This document shows, in pieces, positions 1 through 64,000 of a DNA stretch of 64,000 bases. Positions within the stretch are counted from its first letter, which is position 1. Each line of letters begins with the position of its first letter. The DNA lies in NCBI RefSeq assembly GCF_025353885.1, contig NZ_JANXNX010000113.1, positions 1 through 64,000 of the forward strand, given 5' to 3'. The stretch comes from Sphingomonas sp. (GTDB lineage Bacteria > Pseudomonadota > Alphaproteobacteria > Sphingomonadales > Sphingomonadaceae). The translations under genes were made by a program, and so were the position numbers. Below the pieces are notes generated by a model. It did no database searches. It was not told the DNA's origin and saw nothing but the letters and a program-made list of their open reading frames with translations.

Positions 1-39
1 TTTCAGCAACGGGCGCCCGCGACCCGACAGCCGTATAGG

Positions 40-57
40 CCCCGGCCTCCGCCGGGG
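40..57. repeat. GC-rich extragenic palindrome
   Basis: A perfect 7-bp stem (CCCCGGC at 40-46, GCCGGGG at 51-57) closes a CTCC loop and is followed by TGACGACG. It has the form of the abundant intergenic palindromes of sphingomonads and other alphaproteobacteria. It lies before the glutamate dehydrogenase gene. There is no T tract, so a terminator role is not evident. No gene is seen in 1-125. Confidence 0.6.
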
Positions 58-167
58 TGACGACGGCGATTTTGCAAAGCAACGCCGCTTGAGGTTGTCA
101 TTTACCCGGCGCATACACGTCCGGGTTGCGGGACCATCGTCCCGATATGCAAATTCAGGCAGATTTT

Positions 168-3100
168 ATGGCGACCGCGCGCGCGCAAGACACTGTGCAA
201 GACAGCAAATCCTCCAAATCCCCTAAGTCGATCGACAAAAAGCTGGTCGACGCGATCGCCCGCGCATTGGTCGCGGGCGCGCTGCCCGGCGAAACCGATG
301 GCTTTGAAAAGGGCGACCGGACGGCGGCGGCGACGCTGGCGCTTGCGGCGCTGGCCGAACGCGCGCCGGGCCGGGTTGCGATGGCATCCGAAACCGGCAA
401 TGACGCCAGCGGACGGCGGCTGATGCGCCTCGCGATCGTCAACGACGACATGCCATTCCTGGTCGATTCGATCGCGGCGACGGTGGCGGCGCACGACCTC
501 GACATTTACCGCGTGCTCCATCCCGTACTGGAAGTGAAACGCGACGGCGCGGCGCTGGTTGGCCTGGGGGGAACTGGGGCGAGAGCAGGTTCTGGCAGCA
601 ATGCGCGCGAATCGCTCGTCTATCTGGACATCGAACGTGCCGATGCGCGCGGACGTCGCGATCTGCTGGCGGCGGTCGAAACCAATCTGGGCCATGTCCG
701 CGCGGCGGTGCGCGACTGGTCGGCGATGAAGGACGCGATGGCGCGCGACATTGCCGCGCTTGAACACGATGGTGATATTCAGGAGGGCGCGGCGCTGCTG
801 GCGTGGATGCTCGATCGCAACCTGACCCAGCTCGGCCATGTGCGCTTTGCCGCCGATGGGACGATGTCCGACGCGCTTGGCCTGGCATCGCTGATCGGTG
901 ATGCCGCGCTTGCTCCCCACTCGCGTCAAAAGGCCATCGACTGGCTGAAGACGCACGACGCGCCCTTGCTCGTCAAATCCAACTTTATCTCGACGGTGCA
1001 TCGCCGCGCGCCGCTCGACCTCATCATCTTGCCGACCCTCGATGCGAAGGGTCGCGACGGGCTTTCGATCCACATGGGCCTGTGGACCAGTGCGGCCCTG
1101 TCCGCGGCACCCGACGAGATTCCCGTGCTGCGCCAGCGGCTTGCCGCGCTCGAGGCGAAATACGGGTTCGATCCCGCGGGCCATGCCGGAAAGGCGCTGA
1201 CCCATGCGCTGACCGCGCTGCCGCACGACCTGTTGATCGGGATCGGGGCGGACTCGCTTGAAGAGGTCTCGCTGACCGCCATGTCGCTGGCCGACCGTCC
1301 GCGCCCCCGGCTGTTGCTCGCACGCGACGCGCTCGACCGCCAGATGTTCGCCTTCGTTTGGCTGCCGCGCGATGAATTGTCGACCGCGCGCCGGGTCGCC
1401 ATCGGCGATATGCTGGCAGAGGCATGTGGCGGCACGATGCTGAACTGGTCGATCGACCTCGGCGACAGCGGCGTCGCGCTGATCCGCTACACATTCGACC
1501 GTCGCGGGTCGCAACTGCGTGCCAATGGCCAGGCGCTCGACCGCCAGCTTGAAACGATGGTGCGCGGCTGGGGACCGTCGGTAGAGGCGAGCCTTGGCGA
1601 ACGCGGCGATGCCGGTCGGGCGGCGCGGCTTGCCATTCGCTATGCCGGGGCGTTTCCCTTGCCGTATCGGCTCGGTGCCGGGCCGGCAGAGGCGGCGCTC
1701 GACATCGAACGGCTGCACGCACTGGCCGACGCGGACCAGCGCGGCGTCCGCATTTACCGTAACGCGGGGGACGCGCCCGACCGGCTGCGGCTGAAACTCT
1801 ACAGCCTGACGCCGGTCATGCTGTCCGATGCCGTGCCCGCGCTGGAAAATTTCGGGTTTCGCGTGGTGGAAGAGGTTTCGACCGCGCTGGCCGACGACCT
1901 GGGCCATATGCACCGCTTTGTCCTCGACCTGGCTGCAGACGTCGCCGCCGATGTCCTGACGCGCGCCGCCATCGTCGAGGTTACCGTTGCGTCGGTGCTG
2001 GAGGGGGCGGCGGAGGACGACCGTTTCAACGAGTTGCTGATCGCGGTAGCGCTCGCGCCGAAATCGGTGATCCTGTTCCGCGCGCTGTTCCGCTACCTGC
2101 GCCAGACCGGGCTGACCTATGGCCTGTCCACCGTCGCCGATGCGCTGCTTCATGAACCCGATATCGCGCGCGCCATCGTCGACCTGTTCGACGCGCGCCA
2201 CGATCCCGCGTCGGGCGGCAAAAAGGCTGCGGCTGCCGCAGACGCTGCCGATGCGGTGATCGAGGCTAAGCTGGCGCAGGTCGCCGCCATCGACGAGGAT
2301 CGCATCCTGCGGCTGTTCCGTGCGGTTGTCATGGCGACGCTGCGAACCAATTTCTTTGCGCCTGCCGCCGCCGAGGCGATTGCCTTCAAGTTCGACAGCG
2401 CGCTGGTCCCGGGGTTGCCGGCGCCGGTGCCATGGCGTGAAATCTTTGTCTATTCGCCGCGGGTCGAGGGCATTCACCTGCGCGCCGGGCCGGTCGCGCG
2501 CGGCGGCCTGCGCTGGTCCGACCGGCGCGACGATTTCCGCACCGAAATCCTCGGTCTGATGAAGGCGCAGCGCGTCAAGAACGCGGTGATCGTGCCTACG
2601 GGTGCGAAGGGCGGCTTTTTCCCGAAGGCGCTGCCCGACCCCTCGACCAATCGCGAACTCTGGATGGCCGAGGGGACCGAAACCTACCGGATTTTCATCC
2701 GCACCTTGCTCTCGATCACCGATAACATCGTCGAAAACGTCGTGATTCACCCTGAATCGGTCGTGATATTGGACGGCGAAGACCCTTATTTCGTGGTCGC
2801 AGCGGACAAGGGCACCGCCAGTTTCTCCGATGTGGCCAACGCCATCGCCCTCGAACGCAACTTCTGGCTGGGCGATGCCTTCGCCAGCGGAGGCTCGGTC
2901 GGCTATGATCACAAGGCAATGGCGATCACCGCGAAGGGGGCGTGGATTTCGGTCCAGCGCCACTTCGCCGAACTGGGCGTCGACGTGCAATCCGAACCCG
3001 TTCGCGTGGTCGGCTGCGGCGATATGTCGGGCGATGTCTTTGGAAACGGGATGCTTTTGTCGCACTCGTTAAAAATCGTCGCGGCGTTCGACCACCGCCA

Positions 3101-4877
3101 TATCTTTCTCGATCCCGACCCCGGCCCCGCCGTCAGTTGGAAAGAACGCGCCCGGATGTTCGCGTTGCCGCGCTCGTCATGGGCCGACTATGATGCAAAG
3201 CTGATCTCGAAGGGGGGCGGCGTTTTCGCGCGTTCGCTGAAATCAATCAGGATTAGCGAACAAATGCAGAAAGTGCTGGGCGTGACGACTGCGTCGTTCG
3301 ACCCCGCCGCGCTGATCGTCGCGATCCTGAAAAGCCCGGTCGACCTGATCTGGTTCGGCGGCATCGGCACCTACCTGAAGGCGGCCAGTGAACCCAACAG
3401 CACGGTGGGCGATCCTGCCAATGATTCCAATAGGATAAACGCCGAAGACGTCCGCGCGCGGGTAGTCGGGGAGGGGGCAAATCTGGGCGTGACCCAGGCC
3501 GCGCGCATCGCATTTTCGCTGAACGGCGGGCGCATCAATACCGATTTCATCGACAATTCGGCGGGCGTCGACTGCTCGGATCATGAGGTGAACATAAAGA
3601 TCGCGCTCAACGGAGAGGTCGCAAGTGGAGACCTTACCATGCCGCGGCGCAACGCCCTGCTGGTCAAGATGACCGACCAGGTGGCGGGGTTGGTGTTGGA
3701 AGATAACCGTTTGCAAACATTGGCACTTTCCATCGCCGAACGCGGCGGGGCAGCGGCGATTCCCTCGCTGATCCGGCTGGTCGAAACCTTCGAATCTTCC
3801 GGCCGCCTCGACCGCGCGGTCGAGGGATTGCCTGTCAACGAGATACTCAACCGCCGCGCCCAGGACGGCCACGGCCTCACCCGCCCCGAACTCGCGGTGT
3901 TGCTGGCAACCGCGAAACTGGCGTTGCAGGCTGCCATCGAAAACAGCGATGTCGCACTTGATCCCGCGATGATCCCCGAACTGCTCTCGGCCTTCCCGGT
4001 CCAGATGCGTAAAGGCGCGCATGCCGTCGCGATCGAACATCATCGCCTGCGCGGTGAAATCGTCGCGACCAAGATCGCCAACCGCCTGATCAATCGCCTC
4101 GGCCTGACGCATCCGTTCGAGCTGGCGGAAGAAGAGGGCGCGGCGCTGGGCGACATTGCCGCCGCGTTCGTCGTGGTCGAGCAATTGTACAAGCTGGGTG
4201 ACCTGTGGTCCGCAATCGATGCCGCCGACACCACCGAAAGCGCGCGCCTGATGCTGTTCGAACAGGTTGCGGTGGAGGTCCGCGCGCAGATGGCCGACCT
4301 GTTGCGCAATGCCATCGTCGGTCGCTCAATCGGTGAGGCCGTTACCGCGCTGACCCCGGGTATCGCGCTGCTGGACAAAGGCACCGGCGACCTGATCCGC
4401 GACGAACTTCGCACCCAGTCACGCGATTTCGAACGGCGACTAACCGAGGCTGGTGCGCCAAAGAAACTGGTCGATCGCGTCGTCCACCTGGCCGAACTGG
4501 ATGGGGCGATCGGCCTCGCGTCGCTTGCCAGCCGGGCAGGTGTCGAGACGGTCGCGCTGACGCAGGCCTTCACGCAATTGGGTGCGGCGCTCGGTCTCGA
4601 CTGGGCGCAGGGGACCGCTATGCGCCTGCAACCGATCGACCCGTGGGAGCGGCTGCTGATCGCGGGGCTCGCGCGTGACTTCCAGCAGATGCGGCTCGAG
4701 TTCCTCGCACGCGACACCGGCAATCCGCAGCAGCGGGTCACCGACTGGCTCGCCACCCAGGCTAACCGCGTCCAGCAGTTCAGCCACCTGATCGACCGTG
4801 CCCGCATTGTCGCTGCCCCTTCGGCCGCGATGCTTGCCCAGATTGCTGGCCAGGCACGGGTTCTGCTCGGCCGCTAG
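168..4877 (+). CDS. NAD-specific glutamate dehydrogenase, large (about 180 kDa) class
   Basis: Predicted cytosolic enzyme that oxidatively deaminates glutamate to 2-oxoglutarate and ammonium with NAD+. At about 1570 residues it matches the giant NAD-GDH class (GdhZ of Caulobacter, GdhB of Pseudomonas). The N-terminal half carries the regulatory regions typical of this class. The catalytic core starts near the segment [16 protein letters not shown] and includes the glycine/lysine motif GAKGGFFPK with the expected catalytic lysine. A Rossmann dinucleotide-binding region follows. The ATG at 168 is chosen because an AGG-containing stretch lies about 9 nt upstream; an ATG at 147 and a TTG at 126 are in frame, so the start is uncertain by up to 14 residues. 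The gene converges on gcdH and overlaps its 3' end by 4 bp. The sequence is intact, and the family assignment is secure. Confidence 0.95.
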
Positions 4878-6049
4878 GAGAAAGCCTGTATTCCGGTGAT
4901 CGCGCGGCCGAGGATCAGCGCGTGGATGTCATGCGTCCCCTCATAGGTGTTCACCGTTTCCAGGTTTATCATGTGGCGGATCACGTGATATTCGTCGGCG
5001 ATCCCGTTGCCGCCGTGCATGTCGCGAGCCACGCGCGCAATCGCTAGCGCCTTGCCGCAATTGTTGCGCTTGATCAGGCTGACCTGTTCGGGCGACCAGG
5101 TTTCCGCGTCGATGTTGCGACCGACGGCAAGCGCCGCCTGTAGCCCCAGCGCGATCTCTGTCGCTATGTCGGCAAGCTTCAACTGGACAAGCTGGTTGGC
5201 GGCTAGAGGCCGACCGAACTGATGCCGGTCCAGCGTATATTGTCGGGCGCGTGCAAAACAATCCTCCGCCGCACCCATCGACCCCCATGCAATACCATAG
5301 CGCGCCTTGTTCAGGCAGCCGAACGGCCCGGCCAGACCGCGTACATTGGGCAGGATATTGGCCTCAGGAATGAACACGTCTTCAAGCACGATCTCACCGG
5401 TGACCGAAGCCCGCAGGCTCAATTTGCCCTCGATCTTGGGTGTCGAGAAACCGTCCATCCCGCGCTGGACGATGAAGCCGCGAATAACACCGTCCAGCTT
5501 TCCCCAAACGATCGCGACGTCGGCAATCGGTGAATTGGTGATCCACATTTTCGCGCCGGTCAGTCGGTAGCCACCATCGGCCACAACCGCACGGGTCTTC
5601 ATGCCTGCCGGGTCGGAGCCAGCGTCGGGTTCGGTCAGTCCGAAACAGCCAACCAGGTCACCGCTGGCGAGGCCGGGCAGGAACCGTTCGCGCTGCTCGG
5701 GCGACCCATAGGCATGAATGGGGTGCATCACGAGGCTCGACTGGACGCTCATCGCCGAGCGATACCCCGAATCGACGCGCTCGACCGCGCGCGCGATCAG
5801 GCCATAGGCGACGTGGCTGACCCCGGCACAGCCGTAGCCATCGATGGTCGCACCGAGAAAGCCGAGTGCGCCCAGTTCGCGCATGATCTCCCGATCAAAG
5901 CGTTCCTCACGGTTCGCCATCAGGATGCGCGTCTGCAGCTTTTCCTGCGCATATTGTTCCGCCGTGTCGCGGATCATACGCTCATCATCGGTAAGTTGTG
6001 CGTCGAGCAGGAACGGGTCGTCCCAGCGAAAGGGTGTGAAATTAGCCAT
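4874..6049 (-). CDS. gcdH: Glutaryl-CoA dehydrogenase
   Basis: FAD-dependent acyl-CoA dehydrogenase that oxidises and decarboxylates glutaryl-CoA to crotonyl-CoA in lysine, tryptophan and aromatic catabolism, passing electrons to ETF. The 391-residue length and three-domain plan fit the family. The substrate-defining C-terminal block [20 protein letters not shown] is present, with the catalytic base at Glu370, the same number as in human GCDH. Upstream are the acyl-CoA dehydrogenase signatures [13 protein letters not shown] and KMWITN. An isovaleryl- or short-chain acyl-CoA dehydrogenase is much less likely, because [13 protein letters not shown] is diagnostic of GCDH. The 3' end overlaps the convergent glutamate dehydrogenase gene by 4 bp. 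It is transcribed separately from the GT4/GH130 pair upstream. Confidence 0.95.
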
Positions 6050-6109
6050 TTCAGGCGTTTAGCAAAGTCCAACGCGTCTCGCTAGGGAGCAGAGCCACGA
6101 TGCGAGAGG

Positions 6110-7387
6110 CTAGGACATCGAGGAGAGCAGCCCCTTGATCGGCACAAACGCGAAGGCCACCGACGAATCGGCAACACCATAAGGCATGAACAGGTCGGCC
6201 CCGGCACGAATCGCGCCGCAGGTGTAGACCACGTTGGGGACATAGCCCTCGCGGTCCTCGTCGTTGGCAGACAGGATGGGCTGGACCGAACGTCCCAGAA
6301 CCTTCGATGGATCGTCCTTGTCCAGCAGGACCGCGCCGATCGAATATTTGCGCATCGCGCCGACGCCGTGGGTTAGCAGCAGCCAGCCTTCGTCGATTTC
6401 GACCGGAGGGCCGCAATTGCCGATCTGGACCAGTTCCCAGGGATAACGCGGCTGAAGCAGCATTTCGCCCTCGTCCCAATGGCCGAGCGTCTCCGATTTC
6501 AGCAGGAACAGGTTTTGCCCATCCTGACGCCCGATCATCATGTATTGGCCGCTCACCTTGCGCGGGAAGAGCGCCATGCCCTTGTTGCGCGCGGCCACCC
6601 CTTCGATGGGAACCAGGTCGAAACTCTGGAAATCACTGGTCCGCAACATCTCGGACTGGATCTGGGTGCCCGAATAGGCGGTATAGGTCCCGATCCATTC
6701 CTCGCTGCCATCATCGTTGCAGAAATGCGTGATGCGCAGGTCCTCGAGCCCGTTGCGCTGTGCGGCCGTAATCGGAAAAAGCACGGTGCCGGACAGCGAA
6801 CTATCGGGATGGCGCTGGATCGTCACGGTGCCCTTTTCGCGGTCCGCGCCGACTTGAGACGAATTGGCGGCGGTGGCGAACGGCGGTTCGGGCATTAGCA
6901 TGATTTCGCGCCCGGCAATGATGCCCTCACGAAACGCGATCGATGAGATATGCCCCTCTCCGACCGCGCGCAGCGACATCACGACGCGGACCGAACCCTT
7001 TGCCAGGCCCGACTGATCAGGATGGCGGGTCACACTGGGGTTCATCAGCGCGGCGGCGGCGTAGCTGTATTCGTGGCAGAAATAGGCGCCGATCAGGATT
7101 TTCTTTTCCTCACGAATACGACGCCCGTCGAGACCCAATTGTGCCTCGACCTCGTCATAGCGTTGCAGGAAAACCTTGCGGGTCTGCCAGTGGCGCGCCT
7201 CAAAATCGCGAAACACCAGCGCCAGTTCGGTGCGCGCCGTTCGCATGTCCATCGCCCTGACCTCATCGACCAGGCGCTGGGCACGGCTAGACGGCTCTTG
7301 GCTGTTCCAGGCGAGATGGAATGGACGGACCACGACGCGCGAGGGGTCGGCGTGGAGCTTGAGCGGAGATTGGTGAAGCGATAACAT
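6110..7387 (-). CDS. GH130-family glycosidase/phosphorylase
   Basis: A 425-residue protein with the five-bladed propeller layout of glycoside hydrolase family 130 (PH1107-related), whose characterised members phosphorolyse or hydrolyse beta-mannosides. Recognisable stretches are VVVRPFHLAW near the N terminus, the SAMRKYSIGAVLLD-like segment and PWELVQIGNCGPPVEIDEGW. No signal peptide is seen, so a cytosolic location is likely. The ATG overlaps the 3' end of the upstream glycosyltransferase gene by about 100 bp, implying one transcript and probable translational coupling. Acceptor and linkage cannot be read from sequence. Pairing with a GT4 enzyme suggests turnover or remodelling of a mannose-containing oligosaccharide or storage glycan, which is inference. 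Confidence 0.8.
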   Translation of the reverse strand: MLSLHQSPLKLHADPSRVVVRPFHLAWNSQEPSSRAQRLVDEVRAMDMRTARTELALVFRDFEARHWQTRKVFLQRYDEVEAQLGLDGRRIREEKKILIGAYFCHEYSYAAAALMNPSVTRHPDQSGLAKGSVRVVMSLRAVGEGHISSIAFREGIIAGREIMLMPEPPFATAANSSQVGADREKGTVTIQRHPDSSLSGTVLFPITAAQRNGLEDLRITHFCNDDGSEEWIGTYTAYSGTQIQSEMLRTSDFQSFDLVPIEGVAARNKGMALFPRKVSGQYMMIGRQDGQNLFLLKSETLGHWDEGEMLLQPRYPWELVQIGNCGPPVEIDEGWLLLTHGVGAMRKYSIGAVLLDKDDPSKVLGRSVQPILSANDEDREGYVPNVVYTCGAIRAGADLFMPYGVADSSVAFAFVPIKGLLSSMS

Positions 7388-9734
7388 CCAGCGCCTGATG
7401 CCTCATTATAGAGAACTCGCCTAGGGTTCGCGTTTCGCTATCGAAACTTTCTGCGAGCAACTGGTTGATCGCATAAGTCGCTATGTGAAACGACAAAACC
7501 GACTCCGCCCCCTGATTGCGGTTGATGCCGGTTGGCATCAGTCCATCGCAGCACTCACCCGTTGCCGAATCGGCGATTGCGAGGCCGAGATCGTTTTCAC
7601 CGAGAAACCAGCGATACGCTTTGATCGCGATGGTCTTCCAATGGTCATCATGGGTCGCCGCGAACGCAGCCTCGCAGGCATCGACCATCGCCCATGCCTC
7701 GAGCGGTTGCTGGTCGTAACGGAGCGGCGGGGCGAAGGGGCGGCCGAAACTGTCCGAACCAACGGCGCGAAAATGCCCCTCCGTGGCAGTCTGGCGATCC
7801 GAAATCCAGGTCAGCGTTTCCAGACCGCGAACCACGAAATCATTGCGGTCGAGCGCCAGCCCCGCCCGGAGCAGCGCCTCGGGCAGGCGAGCGTTGTCAT
7901 AAGCAAGCACGGTTTCAAACCAGCACCAGTCGGCGCGCCGTGATCCTTCGAGCTGGGCAATCAGGTCTTCGCCGAATTCGGTCAGGAGAGCCGTCAGCTG
8001 GGCATCGCCCGACCGGATCGTCAGCATCGCCGAAGCCGCCAGCATCAGGAAGGCGCGTGTGCGAAGCGACGTGCGCTCGGCAGTTGCCGGCAATGTGGTG
8101 TCGAACAGGCCACGTGCCCACTGCCGGATTGCGGGATCTGAGGCTTCGGTGGCGGCAATCGCGAGCGACCACACGGTCCGCGCGCGACTGTCGCACGAGC
8201 CGGTGTCTTCAAGCCAAGTCCGGTCGAATCCCATGAAATTGCGGAATGCCTGGGTGTCAGGGTTCCATGCATGCTGAACGAACGCGGCATAGGTGCCAGT
8301 CCAACGGGCACGATCGGGTGCCGAAAACCCCGTGTTCCGGCACATCAGGATCAGGGCGCGGGCGTTGTCGTCCACACAATAGCCATGCGCGCGATCGGGG
8401 ATCGAGAAGACGCTATGCTGCAACATGCCCGTCGCGTCGCTCATCCGTTCGATGGCAGTCAGCGGCAGACGTGCGGGGATCGGGCGCGACCGCGACGGCA
8501 GCGGGCGAGGAGTCCGGAGCGCGGGCATCCTGCTAAACTGCGCCAGCGAAACCTCGGCAAAACGCGGCCAGATCATCGTCCGGCCCAAAGCGTAGGTCCG
8601 TTCACGCAGCGCCTCCAGCGTGTTCCGGTCGGAAAGCAGGTCGACGATCGCCTTCGCAAAACCGGCACTGTCGCCAAACCCGACGAGGCGTCCATGATCA
8701 TCGGCCAGCAATTCGCGCGCGTGGACATAGGGTGTGGAAACCACCGGTTTGCCGAGGCCAACGGCATAGGCAAGCGTTCCCGACGTAATCTGCGCGGGAT
8801 TCAGATAGGGCGTTGCATAAATATCGGCGGCCTCAAGATAGTCGAGTACTTCCGACGTCTCGACGAATGAATCCACCCAGCGGATGTTTGCGCCGACACC
8901 GAGCAGTTCGGCTTGTGCCTTCAACTGGTCGCGATAGGACTCACCATCATTGGCGATCGTATGTGGGTGGGTTGCGCCGAGCACGACATACAAAGTCTTT
9001 GGAAACTTTGCGACGATGGCGGGCATCGCCTCAATCATCGTCTCAATGCCCTTGCCCTTTGACAGCAGGCCAAACGTCAGGACCACATCGTGACCGGTCA
9101 GGCCAAGGCGCTCCTTCATCGGCGCGGTGGGACCGAAGGCACGGTCGGGGATGCCGTGCGGGATGACCGATACGCGCACCGGGTCGGCACCGTAAGTGTC
9201 GATCAGGATGCGACGGCCTTCTTCGGCCATGACGATCAACGACTGGCAGCGTTCCACCAGTGCATCCATGACCCGGCGCTGGTCGGCGTCCGGTTCGCTG
9301 AGAATGGTATGGAGCGTGACCGCGATCGGGCAGGTCATCCGGTCTAGCAGCGGTAACAGATAATCGCCCGCCGACCCGCCAAAGATACCGAATTCGTGCT
9401 GGATCCATAAAAGATCGGCATCGCTTCCCTCGATCTCGCGTGCGGCAGCGCGGTATGATTCGGGATCATTGGCGTTGATGGAGCCACGCACAGCTTCGGG
9501 ATAAGCATACCGGTTGTCGCCGTCGTTCATCGCCCAGACGTCAACAGCGATATCCGGAAAACGCGATTCAAAGGCATGGTAGATGTCGGTCGTGAATGTG
9601 GCGATCCCGCAGCGTCGCGGAAGGAAGTTACCCAGCAAGGCAATCCGTTCGATCAAAGCTGGCGCCGCGTCGGTCCCGGTCGCAGCCTGAGGCGCACCGC
9701 GCACGTCATCGTGACTTTGAAACGAGAAATCCAT
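7287..9734 (-). CDS. GT4 glycosyltransferase with C-terminal alpha-helical domain
   Basis: An 815-residue two-part protein. Residues about 25-400 form a GT-B glycosyltransferase of family 4: an N-terminal GNFLPRRCGIATFT motif, GLLSKGKGIETMIEA at the domain boundary and the sugar-nucleotide-binding tail GLGKPVVSTPYVHARELL. Residues about 430-780 look like an (alpha/alpha)-type helical domain beginning GYCVDDNARALILM, with regularly spaced Trp and Asp. No signal peptide or membrane helix is visible. The start has AAGGA about 9 nt upstream. It is the first gene of a two-gene operon with the GH130 enzyme. A mannosyltransferase is plausible from the partner, but donor and acceptor are unknown. The role of the C-terminal domain is not known to me. 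Confidence 0.8.
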   Translation of the reverse strand: MDFSFQSHDDVRGAPQAATGTDAAPALIERIALLGNFLPRRCGIATFTTDIYHAFESRFPDIAVDVWAMNDGDNRYAYPEAVRGSINANDPESYRAAAREIEGSDADLLWIQHEFGIFGGSAGDYLLPLLDRMTCPIAVTLHTILSEPDADQRRVMDALVERCQSLIVMAEEGRRILIDTYGADPVRVSVIPHGIPDRAFGPTAPMKERLGLTGHDVVLTFGLLSKGKGIETMIEAMPAIVAKFPKTLYVVLGATHPHTIANDGESYRDQLKAQAELLGVGANIRWVDSFVETSEVLDYLEAADIYATPYLNPAQITSGTLAYAVGLGKPVVSTPYVHARELLADDHGRLVGFGDSAGFAKAIVDLLSDRNTLEALRERTYALGRTMIWPRFAEVSLAQFSRMPALRTPRPLPSRSRPIPARLPLTAIERMSDATGMLQHSVFSIPDRAHGYCVDDNARALILMCRNTGFSAPDRARWTGTYAAFVQHAWNPDTQAFRNFMGFDRTWLEDTGSCDSRARTVWSLAIAATEASDPAIRQWARGLFDTTLPATAERTSLRTRAFLMLAASAMLTIRSGDAQLTALLTEFGEDLIAQLEGSRRADWCWFETVLAYDNARLPEALLRAGLALDRNDFVVRGLETLTWISDRQTATEGHFRAVGSDSFGRPFAPPLRYDQQPLEAWAMVDACEAAFAATHDDHWKTIAIKAYRWFLGENDLGLAIADSATGECCDGLMPTGINRNQGAESVLSFHIATYAINQLLAESFDSETRTLGEFSIMRHQALDVIASPISAQAPRRPLARRGPSIPSRLEQPRAV

Positions 9735-9800
9735 CTACGCGATCCTTGCTGGTGTCGTTCCAGAACGCCCGACTGTCTTAAAAGTTCACTAACCCGCATA

Positions 9801-9833
9801 TTGTGCATCGCAACAAGATGCTGCGTTGCACAA
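9801..9833. promoter_or_regulatory. Inverted repeat in the divergent GT4/bkd promoter region
   Basis: TTGTGCATCGC (9801-9811) and GCGTTGCACAA (9823-9833) are inverted copies with one mismatch in 11, separated by 11 nt. They lie between the start of the GT4 gene (9734, minus) and bkdA1 (9975, plus). GTGCATCG recurs as a direct copy at 9875-9882. The size and symmetry fit a dimeric regulator site. The regulator is not identifiable from the window. Confidence 0.45.
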
Positions 9834-9974
9834 GAGAATGGTGCGTGGTTTGCCAGAAGTCAAATCGCCAGAAAGTGCATCGAGACCAGAGATTGCATTA
9901 GTGCGGCCCGTTGAAATATTATAACAACGATCAGGGCGTCAGCATGGGCGCGAATCAGCAGAGGAAGTTCCTAA

Positions 9975-11282
9975 ATGACCAGCGAAACGGAGCGCCGCAA
10001 TCTGCCGCCGCTATCGCTGCACATCCCCGAGCCTAATTATCGCCCGGGCGATACTGCTGATTTTTCGAACATTGAAATTCCGGCTGCCGGAATAACCCCG
10101 CGTCCGGATAGCGCGGCTCCTGCGGGCACAATGCGCGAGATGGTCTACGGACTCGTACGTGTGCTTGATGACGATGGGGTGGCAGTTGGACCGTGGGACC
10201 CACGCCTGAAGCCGGAGCGCCTGCGGGCCATGCTGCGCGCATTGGCGCTGACCCGGGCGTTCGATGAGCGGATGTTTCGTGCGCAGCGTCAGGGCAAGAC
10301 AAGCTTTTATATGAAGTCGACCGGAGAAGAGGCCGTTGCGGTGGCGGCGACGTTCGCGCTCGATCGGGAGGACATGTGCTTTCCGTCGTACCGGCAGCAG
10401 GGGATATTGATCGCCCGCGACTGGTCGCTGGTCGATATGATGAACCAGATTTATTCAAACAAGGCCGACCGGTTAAAGGGTCGTCAGATGCCGATCATGT
10501 ATTCGACGCGGGAGGGGGCGTTCTTTTCGATCTCCGGCAACCTTGCAACGCAATATCCGCAGGCGGTCGGCTGGGCGATGGCGAGCGCGGCCAAGGGCGA
10601 CACCAAGATTGCAGCAACCTGGTGCGGAGAGGGGTCGACGGCAGAGGGCGATTTCCACTCGGCCTGTATGTTCGCGACCGTCTATCGCGCGCCAGTGGTT
10701 CTCAACGTGGTGAACAACCAATGGGCGATTTCGTCGTTTGCCGGTTTCGCGGGCGGCGATGAGACGACCTTTGCCGCGCGTGCCGTGGGCTATGGCATGG
10801 CCGGGTTGCGGGTCGACGGGAACGATCCGCTTGCCGTCTATGCCGCAACGGCTTGGGCCGCCGAACGTGCGCGAACCAATCATGGACCAACGCTCATTGA
10901 GCATTTCACGTTTCGGGCAGAGGGTCACTCGACCTCCGATGATCCGTCGCAATATCGCTCCGCCGATGAAGGCGCGCACTGGCCCCTGGGCGATCCGATC
11001 GCGCGGTTGAAACTGCACCTGATCGGTCTGGGCGAGTGGTCGGAGGAGCAGCACAGCGCACAGGACCTTGAACTGGCCGAACTGGTGAAAGCTTCGGCTA
11101 AGGAAGCCGAAAAAAACGGTGTGCTGGGGCACGGGATGCATCAGCCTTTCGAGACGATGTTTGAGGATGTGTTCGAAGAAATGCCGTGGCACCTAAAGGA
11201 ACAGTCGGCTCAGATGGCGGCTGAACGCACTCGCAAATGGCCTGACAAACAATCTCGGCCAGAGTCGGGGACATCGGTCTGA
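9975..11282 (+). CDS. bkdA1: Branched-chain 2-oxoacid dehydrogenase E1 alpha subunit
   Basis: ThDP-dependent decarboxylase subunit of the complex that converts the 2-oxoacids of Val, Leu and Ile to branched acyl-CoAs. The 435-residue sequence has the FYMKSTGEEAVAVAAT and CFPSYRQQG blocks, the ThDP/Mg motif starting GEGSTAEGDFH and ending in VVNNQWAIS, and the loop HSTSDDPSQYR typical of BCKDH E1 alpha rather than pyruvate dehydrogenase. AGGAAG lies 7 nt before the ATG. The stop overlaps the E1 beta start as TGATG. First gene of the E1alpha-E1beta-E2 operon; no lpd (E3) gene lies nearby, so E3 must be supplied from elsewhere. A promoter-region inverted repeat lies about 150 bp upstream. Confidence 0.93.
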   Translation: MTSETERRNLPPLSLHIPEPNYRPGDTADFSNIEIPAAGITPRPDSAAPAGTMREMVYGLVRVLDDDGVAVGPWDPRLKPERLRAMLRALALTRAFDERMFRAQRQGKTSFYMKSTGEEAVAVAATFALDREDMCFPSYRQQGILIARDWSLVDMMNQIYSNKADRLKGRQMPIMYSTREGAFFSISGNLATQYPQAVGWAMASAAKGDTKIAATWCGEGSTAEGDFHSACMFATVYRAPVVLNVVNNQWAISSFAGFAGGDETTFAARAVGYGMAGLRVDGNDPLAVYAATAWAAERARTNHGPTLIEHFTFRAEGHSTSDDPSQYRSADEGAHWPLGDPIARLKLHLIGLGEWSEEQHSAQDLELAELVKASAKEAEKNGVLGHGMHQPFETMFEDVFEEMPWHLKEQSAQMAAERTRKWPDKQSRPESGTSV

Positions 11283-12295
11283 TGGCGCGCATGAATATGA
11301 TCGAGGCGATCAACTCGGCGATGGACGTTGCGCTGGCGCGTGATGCCAACGTGACGGTGCTGGGCGAGGATGTCGGTTTCTTTGGCGGCGTGTTCCGCGC
11401 GACGGCCGGCCTGCAGGCCAAGCATGGCAAAACCCGCGTCTTCGACACGCCGATCACCGAGTGCGGCATTATTGGTGTCGCGGTCGGGATGGCGGCTTAC
11501 GGCCTGCGCCCGATCCCCGAGATCCAGTTTGCCGACTATATCTACCCTGCGCTCGATCAGCTGGTGAGCGAGGCGGCGCGGCTGCGCTATCGCTCAGCGG
11601 GGGAGTTCCCGATGCCGATCACGGTGCGCTCCCCGTTCGGTGGCGGTATCTTCGGCGGGCAGACTCACAGCCAGTCGCCCGAGGCTATTTTTACCCACGT
11701 CTCGGGGCTGAAGACGGTGGTGCCGTCCACGCCCTATGACGCAAAGGGTCTGTTGCTCGCTAGTATCGAGGACAATGATCCGACGATCTTTTTCGAACCG
11801 AAACGCATCTACAACGGGCCATTCGACGGTCATTACGACCGCCCGGTTTCGCCCTGGGCCAAGCATGAGGGGTCCGAAGTTCCGGAGGGTTATTACACTA
11901 TCCCGCTGGGTAAGGCGGCCATCGTACGCGAAGGGGCCGATGTCACTATCCTGACCTATGGCACCATGGTCCACGTCGCGCGCGCGGCGGTCGAGGAACT
12001 GGGTGTCGATGCCGAAGTGATCGACCTGCGTACACTGGTGCCGCTCGATATCGAAACGATCGAGGCGAGCGTTAAAAAGACCGGGCGTTGCCTGATCGTG
12101 CATGAGGCGACGCGGACTTCGGGCTTTGGTGCCGAGCTGGCAGCGATGGTGCAGGAACGGTGCTTCTACCATCTGGAAGCCCCGGTCGAGCGCGTCACCG
12201 GGTTCGACACCCCCTATCCGCACAGCCTGGAATGGGCATATTTCCCGGGGCCGATCCGAATCGGCATGGCGCTCGAAAAAGTTATGAAGGACTAG
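11282..12295 (+). CDS. bkdA2: Branched-chain 2-oxoacid dehydrogenase E1 beta subunit
   Basis: A 337-residue transketolase-like partner of E1 alpha, completing the alpha2beta2 decarboxylase. Diagnostic stretches are VLGEDVGFFGGVFRAT near residue 25, FDTPITECGIIGVAVG, the SPFGGGIFGGQTHSQSPE block that favours BCKDH over PDH, and a C-terminal transketolase domain with VIDLRTLVPLD and the ending PYPHSLEWAYFPG. The start ATG overlaps the upstream TGA by one base, indicating translational coupling. Only 2 nt separate its stop from the E2 start. No odd features were seen. Confidence 0.94.
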   Translation: MARMNMIEAINSAMDVALARDANVTVLGEDVGFFGGVFRATAGLQAKHGKTRVFDTPITECGIIGVAVGMAAYGLRPIPEIQFADYIYPALDQLVSEAARLRYRSAGEFPMPITVRSPFGGGIFGGQTHSQSPEAIFTHVSGLKTVVPSTPYDAKGLLLASIEDNDPTIFFEPKRIYNGPFDGHYDRPVSPWAKHEGSEVPEGYYTIPLGKAAIVREGADVTILTYGTMVHVARAAVEELGVDAEVIDLRTLVPLDIETIEASVKKTGRCLIVHEATRTSGFGAELAAMVQERCFYHLEAPVERVTGFDTPYPHSLEWAYFPGPIRIGMALEKVMKD

Positions 12296-12297
12296 AT

Positions 12298-13587
12298 ATG
12301 GCGCGCTTTATTTTCCGCCTGCCCGACATTGGCGAGGGCATTGCCGAGGCCGAGATCGTCGCATGGCACGTCAAGGTCGGTGACCGTGTCGAAGAAGACG
12401 CGGGCCTGGCCGACATGATGACTGACAAGGCCACGGTCGAGATGGAATCTCCGGTATCGGGCGTGGTCGTCGAGATCGCGGGCGAAGTCGGTGACATGAT
12501 CGCGATCGGCTCGGCCCTTGCAGTGATTGAGGTCGATGATGAGGGAGCCGGGGACGACGGAGCCAGTGACCTTGGTGCGCAAGCGCCGGTTGAAGAGCAG
12601 ACCGACGCTGAAAATCCCGATGCCGCGACCGCCGACCGCTTGGATGCTGCTTCCGAACCCGTTGCCCCGGCACCGCGTCCGGCAGCGGCGGCCCCGATCG
12701 AGGTCCAGCAGACGTCACGTCCTGGTGAACACGAGTCCGTGTTGGCCTCTCCGGCAGTCCGCGCGCGGGCCAAGGACCTTGCGGTTGACCTGCGCCAGAT
12801 CAAGGCGCGCGAAGGCGGCCGGGTTCGCCACAGCGATCTGGACGCTTACCTCAGCTACACGCAGGGCTATCGTGCAGGCGCAGCAGCGGTGCGTGCCGAC
12901 AAGCCGATCAAGGTCATCGGTATGCGCCGCCGCATCGCCGAGAACATGGCGGCGTCCAAGCGCAACATTCCGCACTTCACCTACGTCGACGAATTCGACG
13001 TTACCGCACTGGAGGCAATGCGGAGCGACCTGAATGCCAATCGCGGTACGCGACCCAAGCTGACCATGCTGCCTTTGCTGATCGTTGCCATTTGCAAGGC
13101 CATCCCCGATTTCCCAATGATCAATGCGCGCTACGATGACGAGGCGGGCGTGGTGACGCGGTATGGGGCGGTGGATCTTGGAATGGCGACCCAGACCGAT
13201 GCTGGACTGATGGTTCCAGTGATCCGGGGCGCGCAGAGCTTGAACGTCTGGCAATTGGCGGGCGAGATCGTCCGACTGGCGGAGGCAGCCCGTTCGGGAA
13301 AGGCCCGATCCGAAGAGCTGTCGGGATCGACATTAACGGTGACATCGCTCGGCCCACTTGGCGGGATAGCGACAACGCCCGTCATCAATCGCCCCGAGGT
13401 TGCGATCATCGGTCCAAACAAGATCGTCGAGCGCCCTGTCATCCGCGACGGGGAAATCGCAATTGCAAAATTGATGAATCTGTCGATCAGCTGCGATCAC
13501 CGGGTTGTCGACGGTTGGGACGCCGCCAATTTCGTGCAGGCCCTCAGGAAATACGTCGAAACACCGGTTTTGCTGTTCGCGGACTAG
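12298..13587 (+). CDS. bkdB: Branched-chain 2-oxoacid dehydrogenase E2 (dihydrolipoyl acyltransferase)
   Basis: Transfers the acyl group from lipoamide to CoA and forms the core of the complex. From the ATG at 12298 the protein is 429 residues: one lipoyl domain (about 1-80) with the modified Lys44 in MTDKATVEME, an Ala/Pro/acidic linker (about 85-145), a peripheral subunit-binding domain (about 149-185) and a catalytic domain ending in SISCDHRVVDG with active-site His401 and Asp405. The reading frame is open farther upstream, but that extension lies inside bkdA2; the downstream ATG begins at the conserved lipoyl-domain start ARFIFRLPDIGEG. Third gene of the operon. Confidence 0.94.
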   Translation: MARFIFRLPDIGEGIAEAEIVAWHVKVGDRVEEDAGLADMMTDKATVEMESPVSGVVVEIAGEVGDMIAIGSALAVIEVDDEGAGDDGASDLGAQAPVEEQTDAENPDAATADRLDAASEPVAPAPRPAAAAPIEVQQTSRPGEHESVLASPAVRARAKDLAVDLRQIKAREGGRVRHSDLDAYLSYTQGYRAGAAAVRADKPIKVIGMRRRIAENMAASKRNIPHFTYVDEFDVTALEAMRSDLNANRGTRPKLTMLPLLIVAICKAIPDFPMINARYDDEAGVVTRYGAVDLGMATQTDAGLMVPVIRGAQSLNVWQLAGEIVRLAEAARSGKARSEELSGSTLTVTSLGPLGGIATTPVINRPEVAIIGPNKIVERPVIRDGEIAIAKLMNLSISCDHRVVDGWDAANFVQALRKYVETPVLLFAD

Positions 13588-13619
13588 TGTTTTTGCGCGT
13601 TGCAGCATAAAGATTGTTA

Positions 13620-14840
13620 ATGTCTGCTCCTGTCAGGGCGCCCGGGCGCGTCGAGTTCATTACGTTGGTCGCCGGGATCATGATGGTCGTGGCGTTCGCT
13701 ATTGATTCCATGCTGCCCGCCCTCCCGGCGATTGCCCATACGCTGGGCGTGACGATCCCCAACCATCAGCAGTTCGTAATTACCGCGTTCATGATCGGTT
13801 TTGGCATATCGCAGTTTTTCGTGGGGACGCTGTCGGACCTATATGGCCGTCGCGGCCTAATGCTCGGCTCGCTGATCGGCTATTCGATCTTCAGCCTTGC
13901 GGCCGCGATTGCGCCGACGTTCGAACTGCTGCTCTTGGCCAGATTTGCCCAGGGGACAGCCGCGGCCGGTGCGCGCGTGCTTGTCGTTTCCGTCGTCCGC
14001 GACCAGTTTGAGGGCAGGGCAATGGCGCAGGTGATGAGCCTGGCATCTGTCGTGTTCATGGCCGCGCCCATCCTGGCCCCGACCATGGGTGCACTCATCA
14101 TCTCCATCGCACCTTGGCGCTGGATATTTATCGTACTGGCGGTCGTTGGCGTGATCCTGTGGACCTGGGTTTTTCTCCGCCTCCCCGAAACGCAGGACGT
14201 ACAGAATCGTAAGGCGATTTCTCGCGCCCAAGTCTTCGAGAGTTTTGGCACCGTCCTTTCGGATCGCCAGTCGATTGGATACACGATTGCCATGACATTC
14301 ATGACCGGCGCGGTTTTTGGTTTCCTGAATTCGGTCCAGCAGATATTCGACCAGGTTTTCAGGCATCCGCAATTTCTGGCGGGCGGCTTCGCCGTTATGG
14401 CCAGCACTATGGCGGTTGCTTCACTGGTGAACTCGCGGATTGTCATGCGCTGGGGAATGCGGCCGATCGGGCATTATGCGCTGGTCGGGTTTACCTTGGT
14501 CGCGGGCATGCATGGATTGGTGGCGCTCTCGGGCCATGAGACGCTGGTCGGTTTCATCGTTATGCAGGCGACCATGATGGGGTGTTTCGCACTGGTGGTG
14601 GGTAACTTCGGGGCTCTGGCGATGGAACATGTTGGCGAAGTTGCTGGTACGGCCAGTTCGGTACAGGGCTCATTCTCGACGATATTGGGGGCGGCTGGCG
14701 GCGGTTTGGTCGGTCAGTTCTTCAATGGCTCGACCGTTCCGCTCTATCTTGCCTCGACATTGTTCGGGGCGGCAGCGTTGGCCGCCGTCTATATCGCCGA
14801 ACGGGGCAAGTTGTTCACGTCGCACGTCGTCGCGGCGTAA
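13620..14840 (+). CDS. MFS drug-resistance exporter, Bcr/CflA type
   Basis: A 406-residue inner-membrane protein with about 12 hydrophobic segments. The loop after helix 2 holds a good MFS motif A (GTLSDLYGRRGLM), and ARFAQGTAAAGARVL resembles the helix 4 motif of DHA1 proton antiporters such as Bcr/CflA. It probably exports a small hydrophobic drug or metabolite; the substrate cannot be assigned. The ATG at 13620 is preferred over an in-frame TTG at 13614; neither has a strong ribosome binding site. It follows the bkd operon after 32 bp with no visible terminator and is followed by the EVE gene after 10 bp, so read-through is possible. Confidence 0.85.
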   Translation: MSAPVRAPGRVEFITLVAGIMMVVAFAIDSMLPALPAIAHTLGVTIPNHQQFVITAFMIGFGISQFFVGTLSDLYGRRGLMLGSLIGYSIFSLAAAIAPTFELLLLARFAQGTAAAGARVLVVSVVRDQFEGRAMAQVMSLASVVFMAAPILAPTMGALIISIAPWRWIFIVLAVVGVILWTWVFLRLPETQDVQNRKAISRAQVFESFGTVLSDRQSIGYTIAMTFMTGAVFGFLNSVQQIFDQVFRHPQFLAGGFAVMASTMAVASLVNSRIVMRWGMRPIGHYALVGFTLVAGMHGLVALSGHETLVGFIVMQATMMGCFALVVGNFGALAMEHVGEVAGTASSVQGSFSTILGAAGGGLVGQFFNGSTVPLYLASTLFGAAALAAVYIAERGKLFTSHVVAA

Positions 14841-14850
14841 GGGACAGGTC

Positions 14851-15261
14851 ATGGCATATTGGTTGATCAAGTCCGAACCGCATAAATACTCCTGGCAGGA
14901 TTTGATGCGCGATGGCCGGACGGTCTGGGACGGCGTCCGTAATCATACTGCAGCGATCAACCTGCGCACGATGAAAGTCGGCGACCAGGCGCTGTTTTAT
15001 CACAGTAATGAGGGCAAAGAGGCGGTAGGGATCGTCGGGATCGTCCGAGAACATTATCTCGATCCAAGCGATGAAGCCAAACGGTTCCCTGCGGTCGACG
15101 TTACACCGGTGAAGACGCTGGCGAACCCGGTCACTTTGGCAGCGATCAAAGCCGACCCATTTTTTGTCGAGTTCGATCTGGTTCGCCAATCCCGGCTTTC
15201 GGTGGCATCAGTCGGTCAGGCTCATTGGGACAGGATGATGAAGATGGCCGATGATGTTTGA
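14851..15261 (+). CDS. EVE domain-containing protein
   Basis: A 136-residue protein made of a single EVE (PUA-like) domain: it begins MAYWLIKSEPHKYSW and continues with WDGVRNHTAAINLRTM and ALFYHSNEGKEAVGIVGI, hallmarks of the family. EVE/YTH-like folds bind modified bases in nucleic acids; the specific role of this housekeeping type is not established. GGGACAGG just before the ATG at 14851 sets the start; the longer open frame overlaps the MFS gene in another phase. It lies 10 bp after the MFS gene and about 50 bp before the RND adaptor. No restriction or defence genes flank it, so a defence role is not suggested by context. Confidence 0.88.
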   Translation: MAYWLIKSEPHKYSWQDLMRDGRTVWDGVRNHTAAINLRTMKVGDQALFYHSNEGKEAVGIVGIVREHYLDPSDEAKRFPAVDVTPVKTLANPVTLAAIKADPFFVEFDLVRQSRLSVASVGQAHWDRMMKMADDV

Positions 15262-15310
15262 TCGGGACAATCCGATTGAAATCGATGCTGCATCACGGCA
15301 AAGGTCGTCG

Positions 15311-16489
15311 ATGCGTTTCCTTCTTCTTGCAAATGTCCTCATGCTCGCGGCGTGCTCAAAGGCTGCTCCGCCGCCGCCGCAAACCCCGCAGGTATCGGTC
15401 GTTGCGCCCCTGCAACGGGACGTGGTCGACTGGGACGATTATGTCGGTCGCTTCGAAGCCGTCCAGGATGTCGAGGTTCGCCCGCGAATTTCGGGGAACG
15501 TCCAGAGCGTATTGTTCAGGGAAGGGGTCGAGGTTCACAAGGGCCAGGCGCTGTTCGTGATTGACCCGCGCCCGTATCAGGCAGCGCTCCAGCAGGCCCG
15601 TGCCGATCTAGCCAAGGCGCAAGCGCTGGTTACCAACAACCGCTCCGAGCTCGCGCGTGCCCAGAAATTGATCGATGCCCAAGCCATCAGCCGCGAGGAG
15701 TTTGAGACCAAGCAGGCCAATCTTCGTAGCGGTTCGGCCGACGTCGCGGCCGCGCGTGCGAATGTCGATTCGAAGGCGCTCGATGTTTCGTTCACGATCG
15801 TGCGTTCGCCGATCGATGGCCGCATTTCCGACAAGAAAGTATCCACCGGCACCTATGTTGCGGGTGGCACGACTGTCCTGACTCGGATTGTATCGGTTAG
15901 CCCGATCCGCTTCGCCTTTGACGGGGCGGAAAGCTTTTATCTAAAGTATATCCGGCAGGCGCGCGAGGGCGAGCGCAAGTCTTCGCGCTACGCTCCCAAT
16001 CCCGTCGATATCCAGCTTGCCGATGAAAAAGGGTATCGCTGGCACGGCCGGATGCAGTTTGTCGATAATGCCATCGACCCGCAGTCCGGCACCATTCGGG
16101 CCCATGCGCTCGTGACAAACCCGGATGGTTTCCTAGTGCCCGGGATGTTCGGGCGCGCACGCCTGCTCGGTTCGGGCAGTTATCACGCGATGCTGGTTCC
16201 CGACGAGGCTATCGTGACCGACCAGACCCGCAGGTTTGTTTATGTCATCGGGCGTGACGGCAAGACGGTGCAGCGCCCTGTCGAAACCGGGCCGTTGGTC
16301 GAGGGGTTGCGGGTCATTCGCGAAGGCATCGCGCCGACCGATAAGGTAGTGATCGATGGACTGGCACAGTTGCGACCAGGCGTCGCCGTGAAGGCCAACA
16401 CCGTCAAACTGAAGCCGCGCGCCACCGACGACGCGCCGACGTCGACGCCCCTCAGCACGCCGCCGGCGTCCGAAGCGACGGCGCGTTAA
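15311..16489 (+). CDS. RND efflux periplasmic adaptor (membrane fusion lipoprotein)
   Basis: A 392-residue HlyD/AcrA-type adaptor linking the RND pump to the outer-membrane channel. The N terminus MRFLLLANVLMLAACSKA is a lipoprotein signal with a lipobox LAAC, which fixes the start at 15311, preceded by AAAGG. It has a biotinyl/lipoyl-like half (VRPRISGNVQSVLFREG), an alpha hairpin with coiled-coil heptads at about residues 85-165 and a beta-barrel domain (FVDNAIDPQSGTIRAHA). The end is Pro/Thr-rich. It is followed after 6 bp by the pump gene and belongs to a three-gene efflux operon similar in plan to mexAB-oprM and ttgABC. No local regulator is seen. Confidence 0.92.
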   Translation: MRFLLLANVLMLAACSKAAPPPPQTPQVSVVAPLQRDVVDWDDYVGRFEAVQDVEVRPRISGNVQSVLFREGVEVHKGQALFVIDPRPYQAALQQARADLAKAQALVTNNRSELARAQKLIDAQAISREEFETKQANLRSGSADVAAARANVDSKALDVSFTIVRSPIDGRISDKKVSTGTYVAGGTTVLTRIVSVSPIRFAFDGAESFYLKYIRQAREGERKSSRYAPNPVDIQLADEKGYRWHGRMQFVDNAIDPQSGTIRAHALVTNPDGFLVPGMFGRARLLGSGSYHAMLVPDEAIVTDQTRRFVYVIGRDGKTVQRPVETGPLVEGLRVIREGIAPTDKVVIDGLAQLRPGVAVKANTVKLKPRATDDAPTSTPLSTPPASEATAR

Positions 16490-16495
16490 AGCGCC

Positions 16496-19400
16496 ATGAA
16501 GTTTCCGCATTTCTTTATCGACCGCCCCATATTTGCGGCGGTGCTGTCGATCCTGATCGTAATCGTCGGCGCGATCGCATACCCCTCGCTGCCGGTATCT
16601 CAATACCCGGAAATCGCGCCACCGACGGTCGTGGTGTCGGCGACATATCCTGGCGCAACCGCGGAAACACTGGCCGAAACGATCGCCGCGCCGCTCGAGG
16701 AATCGATCAACGGTGTCGAGAACATGATTTATATGCAGTCGTCGTCGACCGGCGATGGCAATGTGGCGATCACTGTCACGTTCAAGGCGGGGACCAACGT
16801 CGATCAGGCGCAAGTCCTGGTGCAGAACCGTGTCGCCACCGCAGAGCCCCGGCTGCCTGCAGAAGTCCGCCTGGTCGGCGTTACAGTGCGTAAGAACTCG
16901 CCCGACCTGCTGATGGTCATGAACATGTATTCGCCCGATAAGTCGCTGACCCAGCAATATGTCGCAAACTATGCCACGCTTCAGGTTGTCGATCGCCTGA
17001 GCCGCGTGCCCGGTGTCGGCGGCGTGCGGATCATCGGCGGACGTGATTATAACATGCGGATCTGGATCGATCCGGATTCCGCGGCGGCGCATGACCTGAC
17101 CGTCGACGAGATTATCGCCGCTGTTCGCGCGCAGAATGTCCAGGTCGCGGCGGGATCGATCGGGCAGGCTCCCTTCAACCAAGGCGGAACCGCTTTCCAG
17201 CTCGGTATCCAGACCCAGGGGCGTTTGACCACGCCCAAGCAATTCGGCGAAATTGTCCTGAAGCGCGACGACCAGAGCCGGATGACGCGACTGCGCGACG
17301 TTGCGCGCATCGAACTGGGAGCGCAGGATTATGGTACCAACGCCTATTCCAACGCGTTTCCGTCGGCGGGCATTGCGATTACGCAGTTGCCGGGTTCGAA
17401 TGCGCTGACGACCGCCGATGCAGTCCAAGAGGAAATGGTCGAAATCGGCAAGAGCTTCCCGCCGGGACTGATTTACAAGATTCCGTACAATCCGACCGAG
17501 TATATCAGCGCTTCGATCGATGCCGTCGAGCATACTTTGTTCGAGGCTATCGTGCTGGTGGCGCTCGTCGTTCTTTTGTTTCTGCAAAGCTGGCGGGCGT
17601 CGCTGATCCCGATCATCGCCATCCCGATCTCGCTGGTCGGCAGTTTCGCGGCGATGGCGGCGTTCGGATTTTCGCTCAACAACCTGTCGTTGTTCGGGCT
17701 AGTGCTAGCTATTGGCATCGTCGTCGATGATGCCATCGTCGTCGTCGAAAACATCGAGCGATTGATGGACGAGGAAGGGCTGTCCCCCAAAGATGCCGCG
17801 CACAAGACCATGGACGAGGTTTCGGGCGCACTGATCGCCATTGCCCTGGTGCTGTGCGGCGTGTTCATCCCAACCGCTTTTATCCCGGGGATATCGGGTG
17901 CGTTCTACAAGCAATTCGCCCTAACCATCGTCGCGGCTACCGCAATATCGGCCTTCGTATCGCTGACCCTGTCGCCGGCGCTGGCGGCAATTATCCTGAA
18001 GCCACAAAGCGAGCATGAGCCCGCCGCGGGATGGCGCGGCGCTCCGGGAAGATTTGCTCGCGGCTTCAATCGTGGATTTGAACGACTGTCGGCCCGTTAT
18101 GGCAGGCTGACCGCGCGGTTGGTCAGGATGCTGGGCATGATCGCGGTGGCCTATGTCCTGTTGCTGTGCGTAGCGGGGTGGCGTTTCTATGCGACTCCGA
18201 CCGGGTTTATCCCGGCGCAGGATCAGGGTTACCTGATCGGTGTGGTGCAGTTGCCGCCGGGCAGTTCGCTCCAGCGCACGGACGAGATCGTGCAGAAGGC
18301 TGCGGCGATTGCGCGCCAAAACCCTAATGTTAAGGACACGATCGCTTTTGCCGGGTTCGACGGAGCCACCTTTACCACCGCGCCCAATGCGGCGGCGATC
18401 TTCGTCACGCTGCAGCCGTTCGGGACGCGCAAGGCGACCGGGGACGCGATCGCCATCCAACTGCGCAAGTCGCTCGGGGCGATCACTGCCGGTAATATCC
18501 TGGTGGTCGCACCGCCGCCCGTGCGCGGCATAGGCACCGGCGGCGGCTTCAAGATGATGCTCGAGGACCGGTCTGGCGCGGGCTATCCGGCGCTCGAGCA
18601 GGTCGCCTTGAAAATGATGGGCGCAGCGCATGCGGAGCCGGGGCTGACGTCGGTCTTTTCACCGTTCAACACCCGAACCCCGCGCCTGTTCGCGGAGGTC
18701 GACCGTGAGCGCGCCGAACAGATGGGGGTGCCGGTCCAGAACGTCTTCTCGACGCTGGGGACCTATCTGGGTTCGTCCTATATCAACGACTTCAACTTTC
18801 TCGGGCGCACATTTCGCGTTACAGCACAGGCGGACGCGCCCTATCGCGACGACATCGGGGACATCGGTCGCCTGAAGACGCGGTCGGCAAGCGGGGCGAT
18901 GGTGCCGCTATCGGCGGTCATGACCCTGAAGAACGACAGCGGCCCCTATCGAGTCGTCCGTTACAACCTGTACCCGGCCGCCGAATTGCAGGGCGACACG
19001 ACGCACGGTTATTCATCGGGTCAGTCCCTTGCCAAGATGGCAGAGCTGGCAGGCGCCAACCTGCCGTCCGGTTTTACTTACGAGTGGACTGAGCTCGCCT
19101 TTCAGCAACAACAGGCGGGCAATACTGCCGCGCTGGTCTTCGCGCTGGCCGTGGTGTTCGTGTTCCTGCTGCTGGCCGCGCAATATGAAAGCCTGGTTCT
19201 GCCCCTCGCGGTAATCCTTATCGTGCCCATGTGCCTGCTCGCCGCGATCGTCGGCATCGGGATCATGGGACGCGACAATAATATTTTGACACAGATCGGA
19301 CTGGTCGTACTGATCGGACTGGCGGCCAAGAACGCTATCCTGATCGTCGAATTTGCGCGGCAGGGCGAGGATGAAGGGCTGGGACCGCGCGAGGCCGCCG

Positions 19401-19666
19401 AACGTGCGGCGCACCAGCGCCTGCGACCGATCCTGATGACGTCGATCGCCTTCATCCTTGGCGTGTTGCCCCTGGTAATCGCCAGCGGAGCCGGTGCCGA
19501 AATGCGGCAGGCTTTGGGAATCGCGGTCTTCTTCGGGATGGTTGGGGTAACTATTTTCGGCCTGTTGTTCACGCCGTCATTCTACATCATCAGTCGCAAG
19601 CTTGGCGACCGGGTGAGCGCATGGTCGCGCCGTCGCAAATCTGTCGAAGCGGCGCCAGCAGAATGA
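16496..19666 (+). CDS. RND multidrug efflux permease, AcrB/MexB (HAE1) type
   Basis: A 1056-residue inner-membrane proton/drug antiporter. It begins with the conserved FPHFFIDRPIFAAVLSI, and has 12 predicted membrane helices and two large periplasmic loops. Proton-relay residues are present: the Asp-Asp pair in IVVDDAIVVVENIERLM (helix 4) and the Lys of AKNAILIVEFA (helix 10). The aromatic/hydrophobic pocket loops are consistent with HAE1 pumps that handle amphiphilic drugs rather than metals. Its stop codon overlaps the start of the outer-membrane factor (ATGA). All parts look intact, so the operon should produce a complete tripartite pump. Confidence 0.95.
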   Translation: MKFPHFFIDRPIFAAVLSILIVIVGAIAYPSLPVSQYPEIAPPTVVVSATYPGATAETLAETIAAPLEESINGVENMIYMQSSSTGDGNVAITVTFKAGTNVDQAQVLVQNRVATAEPRLPAEVRLVGVTVRKNSPDLLMVMNMYSPDKSLTQQYVANYATLQVVDRLSRVPGVGGVRIIGGRDYNMRIWIDPDSAAAHDLTVDEIIAAVRAQNVQVAAGSIGQAPFNQGGTAFQLGIQTQGRLTTPKQFGEIVLKRDDQSRMTRLRDVARIELGAQDYGTNAYSNAFPSAGIAITQLPGSNALTTADAVQEEMVEIGKSFPPGLIYKIPYNPTEYISASIDAVEHTLFEAIVLVALVVLLFLQSWRASLIPIIAIPISLVGSFAAMAAFGFSLNNLSLFGLVLAIGIVVDDAIVVVENIERLMDEEGLSPKDAAHKTMDEVSGALIAIALVLCGVFIPTAFIPGISGAFYKQFALTIVAATAISAFVSLTLSPALAAIILKPQSEHEPAAGWRGAPGRFARGFNRGFERLSARYGRLTARLVRMLGMIAVAYVLLLCVAGWRFYATPTGFIPAQDQGYLIGVVQLPPGSSLQRTDEIVQKAAAIARQNPNVKDTIAFAGFDGATFTTAPNAAAIFVTLQPFGTRKATGDAIAIQLRKSLGAITAGNILVVAPPPVRGIGTGGGFKMMLEDRSGAGYPALEQVALKMMGAAHAEPGLTSVFSPFNTRTPRLFAEVDRERAEQMGVPVQNVFSTLGTYLGSSYINDFNFLGRTFRVTAQADAPYRDDIGDIGRLKTRSASGAMVPLSAVMTLKNDSGPYRVVRYNLYPAAELQGDTTHGYSSGQSLAKMAELAGANLPSGFTYEWTELAFQQQQAGNTAALVFALAVVFVFLLLAAQYESLVLPLAVILIVPMCLLAAIVGIGIMGRDNNILTQIGLVVLIGLAAKNAILIVEFARQGEDEGLGPREAAERAAHQRLRPILMTSIAFILGVLPLVIASGAGAEMRQALGIAVFFGMVGVTIFGLLFTPSFYIISRKLGDRVSAWSRRRKSVEAAPAE

Positions 19667-21123
19667 AGCGGACAGCGATACTGCCGCTGACGGCGATAGT
19701 TGCAGCCTGTAGCGTGGGGCCGAATTACCAGCGTCCCGCGAACCTGCCGGTCGAGCAGGTCCGGCTTCAGGAAGCATTGTCGAGCGGCACCTTTGCGCCG
19801 ACCCCGTTACCATCGAAATGGTGGAGGGTGTTCGATGATCCCGAACTCGACCGGCTCGTTGAAAAGGCGCTGACGCAGAATACCGACGTGCGGGTGTCGG
19901 CGGCCAACCTCCAGCGCGCGCGGGCGTTGCTTTCCGAATCGGGAGCCGCGCGGTTCCCCACAACCGGCGTCTCGGCGCAGGGTACGAGGTCGCGGTCCAG
20001 CACGTCGTCGCGGACAGGGCAACAGGGCGGCGGCTCGACCAGTCAGGGGTTCACGACGAACTATTTCACGCTCGGGTTCGACGCGTCCTACGAGCTGGAC
20101 CTGTTCGGCGGTGTCAGCCGATCAATCGAAGCCGCGCGGGCCGATGTCGGGGCCGCGCAAGCGGCGGTCGATGCGTCGCGCGTTTCGGTCGCCGCAGAAA
20201 CCGCGCGCGCCTATGCTCAGGCCTGCGGTTACGGCGCACAGTCCGACGTCGCGCGTGAGACCGAAGCGCTGCAGGCGCGCACGCTGGACCTTACGCAGCG
20301 CCTGTTTTCAGCCGGACGCGGGACGCGCAGCCAGGTCGACCAGGCGCAGGTGCTGGTCGAACAGGCGCGCGCGCAAATCCCGACTTTCGAGGCAGAGCGC
20401 CGGTCTGCACTCTATGCACTGGCGGTGTTGACCGGCGACCCTTCCACGGCGATCGCGGGCACTGCCGCCGCCGCCTGTCGAAAGCTGCCCGTTGCGCGGA
20501 CGGTCCTGCCGGTCGGTGATGGCGCGGCCCTGCTGGCAAGACGCCCCGACGTTCGCCAGGCCGAACGTCAGCTGGCAGCCGACACCGCCCGCATCGGGGT
20601 GGCTACCGCGGCGCTTTACCCATCGATCACCCTGCTGGGCGGCATTACCCTGGGCGGCACGAAGCTTGGCAACCTCGGTAAATCCTCTTCCTTCGGCTAT
20701 TCGCTGGGGCCACTGATCAGCTGGAACTTCCCTTTCAGCGGTGCGGCGCGGGCGCGTGTGCGTGAGAACGAAGCCATCGCTAACGGCTCGCTGGCGCGTT
20801 TCGATGGCGTGACCCTGACCGCGCTCAAGGAAACCGAACAGGCTCTGGCGCGTGCGGGCGGCGCAGCGGAGCGCAAGGCGGCGCTTTTGCGCGCCACCAC
20901 GGGCAGCAGCGACGCGGCCCGGCTGTCTCGGCTACGTTTCGACTTCGGAGCCGACAGTTTTCTCCAGCTTGTCGACGCCGAACGCCAGCGGGCGACGACG
21001 CGCGCCGAACTCGCGCAGGCTCAGGCCGACCTTGCCGATGCCCAGATCAGCATATTCAAGGCGCTCGGTGGAGGATGGGAAGACGCGCCACCGATCGTGT
21101 CTAGGTCGACAACCGATCGCTAA
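19663..21123 (+). CDS. Outer-membrane efflux channel, NodT/OprM family lipoprotein
   Basis: A 486-residue TolC-superfamily channel. The start at 19663 gives a lipoprotein leader (MKRTAILPLTAIVAACSVG) with a lipobox just before the OprM-type sequence VGPNYQRP. Two repeated OEP halves with long amphipathic helices follow, including WWRVFDDPELDRLVEKAL and a second repeat with RRPDVRQAERQLAADTARIGVA. The ATGA overlap with the pump gene argues for translational coupling. With the adaptor and permease it makes a complete tripartite system spanning inner membrane, periplasm and outer membrane. No terminator is evident in the 102 bp before the next gene. Confidence 0.93.
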   Translation: MKRTAILPLTAIVAACSVGPNYQRPANLPVEQVRLQEALSSGTFAPTPLPSKWWRVFDDPELDRLVEKALTQNTDVRVSAANLQRARALLSESGAARFPTTGVSAQGTRSRSSTSSRTGQQGGGSTSQGFTTNYFTLGFDASYELDLFGGVSRSIEAARADVGAAQAAVDASRVSVAAETARAYAQACGYGAQSDVARETEALQARTLDLTQRLFSAGRGTRSQVDQAQVLVEQARAQIPTFEAERRSALYALAVLTGDPSTAIAGTAAAACRKLPVARTVLPVGDGAALLARRPDVRQAERQLAADTARIGVATAALYPSITLLGGITLGGTKLGNLGKSSSFGYSLGPLISWNFPFSGAARARVRENEAIANGSLARFDGVTLTALKETEQALARAGGAAERKAALLRATTGSSDAARLSRLRFDFGADSFLQLVDAERQRATTRAELAQAQADLADAQISIFKALGGGWEDAPPIVSRSTTDR

Positions 21124-21225
21124 ATCGCTTGTTACAATTTCATGTCGTTCAGCTAAGAGACAGTCTTTCACCGCTATCATCGAAGATGGAGCGAAAACAG
21201 TCTGCTAAGCGGCAAGGAATCGTTT

Positions 21226-22245
21226 TTGGCTCCATATCGTACCCGAGCGCTGCAAGATCCGGCGACGATTGCGCTAATTGCTCCTGACCAGTGGTTGCCG
21301 CATCGCGCTGATTTATCCGGCGACATTGAGGCACCCATCGCGGGACTGTGGATGGTCATCGGGGCGTTACTCAGTCTTTGCGGGGTCGCACTGATGATGA
21401 GGCACGCCAACCTTCGGTTTGACTTTTTCGCACCGGTAAATGGGGTCCTTCTATCGGCCGCTCTCCTAGCGGGTTCGATCCGGTTTGCGTATCGCCTGCC
21501 GACAACCCGCACCCAAAGAATTGCAAGAGATGCCGCTGAATATCTCGGCCTGTTCACGATGCTCTGCGTGTTGGGCGCGGTGGCAAGTTACCCGGCGGCG
21601 GCTGGAACCTCGGGCTATGTCGATGCCACGCTGGAGCGCATCGATCGGATATTCCGGTTCAACTGGGTGGGCTGGTACGACTTCACGGTTGCGCATCGGT
21701 CATTGCAAATTCTCGGCGGCATTGCATACGCCAGCATCTATGTGACGCCGATCATCATCCTCTGTTATTATGCCCAGGCCGATCGCAAAGCCGAAGCGCG
21801 CGCGTTTATCGCCAGCTTCTGGGTGGCTGCCATCCTGACGCTCGTCCTGTTCATGGCATTCCCGGCCGAGGGTCCGCTGGCATATCTTCTTCACGGCCCC
21901 GTCCCCTACATGCCAACCAGCGCGCTGTATCAGTCGCAACTGATTCCCGTCCTGCGCAGCGGCAGTTTGCAAGAGGTCAGCCTTAGTTCGCTACGTGGCC
22001 TGGTCTGCGCGCCAAGTTTCCACACTACCAGCGCCGTGCTTTTCATGCTGTTTGCATGGCCCGTCCGATCGCTGCGGTGGCCGTTGATCTGCCTGAACGT
22101 AGCGATGCTGCTGTCGATCCCGGTCGAAGGCACACACTACCTTGCCGACATGATCGGCGGTGCGCTTGTGGCGATCGTTGCGTTCACCGCGCTGAAGTTC
22201 GTCTCGCGCAAGCTCGTGCTGCGCCGACAGGCCAGCGCTGGCTGA
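21226..22245 (+). CDS. PAP2-superfamily membrane phosphatase
   Basis: A 339-residue multi-pass inner-membrane protein with about six hydrophobic helices. The C-terminal half carries phosphatase motifs: CAPSFHTTSAVLF (motif 2 type, with His) and PVEGTHYLADMIGG (motif 3 type, with the nucleophile His and Asp), as in the PAP2_3/inositolphosphotransferase-like subgroup. It probably acts on a lipid phosphate or transfers a phospho-headgroup; the substrate is unknown. A TTG at 21226 is chosen because AAGGA lies 7 nt upstream; the first in-frame ATG is 42 codons downstream. It converges with uup, 10 bp away. Confidence 0.8.
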   Translation: MAPYRTRALQDPATIALIAPDQWLPHRADLSGDIEAPIAGLWMVIGALLSLCGVALMMRHANLRFDFFAPVNGVLLSAALLAGSIRFAYRLPTTRTQRIARDAAEYLGLFTMLCVLGAVASYPAAAGTSGYVDATLERIDRIFRFNWVGWYDFTVAHRSLQILGGIAYASIYVTPIIILCYYAQADRKAEARAFIASFWVAAILTLVLFMAFPAEGPLAYLLHGPVPYMPTSALYQSQLIPVLRSGSLQEVSLSSLRGLVCAPSFHTTSAVLFMLFAWPVRSLRWPLICLNVAMLLSIPVEGTHYLADMIGGALVAIVAFTALKFVSRKLVLRRQASAG

Positions 22246-22255
22246 TGAGGGTCTA

Positions 22256-24043
22256 TCAGCCCAGCCCCTCTGCTTTTTCTGCAAGCATCAACCAGCGTTC
22301 CTCGGCCTTTTCGCGTTCGGCCCGGGCCGTGTCGATCGCTTTGTTCAAAGCAGCAAACTTGGCAGGATTACCGGTGTATAGTTTGGGATCGGCCAGCAAC
22401 GCCTCGTCGCGGACAATCGCTGCATCGATCTCCTCGATCCGCTTGGGCAGGCCATCGAAATCGCGCTGGTCGATATAGGTCAGCTTGACCTTCGCCTTTG
22501 CCTTTGGCACTTCGATCGCCACCGCCTTGGCAGGCTTTTTCTTGAGCCCGACGCCGGCGTTCTCGCTCCGTCTGGCTTCCCAATCGGCATAGCCACCGGC
22601 GACGATGTCGACCTTGCCGCTGCCGTCGAGCCCCAGCGTGATCGTCACCGTACGGTCGAGAAAGTCACGGTCGTGGCTGACGATCAGCACGGTGCCCTCA
22701 TAATCGGCGACAACTTCCTGCAGCAGGTCCAGCGTCTCTAGATCTAGGTCGTTGGTCGGCTCGTCGAGCACCAGCAGGTTCGATGGCCGCGCAAATTCAC
22801 GCGCCAGCAGCAATCGCGACCGCTCGCCACCCGACAACGTCTTGATCGCGGCGTCGACGATATTGGGCTCGAACATAAACTCCTTGAGATAGCCTTGGAT
22901 GTGCTTGCGCACGCCACGCACGTCGACCCAGTCGCCGCCGTCGGCCACAACATCCCGAACGCTTTTTTCCGGAGCCATCAGCCTGCGCTGCTGGTCGATC
23001 ACGACGGCGTCGAGCGTTTTGGCGAGAATAACCTTGCCGCCATCGGGTTGCAGTTCGCCGGTCAGCAGCTTCAGCAAGGTGGTCTTGCCAACGCCATTGC
23101 TGCCAACGACGCCGATCCGGTCGCCACGCTGAATCTTCAGCGAAAAGTCACGGATGATTTCGCGGCCGCCGAACGACTTGGAGACATTTTCCGCACGGAT
23201 CACCGACTTGGTACGGACATCGTCGCTGACTAACCCCAGCTTAGCGGTCCCCGGTGGGCCCATCATCGCAGCCCGTTCGGCGCGCATTTCGCTGAGCTTG
23301 GCCAATCGCCCCTGATTGCGCTTGCGCCGTGCCGTCACGCCACGCTCCAGCCAATGAAGCTCCAGCTTCAGCTTGGCGTCGAGCCGCTCGGCATTGCGCG
23401 CCTCCTCGGCAAAGACCTGCTCGGTCCACGCATCGAAGCCGCCGAAGCCGATATCCTTGCGCCGGATGCCACCACGATCCAGCCAAAGCGTCGCCCGCGT
23501 CAGCCGCGTCAGAAACGTGCGGTCATGGCTGATCGCGATGAAGGCGCCGTTGAACCGCTTCAGCCAATCCTCGAGCCAGTCGATCGCCGCGAGGTCGAGA
23601 TGGTTGGTCGGCTCGTCCATCAGCAGGACATCAGGATTCATTGCCAGCGCCCGTGCGATACCCGCGCGCCGCCGCTCGCCACCCGAAGCCGAAGCCGCAT
23701 CGCGCGTCATGTCGATGCCGATCTGATGGGCAATCGCTTCGACTTCATAAATGTCGGGCGCATCGGGGCCGGCCATTGCAAAGTCCATCAAAGTGGCATG
23801 GCCGACCATGGACGGCTCCTGGTCCAGCAGCACGACCTTGGTTCCCGGGACGACTGTTCGTCGCCCCTCGTCCGATTCGACGGTCCCGGCCAACAGTTTG
23901 AACAAGGTTGTCTTGCCCGCGCCGTTGCGCCCGATCAGCGCCAATCGATCACGAGGCGCGATGTGGATATCGAGATGGCGGAAAAGCCAACCGGACCCCT
24001 GAATGATGCCAAGGTCTTCGAATGCGAGAATTGCTGCGGCCAT
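22256..24043 (-). CDS. uup: ABC-F family ATPase Uup
   Basis: A soluble 595-residue protein with two ABC domains and no membrane segments, the layout of ABC-F proteins that act on ribosomes or translation-related structures. The first nucleotide-binding domain has GRNGAGKTT, SGGERRRAGIARAL and DVLLMDEPTNHLDL; the second has GSNGVGKTT, LSGGERSRLLLAR and LLVLDEPTNDLDLETL. A Lys/Ala linker and a coiled-coil C terminus follow (about 540-595), favouring Uup over EttA. The ATG at 24043 has a GAAGAAG stretch immediately upstream, and homology starts there; the open frame extends 18 codons farther into a palindrome-bearing leader. Confidence 0.9.
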   Translation of the reverse strand: MAAAILAFEDLGIIQGSGWLFRHLDIHIAPRDRLALIGRNGAGKTTLFKLLAGTVESDEGRRTVVPGTKVVLLDQEPSMVGHATLMDFAMAGPDAPDIYEVEAIAHQIGIDMTRDAASASGGERRRAGIARALAMNPDVLLMDEPTNHLDLAAIDWLEDWLKRFNGAFIAISHDRTFLTRLTRATLWLDRGGIRRKDIGFGGFDAWTEQVFAEEARNAERLDAKLKLELHWLERGVTARRKRNQGRLAKLSEMRAERAAMMGPPGTAKLGLVSDDVRTKSVIRAENVSKSFGGREIIRDFSLKIQRGDRIGVVGSNGVGKTTLLKLLTGELQPDGGKVILAKTLDAVVIDQQRRLMAPEKSVRDVVADGGDWVDVRGVRKHIQGYLKEFMFEPNIVDAAIKTLSGGERSRLLLAREFARPSNLLVLDEPTNDLDLETLDLLQEVVADYEGTVLIVSHDRDFLDRTVTITLGLDGSGKVDIVAGGYADWEARRSENAGVGLKKKPAKAVAIEVPKAKAKVKLTYIDQRDFDGLPKRIEEIDAAIVRDEALLADPKLYTGNPAKFAALNKAIDTARAEREKAEERWLMLAEKAEGLG

Positions 24044-24055
24044 ATACTTCTTCTT

Positions 24056-24089
24056 CCCCCCTCTGGCGTCGAGCAAGAGGGGTAGGGGG
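24056..24089. repeat. GC-rich palindrome in the uup leader
   Basis: CCCCTCT (24058-24064) pairs with AGAGGGG (24076-24082) around an 11-nt loop; extra C5/G5 runs flank the arms. It resembles the other C/G-rich palindromes in the window (43715-43740, 47182-47203, 25208-25319). It lies just upstream of the uup start and could affect the leader structure, but no T tract makes it a terminator. Confidence 0.5.
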
Positions 24090-24197
24090 AGGGACACTAT
24101 CTGCGGTGGAGTGCTTTCCGGTCGCCATGCCCGCGTCCGGCCTTGCCCGCAAGTTATTCACAGCCTGTTCAATGCAGCGCCCCTATGCCACAAGCCC

Positions 24198-24512
24198 ATG
24201 ACAGCGATGAAGTTCATTTTTGCCAGTCTTGCCCTGTTCGGGCTGCCTCCGGTCCCGCACGCTGAAGCGCAGCGTCACCGGGCCGACCAGGACGAGGCTT
24301 TTCGTGGGCGGCAGGCCGGCGCCCTGCGTCCGTTGCGCGACATCGAGGGGGGCATCGTTCCACGGATGAAGCAACGCGGTGCAGACTATATCGGTGCCGA
24401 ATTCGATGGCGGCATGGGCCGTTACCGATTAAAATTCATGCGTGATGGCTCGGTAATCTGGGTCGATGTCGATGGCCGCACCGGTGCGGTCGTCGGCCGT
24501 GCTGGCGAATAG
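24198..24512 (+). CDS. Small exported PepSY-like protein
   Basis: A 104-residue protein with a hydrophobic signal (MKFIFASLALFGLPPVPHAEAQ) and a mature part that ends in YRLKFMRDGSVIWVDVDGRTGAVVG, the beta-strand pattern of a single PepSY domain. PepSY proteins are periplasmic and often accompany two-component systems or peptidases. It sits 17 bp before a response regulator and probably shares its transcript, so a sensing or modulating role is a reasonable inference. Two ATGs (24198, 24207) are possible; neither has a clear ribosome binding site. The open frame upstream is antisense to the uup leader and is not taken as coding. Confidence 0.7.
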   Translation: MTAMKFIFASLALFGLPPVPHAEAQRHRADQDEAFRGRQAGALRPLRDIEGGIVPRMKQRGADYIGAEFDGGMGRYRLKFMRDGSVIWVDVDGRTGAVVGRAGE

Positions 24513-24529
24513 AAGCAGGAGAGAAGACT

Positions 24530-25195
24530 ATGCGGTTGCTGATCGTCGAGGACGAGCCGACGCTGGGCACGCAGCTCAAGACGTCGCTGGAGGGTGCGGG
24601 CTATGCGGTGGACCTAGCCACCGATGGCGAGGATGGGCATTATCTCGGGTCGACCGAGAGCTATGATGCGATCATCCTCGACCTAGGCCTGCCCGAGATC
24701 GACGGGCTGACGGTGCTCGATCGCTGGCGCAAGGAGGGGCGGACGTTTCCGGTGCTCGTGCTGACGGCGCGCGATAGCTGGTCGGACAAAGTTGCCGGGC
24801 TCGATGCCGGAGCCGATGATTACCTTGCGAAGCCGTTCCAGACCGAGGAACTGATCGCTCGGTTGCGGGCGCTGATCCGGCGGGCGTCGGGCAATGCGTC
24901 CTCCGAGATGACGGCAGGCGATGTTCGGCTCGATACGCGGTCGGGCCGCGTGACGCTGGCGGGTGAGCCGGTCAAGTTGACGGCGCAGGAATATAAATTG
25001 CTTAGCTATTTGCTCCACAACAAGGGCAAGGTCGTCAGCCGCACCGAATTGATCGAGCATATCTACGATCAGGATTTCGACCGCGATTCGAACACGATCG
25101 AAGTGTTCGTCACGCGTATCCGCAAAAAGCTTGGACCCGATGTGATCACGACCATCCGTGGCCTCGGCTACAGCCTCGATGAACCCATTGGCTGA
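24530..25195 (+). CDS. OmpR/PhoP-type response regulator
   Basis: A 221-residue transcription factor. The receiver domain (1-115) has the acidic pair Glu7/Asp8, phosphoacceptor Asp51 (IILDLGLP), Thr79 and Lys101 (AKPF). The winged-helix DNA-binding domain (about 125-220) includes LTAQEYKLLSYLLHNKGKVV and VFVTRIRKKLG. The sequence is closest in feel to PhoP/QseB-like regulators. AGGAGAG lies just before the ATG. It overlaps the following sensor kinase gene by 17 bp, so the pair is co-translated. Targets are unknown; the adjacent PepSY gene and M13 peptidase are candidates from position only. Confidence 0.93.
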   Translation: MRLLIVEDEPTLGTQLKTSLEGAGYAVDLATDGEDGHYLGSTESYDAIILDLGLPEIDGLTVLDRWRKEGRTFPVLVLTARDSWSDKVAGLDAGADDYLAKPFQTEELIARLRALIRRASGNASSEMTAGDVRLDTRSGRVTLAGEPVKLTAQEYKLLSYLLHNKGKVVSRTELIEHIYDQDFDRDSNTIEVFVTRIRKKLGPDVITTIRGLGYSLDEPIG

Positions 25196-26654
25196 CATCG
25201 ACGAACATCCCCGTTTCTTACGGGAAGGGGATGGGACGGGGCCGGTTTCCGCAGCCAAGCCTGCTACGCTTTTGAAAAATACAGAACCGGTCCCGCTTCT
25301 CCCGCCTAAGGGGAAGGGGTCCACGGGTTCGCTCTCACGCCGCATGATCGGCATCGCGGCGGCGTGGATTCTCATCTTGCTGGTGGGAGGTGGAATCGGG
25401 CTCGACCGAATCCTGGCCAATGCGATCACGCAGAATTTCGACGACCAGCTGGACTATATACTGACTGCAATGGTTGCCAGCGCAGAGACCGGTGCCGATG
25501 GCGAGGTGCGCCTGAACCGACCGCTCGGCGACCAGCGTTTTCTCGAACCCAATTCGGGCCTCTACTGGCAGATCACGGGCAAGAATCAGGACCCGTTTCC
25601 CTCTCGGTCGCTTTGGGACCAAACGCTTTTGCCGGGTGGCGCGCATCGCGACACGGCACCCCATTTCTACGACAGCGTACAGCTCGGTGGCGAAAAATTG
25701 CGCATCGTCGAACGCGACGTGCGTCTACCCCTGTCGCCGACGACCTGGCGATTCCAGGTCGCGCAGACCCGTGACGGCATCGACGCCCAGATACTGACGC
25801 TGCGCAAGACGCTGATCCGCAGCTTTGCCATGCTGGGGCTGGGCCTGTTGCTGATGGCCACGCTCCAGACATTTTATGGCCTTTGGCCGCTGCGAAAATT
25901 GCGTCATGCGATCATTGCGATGCGTGCTGGCCATGCCCAGCGGATCGAACAGCAGCGACTGCCTCAGGAAGTCGCCCCACTGGTCGATGAACTTAATGGT
26001 TTGCTGGAACACAATGAAAAGCAGGCCGAAGAAGCGCGTCGTCATGCCGGAAACCTTGCCCATGCGCTGAAAACGCCCTTGACTGTCGTGATGAACGCAG
26101 CGACCGCAGGGAGCCCTGACCTGGCCGATACGGTGATCCGCGAGGCATCCACCATGCGCCGCCAGGTCGATCATCATTTGGCTCGTGCGCGCGCGGTCGG
26201 ACGCCGCGGTCATGCCCATAGCCGGGCCGAGGCGTGGCTGTCGCTTCAGGCGGTAGAACGCGCGGTTGGACGGCTTTATGGCCATGTTCGCATCGACATG
26301 GCGGGAGAAAAGAACGCGTCGGTTCACGTCGAGCGGCAGGACCTTGACGAGATGCTTGGCAATTTGATCGAAAACGCGGCGAAATACGGCGGCGGCAGCG
26401 TGTTTGTGACGGTCGTTCGCGATGAGAAATTCGTTGAGTTCCAGGTTGAGGACGACGGCAATGGTATTCCCGAGACCGAACGCACGCGGATCTTTGACCG
26501 TGGCGTCCGGCTGGACAGTGGCAAGCCCGGAACCGGCCTCGGCCTCGCTATCGTGCGCGATGTCGCCGAAATCTACGGCGGTTCGGTGACGGCCGACGAA
26601 AGCGAGGACCTTGGCGGTCTGCTGGTGCGTTTACGATTACCTGTGGTCGCCTGA
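25179..26654 (+). CDS. PhoQ-like sensor histidine kinase
   Basis: A 491-residue inner-membrane kinase. Membrane segments at about 55-76 and 212-232 enclose a periplasmic sensor of about 135 residues. A HAMP-like segment follows, then the H-box NLAHALKTPLTV with His295, an N-box (DEMLGNLIENAAKYG), a G1 box VEDDGNGIPE and a G2 box GTGLGLAIV. The start at 25179 lies inside the regulator gene. Residues about 10-50 are odd: low-complexity, Pro/Gly/Lys-rich and coded by a GC-rich inverted repeat (25208-25319), ahead of the SLSRRMIGIAA segment where the conserved part seems to begin. The cytoplasmic tail therefore looks extended by an inserted repeat without loss of frame. Confidence 0.9.
   Translation: MNPLADIDEHPRFLREGDGTGPVSAAKPATLLKNTEPVPLLPPKGKGSTGSLSRRMIGIAAAWILILLVGGGIGLDRILANAITQNFDDQLDYILTAMVASAETGADGEVRLNRPLGDQRFLEPNSGLYWQITGKNQDPFPSRSLWDQTLLPGGAHRDTAPHFYDSVQLGGEKLRIVERDVRLPLSPTTWRFQVAQTRDGIDAQILTLRKTLIRSFAMLGLGLLLMATLQTFYGLWPLRKLRHAIIAMRAGHAQRIEQQRLPQEVAPLVDELNGLLEHNEKQAEEARRHAGNLAHALKTPLTVVMNAATAGSPDLADTVIREASTMRRQVDHHLARARAVGRRGHAHSRAEAWLSLQAVERAVGRLYGHVRIDMAGEKNASVHVERQDLDEMLGNLIENAAKYGGGSVFVTVVRDEKFVEFQVEDDGNGIPETERTRIFDRGVRLDSGKPGTGLGLAIVRDVAEIYGGSVTADESEDLGGLLVRLRLPVVA
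25208..25319. repeat. Inverted-repeat element embedded in the kinase N terminus
   Basis: A C/G-rich left part (CCCCGTTTC ... GGAAGGGG, 25209-25230, itself a hairpin; then ACGGGGCCGGTTTC near 25236-25249) is mirrored by a right part (GAACCGGTCCCGC near 25284-25296, then CCCGCCTAAGGGG near 25301-25313). Pairing of the arms is imperfect but extended. The element stays open in the kinase frame and encodes about 37 residues. Confidence 0.5.
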
Positions 26655-26661
26655 TATCTGT

Positions 26662-26684
26662 GCCGCGCGCTTGATCGGCGCGGC
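26662..26684. other. Stem-loop after the kinase gene
   Basis: GCCGCGC (26662-26668) pairs perfectly with GCGCGGC (26678-26684) around a 9-nt loop, 8 bp past the kinase stop. There is no T run, so intrinsic termination is only a possibility. Confidence 0.35.
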
Positions 26685-26725
26685 AGCCGAGAGCAGAAAG
26701 CGACTATTCAATTGGAGTCGCAAAA

Positions 26726-28807
26726 TTGAAACATAGTCTTTTTACAGCCGTCTCAATGGTGGCTATCACCGTTTTCGCCACATCGGGACTGTCTGCCAAA
26801 TCCGCCCCCGTTGCCCTTGCCCCAGCTACCACAGCCCCGCTAGCCGGTCAGCCGCAGTTTGCGCCCTTTGGCGTCGACCTTGCCGCGATGGACAAATCAG
26901 TTCAGCCGGGCGACGACTTCTACAGCTACGTCAACGGAACGTGGAACAGGACGACCGAAATCCCTGCCGACCGCTCGAGCTGGGGCGGCTTCAACATCCT
27001 GCGCGACCTGTCGGACCAACGCACCCGCGCGGTAATCGAGGACTCGGCGAAAACGCGGAACGCACCGGGCGGCTCGAGTGAGAAGATCGGCGTTGCCTAT
27101 TCATCATTCATGGACGAGGCCGGCATCGAGGCCAAGGGCGTCAGCCCGCTCCGCCCTCAGCTGGATACAATCGCCGCCATCAAGACGCCGACTGACCTTG
27201 CACGGACGTTCGGACGCGACAACCGGACGGGCATATCCGCGCCTCTCGGCTTCGAAGTTCAGCAGGATCTGAAAGACAACACCGTCTATGTCGGATGGCT
27301 TGGGCAAAGCGGGCTGGGTCTGCCGGATCGTGACTATTATCTGAAGTCCGACGCCAAATCGGTCGAGATTCAAAGCAAGTATCAGGCGCACGTGGCGTCG
27401 ATGCTACGCCTAGCGGGCGTGCCGGACGCCAATGCAGCAGCCCAGCGTATTTATGCCCTGGAACGCAGCCTGGCGGAAATTCACTGGAGCCGAGCCGAGC
27501 AGCGACAGGTCGAAAAACTGTATAATCCCGTCGCCGTCGCCGATCTGGCCAGGACGATGCCCGGCGTCGACTGGACGACATGGCTGACCACCGTTGGCCT
27601 CGGTGCGGAGAAACGCGTGATCGTCGCGCAGCCTTCTGCTGTTGCGGCGACCGCCAAGATTATCGCCGCGACACCGATTGCGACGTGGAAAGACTATCTG
27701 GCGTACCACACAATCGCCAACGCAGCGCCATTATTGACCAAGGCCTTTGTCGCAGAGGACTTCGCATTCGACGGCACCGTGCTGAACGGGACACCACAAT
27801 TGAAGGATCGCTGGAAGCGGGGCGTAGATCAGGTCAACAGCGACCTGGGCGAGGCGGTTGGGGAGCTCTACGTCGCACGCTACTTCCCGCCCGAGGCCAA
27901 GGCAAAGGCCGACGAACTGGTGCGCAATATCACAGCGGCTATGGATGCGCGTCTTCAGCGGCTTGTGTGGATGGCCCCTGAAACGAAGGTCAAGGCCCGC
28001 GTGAAGCTGGCGGCTTTCACCCCTAAGATCGGCTACCCCACGAAATGGCGCGACTATTCGTCCCTCAAGATCGTGGCAGGCGACGCCTATGGTAATGCTC
28101 AGCGCGCCAATGAATTCGAATATCAGCGCGAACTAAACAAAATCGGCAAGCCCGTTGATCGCACCGAATGGGGGATGACGCCGCAGACGGTCAATGCCTA
28201 CGCCAATCCGCCGATGAACGAGATCGTATTCCCCGCAGCGATCCTGCAGCCACCGTTCTTCGACCCCAACGCCGACCCCGCTGTCAACTACGGTGCGATC
28301 GGTGCGGTCATCGGTCACGAAATCAGTCACCATTTCGACGACCAGGGCCGTAAATTCGACCCCAAGGGCAATCTGAATGAATGGTGGACCGCTGCCGACA
28401 TCGCTCGGTTCAAAGCGCTTACTGACAGCGTCGTTAAACAATATGCCGCATACGAACCGGTCGCAGGTGCACACGTGAACGGGGAACTGACCCTCGGCGA
28501 GAACATGGCCGACCTGGCGGGACTGAACGTCGCTTATGACGCCTATCACCTGTCGCTGAAGGGCAGGCCGGCTCCCGTCATCGACGGATACACCGGCGAC
28601 CAGCGGTTTTTCCTTGGCTTTGGACAGGTCTGGCGTACCAAGATGCGTGAAGCGGCGATACGCAAACAGATCACGACCGATCCGCACACGCCGGGCGCCT
28701 ACCGTCCGTATGTCGCGCGTAACCTCGATGCCTGGTACGCGGCGTTCAACGTGAAGCCCGGCCAGAAATATTATCTGGCTCCAAAGGATCGGATCAAGGT
28801 TTGGTGA
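26726..28807 (+). CDS. M13-family (neprilysin/PepO-like) zinc metallopeptidase
   Basis: A 693-residue exported peptidase. The N terminus has a signal peptide ending near GLSAK, and the mature protein starts PFGVDLAAMDKSVQPGDDFY, typical of M13. The zinc site is intact: His531-Glu532 ... His535 in IGHEISHHF and Glu592 in GENMADLAG with Asp596. NAYANPPMNEIVFPAAILQPPFF is the family substrate-binding region. It probably degrades peptides in the periplasm or as an envelope-bound enzyme. The start is a TTG at 26726 with GGAG 8 nt upstream; without it the signal peptide is lost. Transcribed alone, 71 bp after the kinase and converging on chorismate mutase. Confidence 0.93.
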   Translation: MKHSLFTAVSMVAITVFATSGLSAKSAPVALAPATTAPLAGQPQFAPFGVDLAAMDKSVQPGDDFYSYVNGTWNRTTEIPADRSSWGGFNILRDLSDQRTRAVIEDSAKTRNAPGGSSEKIGVAYSSFMDEAGIEAKGVSPLRPQLDTIAAIKTPTDLARTFGRDNRTGISAPLGFEVQQDLKDNTVYVGWLGQSGLGLPDRDYYLKSDAKSVEIQSKYQAHVASMLRLAGVPDANAAAQRIYALERSLAEIHWSRAEQRQVEKLYNPVAVADLARTMPGVDWTTWLTTVGLGAEKRVIVAQPSAVAATAKIIAATPIATWKDYLAYHTIANAAPLLTKAFVAEDFAFDGTVLNGTPQLKDRWKRGVDQVNSDLGEAVGELYVARYFPPEAKAKADELVRNITAAMDARLQRLVWMAPETKVKARVKLAAFTPKIGYPTKWRDYSSLKIVAGDAYGNAQRANEFEYQRELNKIGKPVDRTEWGMTPQTVNAYANPPMNEIVFPAAILQPPFFDPNADPAVNYGAIGAVIGHEISHHFDDQGRKFDPKGNLNEWWTAADIARFKALTDSVVKQYAAYEPVAGAHVNGELTLGENMADLAGLNVAYDAYHLSLKGRPAPVIDGYTGDQRFFLGFGQVWRTKMREAAIRKQITTDPHTPGAYRPYVARNLDAWYAAFNVKPGQKYYLAPKDRIKVW

Positions 28808-28850
28808 GTGATGCCCGGGGGATGGCGGTGCCAGCCCCTCGCGTTGCGAT

Positions 28851-29129
28851 TTATGCCTGCATCCCGGTGTGATGCCGGATGACTTCGTCGATGATGAAAC
28901 GCAGGAACTTCTCGGTGAAATCGGGGTCTAGTCGGGCATCCTCGGCGAGTTTCCGCAGCCGTGCGACCTGTGCGGCTTCGCGACTGGGGTCGGCGGGGGG
29001 CAGGCCGGTCGTGGCCTTGTACGCCCCCACTGCCTGGGTAACCTTAAAGCGTTCAGCGAGCATGAAGACCAGCGCGGCGTCGATATTGTCGATACTTTCA
29101 CGGAAATATTGTAACTTGTCGTCGGTCAT
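28851..29129 (-). CDS. aroQ: Chorismate mutase, AroQ class
   Basis: A 92-residue all-helical protein that converts chorismate to prephenate for Phe/Tyr synthesis. It has the AroQ fold pattern: LQYFRESIDNIDAALVFMLAERF in helix 1 (Arg and Asp of the active site), VGAYKATTGLPPADPSRE in the loop carrying Lys, and a C-terminal helix FLRFIIDEVIRHH. GGAGG lies 7 nt upstream of the ATG at 29129; an in-frame GTG at 29135 sits directly on that site and is less likely. Monofunctional, cytosolic by lack of a signal. It is divergent from the polyprenyl synthase gene. Confidence 0.9.
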   Translation of the reverse strand: MTDDKLQYFRESIDNIDAALVFMLAERFKVTQAVGAYKATTGLPPADPSREAAQVARLRKLAEDARLDPDFTEKFLRFIIDEVIRHHTGMQA

Positions 29130-29192
29130 CGGCACCCTCCACGCGTAACGCGCTCTTGCCTTAGCCCAAGCTGGGCGTCACAGGAATTGGCA

Positions 29193-30224
29193 ATGACCGC
29201 GACCGTTCACAGCATTTCGAGTGGCCCATCGGGTGACCCGTGTCCCGCACCCTCGCTCGACGCGCTGGTGGCGCTTGTCGCGACCGACCTGGGGCAGGTC
29301 AACCAGGTTATTCTTGACCGAATGCAGTCGGAAATACCACTGATCCCCGAACTTGCGGGTCACCTGATCGCTGGGGGCGGCAAGCGGATGCGGCCGATGC
29401 TGACTCTCGCCTGTGCACGGCTTCTGGAATACGGCGGTTCGCGTCATCACAAGCTCGCCGCCTGTGTGGAGTTCATTCACACTGCCACGCTGTTGCACGA
29501 CGACGTTGTCGATGGATCGGGCCTGCGCCGCGGTCGTCGCACCGCTAATATCATATGGGGCAATGCCGCCAGCGTTCTTGTCGGCGATTTCCTGTTCAGC
29601 CGCTCGTTCGAATTGATGACCGAAGACGGCAGCCTGAAAGTGTTGCGTATCCTGTCGAACGCCAGCGCCGTCATTGCAGAAGGCGAAGTCAACCAACTGA
29701 CCGCGCAGCGCCAGGTCGGGCTGGGCGAAGACCGCTACCTCGCCATCATCAGCGCCAAGACCGCCGCCCTTTTTGCAGCCGCCTGCCGTATTGCCGCCAT
29801 CGTGGCTGAACGTGATGACAGTGTCGAACAGGCGCTTGACGCTTATGGCCGCAACCTGGGGATCGCATTCCAACTGGTTGACGACGCACTTGATTATGCG
29901 TCGGATGCCGAGACGATGGGCAAGGGCGTCGGCGACGATTTCCGGGACGGCAAGATGACGTTGCCCGTTATCCTTGCCTATGCGCGTGGTTCCGATGAGG
30001 ATCGCAAGTTCTGGAAGGACGCGATCGAAGGACGACGGGTCTCCGATGACGACCTCACCATCGCGATCGAGTTGGTCCGCGCCACTGGAGCGATCGACGA
30101 TACCATCGCCCGCGCGCGCCATTTTGGTCAGCGCGCGATTGACGCGCTGGGACCGTTCACGCGCGGTACCGCGAAATCGGCGTTGACCGAAGCCGTCGAG
30201 TTCGCAATCTCGCGCGCCTATTAG
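29193..30224 (+). CDS. ispB: Long-chain polyprenyl diphosphate synthase
   Basis: A 343-residue trans-prenyltransferase that lengthens allylic diphosphates with IPP to make the side chain of ubiquinone. The first Asp-rich motif is LLHDDVVDGSGLRRG and the second is QLVDDALDYAS; GGGKRMRPML binds IPP. The small residues ahead of the first motif fit octa- to decaprenyl products; chain length (Q10 in most sphingomonads) is inference. CAGGAA lies before the ATG at 29193; a TTG two codons upstream is possible. Six bp separate its stop from hrpB, suggesting co-transcription. Confidence 0.9.
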   Translation: MTATVHSISSGPSGDPCPAPSLDALVALVATDLGQVNQVILDRMQSEIPLIPELAGHLIAGGGKRMRPMLTLACARLLEYGGSRHHKLAACVEFIHTATLLHDDVVDGSGLRRGRRTANIIWGNAASVLVGDFLFSRSFELMTEDGSLKVLRILSNASAVIAEGEVNQLTAQRQVGLGEDRYLAIISAKTAALFAAACRIAAIVAERDDSVEQALDAYGRNLGIAFQLVDDALDYASDAETMGKGVGDDFRDGKMTLPVILAYARGSDEDRKFWKDAIEGRRVSDDDLTIAIELVRATGAIDDTIARARHFGQRAIDALGPFTRGTAKSALTEAVEFAISRAY

Positions 30225-30230
30225 GGCACG

Positions 30231-32627
30231 GTGACGCTTCCGATCCACGCGGCACTGCCTGAACTTCTTGCAGTGTTGCGCGAGGGGTCGAACGCGGTCC
30301 TCGTTGCCCCGCCCGGTGCGGGCAAGACCACCGCCGTCGCGCCCGGTTTACTCGATCAGCCCTGGTGCGCCGGCGAAGTGCTGCTGCTGTCGCCCCGCCG
30401 CATCGCCGCGCGAGCCGCCGCCGAACGTATGGCAGAACTGCGTGGCGAGGGCGTTGGCGAAACCGTTGGCTATGCGACCCGCATGGACTCCCGGCGGTCG
30501 GCGAAAACCCGCATCCTCGTCCTGACCGAAGGTATTTTCCGCAACCGTATCCAGGCCGATCCCGAACTCACCGGCGTCTCGGTGGTGCTGTTCGACGAGG
30601 TTCACGAGCGCAGTCTGGACTGCGATGCAGGCCTGGCATTTGCGTTGGACGCCCAGGCCGGGTTGCGCCCCGACCTTCGACTGGTGGCCATGTCCGCGAC
30701 ACTCGACGGTGCGCGTTTCGCCACGTTGATGAGGGCGCCGGTGATCGAAAGCGAGGGGCGCGCTTGGCCGCTCGAGATTAGATATGCGGGTCGCACCTCC
30801 GACCGGATCGAGGATGCAATGGCCGCTGCGATTCGCAGTGTGATCGCGACCGAACAGGGTTCGGTGCTTGCCTTTCTGCCCGGCGTGGCCGAGCTCGAAC
30901 GGACCGCTGGACGGCTCGACCGACTGCCCTCCGATGTCGTGGTCCACACGCTTTACGGCGCGCTGGACCCCGCGGCCCAGCGTGCCGCCATTGCCCCGTC
31001 GATCGCGCGCAAGATCGTGCTGGCAACGAGCATCGCCGAATCCAGCCTGACCATCGACGGCGTCCGGATTGTGGTGGATTCAGGGCTCGCCCGCCGTCCC
31101 CGCTACGACCGCTCGGCTGGCCTGACACGGTTGGTGACGGAACGCGCATCGCAAGCCGCAGTAATCCAACGGGCAGGGCGGGCCGCGCGGCAGGGCCCGG
31201 GGCTGGCCGTACGCCTGTGGGAGGAGGCGGCAACCGGTGGTTTGCCGCGGTTCGATCCTCCCGAGATTCTCGAAGCCGATCTGTCCGCGTTGATGCTCGA
31301 TTGCGCGCTTTGGGGCGTAACCGATCCTTGCACGCTGCGCTGGATCGACCCACCACCCGGGGCGGCAATGGCCGAGGCGCGAACGCGGCTGCTTGCCCTC
31401 GCCGCCATTGATCACGACGGCCGCCCGACCGCGCATGGCAAGGCCATCGCCGCCATGCCGTTGCCGCCACGATTGGCTCATATGCTGATCGCGTCGGAGG
31501 ACCGGGCGCTGGCGGCAGAGGTGGCGATGTTGCTGACCGAGCGGGGGCTGGGCGGACCCGATGCCGATCTCGATGCGCGGCTGTCCCACTGGCGCGGCGA
31601 CCGGGGCAGGCGTGCCGATTCGGCGCGGGCAATTGCGCGCCGTTGGACGGAAGGATCGCGGCGGTCGTCGGGCGGGGCGGGGCCGTGCATTGCGCTTGCG
31701 TTTCCGGACCGCGTGGCACGGCGCCGGTCCGGCGACGGGGTCGATTGGATCAGCATCGGCGGTCGCGGTTTCCGGCTCGATCCAATGTCCTCCCTGGCGC
31801 GCGCCGAGTGGCTGGCGGTCGCCGAAACGCAAGGATCGGCGGCGGGTGCGCGGATTTTGTCGGCGGCAGCGCTGACGCATGCAGAGGTCGAAATGCTGTT
31901 TGCCGATACGATCGCGGCCAACGACCTGATCCGTTTCGATCCCGCGACCGGGGGAGTAACGGCCCGCCGGGAGCGCAAGCTGGGGTCGATCATACTGGCC
32001 TCCGTCCCGTTCGACGCCGCGCTCGACGTCATCGCGCACGCGCTGGTTGAGGGCGTGCGCGTGCATGGCCTGAAGGTGCTGGAGCCGTCGGACACCATCC
32101 GGGCGTTTCAGGCCCGCGCCCGATTTGCACGTGTCGATGGCCTTGATGAAGCCTCTCTGATCGCCCGCATTCCCGATTGGCTGCCTGCGCTCGTTTCGGG
32201 CCTTCGACGGCTTTCCGAAATCAATAACGGTGCGCTCGTACAAGCCTGGCTAGGCTTGCTCGACTGGTCGGCGCAACAGGCGCTCGACCGCCGTGCACCG
32301 CGGGAATTCGTCTCGCTGGCCGGAACGCGCCACGCCATCGACTATACGGCGTCGGCGGGTCCGACCGTCGAAGTGCGATTGCAGGCGCTATTCGGGATGA
32401 CGACGCACCCTGTGATCGGCGACAACGTGCCGCTGGTGCTCAGCCTGACGTCTCCCGGATCGAAACCGATCCAGACGACGTGCGACCTGCCGGGGTTCTG
32501 GAAGGGCAGTTGGGCCGATGTCGCAAAGGAAATGCGCGGGCGCTACCCCCGCCACAACTGGCCTGACGATCCCACCACCGCCACGGCGTCGCTGAAGACG
32601 AAGAACGCGCTTGCGAGGGAACGGTAA
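30231..32627 (+). CDS. hrpB: ATP-dependent helicase HrpB
   Basis: A 798-residue DExH helicase. Motif I is APPGAGKTT, motif II is DEVHERSLD, motif III MSATLD and motif VI QRAGRAARQGPG. A helicase-associated region and the HrpB-specific C-terminal domain follow, ending PRHNWPDDPTTA, which is a reliable HrpB tail. The biological role of HrpB is not well defined beyond RNA-helicase similarity. The start is GTG at 30231, 6 bp after ispB. Full length, with no interruptions. Confidence 0.93.
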   Translation: MTLPIHAALPELLAVLREGSNAVLVAPPGAGKTTAVAPGLLDQPWCAGEVLLLSPRRIAARAAAERMAELRGEGVGETVGYATRMDSRRSAKTRILVLTEGIFRNRIQADPELTGVSVVLFDEVHERSLDCDAGLAFALDAQAGLRPDLRLVAMSATLDGARFATLMRAPVIESEGRAWPLEIRYAGRTSDRIEDAMAAAIRSVIATEQGSVLAFLPGVAELERTAGRLDRLPSDVVVHTLYGALDPAAQRAAIAPSIARKIVLATSIAESSLTIDGVRIVVDSGLARRPRYDRSAGLTRLVTERASQAAVIQRAGRAARQGPGLAVRLWEEAATGGLPRFDPPEILEADLSALMLDCALWGVTDPCTLRWIDPPPGAAMAEARTRLLALAAIDHDGRPTAHGKAIAAMPLPPRLAHMLIASEDRALAAEVAMLLTERGLGGPDADLDARLSHWRGDRGRRADSARAIARRWTEGSRRSSGGAGPCIALAFPDRVARRRSGDGVDWISIGGRGFRLDPMSSLARAEWLAVAETQGSAAGARILSAAALTHAEVEMLFADTIAANDLIRFDPATGGVTARRERKLGSIILASVPFDAALDVIAHALVEGVRVHGLKVLEPSDTIRAFQARARFARVDGLDEASLIARIPDWLPALVSGLRRLSEINNGALVQAWLGLLDWSAQQALDRRAPREFVSLAGTRHAIDYTASAGPTVEVRLQALFGMTTHPVIGDNVPLVLSLTSPGSKPIQTTCDLPGFWKGSWADVAKEMRGRYPRHNWPDDPTTATASLKTKNALARER

Positions 32628-32647
32628 TTCGGGGCATTGAAACGGGC

Positions 32648-32929
32648 ATGAGCCATGCCCGCATCTTTCAAAAGCCCAAAAACGCCATGCAGTCCGGTCG
32701 CGCCGGCACGGACCGCTGGATCTTGGAGTTTGAGCCTGCCGAGGCCAAGCGGTCCGATCCGCTGACCGGATGGGCGGGATCGGGCGACACGCGTGGCCAG
32801 GTTGTGTTGAACTTTCCGACCGTCGAGGCGGCGACTTCCTATGCCGACCGTCACGGGATTACCGCGCACGTGATCCCAGCACCCGAGCGATTGTTGAAGC
32901 TTCAGACCTATGCGGATAATTTCAGATAG
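32648..32929 (+). CDS. NDUFS4-like complex I accessory subunit
   Basis: A 93-residue protein of the ETC complex I subunit (NDUFS4, 18 kDa) family found in alphaproteobacteria and mitochondria. Recognisable parts are ARIFQKPKNAMQSGRAGTDRW near the N terminus, PLTGWAGSGDT, and EAATSYADRHGITAHVIPAP. In the family it stabilises the NADH-binding arm of complex I. It is encoded away from the nuo operon, as is common. It lies 20 bp downstream of hrpB, and its end converges on the Nudix gene. Confidence 0.92.
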   Translation: MSHARIFQKPKNAMQSGRAGTDRWILEFEPAEAKRSDPLTGWAGSGDTRGQVVLNFPTVEAATSYADRHGITAHVIPAPERLLKLQTYADNFR

Positions 32930-32964
32930 GGTTAGGCGGGGTGGACCAGCTTCTGACCGGCATA

Positions 32965-33477
32965 TTACAAGATCGCCGCGCCCATCAGCAGCAACAGCTT
33001 CACGTCAATCACCACACCCTCGCCGCGTTTGGCTTTGATAAACGCAGGCACATCGGCAATCGCAATTCTGTGGACGGTGATGTCCTCGCCCTGCACCCCG
33101 CCACCATCGCCGATCCGGGTTAATCCATGCGCCCTGACCAGCGTAAACGTCTCCGACACCATGCCCGGCGAAGAGGCGAAATTGCCGACAATCTCGATTT
33201 CACCGGCGCGCCAGCCGGTTTCCTCTTCCAGCTCGCGCGCGGCGGAAACAGCGACATCCTCCCCCTCGGTTTCGTCACCGACCAGGCCGGCCGGCAACTC
33301 CAGGCATCGCGCCTGCAGGGGCATCCGATATTGTTCGACCAACAGGACGAAGCCATCCTGCACCGCGACGATCACCGCTGCGCCGATGTTGCGTGCCCGG
33401 CTGACATACTCCCACTTCCCGCGCCGTTTTGCGGCGATGTAGCGCCCGACCCACATGATCTCCTCGGGTGCCGTCAC
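32965..33477 (-). CDS. Nudix hydrolase, ADP-ribose pyrophosphatase-like
   Basis: A 170-residue hydrolase of nucleoside diphosphates linked to another moiety. The Nudix box is represented by GDETEGEDVAVSAARELEEETGW with the catalytic REL..EE core. The upstream LVEQYRMPLQARCLELPAGL resembles ADP-ribose pyrophosphatases. It starts with GTG at 33477 overlapping the TGA of the upstream TPM gene (GTGA), so it is the last gene of a coupled LemA-TPM-TPM-Nudix operon. The substrate is not certain from sequence, and the functional link to LemA/TPM proteins is unknown. Confidence 0.88.
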   Translation of the reverse strand: MTAPEEIMWVGRYIAAKRRGKWEYVSRARNIGAAVIVAVQDGFVLLVEQYRMPLQARCLELPAGLVGDETEGEDVAVSAARELEEETGWRAGEIEIVGNFASSPGMVSETFTLVRAHGLTRIGDGGGVQGEDITVHRIAIADVPAFIKAKRGEGVVIDVKLLLLMGAAIL

Positions 33478-34148
33478 AATTCGATGAGCCGGTCGGGAAG
33501 TTCATCCACGTCTCCGGCTGCTCTCGGCAGATGGCCCGACAGGATCGCGCCAACCTTGCCAATGGCCGCGATCATGCCGTCGGCGATCCGGCCTTCGCGC
33601 ACCTCGCCGACCAGTGCCGCCATCGCGTCGCCCCAGTCAGTGGCGGGAACGACGTCGTGGATGGCGCTGTCGGCGACAATCTCTGCCATGCATTCGCCCA
33701 ATGAAAGGTAGATCAGAATGCCCGTCCGTCCGGCAGTCCTTGCTTCGGTCCCCACCTTGAACAATTCGATCGCCCGCCGCCGCACCCGCCGCCGCCGCGT
33801 AGCCTTTGGGGTCAGGGCCAGGCGCAGCGGCATATAGGCCAGCCCGTACCGTACGATCAGGAACAGTGCCGCCAGCACGACCCACAGCGTTGTCAGGATA
33901 CGCGCCAGCGAAGGGTCCTGAACCCATCCGCCGCTGGCCAGGTCGACCAGGCGCAAATATCTGCCAGGTAAGGCGGCAAAGGCTGCCAGCGCAAGGAAGA
34001 TCGCAAGGATCGCATAGTGCAGCCCGGCATCGTGGTAACGGTCCGATCGGTCCGCTACGATCGTGACAATCTCACCCGACGTACCGGCTTCGGCGGCATC
34101 GACGGCGTCGCTGATGGCCCGGCGCTCGGCCTCGGTGGGGCGACGCAT
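33474..34148 (-). CDS. TPM-domain membrane protein, YgcG-like
   Basis: A 224-residue protein with a TPM (TLP18.3/Psb32/MOLO-1) domain split around two hydrophobic helices (about 45-65 and 85-105). It starts RRPTEAERRAISDAVDAAEAGTSGEIVTI, and the second half has RTGILIYLSLGECMAEIVAD. TPM domains are linked to membrane-protein turnover or acid phosphatase activity in plants; the bacterial role is unclear. GGGAGG lies 6 nt upstream of the ATG at 34148, and the upstream stop overlaps as TGATG. The longer open frame upstream is a shadow of the glycine-rich tail of the neighbouring gene. Confidence 0.82.
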   Translation of the reverse strand: MRRPTEAERRAISDAVDAAEAGTSGEIVTIVADRSDRYHDAGLHYAILAIFLALAAFAALPGRYLRLVDLASGGWVQDPSLARILTTLWVVLAALFLIVRYGLAYMPLRLALTPKATRRRRVRRRAIELFKVGTEARTAGRTGILIYLSLGECMAEIVADSAIHDVVPATDWGDAMAALVGEVREGRIADGMIAAIGKVGAILSGHLPRAAGDVDELPDRLIEL

Positions 34149-34993
34149 CACCATCCTCCCGACGCTCCGCCACCGCCGCTGGAACCGCCCCCGCCGGAGA
34201 AACCCCCGCCCGAGAAACCGCCGCCTGAACCGCCACCGCCGCCCCAGCTCGAACCGCCACCCCCGCGCGTCGCCGCGTCCAGCGCGCTCCACAGGATCAC
34301 CGAGCCAAGCCCGCTTCCCCCACCATAGCTTCTCCCACCGCGTCTGCGCAGCAGCGGCAGGACCACGAAAAAGAAAATCGCCATGATTGGCAGGACGAAG
34401 CCGATACCGGGAAAATCGCTCTCCGCGTTACCGGCCTGCGCTGCGGCCAGCGCCGCTGCGTCCACGCGCGCCTTCGCCTGTTCGGGCGGCAGCTTGATTT
34501 GTTCTGCAATGGCATCGACGCCCGCATCGATCCCGCCCGGATAATCATTCGCTTTGAAACGCGGAACAATCTGCGTGTTGATGATGATCCCCGAATAGGC
34601 GTCGGTCAGCACCGGTTCCAGCCCATAGCCAACCTCGATCCGCACTTTGCGCTCGGTCGGGGCGACCAGCAGGATGACCCCGTCGTTGACGTCCTTCTTG
34701 CCGATCTCCCAGTTGCGCAGCAGCCGATAGCCATAATCCTCAATGGGATAGCCCTGCAGGTCGGGAACGATCGCGACCACCAGTTGATGCCCCGACGACG
34801 TCTCTAGCGCCTGTAATTTGCCATCGAGTGCGGCTGTCTGCTCGCCCGACAAAATTTTGGCATTGTCGACTACGCGACCAGTCAACGGCGGGAACGTCTG
34901 GGCCATTACCGGCATCGCCAGCAGCGCGACGAACAGCAAAATCAACGCTGTCAGCCAGATGATCCAGCGCTGACCTGATGATTGCACGTGCAT
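34148..34993 (-). CDS. TPM-domain protein with glycine-rich tail (YgcG family)
   Basis: A 281-residue envelope protein: signal/anchor helix at about 10-30 ending near MAQTFPPLTG, a TPM domain (about 38-165, VVDNAKILSG and DVNDGVILLVAPTERKVRIEVG), a second hydrophobic helix (about 195-212), and a Gly/Ser tail with stretches such as SSWGGGGGSGGGFSGGGFS. GAGG lies 4 nt before the ATG. Such paired TPM proteins usually follow lemA, as here (42 bp gap). The C-terminal glycine tail is typical of YgcG members and may be surface-exposed or aggregate-prone. Function unknown. Confidence 0.85.
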   Translation of the reverse strand: MHVQSSGQRWIIWLTALILLFVALLAMPVMAQTFPPLTGRVVDNAKILSGEQTAALDGKLQALETSSGHQLVVAIVPDLQGYPIEDYGYRLLRNWEIGKKDVNDGVILLVAPTERKVRIEVGYGLEPVLTDAYSGIIINTQIVPRFKANDYPGGIDAGVDAIAEQIKLPPEQAKARVDAAALAAAQAGNAESDFPGIGFVLPIMAIFFFVVLPLLRRRGGRSYGGGSGLGSVILWSALDAATRGGGGSSWGGGGGSGGGFSGGGFSGGGGSSGGGGASGGW

Positions 34994-35035
34994 GTTACCT
35001 CGACGATGAAGGGCAGGAATGTGCGTCGCGCGATC

Positions 35036-35629
35036 CTAGTTGAAGTCGACCTTCGGTGCATTTTGGGCACCCGGCGAGGTCGCAGTGTATGTCGCCATCG
35101 GTTTGGCACCGTAGAATATTTTGGCACCGATCGCCGCCGGGAACGTCCTGATCTGCGTGTTATACGACTGCACGGCGCCGTTATAGTCGCGGATCGCGAT
35201 GTTGATGCGGTTCTCCGTCCCCTCGATCTGTTGCATGAAGGTCGAAAAATTAGCCTGGCTCTTAAGGTCGGGATAGGCCTCGACATTGGCGAGCAGGCGA
35301 CTGAGCGAACCACTCAACTGGCCCTGCGCAGCCTGGAACTGGGCCATTTTGGCGGGATCGGTCAAATCGGTCGCACTGACCTGGATCGAGGTTGCCTTGG
35401 CCCGCGCCTCGATGACGTCGGTCAAAATCTTGCCTTCCGATGCTGCCGAACCCTTTACCGTCGCTTGCAGATTGGGAATCAGGTCTGCACGGCGCTGGTA
35501 CGATGCCTGGACGTCGGCCCATTTGGCTTTGGCGTTTTCCTCTGCTGTCGGGATCGAGTTGATCCCGCAGCCGGCAAGCGCGATCGCCGCGATCGGAGCC
35601 GTCAGGGCAAGGCGTGAGGGGAAACGCAT
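35036..35629 (-). CDS. LemA family lipoprotein
   Basis: A 197-residue helical protein with a lipoprotein signal (LTAPIAAIALAGCGIN). The core shows the LemA pattern: WADVQASYQRRADLIPNLQATVKG, a coiled antiparallel bundle, and FSTFMQQIEGTENRINIAIRDYN ending FPAAIGAKIFYGAKP. LemA proteins are membrane-associated with an N-terminal anchor; biochemical function is unknown. First gene of the four-gene operon with two TPM proteins and a Nudix hydrolase, an arrangement widely conserved for LemA and TPM. Divergent from mscL. Confidence 0.9.
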   Translation of the reverse strand: MRFPSRLALTAPIAAIALAGCGINSIPTAEENAKAKWADVQASYQRRADLIPNLQATVKGSAASEGKILTDVIEARAKATSIQVSATDLTDPAKMAQFQAAQGQLSGSLSRLLANVEAYPDLKSQANFSTFMQQIEGTENRINIAIRDYNGAVQSYNTQIRTFPAAIGAKIFYGAKPMATYTATSPGAQNAPKVDFN

Positions 35630-35802
35630 GGTCGGGCTCTCCAGTCGATGTGTAGTGCGCGGTTAATACACCAGCGATGTAGGACGATGCAATCGGCCAC
35701 GCAATGCGCCCGGCGGTCCGGCCAGTAATCAGGCCACTAATCATGCTTGCAATTGAACTCGCTTCGCAGGCATTTATGCGCAGTCGGTAACGGGGAAAAT
35801 TG

Positions 35803-36234
35803 ATGCTTCAGGAGTTCAAGGCATTTGTCACTCGCGGCAACGTGCTCGACCTCGCCGTTGCTGTCATCATTGGCGCGGCTTTTGGCAAGATCGTGACTTC
35901 GCTGACCGACGACATCATCATGCCGATCATCGGCAAGCTGCTCGGGGGACTGGATTTCTCGAGCTACTTTCTCGTTCTGGGTAAAATACCAGCAAACTAC
36001 GTAGGATCGCCGACCGACTATGCCGCACTGAAAAAGGCGGGCGTCGCGCTGCTCGGCTATGGCCAGTTCATTACCCAGGCGGTCAATTTCGTGATCGTCG
36101 CCTTTATCATCTTCCTGCTGGTACGCGCCGCGGTCAAAGTCATGAGATTCGAAGCTGTTGTCGCTGGCGACCCTGCCGACGTCGCATTGCTGAAGGAAAT
36201 CCGCGACGAACTGCGCGCCCGTCCGAAAACTTAG
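35803..36234 (+). CDS. mscL: Large-conductance mechanosensitive channel MscL
   Basis: A 143-residue inner-membrane channel that opens under membrane tension during osmotic downshock. It begins MLQEFKAFVTRGNVLDLAVAVIIGAAFGKIVTSL, the family N-terminal helix and TM1, followed by a periplasmic loop of about 45 residues and TM2 (QAVNFVIVAFIIFLLVRAAV), then a charged cytoplasmic helix. The ATG at 35803 follows GGGGAAAA; a TTG one codon upstream is possible. Single-gene unit converging on the Rrf2 regulator. Confidence 0.96.
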   Translation: MLQEFKAFVTRGNVLDLAVAVIIGAAFGKIVTSLTDDIIMPIIGKLLGGLDFSSYFLVLGKIPANYVGSPTDYAALKKAGVALLGYGQFITQAVNFVIVAFIIFLLVRAAVKVMRFEAVVAGDPADVALLKEIRDELRARPKT

Positions 36235-36259
36235 GCGTCCGAGGACTTAAGCGGACGCC
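36234..36259. terminator. Stem-loop between convergent mscL and rrf2-type gene
   Basis: GGCGTCC (36234-36240) pairs with GGACGCC (36253-36259) around a 12-nt loop immediately after the mscL stop. It could serve both convergent genes, but it lacks a T tract on either side, so it is only a possible terminator. Confidence 0.4.
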
Positions 36260-36266
36260 GGCGGGT

Positions 36267-36698
36267 TCAGGCGGCCGCCAGTTCCTGGGCAGTGGCGCCG
36301 GCCAGGCTGGTGCCATCCAGGATCCGCGCCGTATCGTCACGGACGATCATCATGGCCCGGCGGATGGCGCAATCGGTCTCGCTCCGGCAGTCGTTGCACC
36401 GTTTGTAGGCTGTACGACTGACACAGGGGACTAGCGCCAATGGCCCCTCGATCGTGCGAATGATGTCACCGAACGAAATCAGATGGGCAGGCCGGGCAAG
36501 GTGAAATCCGCCGGCCTTTCCCCGCGTCGACAGAACAAAACCCGCGTTGCGCAGTTCGCCGAGGATAATTTCAAGAAACTTGCGCGGAATCACTGCTTCG
36601 GTAGCGATCCGGCTCATCGGGACCGGGGGGCCTCCCGCCTGCTCACCGGCGAGGACGAGCATGGCGCGCAGGGCGTAACGGGAGCGTTGCGTCAACAT
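36267..36698 (-). CDS. Rrf2-family iron-sulfur transcriptional regulator
   Basis: A 143-residue winged-helix repressor. The DNA-binding part begins MLTQRSRYALRAMLVLA and includes IPRKFLEIILGELRNAGFV and STRGKAGGFHLARP. Four cysteines follow at spacing C-x8-C-x2-C-x5-C (in CVSRTAYKRCNDCRSETDC), a plausible Fe-S ligand set, so redox, iron or NO sensing is likely; this spacing is unlike IscR's three-cysteine pattern. GAGG lies 7 nt before the ATG at 36698. The longer open frame upstream lacks homology. No isc/suf genes are adjacent, so the target is unknown. Confidence 0.88.
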   Translation of the reverse strand: MLTQRSRYALRAMLVLAGEQAGGPPVPMSRIATEAVIPRKFLEIILGELRNAGFVLSTRGKAGGFHLARPAHLISFGDIIRTIEGPLALVPCVSRTAYKRCNDCRSETDCAIRRAMMIVRDDTARILDGTSLAGATAQELAAA

Positions 36699-36799
36699 GG
36701 ATGACCTCATAGCGCCTTCGATATGAACGGCAAGTTGCGGGCGGTTCGCCATGCCATCGACAGCGGGCACTTTTCATTCGGAAAATCGGGGCTATATTG

Positions 36800-37110
36800 A
36801 ACGGGTCGGGGTTTCGGCCCTGAATATGGCGATAAATGATGCCGTGAAATAGATGCAGCGGACCCGGGGGCGGTACCCGGCGGCTCCACCAAAATCAGCT
36901 TCCTCGGCTGATCCTGATGGGGCCGAACTAGGATCGACGTGTATTGAAAGACGGTATTTTTGCCAGGCCTGAATGCGCCTTAAAACCGTTCAAAACGATA
37001 AGTGCCAACGATAACGAGGTACTCGCAATCGCTGCATAACAGAGTCCTTCTGGGATAATGTTATGAAGTGTTAGCGCGGTTCGGGCCGCACCGGGCAACA
37101 GAAGCGGAAA
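36800..37110 (+). ncRNA. ssrA: Circularly permuted two-piece tmRNA
   Basis: The alphaproteobacterial permuted arrangement is explicit. The acceptor piece ends GGCTCCACCA at 36891, with a T-arm (CCGGG, 7-nt loop GGCGGTA, CCCGG). A 27-nt spacer (36892-36918) forms the hairpin ATCAGC/GCTGAT and should be removed. The coding piece begins GGGGCCG at 36919, which pairs over 7 bp with CGGCTCC of the acceptor. The tag reading frame runs from GCC at 37004 to TAA at 37037 and encodes ANDNEVLAIAA, ending AA as proteolysis tags do. Outer boundaries are approximate: the 5' end of the acceptor and 3' end of the coding RNA cannot be fixed by eye. It rescues stalled ribosomes with SmpB. Confidence 0.93.
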
Positions 37111-37148
37111 CCGGCGGTACGGGGAGCACCGAGCAACAGAAGCTCCCC
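37086..37148 (+). repeat. Twin hairpins with near-identical 14-nt loops
   Basis: Hairpin 1: CCGC (37086-37089), loop ACCGGGCAACAGAA, GCGG (37104-37107). Hairpin 2: GGGGAGC (37121-37127), loop ACCGAGCAACAGAA, GCTCCCC (37142-37148). The loops differ at one base while the stems differ completely. It lies after the tmRNA tag and before a small lipoprotein gene, so it is either the 3' part of the ssrA precursor or a leader element of that gene. Confidence 0.6.
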
Positions 37149-37254
37149 ACTTGATTGCCGAAATCGTCCGGGTTACGGAACTAGCGGCAGCTTCGGGAAT
37201 TGTTGCGTTCTGGAAGCTTGCGCGGGACGCCAGCCTAAACAGGAAGGATTTTTA

Positions 37255-37509
37255 ATGAAGAACCGTATTTTGACGAGCGTTGCGATTGCCGGTCTGATTG
37301 CTCTGGGTGCTTGCAACAAGAAGGAAACACCAGCGGCGCAGAACGTTGCCGACAGCTATGAGAATGTTGCTGACAACATTGAGGAAGCTGCCGATAACGC
37401 CGTGACCGACAACGGCGAGGAAGCGCTTCAGAATCAGGCTGACGCTGTACGCGCGACTGGCGACAACAAGGCCGACGCTATTGATGCGGCTGCAAAGAAC
37501 AAGATGTAA
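37255..37509 (+). CDS. Small lipoprotein
   Basis: An 84-residue lipoprotein with signal MKNRILTSVAIAGLIALGAC and lipobox LGAC at Cys20. The mature part is acidic and Ala/Asn/Asp-rich with a loosely repeated helical pattern (ADSYENVADNIEEAADNAV), resembling small entericidin-like or stress-type lipoproteins, but no family can be named. AGGAAGGA lies upstream of the ATG and a strong terminator follows, so it is a well-expressed monocistronic gene or the end of a transcript with the twin hairpins. Probably outer-membrane attached. Confidence 0.82.
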   Translation: MKNRILTSVAIAGLIALGACNKKETPAAQNVADSYENVADNIEEAADNAVTDNGEEALQNQADAVRATGDNKADAIDAAAKNKM

Positions 37510-37540
37510 ATCGAGTTAGCCTAGGGCCTGAGCCAAGGAC

Positions 37541-37583
37541 AAGCCGCGGAGTAGCCTCATATAGGCTATTTCGCGGCTTTTTT
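37541..37583 (+). terminator. Rho-independent terminator of the small lipoprotein gene
   Basis: AAGCCGCG (37541-37548) pairs with CGCGGCTT (37572-37579), with an inner stem TAGCCT/AGGCTA, followed by TTTTTT to 37583. It lies 32 bp past the lipoprotein stop. Confidence 0.88.
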
Positions 37584-37615
37584 ATGTCCGCCGTCGGTAC
37601 CATTGGCGCAAGTGT

Positions 37616-38617
37616 TTAGGTCGTCAGCGCAAGAACTGCCTGTGTGCCCGAACCGCCTCTCAGCGAAAACTGACCGTTCATCTGCCGCGCAAGCGTGGTT
37701 GCGATGCGCAGGCCAAGGCTGTCGGTCTTGGCGATGTCAAATCCCTCGGGCAGGCCATGGCCATTGTCCGTCACGCTCACTTCTAGCCGCTGCCCCGTTT
37801 GCGCGATGCGGACGTCGATCCTGCCCCCGCGTCCATCGGCAAAACCATGTTCAATGGCATTGGCTACCGCCTCAGCCACAATCAGCGCCGCCGGAATGGC
37901 CGCATCGGGTTCAATCTTCGGTTCACCCTCGGCCGTCACAACGATCGAAACATCGCTGCGACCGCTGGCGTCCAACACGTCGTCGCACAGGCGTGACAAC
38001 AGGTGATCAAGACCGAGCGCCGCGCCGTTGGGATCATAGAGCGCCCGGCTAATGCGCCCGATCGTCGCCAGCCTGCGCGTCGCCTCATCCAGCGCTGCGG
38101 CGGCATCGGGATCCTTGATCGTACGTCGCTGGAGCGAAAGGAGCCCTGCGGCGACCTGCAGGTTGTTCGAAACACGATGCTGCAGCTCGTTGAACATGAC
38201 TCCGCGACTGGCGGCGAGCGCCTCGCTCTTGCCACGTTCGCGAATCAGTGCTCCGTAGGCGGCCTGCATCAGGCTGATTACAGCCAGTTCGGTGCCGACG
38301 ACAAAAACATAGAGCAACATCGCGGCGATCGACCCGGCGTTGACTGCATAACCAGCGGCGGGCGCAATGAAGAACCACCATGCCGACATGCCGCTTAGCA
38401 GTCCGGCGAGTACGCCGTTGCGTACCCCGAACAGAAATCCCGACAGGATGACTGCAGGAAAAAAAGTGACATAGGGGAAACCCGGCGGAATAAGATGATC
38501 GACGGCAAAGCGGATACCCAGGCTTGTTCCAACCAGGGCCAAAGTTCCGAGGGTTTGCGTCACTGGCATGTGGCGCCAAAGCGGGAGACCCGCTATCAAT
38601 TTCTCACTTTTACCCAT
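37616..38617 (-). CDS. HisKA_2-type sensor histidine kinase
   Basis: A kinase of 333 residues from the ATG at 38617, with about four membrane helices in the first 120 residues (DUF4118-like: PYVTFFPAVILSGFLFG). It then has a HisKA_2 dimerisation motif FNELQHRVSNNLQ with phosphoacceptor His147 and an HATPase domain (AEAVANAIEHGF, VTDNGHGLPEGF). This class in sphingomonads commonly feeds PhyR and the general stress response; that link is inference, and no phyR or ecfG is nearby. GGGA lies 6 nt before the chosen ATG; an in-frame ATG 20 codons upstream (38677) is an alternative. Confidence 0.85.
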   Translation of the reverse strand: MGKSEKLIAGLPLWRHMPVTQTLGTLALVGTSLGIRFAVDHLIPPGFPYVTFFPAVILSGFLFGVRNGVLAGLLSGMSAWWFFIAPAAGYAVNAGSIAAMLLYVFVVGTELAVISLMQAAYGALIRERGKSEALAASRGVMFNELQHRVSNNLQVAAGLLSLQRRTIKDPDAAAALDEATRRLATIGRISRALYDPNGAALGLDHLLSRLCDDVLDASGRSDVSIVVTAEGEPKIEPDAAIPAALIVAEAVANAIEHGFADGRGGRIDVRIAQTGQRLEVSVTDNGHGLPEGFDIAKTDSLGLRIATTLARQMNGQFSLRGGSGTQAVLALTT

Positions 38618-38743
38618 GCGATTTCCCAGCCGATGCGCAAGCGCAATGTCCACCGACGGTGCGCCATGCTGTTGCATACATGCGACAGGGGGTTGGCTAA
38701 AAGAGTTTTTTTATCCGTTTGATAACGTTCAAGCTGTTGATAA

Positions 38744-38774
38744 CCAAAGAAAGGGGCCGCACTGCTGCGGCCCC
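38744..38774 (-). terminator. Rho-independent terminator of the rimP-pnp operon
   Basis: Read on the minus strand, a perfect 9-bp stem GGGGCCGCA/TGCGGCCCC (38753-38774) with a 4-nt loop is followed by TTTCTTT. It begins 26 bp after the pnp stop codon. Confidence 0.85.
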
Positions 38775-38799
38775 TCAATTATATCATCGACTCAAAACA

Positions 38800-41193
38800 T
38801 CAGTCGTCGCGGGTCAGGAAAGCCGGAGCAAATTCTGGTGCCGGTCCGTTGTCATCGTCCTGCTTGGCGCGACCACCGCTGTAACCACCAGCGCCTTCGG
38901 CGCGAGGCGCACGATCGCCACTGCCTTCGCGACGGGGACCGCGATCGCCGCCGCCTTCGCCGCGCCCGCCACCATCACGTCCGCCGCCATCACGACGGGG
39001 ACCACGACCACCATCGCCATCGCGGCGCGGGCCACGATCCGAACGCTCTGGACGATCTCCGCGAGGACGCTCTTCGCGGGCCGGACGAGTATCTTCCAGT
39101 TCGGCACCGGTTTCCTGATCGACGACGCGCATTGACAGGCGAACCTTGCCGCGCGGATCGATCTCGAGCACCTTGACCTTTACGGCCTGGCCCTCCTTCA
39201 GAACATCGGTGACCTTCTCGGTGCGCTCGTTACGGATTTCCGAGACGTGGACGAGACCGTCCTTGCCACCCATGAAGTTTACGAAGGCGCCGAAATCGAC
39301 CATGTTGACGACCTTGCCGTCGTAAACCTTGCCGACTTCCGCTTCCTGCGTGATGCCGAGGATCCACTGACGCGCTGCCTCAATCTGCGCCACGTCCGAC
39401 GAGCTGATCTTGATCAGGCCCTCATCGTCGATGTCGACCTTGGCACCGGTTGCCGCGACGATTTCGCGAATAACCTTGCCGCCGGTGCCGATGACTTCGC
39501 GAATTTTCGCCTTGTCGATCTGTAACGTCTCGATACGCGGTGCGTGAGCCGAAAGCTCGGTGCGCGTGCTGTCGAGAGCCTTGGCCATTTCGCCCAGGAT
39601 GTGCGTGCGACCTTCAGCCGCCTGCTTCAGGGCCTGGCGCATGATTTCTTCGGTGATGCCGGCAATCTTGATGTCCATTTGCATCGTGGTGATGCCCTCG
39701 GACGTGCCTGCGACCTTGAAATCCATGTCGCCCAGATGATCTTCGTCGCCCAGGATGTCGCTGATGACAGCGAAATCCTTGCCTTCCAGGATCAGGCCCA
39801 TCGCGATCCCCGAAACTGGGCGCTTCAACGGCACGCCAGCATCCATCATCGACAGCGAACCGCCGCAGACAGTTGCCATCGACGACGACCCATTGCTCTC
39901 CGTAATGTCGGACAGCACGCGGATCGTGTAGGGGAATTCGTCCTTCGACGGCAGCACCGGATGCAGCGCCCGCCAAGCGAGCTTGCCATGGCCGATTTCG
40001 CGACGCCCGGGGGCACCGAAACGACCGACTTCACCAACCGAATAGGGAGGGAAGTTATAGTGCAGCATAAAGTTCGAATAGCTCAGGCCACCCAGGCCGT
40101 CGATCATCTGCTCGGCGTCCTTGGTGCCAAGTGTGGTCGTGCATATCGACTGGGTCTCGCCGCGCGTGAACAGTGCCGAACCATGCGTGCGGGGCAGGAA
40201 GCCCACGATCGCTTCGATCGGACGGATCTGCGTGGTGGTGCGACCGTCTATCCGCTGGCCGTCTTTCAGAATGGCGGTACGGACGATTTCGGCTTCGAGC
40301 TTCTTAACGAGCTTGCTGGCGGCCATCTGGTCCTGCGGCGTAGCATCGGCAAACGCTGCCTTCGCCTTGGCGCGGGCTTCGTTCAGCGCCGACGAACGCT
40401 GCGACTTGTCGGTCAGCTTGTAGGCAGCGATGATGTCCTTGCCAATCAGCTTTTTCAGCTTGGTCTTGGCTTCGGTCAGGTCGGCCTGCGGGGCCATTGC
40501 CCAAGGCTCTTTGGCGGCCTGCTCGGCGAGATCAATGATTGCGCCAATGACCGTCTGGATACCGCGATGCGCAAACATGACGGCTTCGAGCATGACTTCT
40601 TCCGAAAGCTCCTTGGCTTCCGATTCGACCATCATCACGGCGTCGTGCGTGCCGGCAACGACCAGATCCAGATCACCAGCGGCAACCTGCTCGTCGGTCG
40701 GGTTAAGGATATATTCACCCTCGACATAGCCGACGCGGGCTGCGGCGATCGGGCCCATGAACGGCACGCCCGACAGCGTGAGGGCTGCGGATGCCGCAAC
40801 CATCGCCAGAACATCGGGTTCGTTGACGCCATCATACGACATGACCTGACAGATCACGTTGATTTCGTTATAGAAACCTTCTGGAAACAACGGGCGGATC
40901 GGACGGTCGATGAGGCGGGAAACAAGCGTTTCCTTCTCGGTCGCGCCACGCTCACGCTTGAAGAAGCCGCCGGGAATACGACCCGCCGACGAGAATTTTT
41001 CCTGATAGTGGACGGTCAGTGGAAAGAAGTCCTGGCCTTCCTTCACCGAGCGTGCGGCCGTCACTGCGCAAAGCACCACCGTTTCGCCAAGCGTTGCCAT
41101 GACGGCACCATCGGCCTGCCGCGCGACGCGACCGGTCTCGAGCTTGAGGGTCTGTCCGCCCCACTCGACTTCTACTGTTTTCATGTTGAACAT
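38800..41193 (-). CDS. pnp: Polynucleotide phosphorylase
   Basis: A 797-residue 3'-5' exoribonuclease and RNA-tailing enzyme of the degradosome. Two RNase PH domains (about 10-230 and 310-545; [21 protein letters not shown], then [12 protein letters not shown]) are followed by a KH domain with [12 protein letters not shown] and an S1 domain ([19 protein letters not shown]). The last 95 residues are a low-complexity Arg/Gly/Asp tail with RG repeats, longer than usual. AGGA lies 7 nt before the ATG at 41193. Last gene of the rimP-nusA-ylxR-infB-rbfA-truB-rpsO-pnp cluster; it has its own leader after the rpsO terminator and may be autoregulated as in other bacteria. Confidence 0.97.
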
Positions 41194-41348
41194 TTATATT
41201 CCTTCTGACCCGACTGCCCGATGCTGCGGGGGCCTGTAATGGCAGACATCCGGTCTGCGAGCGGTGCGGGCACTGATATGGCCCTGATGCTGCCCGCCGA
41301 ATTGCGGGACTTGTCGTTCCTCATGTTCCCGACAGAGACCGGGACACG

Positions 41349-41374
41349 AAAAAGGCCCCGAAACGGGGCCTTTT
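41349..41374 (-). terminator. Intrinsic terminator between rpsO and pnp
   Basis: On the minus strand AAAAGGCCCCG pairs with CGGGGCCTTTT around a short loop, ending in TTTTT. It begins directly after the rpsO stop at 41376. It separates rpsO from pnp; some read-through is expected from the conserved gene order. The remaining 41194-41348 is the pnp leader. Confidence 0.85.
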
Positions 41375-41375
41375 G

Positions 41376-41645
41376 TTACTTGCGAAGACCAAGCTTCGTA
41401 ATGAGTGCGGTATAACGCTCGTTGTCGATGCGCTTCAAATAGTCGAGCAGCGAACGACGCTTGTTGACCAGCATGAGAAGTCCGCGACGCGAATGGTTGT
41501 CCTTCTTGTGCGTCTTGAAATGCTCGGTCAGGTTGATGATGCGCGTTGTGATGATCGCAACTTGGACTTCAGGCGAACCCGTATCACCCTCGGCGCGGGC
41601 ATGTTCTGCAATGACTTCGGTCTTGCGTTCTGCAGTGATCGTCAA
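41376..41645 (-). CDS. rpsO: 30S ribosomal protein S15
   Basis: An 89-residue primary 16S rRNA-binding protein. It matches the S15 length and sequence throughout: [30 protein letters not shown] and the end [12 protein letters not shown]. Its start overlaps the truB stop by 4 bp (ATGA), giving coupled translation, and it is followed at once by an intrinsic terminator. Confidence 0.97.
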
Positions 41646-42565
41646 ATGTCTTCCTTCGCGACATCGGGTTGGATGTTGAAGCCACGCACGACCCGGATTT
41701 CACCGAAAATGACCTCCACCAGCGCGACCGGCGTAGCGCCGTCGTTCGCAAGATAGGGGCCGTCGTTTGTGGGGATCCCGGTCAACACGCGCCCCTGTCG
41801 GAGTGCGGCTGCCTGCGCCGGTGTAACGGGTAGAGCCGGGATGTCGTCCAGCCCCGCCGTCAATGGCAGGATCACGTCTTCAAGTGTATTGTCCCTAGCG
41901 ATTACGTCCAGATTGTCCAGCTTAATCGCGTTTTCGAGGGTGAAGGGCCCGGCTGTCGTGCGACGGAGCATCGTGACGTGTCCGACTGTGCCCAACGCCA
42001 CCGCAATATCGCGGGCAAGCGATCGGATATAGGTGCCCTTTGAAACATTGGCGGTCAGGGTGACCCCAGAGTCGCTCATGTGCCCGATGCCCAGCGCATG
42101 GACCGTGATCGCCCGCGTTTTCAGCACGACCTCTTTACCAGCGCGCGCCAGAGCATAGGCCCGTTTGCCATCAACCTTAAGCGCCGAATACGCAGGTGGC
42201 ATTTGCTCGATAGGCCCGGTAAATTGCGCGAGAATTGCGGCCACCTCGTTCAACGTGGGCCGCACGTCGGAAGTGGCAACTACAACCCCCTCGCCATCAA
42301 GCGTATCGGTCTGCGTTCCGAAGCCGATCGTGAAATCATAGGTTTTGCTGGCGTCCAGCATTCGCCCCGCCAGCTTCGTCGCCTCACCAAGCGCAATCGG
42401 CAGCACGCCCGTCGCCAGCGGATCGAGGGTCCCGCCGTGGCCGACCTTGACCTTGCCATGCCCACCCTCCCGCAGCGCCCGTTTGACCCAGCTCACCGCC
42501 GTCGTGGACCCCAGCCCAAGCGGCTTGTCGATGATCAGCCAGCCGTTCAAAACAGGGGCGGGCAT
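41642..42565 (-). CDS. truB: tRNA pseudouridine-55 synthase
   Basis: A 307-residue enzyme that makes pseudouridine 55 in the T-loop of tRNAs. The N terminus [22 protein letters not shown] and the catalytic block [21 protein letters not shown], with the active-site Asp, are typical; [18 protein letters not shown] follows. Its ATG overlaps the stop of the frameshifted vapC by one base (TGATG), so translation was probably coupled to that toxin frame. The 3' end overlaps rpsO. In most genomes truB directly follows rbfA. Confidence 0.96.
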
Positions 42566-42953
42566 CAGCGTAGATGTTCGACCGAGACGGGAGAGGCGGC
42601 CCCGGCGTCCTTTTTCATGCCGCGATCAAAGGTGTGAAATCCCTCGTGCGCCTGTGCTTCGATCAAATGGATCATGTCCGCGAATCCTCCCCCAGACGAT
42701 AGCGGTCAAGCGCCCAGAGCGCGTCTTCGGGCGTCACCACAACGTTCATTTTCATTGTCGCATCCAGCGCTTCGCCAATCATCATCCGTGAAAATCGATA
42801 TCGCGCGCTGAGTAGCCAGACCAGTTCCATCCAAACCGACAGGCTGACATAGACGCCGCCACGAATTACATCGTTTGCAATGAGCGTCTGCTCGTCATCG
42901 TCGTTCAAGATAAAACGCGCAAGAATATTGGTATCGACCGCACGCACGTTCAA
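42565..42953 (-). pseudogene. vapC: PIN-domain toxin vapC, frameshifted
   Basis: The N-terminal 93 residues form a PIN domain: AVDTNILARF with catalytic Asp7, WMELVWLL with Glu43, and ALDRYRLGED. The frame then hits a stop at 42672. The missing C-terminal part is intact in another frame from about 42684: FADMIHLIEAQAHEGFH, TFDRGMKKDAG, ending at TGA 42565. A single missing T after GAT near 42683-42685 would restore one reading frame of about 130 residues. The break removes the last helix and the TFDR acidic residue, so the toxin should be inactive unless ribosomes slip or the base is a sequencing error. It begins at a TTG, 43 bp after the antitoxin gene. Confidence 0.85.
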
Positions 42954-42995
42954 ATACCGGACACGACCGGGGGGCGCGGGCAGTCGAAAGCCATT

Positions 42996-43268
42996 CTAAT
43001 ACCGATCGCTCGTCCGAAACATCTCGTCGATCGCGTCTTTGTCTTCTTGCGCCGAATAGCGTGGCCCGGCATATTTTACGCGCTCCCGGATTCGCGCTGT
43101 CGCTTCCTCAAAGGTGAGTTTTTGCGTCGGCGACGCTCGCCGAAACGTAACCGAATCCGCAGTTTCGATGATTTCCAGCGGGGTGCCGGTTTCCAGACGC
43201 AAACGGTCGCGGATGTCCTTTGGGATAACAACCTGCCCCTTGGACGATATTCGCGATTGCATGTCCAT
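42996..43268 (-). CDS. vapB: AbrB/MazE-type antitoxin VapB
   Basis: A 90-residue protein whose N terminus is a SpoVT/AbrB swapped-hairpin DNA-binding domain (MQSRISSKGQVVIPKDIRD, then LETGTPLEIIE). A C-terminal region (KLTFEEATARIRERVKY, ending EMFRTSDRY) presumably wraps the PIN toxin. It precedes vapC in the usual antitoxin-toxin order. The start is uncertain: ATGs at 43268 and 43262 lie in frame and neither has a clear ribosome binding site. It is intact, unlike vapC, so it may still bind DNA and autoregulate or act on other sites. Confidence 0.85.
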   Translation of the reverse strand: MDMQSRISSKGQVVIPKDIRDRLRLETGTPLEIIETADSVTFRRASPTQKLTFEEATARIRERVKYAGPRYSAQEDKDAIDEMFRTSDRY

Positions 43269-43299
43269 CACGGTAAAATGCGTCTTACCACGCATGCCG

Positions 43300-43701
43300 T
43301 CAATCCGGAACCGCATCCTTGGCCAAATCCTGAGCAACCTTCGGCGCGCGCAGAAGTGTATCGATGTGACTGCCTTCGTCAAAGCTCTCGTCCGCTAGGA
43401 ACTTCAGTTTGGCCGCATATTTACTGTTCACCGCCTGCGCGACCGCCTTTTGCAGATAGGCGGTATTCGTCCGGAGAGCCTTGATAACCGCTTCTTCCTC
43501 ACGCCCCAGCAGCGGCTTTACGAACACCGTCGCATGTCGCAGGTCTGGCGACATCCGCACTTCGGTAACGCTGACCATATGCGTGTCGAGCGTCGCATCG
43601 TGCACATCCCCGCGCGCGAGGATTGCCGACAGCGCATGACGCACCGATTCGCCGACACGAAGCAGGCGGACCGACCGCGTTTCGGGCGTTGTGTTCTTCA
43701 T
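43300..43701 (-). CDS. rbfA: Ribosome-binding factor A
   Basis: A 133-residue KH-like 30S maturation factor. Diagnostic features are [44 protein letters not shown] and a C-terminal region with [22 protein letters not shown]. It lies 45 bp downstream of infB with a palindrome in the gap, and 31 bp before vapB. In related genomes it is followed directly by truB; here the vapBC module is interposed. Confidence 0.95.
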
Positions 43702-43714
43702 GATCTCCCTCTCG

Positions 43715-43740
43715 AGCCCTCTTCCCGAAGAAAGAGGGCT
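43715..43740. repeat. Palindrome in the infB-rbfA gap
   Basis: AGCCCTCTT (43715-43723) and AAGAGGGCT (43732-43740) form a perfect 9-bp stem with an 8-nt loop. It fills most of the 45-bp gap between the infB stop and rbfA start. No T tract follows on the minus strand, so it is better read as an extragenic palindrome or RNA-processing site than as a terminator. Confidence 0.6.
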
Positions 43741-43746
43741 GCCACG

Positions 43747-46434
43747 TCAAAGCGTGCGAACGCGCTCTTCGACTTCGTAGGTTTCGAGGAAATCGCCAGC
43801 CTTGATATCGTTGGTCGCATCGAAGGTGACGCCGCATTCGAGCCCCGCGCGGACCTCTGCGACATCGTCCTTGAAGCGGCGCAGCGAGGTGACGAAACCA
43901 TTGTAGATGATGACGTCGGCCCGCGTGATACGCGCCTTCAACAGCTTGCGGATGACGCCTTCGGTGACGAGCAGACCCGCCGCCTTGCCATGCTTGCCCG
44001 CCGAGAAGACTTCGCGGATTTCGGCACGACCGACGACGTGCTCGATCATTTCCGGCCCCAGCTCGCCCGCCATCGCGCCACGAACCGCATCGGTCAGGTG
44101 ATAGATGACATCGAAATACTGGAACTCGACCCGGTCGCGCTTGGCCAAAGCTTGTGCCTTGGCATTGGGGCGGACGTTGAAGCCGATGACCGGCGCTCCG
44201 GATGCGGCCGCCAGCAGGACGTCGCTCTCGGTGATGCCACCAACGCCCGCGCTCAGCACGCGAACCTTGATGAGGTCGGTCGATATCCGGTTGACGGCAT
44301 TAACGATCGCCTCGACCGAACCCTGAACATCGGCCTTGACGACGATCGGATATTCCATCGCCTTGACCGCACTCAGATCGGCAAACAGATTCTCCATGTC
44401 GATCGGCGCGGAAACGGTGCGCTTTTCGGTTGCGGTCTTGGTGCGATACAGCGCAACTTCACGCGCACGCGCCTCGTTCTCGACCACCGACATCGGATCA
44501 CCGGCGGACGGCACACCCGACAGGCCGAGGATCTCGACCGGCATCGAGGGACCCGCAACCTTGATCTGCTGACCCTTGTCGTCGATCATTGCACGAACCT
44601 TGCCACTTTGGGCGCCGACGACGACGATGTCGCCGACCTTCAGCGTGCCGCGACGGACGAGGATGGTGGCGAGTGGCCCGCGACCCTTGTCCAGCTTGGC
44701 TTCGATGACCGTCCCTTCAGCGGCACGTGTTGGATTGGCGCGCAGTTCGAGCAATTCGGCCTGAAGCTGAATTTTCTCGATCAGTTCGTCCAGGCCGGTC
44801 TTTGCCGTTGCCGAAACCTCGACATCCTGCACGTCACCCGACAATTCCTCGACGATGACTTCATACTGAAGCAGCGCCTGACGAACCTTGTCCGGATTGG
44901 CTTCGGGCTTGTCGACCTTGGTGATCGCAACGATCATCGGCACGCCCGCCTCACGGGTATGGTTGATCGCCTCGATCGTCTGCGGCTTGATGCTGTCATC
45001 CGCTGCAACGACCAGCACCACGATATCGGTGACGTTCGCGCCGCGCTTGCGCATTTCGGTAAAGGCTTCATGGCCCGGCGTATCGAGGAAGGTGATGAGA
45101 TCGCCGCCCTTGGTTGCCACCTGATAGGCGCCGATGTGCTGAGTGATCCCGCCCGCTTCGCCGCGCACGACGTTGGTCCCGCGCAGAGCATCCAGCAGCG
45201 AGGTCTTGCCGTGATCGACATGGCCCATGATCGTGACAACAGGAGCGCGCGTGACCATCGTATCGTCGGCATCAACGTCGGCCGACTGGTCGATATCGGC
45301 ATCGCTGTCCGACACGCGCGTGACGTTGTGGCCGAAATCGGTGACCAGCAATTCGGCGGTGTCCTGGTCGATGCTGTCGCCCATTGCCGACGGCTGGCCC
45401 ATGTTGAACAGCGCCTTGATCAGATCGCTGCCTCGTTCGGCCATGCGGTTGGCGAGTTCGCCTACCGTGATCTTTTCAGGAACCACGACGTCGCGGATCT
45501 GCTTGACCTGCGGCTGGCCGCTGCCATGGGCACGGCGTTCCTTTTCACGGGCACGCTTCAGCGCCGCCAGCGATCGGGCACGCGCGCCCTCGCCATCGGC
45601 GTCGAGGGCACGGGTCACCGTCAGCTTGCCTGACTGGCGACGATCGTCACCCTGGCGCGGACGCGTTGCCGGACGCGCAGGCTCTGGGCGACGAATGCCC
45701 CCAGGAGCTGCCGACGGCTTGGTGAAACGCTTTTCCTCATCGCGATCCTGGGCGCGCTGGACTTCGGGCTCGACCTGCGGCGCGGGTGCTGGTGGCGGCA
45801 GCTTTGCAGCTTCCTCGGCAGCGATCCGTGCAGCTTCTTCGGCCTTGCGATTTTCCTCGGCACGACGCTTTTGGTCCTCGACAGTCTCGACCTTTGCACG
45901 GTCGTCCCGGCGGCGGGCGTCCTCTTGCGCGGTCATCCGCGCTTCCTCGGCTTCGCGCAGCAACTTGGTCTGCAATTCCTGGCGAGACATCAGGCTCGAC
46001 TGCGGAATCGTGCGTGCCGTCGTGGCAACAGGCGCCGGAGCAGGGCGGGAGGAAACCACTGAGGCAGCCGGAGCCACAGCGACCGGAGCAGGAGAAGCGA
46101 CAGGTGCCGGAGCAACCGGCGCGGCAGGAGCCGCAACCGGGGCTGCCGGAGCCGTAGCAACCGGTGGCGCGACTGGCGCAGCAACAGGAGCCGGGGCCGC
46201 AACAGGAGCCGGCGCCGCGACCGGAACCGCCGCAACCACAACCTCCGGCTCGGGAACAACCTCGACAGGCACGGGATCGCCGGGCCGCGCCAGGATGCGC
46301 TTTTTCTTGATCTCGACCACCACCGTGTTCGAACGGCCGTGACTGAAACTCTGTTTGACCTGGCCGGTTTCAATGGTGCGCTTTATGCCCAGGGGCGGGC
46401 GCGTTCCCAGCTTCGGTTTTTCGCTATCGCTCAT
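43747..46434 (-). CDS. infB: Translation initiation factor IF-2
   Basis: An 895-residue GTPase that places initiator tRNA on the 30S subunit. An N-terminal IF2-associated segment (about 1-60) is followed by an Ala/Pro/Val repeat linker (about 62-150, units like APVAAPA), a charged coiled-coil region (about 150-235), then an IF2_N module. The G domain starts with GHVDHGK at Gly404 and has DTPGHEAF and the TKVDKPEA motif, followed by domains II-IV ending [13 protein letters not shown]-like. The ATG overlaps the ylxR stop by one base (TAATG). The repeat linker makes the DNA at 46060-46240 repetitive. Confidence 0.97.
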
Positions 46435-47258
46435 TAATCTGACCCGAACCCTTCGTTTAAACCATCAAACGCGCCGCGCGGCCCTGAACCCTGCGAAGGT
46501 GTTTCGCAAGGCCAGCCCGTGGGCGCAAATCCTATAAAACCGTGCCACCGGTCGATCGCCGCTGCCACGCGCGTTGCCGCGCGCGCGTCGATCACACCGA
46601 TATGTACCACATTTTCCCGGCCCAGCGCTACCGACAAGATAGTGCGAGGGACACTTAAAACCAAGCCTTGTCGTCCCGAACCTTCTTGGTCGAGGCCAAC
46701 CCGCCAAGACTGGTCGAGTTTGCGGTTGCCATCGACCGCGGCGTCGGCGGCATGAAACAGCAAATGCAACTGCCCCTTGCGCCCGGCTTCGTCGATTCGC
46801 TCTGAGCCCGTCGTGATCGTCGAAGCCCGCGCTTCCAGCCCCAGCCGGTCGAGTGCATTCCGTTGCAACGCGTCCTCGATCCTTTGCGGCAGGTCAACGG
46901 GTATGTTCGCCCCGCCGGTCTTGAATGCCCTGGCCAGCGCGCCCTTTAGTCTGCCCTTGGCGATCGCCAATTCAAGTGCTGGCCGGTCAACACCGATCCA
47001 GGCGCCACGTCCCGGTGCCTTGGCACGGACGTCGGGCAAGACCTGGCCGTCTGGCCCGATCGCCAACCGAACTAACGACGCCCGCGGCGCATGCTCGCCC
47101 GACAGGATGCAGCGCCGCTCGGGCTCATGCGTTCCCCGTGCCTTACGCGACGTATCGGGACCGCGCGCATCTTCGCCGGTCCCCTCCACGATTTGGTGGA
47201 GGGTCTGACTATCGTCGTTACTGTGGTGTGCTACCGTGTCATTGGGAAGGGGCCGCAT
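46434..47258 (-). CDS. ylxR: YlxR (DUF448) family nucleic-acid-binding protein
   Basis: A 274-residue protein: an N-terminal low-complexity stretch, a YlxR fold (EPERRCILSGEHAPRASLVR and KAPGRGAWIGV) at about residues 40-120, and a C-terminal half that resembles the L7Ae-like domain of alphaproteobacterial members (GQLHLLFHAADAAVDGN). It is likely an RNA- or DNA-binding accessory of the transcription/translation operon. The ATG at 47258 has GGAG 6 nt upstream and overlaps the nusA 3' end by 20 bp. A palindrome (47182-47203) is translated within the N-terminal extension, near QTLHQIVEGTG. Confidence 0.88.
   Translation of the reverse strand: MRPLPNDTVAHHSNDDSQTLHQIVEGTGEDARGPDTSRKARGTHEPERRCILSGEHAPRASLVRLAIGPDGQVLPDVRAKAPGRGAWIGVDRPALELAIAKGRLKGALARAFKTGGANIPVDLPQRIEDALQRNALDRLGLEARASTITTGSERIDEAGRKGQLHLLFHAADAAVDGNRKLDQSWRVGLDQEGSGRQGLVLSVPRTILSVALGRENVVHIGVIDARAATRVAAAIDRWHGFIGFAPTGWPCETPSQGSGPRGAFDGLNEGFGSD
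47182..47203. repeat. Palindrome inside the ylxR coding region
   Basis: CCCTCCAC (47182-47189) and GTGGAGGG (47196-47203) form a perfect 8-bp stem around GATTTG. It sits in the nonconserved N-terminal extension of YlxR, between the start codon and the conserved CILSGE motif, and keeps the frame open. Confidence 0.6.
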
Positions 47259-48846
47259 CAGCGTCTCCCTCACTGACGGCTTCATCCTCGAACCAATGGG
47301 CGCGGGCCGCCATGATGATTTCGTTGCCCTGTTCCTCGGTCAGCGAATATTCGGCCAGAATGCCGCCCTTGGGCTCGTCGGACTGCACCGTCTTGCGGCG
47401 CGGTTCGACGCGGCGCTTCTGGATCAGCTCGTCGGTCGCCAGATCGGCCAGGTCGTCGAGCGTCTTGATACCCGCCTTGCCCAGCGTGACCAGCATCGCT
47501 TCGGTCATGTGTGGCATCTCGGCCAGATCGTCCTCGACACCCAGGCCCCGGCGCTCCTCGCGGCTGGCCTCTTCACGGCGTTCCAAAGCCTCGGTCGCGC
47601 GGTTCTGCAATTCGCCCGCGAGTTCGGGGTCGAACCCTTCGATGTCGCTGATCTCGGTCACGTCGACATAAGCCACTTCTTCCAGGCTGGTGAACCCTTC
47701 GGCAACCAGCAATTGGGCCAGCGTCTCGTCCACGTCGAGTTCGTTCTGGAACAGCTCCGACCGCTCGACGAATTCGCGCTGGCGCTTTTCGCTGGCGTCG
47801 GCCTCCGTCAGTATGTCGATCTGCGAACCGGTCAACTGGCTGGCGAGGCGAACGTTCTGCCCGCGACGACCGATCGCCAGGCTCAACTGGTCATCGGGAA
47901 CGACGACTTCGATGCGGCCTTCTTCCTCGTCGATAACGACCCGGCTGACCGTGGCAGGCTGCAACGCGTTGACGACGAAGGTCGCGGTGTCGGTCGACCA
48001 CGGGATAATGTCGATCTTTTCGCCCTGCATTTCCTGAACGACCGCCTGAACGCGGCTGCCCTTCATGCCCACGCACGCACCGACCGGGTCGATGCTGCTG
48101 TCACGGCTTATCACGCCGATCTTGGCGCGGCTGCCGGGATCGCGCGCTGCCGCCATGATGGTGATGATGCCGTCGTAGATTTCGGGCACTTCCTGGGCGA
48201 ACAGCTTTTTCATGAAGTCGGGATGCGCGCGGCTGAGGAAAATCTGCGGCCCCCGCGTTTCGCGAACGACCTTCAGAATCAGCGAACGGATGCGGTCGCC
48301 GACGCGAACGACTTCGCGCGGAATCTGTGCATCGCGGCGGATAACGCCCTCGGCCCGGCCCAGGTCGACGACGACATGGCCGAACTCGACCCGCTTCACG
48401 ACGCCGGTGATGATTTCTCCGGCACGATCCTTGAATTCCTCATACTGGCGCTCACGCTCGGCATCGCGGACCTTCTGAAAGATCACCTGTTTCGATGCCT
48501 GTGCGGCGATGCGCCCGAATTCGATGTTCGGCAGGGGATCGACGATGAAGTCGCCCAACGCGGCACCCGGCTGCAGCTTCTGGCCTTCGGTCAGCGATAC
48601 CTGCTTGAAATAATCCTCGACCTGCTCGACCACTTCGACAACCCGCCACAAACGCAAATCGCCGCTGGTCGTGTCGATCTTGGCGCGAATGTCGTTCTCG
48701 GCACCATAACGGGCCCGTGCCGCGCGCTGGATGGCGTCTTCCATCGCCTCGATCACGATTTCGCGATCGATCAGCTTTTCCTTGGCGACCGCATCGGCAA
48801 TCGCGAGCAGCTCGGCCTTGTTGGCGGAAACGGCGGAACTAGCCAT
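47239..48846 (-). CDS. nusA: Transcription termination/antitermination factor NusA
   Basis: A 535-residue RNA-polymerase-binding factor. The N-terminal domain (about 1-135) is followed by S1 (VVKRVEFGHVVVDLGRAEGVI), two KH domains (GACVGMKGSRVQAVVQE, then LAIGRRGQNVRLAS) and two C-terminal acidic repeats with helix-hairpin-helix features (GFTSLEEVAYV, GIKTLDDLADLATDEL), the layout of alphaproteobacterial NusA. AAGGA lies about 9 nt before the ATG. It follows rimP by 6 bp and its end overlaps ylxR. Confidence 0.97.
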   Translation of the reverse strand: MASSAVSANKAELLAIADAVAKEKLIDREIVIEAMEDAIQRAARARYGAENDIRAKIDTTSGDLRLWRVVEVVEQVEDYFKQVSLTEGQKLQPGAALGDFIVDPLPNIEFGRIAAQASKQVIFQKVRDAERERQYEEFKDRAGEIITGVVKRVEFGHVVVDLGRAEGVIRRDAQIPREVVRVGDRIRSLILKVVRETRGPQIFLSRAHPDFMKKLFAQEVPEIYDGIITIMAAARDPGSRAKIGVISRDSSIDPVGACVGMKGSRVQAVVQEMQGEKIDIIPWSTDTATFVVNALQPATVSRVVIDEEEGRIEVVVPDDQLSLAIGRRGQNVRLASQLTGSQIDILTEADASEKRQREFVERSELFQNELDVDETLAQLLVAEGFTSLEEVAYVDVTEISDIEGFDPELAGELQNRATEALERREEASREERRGLGVEDDLAEMPHMTEAMLVTLGKAGIKTLDDLADLATDELIQKRRVEPRRKTVQSDEPKGGILAEYSLTEEQGNEIIMAARAHWFEDEAVSEGDADAAPSQ

Positions 48847-48852
48847 CAGTTC

Positions 48853-49374
48853 TTATCCTTCATGTATGATCTTGTCGGCACCGTCCGCGATCAGCGGGGC
48901 GGTCGCCTTTATGAGTTTGTCGGTCAGCACCAGCTTGGCTGACACGATTGCGTCGAACGGTATCGTCATCGCCCCATGCTTGGCGGTGACCAGCACAGTG
49001 TTGTCGGCAGCGCCATCGAGTCGCGCGTCGAACATCTTGCGTCCCTCGATCGGTGCGGTCAGTCGAATGCGCGCCTCATGCCCATTCCAGTCATCGTAAT
49101 CGGCCAACCGAGTCAACGGACGGTCGATGCCGGGCGACGAAACTTCCAGCCGATAAGCTTCGACGATCGGATCAACTTCATCGAACAAATCCGAAATCCG
49201 CCGCGACAATTCGGCGCAATCCTCAAGCGTCAACTGCCGCGTTTCGGGCCGTTCCGCCATGATCTGCAACGTCGGATCAGACTTGCCGCCGTTCATCTGC
49301 ACGCGCACCAGCCGCAGCCCGAGCGTTTCCGCTTCGGGTTCGATCAATGCAGTCAGTACAGCGATGTCGGCCAA
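48853..49374 (-). CDS. rimP: Ribosome maturation factor RimP
   Basis: A 173-residue 30S assembly factor. The alpha/beta N-terminal domain includes LGLRLVRVQMNGG and LTLEDCAELSRRISDLFDE; YRLEVSSPGIDRPLTRLADY is the family signature, followed by an SH3-like C-terminal domain. It starts with TTG at 49374, with GGAG 6 nt upstream. First gene of the minus-strand rimP-nusA-infB cluster, so the operon promoter should lie in 49375-49600. Confidence 0.93.
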   Translation of the reverse strand: MADIAVLTALIEPEAETLGLRLVRVQMNGGKSDPTLQIMAERPETRQLTLEDCAELSRRISDLFDEVDPIVEAYRLEVSSPGIDRPLTRLADYDDWNGHEARIRLTAPIEGRKMFDARLDGAADNTVLVTAKHGAMTIPFDAIVSAKLVLTDKLIKATAPLIADGADKIIHEG

Positions 49375-50054
49375 CCAAGTCTCCAGGTAAATCCATGCGT
49401 CTTGAGCGCCCGGAGCCGATGGCTTCGAGCCCGAACAACGTTACCGATGTAAGGAAGACAACCACTGTATATGCCAAAGCATGGCGGCGGGCAAGTGATG
49501 TTGATGTGGATTCTGGCCCGGCCCAGAATCAGGCGTAATCTGATGCTCTGCCACCCGGCCCATGCTTGATGTCTGGTATAAGCTGGCAATCGTCCGCGGC
49601 GATCGGGCCGCCGCTGACGATTACAGATTTAAGGTTTCAGACCCGCGAACGACGTGCCCGCATCAAACGTTGAGGCACTGCTTCCAGATGCCACCGACCG
49701 TGCCGAACTTTTTACGGTATTCGATCCGGCTGCCTGTGCCCTTAGAGTCCGTTTGGAAAATCAGGGATGAGCATTTCTGCCTAACATGACGCCGCCCATG
49801 GCGACCATGATTATGGCCTGTGACAAATGGATGCGTTGCTCGAGTAATGATGACGCTCGAACTGGGCCAACTCGCAACGATCAATCTTTGAACAGGGGGG
49901 CACGTTCCGTCAGTTGCTCGGCAAACGTATTATGACAGCTTAGTCATACTCGACAATTCAACGGTTTGTTATACCTCTCAGGGGACAGTGGCGATATTAA
50001 AAGCCAACCGTCGGCCAGGGCTCGCCCGCTGACAGACCAATAATGGAGGGTTCA
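49375..50054. other. Intergenic region, no convincing gene
   Basis: This 680-bp stretch between rimP and the next plus-strand gene holds only short open frames without recognisable similarity. It must contain the rimP operon promoter (minus strand) and the promoter of the 50055 gene. One hairpin is clear: GATTCTGG (49509-49516) and CCAGAATC (49523-49530) with a CCCGGC loop. Base composition is less GC-rich than the flanking core genes, especially 49840-50000. Confidence 0.6.
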
Positions 50055-50453
50055 GTGCTTACTGCCGACTTGCGCCAAGTGATCGGAGAGATGCGCGAAA
50101 CAGTTCAGACCGCCAACGCCGCTCTATTGCAACGGCCGGATCGCTGGCGTAATGAGATCGTTGTAATGCGACTTCAACTAGCGAAGCTACTTGGCTGTCT
50201 GGGAAAATTCGTCGCCGCCGCTCCGGCATCCCCCGAACTGGTTAACTTCCGCAGGGCCTTATCGCATTTGCGAGGGACGGTTGCCGAGCTGCAGGCCAAT
50301 TGGCCTGCTGTATCTCTTGACCCTGACGCACCTGAATTCAAGCGGGCAGCACAGCGCGTTGGCCTCAGCCTCGAAGCGATCCAAAAAGCGGTTGTCGAAT
50401 TGGAGCGGTTTCCCGACGGGTTTGATCGGTCAGGTAGCTCGGAGACTCGCTAG
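50055..50453 (+). CDS. Hypothetical helical protein
   Basis: A 132-residue protein of unknown family, start GTG at 50055 because GGAGGG (50045-50050) ends 4 nt before it; an ATG at 50043 overlaps that site. The sequence is predicted largely alpha-helical (DLRQVIGEMRETVQTANAAL, LSLEAIQKAVVELERF), with no signal peptide or membrane segment, and a slightly basic middle. It is a stand-alone gene in an accessory stretch, followed by the remnant of an ABC-transporter ATPase. I do not recognise it; the strong ribosome binding site and clean frame support its being real. Confidence 0.6.
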   Translation: MLTADLRQVIGEMRETVQTANAALLQRPDRWRNEIVVMRLQLAKLLGCLGKFVAAAPASPELVNFRRALSHLRGTVAELQANWPAVSLDPDAPEFKRAAQRVGLSLEAIQKAVVELERFPDGFDRSGSSETR

Positions 50454-50513
50454 CCATTTTTCTTTATCGGTCTGGACTTGTGGCGTGAGGCTGCAGTGGT
50501 GAACTGATCGATA

Positions 50514-50744
50514 ATCGGGGACGGCGGACCGGCGCCATCAGGTTGGGCGAAATACTACAGCGAGCCCGGCAAGCGGACAGCGCAGCGTATGGCGATCACG
50601 CGTGCGCTGATCACCAGGACTTATTCTTGATGAACCGACGTCCGCCTTCGATACGGAGCCAAAGATCCTCGAGGCCAATTCGATATTCGCAGCAGGTCAC
50701 ACGTGCTAGCCATCGCGCCTAGCAAGATTTCGCTGAGGACGCGT
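50514..50744 (+). pseudogene. ABC transporter ATPase remnant
   Basis: Three pieces of an ATPase C-terminal half appear in order in shifting frames. The first carries a degraded signature loop and following helix: SEPGKRTAQRMAITRALI. The second, from about 50620, has Walker B and D-loop: LILDEPTSAFDTEPKILEAN, then IFAAGHT. The third, from 50703, is VLAIAPSKISLRTR, which lines up with the switch-His region though His is lost. At least two frameshifts separate them, and no Walker A region is seen upstream. It is the decayed tail of an exporter-type ABC gene. Confidence 0.75.
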
Positions 50745-50858
50745 TTTTGCGGGTGGCTCCGCAGCAACCAGATATTAAGTGTTCTTGTCCATACTTTGGA
50801 CTCGGTGGGTGGGGATCCAGCGACGCAGGAGTTTCGGTAATGGCTCATCCCCTCAATT

Positions 50859-51575
50859 TTGACGCTGGCGGCAGCCAGCCCCATCTCGGTGCTTGAACGT
50901 CGACAGGAGTTATGTGACGCTGACGCGAGCCAGGCAGATAACTGCAGCAAAGTCGCCAGATCACCCCGGACCAACTTGTTGCTGTCCGGAGCGATTGAGG
51001 CAGGGGACCTGAAGGGTGCTGTAAGAATCAAAAATCTTTCGGAGACTGGTGCCCTGCTGGAGGGTGCGGCGTTGCCTCGTGTCGGCGAACATTTGACTTT
51101 AAGGCGATTGGATCTTGAAATCGGTGGCGTGGTTGTCTGGCAGGCGAACGCGCGCTGTGGCGTGAGATTTGAGGGAAGTATTTCGGTGGCCGGTTGGCGC
51201 AGGGGCACGTGGATCCCCCAGCTAGCCACCAGCGACCAGGCGCGCGTTGACCAAATTCAGGCATCTGTCCGTGCGGGACAAGTTGTTAGCCCGGCTGCCA
51301 ACACTTTAAAAAGTGATCCTGCCACGCTTGGGACCAGCAGCAACATCACCATCGCCCGCGAGTTGACGGCTTTGCAAAAACTGCTGGACGATATGGGCGA
51401 GCAACTCAGTGATGATGTTGCTGTGTTAAAGACCCATGGAGTGACGTTGCAAAAGTTCGACGTGGCAAGCCAGATACTGGGCCACCTGGCCAACGTATTG
51501 TCTTCTGGGGATCGATCCTCGGCTATTGACGCGATCGGAATGAACGAATTACGTTCCAGATTGCTTGAGAGCTAA
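50859..51575 (+). CDS. PilZ domain protein
   Basis: A protein of up to 238 residues. Residues about 40-120 form a PilZ-like beta barrel: an Arg-containing segment ARSPRTNLLLSG, then RIKNLSETGALLEG (the N/DxSxxG motif), VGEHLTL, and VVWQANARCGVRFEG. This suggests cyclic-di-GMP binding, though the RxxxR motif is not canonical. The C-terminal 100 residues are helical (ARELTALQKLLDDMGEQLS) and not recognised. The start is unclear: a TTG at 50859 gives the longest frame, and a GTG at 50889 is possible; neither has a good ribosome binding site. It stands alone, with no cyclase or phosphodiesterase nearby. Confidence 0.7.
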   Translation: MTLAAASPISVLERRQELCDADASQADNCSKVARSPRTNLLLSGAIEAGDLKGAVRIKNLSETGALLEGAALPRVGEHLTLRRLDLEIGGVVVWQANARCGVRFEGSISVAGWRRGTWIPQLATSDQARVDQIQASVRAGQVVSPAANTLKSDPATLGTSSNITIARELTALQKLLDDMGEQLSDDVAVLKTHGVTLQKFDVASQILGHLANVLSSGDRSSAIDAIGMNELRSRLLES

Positions 51576-52001
51576 GCGAGATTTCGCACGCGTATAGGGG
51601 ATTTTAACTGCTGCCGACGGCGCGAAGCCCTCTCTTGGTGGCTATATTGCGATAAACTCATTTTCGAGTTGCTCTGTTAAATCATAGTGAAACGTTGGCC
51701 GAGGTCCACGAAGCGCCATATTCGAGCGCTGAGAAGACGATAAGTCGCTCTCCCGGTTAACCGGATCGGACAGCACGATTTGAACCTTAGGCTCAAAGTC
51801 ACCCCCCCTTTTACCTTGCATCGTAAAGCGGCGGTGTCGATCACGAGGCAGAAGCATTCGAGGGAGGGCTAGTGCTAGCTACGTTTCGCGGCCTCACCGG
51901 CCGCGTGCTACACAGTCCTTCGCGTCGGACCAAGATTCACACGTTATTCGACGCATGATAATGTCCCTTTATCCCGGTATTAATTTTGCTAAGATGTTCT
52001 C
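51576..52001. other. Intergenic region, no convincing gene
   Basis: No open frame here has recognisable similarity; a 71-codon minus-strand frame (51642-51857) lacks a ribosome binding site. A perfect 12-bp palindrome CCGGTTAACCGG lies at 51753-51764. The region before 52002 is relatively AT-rich and probably holds the promoter of the STAS-like gene. Confidence 0.6.
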
Positions 52002-52403
52002 ATGAGTACTCCGGGATACAAAATCGAAGTCGATACGAAAAATCGGTTGGTTAGGCTTACCCTGACGGGTTTTTGGGACCGAGCGACATTCGACCGTTAC
52101 ACAGAAGAAATCGAAGGATTGGCGCAAGAAGCACGCAGAGCGGGAAGGGCGCGGCTGGATTACCGCGTTCTTGTCGACCTCAGAAATCACGGCGTACAGT
52201 CGCGTGAGGTGGCGACCAGCATCGAAGCTGGCATGATCCATAACGCTTCTCCCTTACAACGACACGCCGTGCTCATTTCAAATTCAGCGCTCCACAGAAG
52301 TCAGGTGCAGCGCCTCGGCGCTTCGACCGACACTCGCCTGTTCGAAAATGAAGAGGACGCACTGGCTTGGCTTCTGGAAGTGCGAGACACGGCTAGTGAC
52401 TGA
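52002..52403 (+). CDS. SpoIIAA/STAS-like protein
   Basis: A 133-residue cytosolic protein with the alternating strand/helix pattern of SpoIIAA-like (STAS-fold) proteins: YKIEVDTKNRLVRLTLTGFW, FDRYTEEIEGLAQEARRAG, DYRVLVDLRNHGVQ, HAVLISNSALHRSQVQRLG and a final helix EEDALAWLLEV. Proteins of this type with the terminal AxxWL motif are common as orphan genes in sphingomonads and others; their partners are unknown. No anti-sigma kinase is nearby. The ATG at 52002 has a TAAGAT stretch upstream. Confidence 0.7.
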   Translation: MSTPGYKIEVDTKNRLVRLTLTGFWDRATFDRYTEEIEGLAQEARRAGRARLDYRVLVDLRNHGVQSREVATSIEAGMIHNASPLQRHAVLISNSALHRSQVQRLGASTDTRLFENEEDALAWLLEVRDTASD

Positions 52404-52430
52404 ACTGTGCGCGAGACTATCGCCTATCGC

Positions 52431-52735
52431 GCGGTTTACCGATCGAGGACGGAAGACGCAGTATTACTCGCGCGCTTCGTAGCGGTTAAAGCCGATGACG
52501 TCCCGGCTGCTTTTCGGGATTACGAAGCGCAGCGATACCTGCGCACCGGTCGTTGTCAGATCATGGCCCGCATATATGGCGGTTTCTACCACGCAGAGGC
52601 GTAACCCGCGAATTGGCCACCGGCTTTCTTGCTGGCCCCCCCCCGCGGCCGGCAGCTTTGAAAGTCTGGCCTGGTTATACAACTATGATCCCGGAGCCCT
52701 ACCGCTCGCTACTGGGCCAAACCGCTGAAGAATAG
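52431..52735 (+). pseudogene. FAD-dependent monooxygenase C-terminal remnant
   Basis: Fragments of the C-terminal part of a salicylate-hydroxylase-type flavoprotein monooxygenase lie in successive frames. The first (to 52604) is EDAVLLARFVAVKADDVPAA followed by FRDYEAQRYLRTGRCQIMAR and GGFYHA. The second frame has RELATGFLAG. The third has SLAWLYNYDPGALPLA, the usual WLYxYD end motif. A run of nine C near 52636-52644 lies at one shift. The upstream FAD-binding half (GxGxxG) is absent. It marks a lost aromatic-hydroxylation gene. Confidence 0.75.
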
Positions 52736-52896
52736 GTCAGGTCGCCAACGCGGGACTGCGGGATGAAACGACCGTCCATTATGCAGCTTTCCAACTCATT
52801 GTCTTATCATCGCGTAAACCCGGACGTCATTCGGTGTGGTTTTCTTGAAGATCACGTGCGACTGGAAACACACGACGTCACCTCGAGGGGTTGCCA

Positions 52897-53427
52897 ATGA
52901 CTGAAATCATCAGACGGGCGAAACGGGATGATCTCGACAATCTCGCATTGGTTGGATCAGCGACATTTCTTGAAACATTTGCCGGCATTCTCGACGGAAA
53001 TGCCATCGTCGCACACTGCGCGCGCGAGCATAATGTCGCCACTTACGCTCGCCATCTCGACGAAGGGGCAACGGCGTGGCTGGCCGAAAGTCGGCTGGGT
53101 AGCGCCCCAGTCGGTTACGCGCTCCTTTCCAAGGCAACGCTGCCAGGTGCCGACGAGAACGATCTGGAGTTGAAACGTATCTATGTCCTTTCGCGGTTTC
53201 ATGGCAGGCAGCTGGGTGCCGCGCTCATGAATGCGTCGGTCGCTCATGCCGAGACGATGAACGCCTCCCGTCTGCTGCTCGGCGTCTACGCAGGCAATCA
53301 CCGGGCCATCGCATTCTACGGGAAAGCGGGATTTAAGCAGATAGGCACCCGTCGATTTCTCGTCGGGGATCGGGAATATGACGACGTCGTATTCGCGCGC
53401 CCACTCGCCATGGTGGCCAAGCCATAG
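52897..53427 (+). CDS. GNAT-family N-acetyltransferase
   Basis: A 176-residue acetyl-CoA-dependent acyltransferase. The fold order is visible: IIRRAKRDDLDNLALVGS (strand 1/helix 1), AWLAESRLGSAPVGYALLSK (strands 2-4), LKRIYVLSRFHGRQLGAALM (motif A, acetyl-CoA pyrophosphate loop), LLLGVYAGNHRAIAFYGKAGF (motif B) and the end YDDVVFARPL. This pattern matches small-molecule or protein-N-terminal acetyltransferases of the RimI/PaiA type; substrate unknown. GAGGGG lies just upstream of the ATG at 52897. Stand-alone gene in the accessory stretch. Confidence 0.87.
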   Translation: MTEIIRRAKRDDLDNLALVGSATFLETFAGILDGNAIVAHCAREHNVATYARHLDEGATAWLAESRLGSAPVGYALLSKATLPGADENDLELKRIYVLSRFHGRQLGAALMNASVAHAETMNASRLLLGVYAGNHRAIAFYGKAGFKQIGTRRFLVGDREYDDVVFARPLAMVAKP

Positions 53428-53787
53428 TTATCGACCTAAGCCCTTGAGGCTGGTATCGCTGCTGCGGATTCGCAGCTTCGCTACCTGCGATCCTTACTAC
53501 CATCGTGTTACCGCCTTGCTTCAGAAGCAGAAACGCGGCGCGGGTTGGAAGCACGGACCGGTCAGGTTTACCGCGACTATTTAACGAATTTCGTCCATAT
53601 TAATTTCTCAAGTCCGCTGAGCTTTTCGGCCGCCAGTTCGAGTGTGCGCGTCTGCTTGCGTCCGCCTGCCGTTCGAAAACGGGTTAACGTGCCCGGAAGC
53701 AGAACCAACAATTCCCCGGAATCTTGCAAGATGACAGGCACCTGGTGCTAAGCCACCAAGTAGCGACGTTGCTGCGCGCACCGATTG
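53428..53787. other. Intergenic region between convergent genes
   Basis: Lies between the plus-strand GNAT gene and the end of the minus-strand carboxylesterase gene. A minus-strand frame of about 54 codons (near 53745 down to 53582, GTG start, beginning VPVILQDSGELLVLLPG) is open and amphipathic but has no clear ribosome binding site or known family. Nothing else is evident. Confidence 0.5.
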
Positions 53788-55353
53788 TCAGGGCGCACCT
53801 AAAGCTTGCGCCGCTGCTTTTACGGCGTCGAGTTGCTCGGGGAATAGTGGTGGTCGTACCGTGACACCGGCGTTGCCGATTTCCAATATGGTAGTCTGGC
53901 CTGGCGCGTAGGCAGGCCAACGAACGTTCGCCGAGGTTCCTGGCGCGCCGGTCTTGGCGAAATTTGTCCAGTAAGTCTGCATCGCTTCGGCGATCACTCG
54001 GTCCTCGGCGCTCGCTGCAGGAATGAGCCGGCCGCCCAAGCGCGTCGCCACGGCAGGCAACGCAGTAAAGACATAGGGCACTTCAGCGCCGTGAACCGCA
54101 CCGGGTTCGGCGCCTCGCAAAGCTTTGGGGACATACGAAAAATAGTAGCGGAATATCGGCATGCCCGCATCCACGCCTTTATCCGCCAGATAGCGATCCG
54201 GCTCAGTCATCAGTGAAACAGTAGCCAGGTTGAACGCCGCCCGCATGGCATCGCCCTCTCCGAACAACTGGATCGCCTTTTCCTGAGAAATCCCGCTACG
54301 TTTGAAAACCGCGCTAGGATTGGCACTTATGACCAACGCAAAAAGGCTGGATTCAAAGCTGTTGCCGCCAAGCAGATAAGGAATTTTCATTTGGTGGCCT
54401 TTTGCAAAAGCCATATCGGTGCGTTCCCGAATAATGCGTCCGTCGATCATCGGCTTGGGTATGGCTGGATCAAGCAAAGTAACGGCTTCACCCAAAACTG
54501 CGTTCGTCGAAAGCGCCCGGAGGGCTGACGCGGTCCCGGCGCCGTCGCCGGTAATTCCTTGTCGAGTTGCAAACGCGATGCCGCTCGCTTCGGCGGTGGC
54601 CAGGGATGGCGGATCGGTTCGTCCGAAACCCGACTGGGCGATTGCCTTGACGAACAAACCCCTCGCTTCAGGTGTCGTCATCAAAATATTGACAGAAATC
54701 GCGCCCGCCGATTCGCCGAAGATAGTCACGTTCTCGGGATCACCGCCGAACGCAGAAATGTTCTTCTTGACCCATTTGAGTGCCGCAATTTGATCCTGTA
54801 TTCCATAATTGCCGATTGGCTCGAGATTGGAGCGAACGTCGATTGCCGGGTGCGCGAAAAAGCCGAACCTTCCCAAACGATAATTGAAGCTGACCAGCAC
54901 CACGTCCCTGCCGACGAACGGCGTGCCATTATAAAAGGGCGAGGCACTGGATCCGACAACGAAGCCACCACCATATATCCAGACCATGACCGGCAAGCGC
55001 TTGTGCAAATGATTGCGCTTCGTCCACACATTGGCGGTCAGACAATCCTCGCTCTGGGTGTTTCCTCCATCAAGACCGCTCTTAGCCTGAACGCACGACG
55101 CGCCGAACGCGGTGGCAGATCGAATGCCGGACCATTTGACGACCGGCTGTGGCGCTCGCCAGCGGAGCGATCCGACGGGCGGAGCGGCAAACGGAATTCC
55201 CTTAAATGCGGCGACGTCGCCTTCGAGCGTGCCCTGAATCGTTCCATCGGCTGTCATCACCCGATCCATCGACAATTGGTCCTTTGCCGAGACTTCCCTT
55301 GTCGCCATCGAAAGCACGAACGCGGCGAACCCCAGTCTGATCAGTTTACCCAC
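53788..55353 (-). CDS. Exported type-B carboxylesterase
   Basis: A 521-residue alpha/beta hydrolase of the carboxylesterase/lipase family. A signal peptide (LIRLGFAAFVLSMATREVSA) places it in the periplasm or outside. The nucleophile is Ser215 in FGESAGAIS, the oxyanion hole is GGG at 128-130, and Cys87/Cys104 are placed for the family's first disulfide; EDCLTANVW and the C-terminal catalytic His region (AVHGAEVPYVF) are present. The start is GTG at 55353 with AAGGAAG upstream. It is the last gene of the TonB receptor-propeller-PQQ dehydrogenase-esterase series, and could release an alcohol or acid from an ester for oxidation; substrate unknown. Confidence 0.9.
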   Translation of the reverse strand: MGKLIRLGFAAFVLSMATREVSAKDQLSMDRVMTADGTIQGTLEGDVAAFKGIPFAAPPVGSLRWRAPQPVVKWSGIRSATAFGASCVQAKSGLDGGNTQSEDCLTANVWTKRNHLHKRLPVMVWIYGGGFVVGSSASPFYNGTPFVGRDVVLVSFNYRLGRFGFFAHPAIDVRSNLEPIGNYGIQDQIAALKWVKKNISAFGGDPENVTIFGESAGAISVNILMTTPEARGLFVKAIAQSGFGRTDPPSLATAEASGIAFATRQGITGDGAGTASALRALSTNAVLGEAVTLLDPAIPKPMIDGRIIRERTDMAFAKGHQMKIPYLLGGNSFESSLFALVISANPSAVFKRSGISQEKAIQLFGEGDAMRAAFNLATVSLMTEPDRYLADKGVDAGMPIFRYYFSYVPKALRGAEPGAVHGAEVPYVFTALPAVATRLGGRLIPAASAEDRVIAEAMQTYWTNFAKTGAPGTSANVRWPAYAPGQTTILEIGNAGVTVRPPLFPEQLDAVKAAAQALGAP

Positions 55354-55461
55354 GTTACTTCCTTCCTGTTACTGACAACGGGCCTTGCGCCGACGATGAG
55401 CAAACCACGATAGCCGGAGGCACTGCTTTGCGGTCAACAGACACGTCACCAGACGTGTTTG

Positions 55462-57501
55462 TCACTTGAGGCTACGCACGGGCAGCGCAAACGCCATGAC
55501 GGAATCGCCGGTTTTTGTGCCGGTAAAAGCGTGACCTCCAGCAGCAATCACGACATATTGCCTTCCATGATAAATATAGGTCATCGGGGTTGCCTGCCCC
55601 CCGGCCGGAAGGCGACCTTTCCATAGCTCCCGGCCATTGGAGACATCGAAAGCGCGAAGATAATTATCGAGTGTGGCGCCCAGAAAGATCAGGCCGCCTC
55701 GGGTAATGGCAGGGCCGCCGACATTGGGCGTTCCAAACGGAAGCGCAATTCCCGCGGGGGCAAGGTCCCTCGTGGTTCCTATGGTCCTTCGCCAGACGAT
55801 TTTTCCGGTCGAAAGGTCTACCCCTGCCATGACGCCCCATGGTGGCGGGCTGCAGGGCAAGCCCAAAGGCGAGGCAAGCATCCCGCGCGACATGGTGTAG
55901 GGCGCACCTTCCATTGGGGCCGCTTCTGCGCGGTCGGTAATGGGACCGGTTTTTCTGCGGTCCAACTCTTTCACGTTCAGTCGGGAAAAAGACGCGACAT
56001 TGCTAAGATTCACCACCATTAAATTGCGACTGGCGTCGTAAGCCGCGCTGCCCCAATTGGCGCCTCCCCCGTAAAAAGGATAGGCCAGTGTGCCCTTGAC
56101 GGTCGATGGGGTAAAAAGGCCATCGCCTCGCAAGTTCTTGATCTTGTTCGAGCAAGCCAGCTTGTCCCACAAGGTTATGCCAAATGCGTCGGCGGGGTTC
56201 AGCCGATCATTGACCAAAAGCGGAGTATTAACCGGGAAAGGCTGGGTCGGCGAGAGGACCTCTCCGGGGACACCGCCTTGCGGAACGGGCCTTTCCTCGA
56301 CCGGTAGAAACGGTTTGCCGGTATCGCGGTCGAGAACGAAAACCATCCCGGTCTTCGTAACCTGGGCGACAACGTCATGCGCCTTCCCACCGCGCCAAAC
56401 CTGATAAAGCCCCGGCTGGGCGGGGACATCAAAATCCCATAAATCGTGATGCACCGTCTGGAATTGCCAAATGACTTTCCCCGTTTCGGCATTCAGCGCG
56501 ACGACGGAATTCGCATAGCGATTGTCACCCACGCGATTGCCGCCATAATAATCCGGGCTCGGGCTGGAGGTCGGAAGGAAAACCATTCCGCGTTCTTCAT
56601 CCACCGAAATGGTCGACCAAATATTTGCATGACCCGTTCCTCTGGCGGAATTTCCTGCCCAATTGTCCGCTGCGGGGTCATTCGGATCCTGGGGTATAGG
56701 ATTGAACTCCCATTTCAGGGCACCGGTGCGCGTGTCATAGGCATGAACCGTGCCCAGCGGTGCTTTAGTCCGAACGCTGTCGGTGATCGCCGACCCGGTA
56801 ATGACGGTATTTCCTATGATGGCGGGCGCCGAGGTGATTTGATATTCTCCCGGCCACACCAAGGGTTCGCTTGGTCTTACTTGGACCTGGCCTTGTTGGC
56901 CGAAGTCGGGGCAGGGCTTCCCAGTAATCGCATCAAGGGCAATTAGTCGTGAATCTACTGTGCCCATAAATATCCGTGAGGCACATAGGCTGCCCACGCT
57001 GGACTGCGTTCCTTTCCAGTAGGATACGCCTCTGCAATTATACTGGTTGCCTGGTTTGCGGTCGGTCGAGATTTTAGGATCGAACCGCCACAATTCGGTT
57101 CCCTTTGCCGGATCGAGTGCAATAACCTGATTAAACTGGGTGCACAGGACAAGCATGTTTTCGACAAGAATGGGCGTGTTTTCGAAAGCCGACGATCTTC
57201 TAACATTTTCGTGCCCGCGAAAGGCGCCCGTGTGGAATTCCCAAGCTGTTTCCAGATTTTGGACATTGGCCGGGGTAATCTGGTCGGCCGCCGAAAAACG
57301 TGTTCCTTTCCCGTCACCCCCATAGGCTGCCCAGCCTGTGGTGAACCCGCCCGGCAGCGGCCTCACAATCTCAGCCCGGCCGTCGATCGTGAGATCTTTG
57401 GTTAGGCCCAACATATTCCAGAATGCCGACCCCCCAAGAAAACTGATGGCAATGAAGGCGCCGACAAGAATGGCGAAGAGTTTGATTCGGGTTCGTTTCA
57501 T
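55462..57501 (-). CDS. Membrane-anchored PQQ-dependent dehydrogenase, mGDH-like
   Basis: A 679-residue eight-bladed PQQ propeller facing the periplasm. One N-terminal membrane helix (about 8-30) replaces the five helices of E. coli Gcd. Family signatures include GWAAYGGDGKGTRFSAADQI, YNCRGVSYWKGT with SLCASRIFMGTVDSRLIALD, HHDLWDFDVPAQPGL and GMLASPLGLPCSPPPWG, which group it with glucose/quinate-type dehydrogenases. No haem domain is fused, so electrons go to quinone or to a separate carrier. Between the propeller lipoprotein (63 bp) and the esterase (108 bp). PQQ synthesis genes are not in the window. Substrate unknown. Confidence 0.9.
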   Translation of the reverse strand: MKRTRIKLFAILVGAFIAISFLGGSAFWNMLGLTKDLTIDGRAEIVRPLPGGFTTGWAAYGGDGKGTRFSAADQITPANVQNLETAWEFHTGAFRGHENVRRSSAFENTPILVENMLVLCTQFNQVIALDPAKGTELWRFDPKISTDRKPGNQYNCRGVSYWKGTQSSVGSLCASRIFMGTVDSRLIALDAITGKPCPDFGQQGQVQVRPSEPLVWPGEYQITSAPAIIGNTVITGSAITDSVRTKAPLGTVHAYDTRTGALKWEFNPIPQDPNDPAADNWAGNSARGTGHANIWSTISVDEERGMVFLPTSSPSPDYYGGNRVGDNRYANSVVALNAETGKVIWQFQTVHHDLWDFDVPAQPGLYQVWRGGKAHDVVAQVTKTGMVFVLDRDTGKPFLPVEERPVPQGGVPGEVLSPTQPFPVNTPLLVNDRLNPADAFGITLWDKLACSNKIKNLRGDGLFTPSTVKGTLAYPFYGGGANWGSAAYDASRNLMVVNLSNVASFSRLNVKELDRRKTGPITDRAEAAPMEGAPYTMSRGMLASPLGLPCSPPPWGVMAGVDLSTGKIVWRRTIGTTRDLAPAGIALPFGTPNVGGPAITRGGLIFLGATLDNYLRAFDVSNGRELWKGRLPAGGQATPMTYIYHGRQYVVIAAGGHAFTGTKTGDSVMAFALPVRSLK

Positions 57502-57564
57502 ACTGAGACTATCACGATCCGTAGAACCCGACCATTCGAGCCGCGCCGCGCAAAGCCTTGCCCG

Positions 57565-59292
57565 TCAAAGGGGTTTTATCCGCACGAAAGCGGAACTGCC
57601 GCCCTCTATCGTCGCCGAGGGATATTGTGAATAACTGGTCCAAACGGTCCCGTCCTTGCCGAAATTTATTTCGCGGCAAAAGGTGACATGGCTGGGGAGC
57701 TGATACGTCACGACTTTTCCCGTTGCCGGATCGAGATGCATCATCGTGTCCGAATTGGTGCCGCAGGCCCAGACGCTATCATCGCGGGGATCGACGGCAA
57801 GCGCATAAACCGCGTCTCCCTTGCCCGTCGGCAAATCGAAGCGCGTGAATTTGTTCGCAGCTGGGTCGTATTTGTAGATATTTCCTTCCGCATAGGAGGG
57901 GATCCACAAATTCCCCTTCGAGTCCGACCGGAAACGCCGGGGACCGCCAAAGGGCGTACCGATCATTTTAAACTTTTTTGTCTTTTTGTCGAAATAGCCG
58001 ATGCGGCGACTGTTGAACTGGCTGAACCAGATTTTGCCATCGGGCGTGACGGCAATACCGTAAGGGATAGCGTTAATTTCGTCCTGCGCGGCGATAACAT
58101 CGTTACCTGCGCGCTGCTTCAGCATCTCCTGCATGGCGCGTGCGGGATTGGCCGCGTCGGCTTGAACTTGTGTGCGCGTTGGCATTGCGTAGAGGACAAT
58201 CTTGTCCGTTACAGGGTCGATCGTTCCAAGCTGATTCGTATGGCTGACCGTAAACCAAAGCTGCCCGTCTTTGTCGAACCGCATGGTGTGCGGATACAGG
58301 CCGGCAGCGTATGACATCTCATACACCTTCATCTTGTTAGTGGTGACGTCTAGGCTCGCAATCATATTGCCCAAGGCATAGGTGAACCACATTTTTCCAT
58401 CGGGACCCTGCAACACCGTATGCAGCAGCAACGGTGAGCCCTCGGGCCGGTTCTTTGGCCTGAGGTCGGCCAACTCCTTGATCTCGTTGGTTTTCGGATT
58501 CAGGCGCCAGATGTTGCTGCCAATTGTGTCTACGCCATAGATATTCCCGTCGGGACCGACGGCAACGTCGTGCATGCTGTGCGTACTGTCTTTCAGTCGC
58601 CATTCGGTAATTTCGACGTGGGTGGCCGTGCCGCTCGGCGCGTCGGGGATACGCGGCATCCCCAGCTTTCCCTGATAATCAAACGCGGCGGTCAGCGCAT
58701 CGGCCATGCCGTCCCGGGTTTCCCGGGTCAGCAGGGCACGCGTGCCCTTGTTTGCCATGCGCTCATAAACGCCAGCCCAATCGGCGCGCCCCTTGTGAAT
58801 GCGGGTATTGGGATAGCCCATCTGGTGACACATCATGCACTGCACGCGAAACTCCGTATTCATGCGGGCGGTGGGCACGTTGATCCGCTCGGCCCACACG
58901 TTCGCTGGCAAGTCCGCGAGCAATTGTTCCTGAGATGCAGGCACCAGGCTTGCCTCAATCTCTTTCATGCCTGGTTTCAGATCGAGCAACTGATCGGCAA
59001 AACCGACGTGGCGGACACGAACCTTGTTTTCATCGCTGGCAATTTCGGGAAAACCGACCCGGCCGTCCTTGTCGGTATACCGGGTGGTCAGTCGCAGTTG
59101 GCTGTTGTCCACCACGGTTACCAGCGCGCCTTCGAGCGGCGCACCCTTGTCGTCCATGATTTTGGCTATGAATTTGGCATTTGACATTTCGCCGACGCGG
59201 CCGGAGCCAGCGTCATTCATGCCGTTTTGACATGCCGCAACGACCAAAAGGCTTGCGCTCGCAAACGCTGTCCAGGGTGTTTTAGTGCGCAT
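57565..59292 (-). CDS. Vgb-like propeller lipoprotein with carboxypeptidase-regulatory-like domain and CXXCH haem site
   Basis: A 575-residue exported lipoprotein (lipobox LVVAAC, Cys21). Domain order: a CarboxypepD_reg-like beta sandwich (about 40-115; DKGAPLEGALVTVVDNSQLRLTT), a small helical segment with a c-type haem motif CMMCH (152-156) and WAGVYERMANKG downstream offering a possible axial Met, then a virginiamycin-B-lyase/NHL-like propeller (about 220-570) with repeats such as GPDGNIYGVDTIGSNIWRL and TPDGKIWFSQFNSRRIGYFD. Lyase activity is not implied by the fold alone. Beside a PQQ dehydrogenase, an electron-accepting or substrate-binding role is a reasonable inference. Confidence 0.85.
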   Translation of the reverse strand: MRTKTPWTAFASASLLVVAACQNGMNDAGSGRVGEMSNAKFIAKIMDDKGAPLEGALVTVVDNSQLRLTTRYTDKDGRVGFPEIASDENKVRVRHVGFADQLLDLKPGMKEIEASLVPASQEQLLADLPANVWAERINVPTARMNTEFRVQCMMCHQMGYPNTRIHKGRADWAGVYERMANKGTRALLTRETRDGMADALTAAFDYQGKLGMPRIPDAPSGTATHVEITEWRLKDSTHSMHDVAVGPDGNIYGVDTIGSNIWRLNPKTNEIKELADLRPKNRPEGSPLLLHTVLQGPDGKMWFTYALGNMIASLDVTTNKMKVYEMSYAAGLYPHTMRFDKDGQLWFTVSHTNQLGTIDPVTDKIVLYAMPTRTQVQADAANPARAMQEMLKQRAGNDVIAAQDEINAIPYGIAVTPDGKIWFSQFNSRRIGYFDKKTKKFKMIGTPFGGPRRFRSDSKGNLWIPSYAEGNIYKYDPAANKFTRFDLPTGKGDAVYALAVDPRDDSVWACGTNSDTMMHLDPATGKVVTYQLPSHVTFCREINFGKDGTVWTSYSQYPSATIEGGSSAFVRIKPL

Positions 59293-59349
59293 TATCAGCT
59301 CATCCCGTTTTGATCGTTGCGGAGAGGTCTCCTCGTTCCCGTAGTCAGG

Positions 59350-61842
59350 TCAGAACTTAAAACGCCCCGTTATTCCGTAGGTTCTCGGGTCGTTTGGATA
59401 GCCTGTCACACTGCCAGGCTGCGCAACAGCATCGCCGACCGCAGTGTAATAACGTGTGTTGAAAAGGTTGCGGGCGTAAACAGATAATTCGAATCCGCTG
59501 TTCAGCGCGAGCGTTGTTGACGCATTCACCAGATTGACTTCACGAGTGAACATTTTCGCAGCAGCAAACCCGGCGGCTTGTGAGAACCCCGAAAAACCCC
59601 GGACGATCTGGACTTTTGACTCGTGCAGATAGTCCATTCGGAGCGACAGCTTGGTGCCGTCGTTGAATTGATGTGTGTAGGATCCGCCAGTCGAAAATGA
59701 GAATGTCGGAATGCCGGTCGGCTTCTCTCCCGACAAGTCGCCGTAAGGTGATCCAGTGAAAGAGTCATATCTATTGTGGAGATAGGTCATCGCGAAGAAA
59801 AGACTAAGTGGTTTGACTGGATTGACTGTCACATCCAGTTCGGCGCCGCGCGCAGTCCTGCTGCCCGCATTGGTCAACGCAAAACCAGTGCCCGTAAATG
59901 CTACGCTTTGAAAACCTTTGATCTGCTGATCAAAGACAGCAAGGTTGAAGGAGCCAAAATGAAAATTGCCCTTCAGGCCAACTTCGAAAACTCTTGAATT
60001 TTCAGGACCTGCAAAACGTGTGCCGGTGGTCAGGTTCGGCAACGCAAGACCTGCGTCACGGACGGGGGAAGACGGTGGCGGCGGACTAGACGCCGGCGAT
60101 CCCGGGATGAATATGGACGCCGGTGGACGGGAATCCTGCGAGACGTTGAATGAACTCGCCTTGAATCCGGTTGCGTATGAAACATAGCCGTTGAGATGGT
60201 CGGAAAACTTGTAGGCGGCGCGCGCCGTATAGGACAGCTTGCCGTCCCTTGTCTTGCCGCTCTCCACCGCATTTGGAAAATTCAGGAACGGCGGCAGGAA
60301 TTGCAGTCCTTGAAGGGGAAGCAGCGGGTTGGCCGAGGTGTTGGCCAACGCCGGCGGCACACCGAGTGCGACTCCCAGCGCAACCAGATCGATCGCCGAA
60401 AAGGCATCGGTCGTAATTACGTTGGAAATCGCGTCCTTTTCATCCTTGGTATACGCCAGCCCGCCCGTCAGGGTAATTCGGTCGGTAACCTTGTAATCGA
60501 CTGTGCCGAACACCGAATAGGTTCGGTCGTTCACGCGATAGTTGTTCGTGTCACCAACGCCGGGCTGCGTGAAGGTGTTGACCGGGAGGCCAAGGATACT
60601 CTCTACGGCCCTGATGCCGCCCTGTGATAGTATGTTAAGATAAGGCCTGGCATCCCTGCCAAACAAATTGCGATCTTGGTGCTTTAGTTTTTCATTATAA
60701 TAAAAACCGCCGACGACAAAATTTAATGGTCCATCGAAATTAGAGACAAGCCGCAGTTCTTGCGAGAATGTATTGATGTTTGTGTCCGTCAGATTGTCAC
60801 CCAATATGTCAGCCGGGCCCAAGTCGCCGTCGCTGATAGAATTGGATTTGAATTCTCGATAGGCGGTGATTGACGAAATTGTCAGGTGTCCCAAGTCGTA
60901 ATCGATATGGCCGGAAGTCCCGTAATTCTCGATCAGGTTTCGTGCGACGATGTTGTTGCGGGTGGTATCAGAAAAGGGCATATTCTGAATGATGTGGCCG
61001 CCCGAGGCGATGGCGTCGATAGCGGGGCCCGTAGGTCCATAAAGCGCATAGACGGAAATGCAGCAATTTTCGTCTATCTTGTCGTAATCTGCAATTAAAC
61101 GGATCTTTAAAGCGTCGGTGGGGTGGAACAATAACTGTCCACGAACGCCGTAACGATTGCGATCGTTGAATTTCGCGCGGGTATTCAAGTCGCGTGCATA
61201 ACCGTCGCGGCTATTGTAATTTCCCGACAGCGAGAATGCTACCTGACTAGTGATCGGCCCGGTCACGTCGCCCTTTAGGACGACTTGGTTGAAGTTGCCG
61301 TAGGTTGCGGAAACCGAGCCGCCATACTTGAATTTCGGCTCTTGCGTGATCACGCTGACCACGCCTGCGGAAGCATTCTTGCCGAAGAGGGTGGATTGCG
61401 GCCCGCGCAGAACCTCTACCCGCTCCACATTTGGAAGGTCGCTGACCTGAGCGCCTCCGCGCGGCCGATAAACGCCGTCAATGAAAACGCCGACCGACGG
61501 CTCGATACCGGGGTTGCTGCCGCCGTTGCCGAAACCACGAATGCTGAAGCTCGTACTGATAAGATTTTCGTTTTGAGATACAGCCAGTGATGGGACAAGC
61601 GTTTGAATATCGAGCAAATCGCGAATCTGTGCGTCTTCGATTGCTTTCTTGCCAACGACAGACACCGCTATTGGCGTTTCCTGAAGTGTGGTTTCGCGTT
61701 TGGTCGCGGTCACGATGATATCATTAGGGTCGTTGGCTTCGGTGCCTTTAGCGACGCCCGGATTACCTGAATTTTGAGCCAAGGCCGGGCTGCTCACCGC
61801 AAGCGCCAGCAACGAGCCTCCCAAAAACTGCGTGATACGCAT
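59350..61842 (-). CDS. TonB-dependent outer-membrane receptor
   Basis: An 830-residue receptor that imports a ligand with TonB energy. A signal peptide (LGGSLLALAVSSPALAQ) precedes a TonB box region DIIVTATKRET, a plug domain (about 60-165; SFSIRGFGNGG, VERVEVLRGPQSTLFGKNASAG) and a 22-strand barrel ending in a C-terminal aromatic strand (RTYGITGRFKF). GGGAGGGG lies upstream of the ATG at 61842. It is the first gene of the esterase/PQQ series and probably takes up the substrate of the pathway. The sequence fits the large catabolic receptor class of sphingomonads rather than typical siderophore receptors. Ligand unknown. Confidence 0.93.
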   Translation of the reverse strand: MRITQFLGGSLLALAVSSPALAQNSGNPGVAKGTEANDPNDIIVTATKRETTLQETPIAVSVVGKKAIEDAQIRDLLDIQTLVPSLAVSQNENLISTSFSIRGFGNGGSNPGIEPSVGVFIDGVYRPRGGAQVSDLPNVERVEVLRGPQSTLFGKNASAGVVSVITQEPKFKYGGSVSATYGNFNQVVLKGDVTGPITSQVAFSLSGNYNSRDGYARDLNTRAKFNDRNRYGVRGQLLFHPTDALKIRLIADYDKIDENCCISVYALYGPTGPAIDAIASGGHIIQNMPFSDTTRNNIVARNLIENYGTSGHIDYDLGHLTISSITAYREFKSNSISDGDLGPADILGDNLTDTNINTFSQELRLVSNFDGPLNFVVGGFYYNEKLKHQDRNLFGRDARPYLNILSQGGIRAVESILGLPVNTFTQPGVGDTNNYRVNDRTYSVFGTVDYKVTDRITLTGGLAYTKDEKDAISNVITTDAFSAIDLVALGVALGVPPALANTSANPLLPLQGLQFLPPFLNFPNAVESGKTRDGKLSYTARAAYKFSDHLNGYVSYATGFKASSFNVSQDSRPPASIFIPGSPASSPPPPSSPVRDAGLALPNLTTGTRFAGPENSRVFEVGLKGNFHFGSFNLAVFDQQIKGFQSVAFTGTGFALTNAGSRTARGAELDVTVNPVKPLSLFFAMTYLHNRYDSFTGSPYGDLSGEKPTGIPTFSFSTGGSYTHQFNDGTKLSLRMDYLHESKVQIVRGFSGFSQAAGFAAAKMFTREVNLVNASTTLALNSGFELSVYARNLFNTRYYTAVGDAVAQPGSVTGYPNDPRTYGITGRFKF

Positions 61843-62210
61843 AATCGTTCCCCTCCCTTTTACGCCACCTGCTCGTTCAGCACGTGGTCATTTTGTAAAT
61901 CTATTTCATATTCGATATTCTGGAACAAGCTAGAAAAAGCGCCTGACCAATTAATTGCATTTGCGTTTGTGAAGCGGGGGTGAGTGAGAACGTCGCGGCC
62001 GTCGCACGATGGGCATTCGGGCAAATCGCGGGTCGTCGTGTATAACGCAGCGAAACCCTAGGTTTTTCAATTCGACGGACGATCCGGCATCTGTAGACCG
62101 GCGTAACGGCAAGGTTAGCGACGGTGGAGCGGCGCTCGCAAGATAAGCAGGCTCACTGGCCGGACGCAGGCTGCAGTCCGCCGAACAGCCGAAATGCACT
62201 TGATCCTACG
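61843..62210. other. Promoter region of the TonB receptor operon
   Basis: A 368-bp gap between the receptor start and the TetR stop. The 61880-61970 part is notably AT-rich (for example TATTTCATATTCGATATTC) and should hold the operon promoter and a TetR operator. No clear symmetric operator was identified. The 61970-62210 part has no recognisable gene. Confidence 0.5.
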
Positions 62211-62843
62211 CTATGGAGCCAATGCGTTTTGAGGGCGCGCAAGGCTGTTCAAGCTTGCCACACAAATTGAATCCATCAGCCGATCAGATGTCATGCCCTT
62301 GATGGAGGGCACCCACTTGGCAAGCCAAATGAGCATTCCCAGGAGAAGTTGCACAACCACCTTTGGTTCGCAGGGGACAACCGTACCGTCGCTGATGCCT
62401 TCTTCAAGGAAGCGCTCAAACATGTTCGTTAACCGCTCGATCCATTCGCCGACGTGTTCGCGCTGCGCAACCGCGAGAAAGGAATAGTCCCCGAAGTAGA
62501 GCTGCGGTCCGTTATGCTCGGCGTCGTGAAGCATGCCTGCGATGAACAGCTTTAGCTTTGCAAAGCCTGACGTGCCATCAGCTTCGGCCTCGCCGAGTAG
62601 GCGTTCGAATATTTCGAGCGAGTGTATCTGGCACGCGTAAGCCAGCGCCTGCTTATTCTCGAAATAATAATAGAGCGTCGCATCGCGAAGATCCAGGCCA
62701 GCTGCAATCTCGCTCATTGTCGCTAGCGCGTAGCTCTTGACGTTGATCACCTTGATCGCAGCACGAATGATCGCAGCGCGCTTTCGATCTGACTTTCGCT
62801 GTTGATGCGAGATTGCGGGTTTAGGTGAGACGGGCGCGGCCAT
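62211..62843 (-). CDS. TetR-family transcriptional regulator
   Basis: A 210-residue regulator (from the ATG at 62843). The N-terminal helix-turn-helix is clear: KRAAIIRAAIKVINVKSYAL, TMSEIAAGLDLRDATLYYYF and ENKQALAYACQ. The ligand-binding C-terminal domain has a TetR_C pattern (GEWIERLTNMFERFLEEGI). It is upstream of and in line with the TonB receptor operon, whose control is the likely function. An extended start at 62876 (TTG) is possible; GGAG is too close to it. Effector unknown, plausibly the pathway substrate or an acyl-CoA product. Confidence 0.88.
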   Translation of the reverse strand: MAAPVSPKPAISHQQRKSDRKRAAIIRAAIKVINVKSYALATMSEIAAGLDLRDATLYYYFENKQALAYACQIHSLEIFERLLGEAEADGTSGFAKLKLFIAGMLHDAEHNGPQLYFGDYSFLAVAQREHVGEWIERLTNMFERFLEEGISDGTVVPCEPKVVVQLLLGMLIWLAKWVPSIKGMTSDRLMDSICVASLNSLARPQNALAP

Positions 62844-62990
62844 GCGTGCTCGTAGCCGATCAACTGGCTGCCACAAGCTCCAATTTTCCAGCTGTCATAA
62901 ATATTTAAGGGCGCAATAGGATTGGTTATTTCGCGACCAACGTCTCGGCCAGCCATTTCAGCGTGCAGACTTGCGCCTCGCGCGTTGCGC

Positions 62991-63389
62991 TCACGAAGCA
63001 TCCGCCCTGAACGCGATCGCCTCCACCTCGATCAACCATTCGGGCATTACCAGCGCCGCCACCGCGATCAGCGTCGACGCGGGACGGGCGCCTTGTAGAA
63101 ACGGCTCACGGATGCTTGCCAGGGATCGCGCATTGCCGATGTCGGTGAGATATGTTGTAATCTTGACCGAGTCATGGATGGTCATGCCGTCCGCAGCCAG
63201 GATTGCAACGATGTTGCGCCAGCATTGGCTCGCTTGCTCGGCAAAGGTGCGGGGCGTCTTTCCTTCGAGGCTAATGCCGAGTTGCCCCGATACGTATAGC
63301 GTCCGACCTGTGCCGCGGGTTGACACTGCATGGCTGTAGGCACCCAGGGGCGGATGAACGCCCTGCGGCACGATGGCTTGGTTGGTCAT
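62991..63389 (-). CDS. RidA/YjgF-family protein
   Basis: A 132-residue member of the RidA superfamily, which deaminates reactive enamine/imine intermediates or has related hydrolase roles in catabolic operons. It carries PPLGAYSHAVSTRGTGRTLYVSGQLGI and the helical middle QASQCWRNIVAILAADGMT, then STLIAVAALVMPEWLIEVEAIA. The canonical active-site Arg found in RidA deaminases (typically in CxxR/SR near the end) is not evident: the matching segment reads ARPASTLIAVAAL. It may belong to a non-deaminase Rid subgroup. GGAGAA lies upstream of the ATG at 63389. Confidence 0.88.
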   Translation of the reverse strand: MTNQAIVPQGVHPPLGAYSHAVSTRGTGRTLYVSGQLGISLEGKTPRTFAEQASQCWRNIVAILAADGMTIHDSVKITTYLTDIGNARSLASIREPFLQGARPASTLIAVAALVMPEWLIEVEAIAFRADAS

Positions 63390-63438
63390 GGCTGTTCTCC
63401 GATCGCGTGGTTCTCGCGGCGCGAGACATGGCTGGTGA

Positions 63439-64000
63439 TCAAACCCGCAGATACCGAAAATACCACACCTCATGCCCCAGCCGCCGCGCCTTGCGTTCGT
63501 AGCGGGTCTCGACCCAGTCATCGGGGCGCGTCAGGAAATCGTGGGCGGCTTCGACCTGCCATGCAAAATCGCGCCGCGCGCCCATGATCATCATCGCGTG
63601 GGCGACATAGATCGGGTGATCGGTCCCGAACCGAAACTCCCCGCCGGGTTTCAGCTTGGCGGCAATCATGTCGATCGGGCCGGTGTTCATGAACCGCCGC
63701 TTGGCATGACGCGCCTTTGGCCACGGATCGGGGTGGAGCAGATAGACCGTCTCCAGCGACGCATCGGGCAGGCGGTTCAGCACGTCAAGCGCATCCCCCA
63801 TATGCAGCACGACATTGGTCAGGCCGCGTTCGTCGATATGCTGCAAGGCACCGACCATCCCGTTCAGGAACGGTTCGCAGCCGATAAACCCGCTGCCGGG
63901 CCGCATCCCCGCCTGTCCCGCCAGATGCTCGCCCGCGCCAAACCCGATCTCGAGCTCCAGCGGGCGATCGTCACCGAACAGCGCGACCGCGTTCAACGGC
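63439..64000 (-). CDS. trmB: tRNA (guanine-N7-)-methyltransferase, partial at window edge
   Basis: Methylates G46 of the tRNA variable loop with SAM. The visible 187 codons include motif I ELEIGFGAGEHLAG, the acidic GFIGCEPFLNGMV, and LLHPDPWPKARHAKRRF (motif IV-like), ending WYFRYLRV. The frame is open to the right edge, and the family usually has about 45-60 residues before motif I, so the start lies beyond position 64000. The coding part seen is intact. Confidence 0.93.
   Translation of the reverse strand, partial: PLNAVALFGDDRPLELEIGFGAGEHLAGQAGMRPGSGFIGCEPFLNGMVGALQHIDERGLTNVVLHMGDALDVLNRLPDASLETVYLLHPDPWPKARHAKRRFMNTGPIDMIAAKLKPGGEFRFGTDHPIYVAHAMMIMGARRDFAWQVEAAHDFLTRPDDWVETRYERKARRLGHEVWYFRYLRV

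Follow-up and report, generated by a model that had tools for sequence, protein, structure and literature searches.

A probably acquired cassette with TonB-dependent receptor, haem-propeller lipoprotein, and PQQ dehydrogenase genes in a Sphingomonas genome

Can a TonB-dependent receptor, a haem-carrying propeller lipoprotein, a PQQ dehydrogenase, and an esterase, encoded one after another in Sphingomonas sp., serve a single periplasmic pathway, and on which substrate would it act? The locus lies in a window of 64,000 nucleotides, the whole stretch of DNA that was analysed (contig NZ_JANXNX010000113.1, positions 1 to 64,000). The host genome comprises 2.76 Mb in 117 contigs and is 98.2% complete. 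A sequence-only reading had proposed that the four genes combine import of a ligand, ester hydrolysis, and PQQ-dependent oxidation. The ORF coordinates bear out its four minus-strand genes, whose spacers measure 108, 63, and 57 bp from the esterase gene to the receptor gene. Pfam and NCBIfam matches agree with the families that it assigned, including the CMMCH site and the Vgb-like propeller, and the TetR gene that it placed upstream is confirmed by its domains and lies on the same strand.

Layout of the locus and its relatives

Table 1. Features of the locus, with positions in the window.
Feature	Position	Strand	Basis
TonB-dependent receptor, 830 aa	59350..61842	-	plug E 1e-20, barrel E 7e-28; heads the block
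Lipoprotein with CarboxypepD_reg, mono-haem c-type domain, and Vgb-like beta-propeller	57565..59292	-	Pfam, alignment, model
Single-TM membrane PQQ dehydrogenase, C-terminal part of glucose/quinate/shikimate type	55462..57501	-	PQQ E 1.5e-230
Exported type-B carboxylesterase, accessory	53788..55353	-	COesterase E 2e-106, GESAG
TetR-family regulator, presumed local	62211..62876	-	TetR_N, TetR_C_24; GC low as in the block
TetR-receptor intergenic region, 368 bp, presumed promoter and operator	61843..62210	.	holds an inverted repeat

The closest counterpart was found in the MAG of an unrelated marine bacterium, Glaciecola, which belongs to another class. There, a divergent TetR gene adjoining the receptor gene, the receptor gene itself, a propeller gene, and a dehydrogenase gene stand as one block (53, 63, 69, and 72% identity, respectively), its spacers measuring 85 and 43 bp. 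It was the sole close relative in a scan of named genomes that reaches close relatives only. The dehydrogenases of the window and of Glaciecola are sisters in the tree, with support of 99/98. In the 21.6 kb examined at the Glaciecola locus, no esterase was found. The recurrence of three of the four genes together with the regulator supports a real functional unit of largely familiar kind.

Beyond this pair, the genes are seen apart. All propeller matches in the sampled genomes of the window's family, class, and phylum, and in the other sampled genomes of the Glaciecola family, fell below 40% identity. Dehydrogenase relatives at 62–70% identity are present in 9 of the 401 family genomes, and no other cassette gene, the receptor included, was recognised beside them. 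The six other genomes of the genus yielded no dehydrogenase at E≤1e-180; in the four of these that were sampled for the propeller protein, the best match had an E-value of 9e-4. A plasmid of Agrobacterium T29 encodes a dehydrogenase of 63% identity, which is followed by an aldehyde dehydrogenase gene. We considered this plasmid as a further block and rejected it, no other cassette gene being matched in the stretch read. Co-occurrence of the families, on which the proposed locus was to be judged, gives a mixed picture: the block is seen in one other genome, while the close dehydrogenase clade and a distant propeller family stand without these partners.

The base composition sets the locus apart from its surroundings. 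The cassette genes, including those of TetR and the esterase, have a GC content of 53–57.5% versus about 62%, and their GC3 of 0.60–0.69 compares with 0.73 ± 0.06 for the other ORFs of the contig. The Glaciecola block of receptor, propeller, and dehydrogenase, on the other hand, is mostly GC-richer than its flanks. Both contrasts fit lateral transfer in either direction, and with the block in Glaciecola and no close counterparts seen in other genomes of the genus, the locus is probably a horizontally acquired cassette. The sequence-only reading had also noted a RidA gene just upstream. We assign it to the host flank because RidA and trmB share a host-like, higher GC content; RidA is also missing from the Glaciecola stretch. 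The RidA start is most likely near 63389, as the listed start runs into trmB.

Domains and residues of the encoded proteins

The dehydrogenase scores 718 bits against TIGR03074 (cut-off 833), and only model positions 151–783 match, so that the N-terminal membrane domain of the full model is left uncovered. A single N-terminal hydrophobic helix, without a lipobox, takes the place of the Gcd membrane domain and agrees with the membrane anchor that had been predicted. In an alignment with E. coli Gcd, the dehydrogenase retains the equivalents of D354, W404, D426, D466, K493, N607, and H775. These Gcd residues include the catalytic Asp and Lys, D466 and K493, as well as metal or PQQ residues. D356 and K383 align with the catalytic pair, identifying the enzyme as Gcd-type. 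Gcd N355 is replaced by Ser. His262 of Gcd has a role in glucose use, and its counterpart is Gln153, a Gln that also occurs in the three other aligned proteins from outside E. coli. From these residues, cofactor binding is therefore expected, and glucose is less expected as the substrate. The enzyme thus resembles Gcd of the glucose/quinate/shikimate type in its whole catalytic propeller, while it differs in having one membrane helix instead of several and in its receptor and haem-propeller neighbours.

The propeller protein combines a CarboxypepD_reg domain with a Vgb_lyase match (E 5e-33). Its lipobox, VAAC, spans residues 18–21, and the CMMCH site spans residues 152–156; its closest homologue, that of Glaciecola, has an ordinary hydrophobic N-terminus without a lipobox. 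CMMCH and Met179 lie in a helical segment between the CarboxypepD_reg domain and the propeller. In an alignment of the protein with 11 relatives, C152, C155, H156, and M179 are invariant in all 12, which makes M179 a candidate distal haem ligand. With CxxCH and this conserved residue, the segment has the marks of a c-type cytochrome. In a profile search, the segment hit quinohaemoprotein amine dehydrogenase at E 0.0017 and, with the better value of E 3.5e-4, SorB, which is the cytochrome subunit of sulfite dehydrogenase. A fold search with the modelled haem domain alone returned nothing from the PDB at E≤0.001, and SorB was listed at E 5.

The model of the entire propeller protein (pLDDT 80) has virginiamycin B lyase (2z2n) as its top PDB match, with a TM score of 0.89 on the target. 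Unlike Vgb, the protein carries fused carboxypeptidase-regulatory and haem c domains; the identity in the fold match is about 16%, and it reaches 66–67 bits against the NCBIfam exception model for Vgb(A)/(B), far from the cut-off of 600. It belongs to a family that has no name and is unstudied. Across the 12 members, 30 positions with a charged, polar, aromatic, Cys, or Met residue do not vary, and 22 of these follow the haem segment. About 20 invariant polar or aromatic residues of the propeller imply a function of the propeller's own, and its chemistry is directly testable through these residues.

The esterase contains a GESAG nucleophile motif at residues 213–217, which together with its Pfam match identifies it as a type-B carboxylesterase. 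Bacterial carboxylic ester hydrolases and fumonisin B1 esterase are among its closest solved relatives. Its tie to the set, which consists of co-orientation, adjacency in one genome, and similar GC content, is weaker than that of the other genes, and we read it as an addition to the cassette.

Some known systems show parts of this arrangement. In the pvaAB operon for PVA degradation, genes for a PQQ-dependent PVA dehydrogenase and an oxidised-PVA hydrolase adjoin each other (PMC3184429), as do the dehydrogenase and esterase genes here. According to the family descriptions, the present locus differs in its Gcd-type dehydrogenase and type-B carboxylesterase, and has the receptor and the haem-propeller protein in addition. 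The ped/exa clusters also pair a quinoprotein dehydrogenase with a c-type haem protein, and pedA2 encodes a PQQ-associated propeller protein (PMC12997753). In contrast to these clusters, the dehydrogenase here is of another type, haem and propeller are joined in one protein, and TetR and the receptor replace PedS2/PedR2. Within a limited literature set, we found no paper joining a receptor, a PQQ enzyme, and a Vgb-type lyase.

Supply of PQQ and alternative explanations

The dehydrogenase is the sole strong PQQ-family dehydrogenase match in the window's genome, and the same holds for the Glaciecola genome. A second PQQ-family match in these genomes is short and weak, and is possibly BamB. PqqE gave no match above the cut-off in the window's genome, while the same search found it in 18 of 115 class genomes. 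PqqB was found in neither the window's genome nor the Glaciecola genome, while the same search recovered it from two others. The PqqC search had no match even in control genomes, and it was left out as evidence.

The lack of these matches raises the idea that the receptor scavenges the cofactor, importing PQQ itself or a metal for the dehydrogenase, so that the host has the enzyme without PQQ synthesis. TonB-dependent import of PQQ is established in E. coli, where the receptor PqqU bears an aromatic residue at position 99, Arg304, and Arg365 (PMC12124388), and LutH imports lanthanides in a methylotroph (PMC12997753). As with PqqU, a TonB-dependent receptor lies here near the gene of a PQQ enzyme in a genome in which PQQ synthesis genes were not found. 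The single strong dehydrogenase would suit such a role, and of the many receptors in each of the two genomes, the one in the cassette fits the PqqU model best. That match, however, amounts to 55–66 bits against a cut-off of 1200 for NF041535 and covers only the plug region. The receptor has Pro for Y99 and Ser for R304, in an alignment that is uncertain in the barrel and at R365, and the nine other dehydrogenase genes of the clade had no recognised receptor gene next to them. By model score and signature residues, we rejected the receptor as PqqU, and we regard cofactor scavenging as improbable. Because PqqB and PqqE were not found and the receptor lacks the PqqU signature, PQQ must be supplied from outside the host, presumably by another route.

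The place of the haem-propeller protein admits another explanation. Its sole task could be to accept electrons from the dehydrogenase, the part that cytochrome c550 (PedF/ExaB) plays for PedE/ExaA. The two genes are adjacent in both genomes, the haem segment weakly matches SorB and quinohaemoprotein amine dehydrogenase, and the ped cytochrome gene likewise adjoins a quinoprotein gene (PMC12997753). Against this, the propeller family occurs elsewhere in other company. In six relatives from the Alteromonad family, the propeller gene stands with genes for an AraC regulator, an SBF symporter, an epimerase, an MFS transporter, and an SDR, in some cases near a receptor gene. Genes near it in a further genome from the window's family encode AraC-type proteins, an SDR, an MFS transporter, a zinc alcohol dehydrogenase, and a luciferase-like monooxygenase. 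No PQQ enzyme was recognised in these distant stretches of either family, and conversely the dehydrogenase is found elsewhere without the propeller. The invariant propeller residues also argue against a mere carrier. Moreover, Gcd-type enzymes reduce ubiquinone directly. An acceptor-only role is possible, though we think it rather unlikely, and less likely than a second reaction. Because the propeller gene occurs in AraC, SDR, and transporter clusters without PQQ enzymes, its product is probably more than an electron carrier of the dehydrogenase.

It might also be asked whether these genes are neighbours by chance with separate functions, as the dehydrogenase gene stands alone in related genomes and the Glaciecola locus lacks the esterase. 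The order of receptor, propeller, and dehydrogenase with a matching TetR in two bacterial classes, at 53–72% identity, and the low GC content common to all five genes make this very improbable.

Possible pathway, regulation, and substrate

We judge the chances evenly balanced that a horizontally acquired, TetR-controlled cassette serves to take up a compound, optionally hydrolyse an ester, oxidise an alcohol with the help of PQQ and with ubiquinone as acceptor, and carry out a second reaction through the haem-propeller protein. The genes may be transcribed together. In the presumed order of reactions, the receptor would bring an organic ligand into the periplasm, and the carboxylesterase, if present, would strip an acyl group. 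The quinoprotein dehydrogenase, with PQQ taken from the surroundings, would then oxidise the product at an alcohol group, handing the electrons to ubiquinone like Gcd. The haem c/Vgb-propeller protein would perform a second periplasmic oxidation or a cleavage, its haem delivering electrons to the respiratory chain. Of the pathway proposed from the sequence, import and periplasmic PQQ-dependent oxidation are supported for receptor, propeller, and dehydrogenase, which are co-conserved with TetR across classes, and the esterase step is weaker.

We tentatively put forward, with more doubt than conviction, that the fusion of haem c and Vgb-type propeller represents a periplasmic oxidoreductase or lyase of a class not yet described. 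Catabolic modules linked to TonB receptors in Alpha- and Gammaproteobacteria would be built around it, and its partner dehydrogenase would change from one lineage to another (SDR and epimerase in Alteromonads, the PQQ dehydrogenase at the present locus). If the cassette works as proposed above, a PQQ-dependent version joins the haem-propeller modules for catabolism, a family so far unstudied, in a bacterium that keeps a single strong PQQ dehydrogenase and, with the searched synthesis genes not found, apparently obtains PQQ from neighbours.

TetR would control the cassette. An imperfect inverted repeat, CCACGTGCTGAACGAGCAGGTGG, was located by script close upstream of the receptor start, and the intergenic region holding it may act as the operator. 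The same genome encodes a paralogous receptor with a divergent TetR (43 and 54% identity to the cassette receptor and TetR, respectively). No motif was common to the TetR-receptor intergenic regions of the cassette, Glaciecola, and this paralogous pair, and a TetR operator shared by the three loci was rejected for that reason. A promoter and terminator scan gave no more sites than shuffled sequences.

Relatives of the receptor are found on plasmids of Sphingomonas, Sphingobium, Novosphingobium, and other Sphingomonadales. We gave up naming a substrate through them, as their contexts vary from Sphingomonas plasmid housekeeping genes to a rhamnosidase cluster. Beside the paralogous pair are genes for an SDR, an aldehyde dehydrogenase, and a PtlE-like monooxygenase (784 bits, cut-off 1100); a P450 fragment lies beyond them. 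These neighbours, together with the distant propeller clusters, hint at alicyclic or terpenoid-like substrates, and the cassette may act on a cyclic alcohol or an ester of one. A sugar-like substrate may also be considered. On the other side of the paralogous pair lie genes for an SMP-30 protein, a sugar transporter, and an IlvD/Edd-type dehydratase.

Gene neighbourhoods of the haem-propeller and dehydrogenase relatives

Genomes of Glaciecola's family have a gene cluster in common, AraC - SBF symporter - epimerase - haem-propeller - MFS - SDR, and all six gene clusters are present at six loci (L053, L054, L055, L056, L058 and L059). To our knowledge, no function has been described for this arrangement.

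Around relatives of the cassette PQQ dehydrogenase, we observed a TraB/PrgY/GumN-family gene at four loci (L107, L108, L109 and L111). At a further locus, L106, a YncE-like propeller protein is encoded near a dehydrogenase 70% identical to that of the cassette, a single gene separating the two.

A second receptor-TetR pair in the same genome

Another stretch of the window's own genome, L073, contains a paralogue of the cassette receptor with a divergent TetR paralogue, adjoining genes for a PtlE-like monooxygenase, an SDR, an aldehyde dehydrogenase, an SMP-30 protein, a sugar transporter and an IlvD/Edd-type dehydratase.

Other features of the window

The annotated start of RidA appears to be wrong, and a start near 63389 leaves no overlap with trmB. 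We notice that ARAGORN marks the tmRNA gene with an asterisk, by which it is possibly of the permuted type.

Coordinates of the features described
Feature	Sequence	Position	Detail
Receptor paralogue, divergent TetR and adjoining genes	L073	7779-16462	
YncE-like propeller protein	L106	12209-13216	
tmRNA gene	window	36796-37130	tag ANDNEVLAIAA
ORF outside cassette	window	50859-51575	low GC3, 0.607
RidA	window	62991-63521	as annotated
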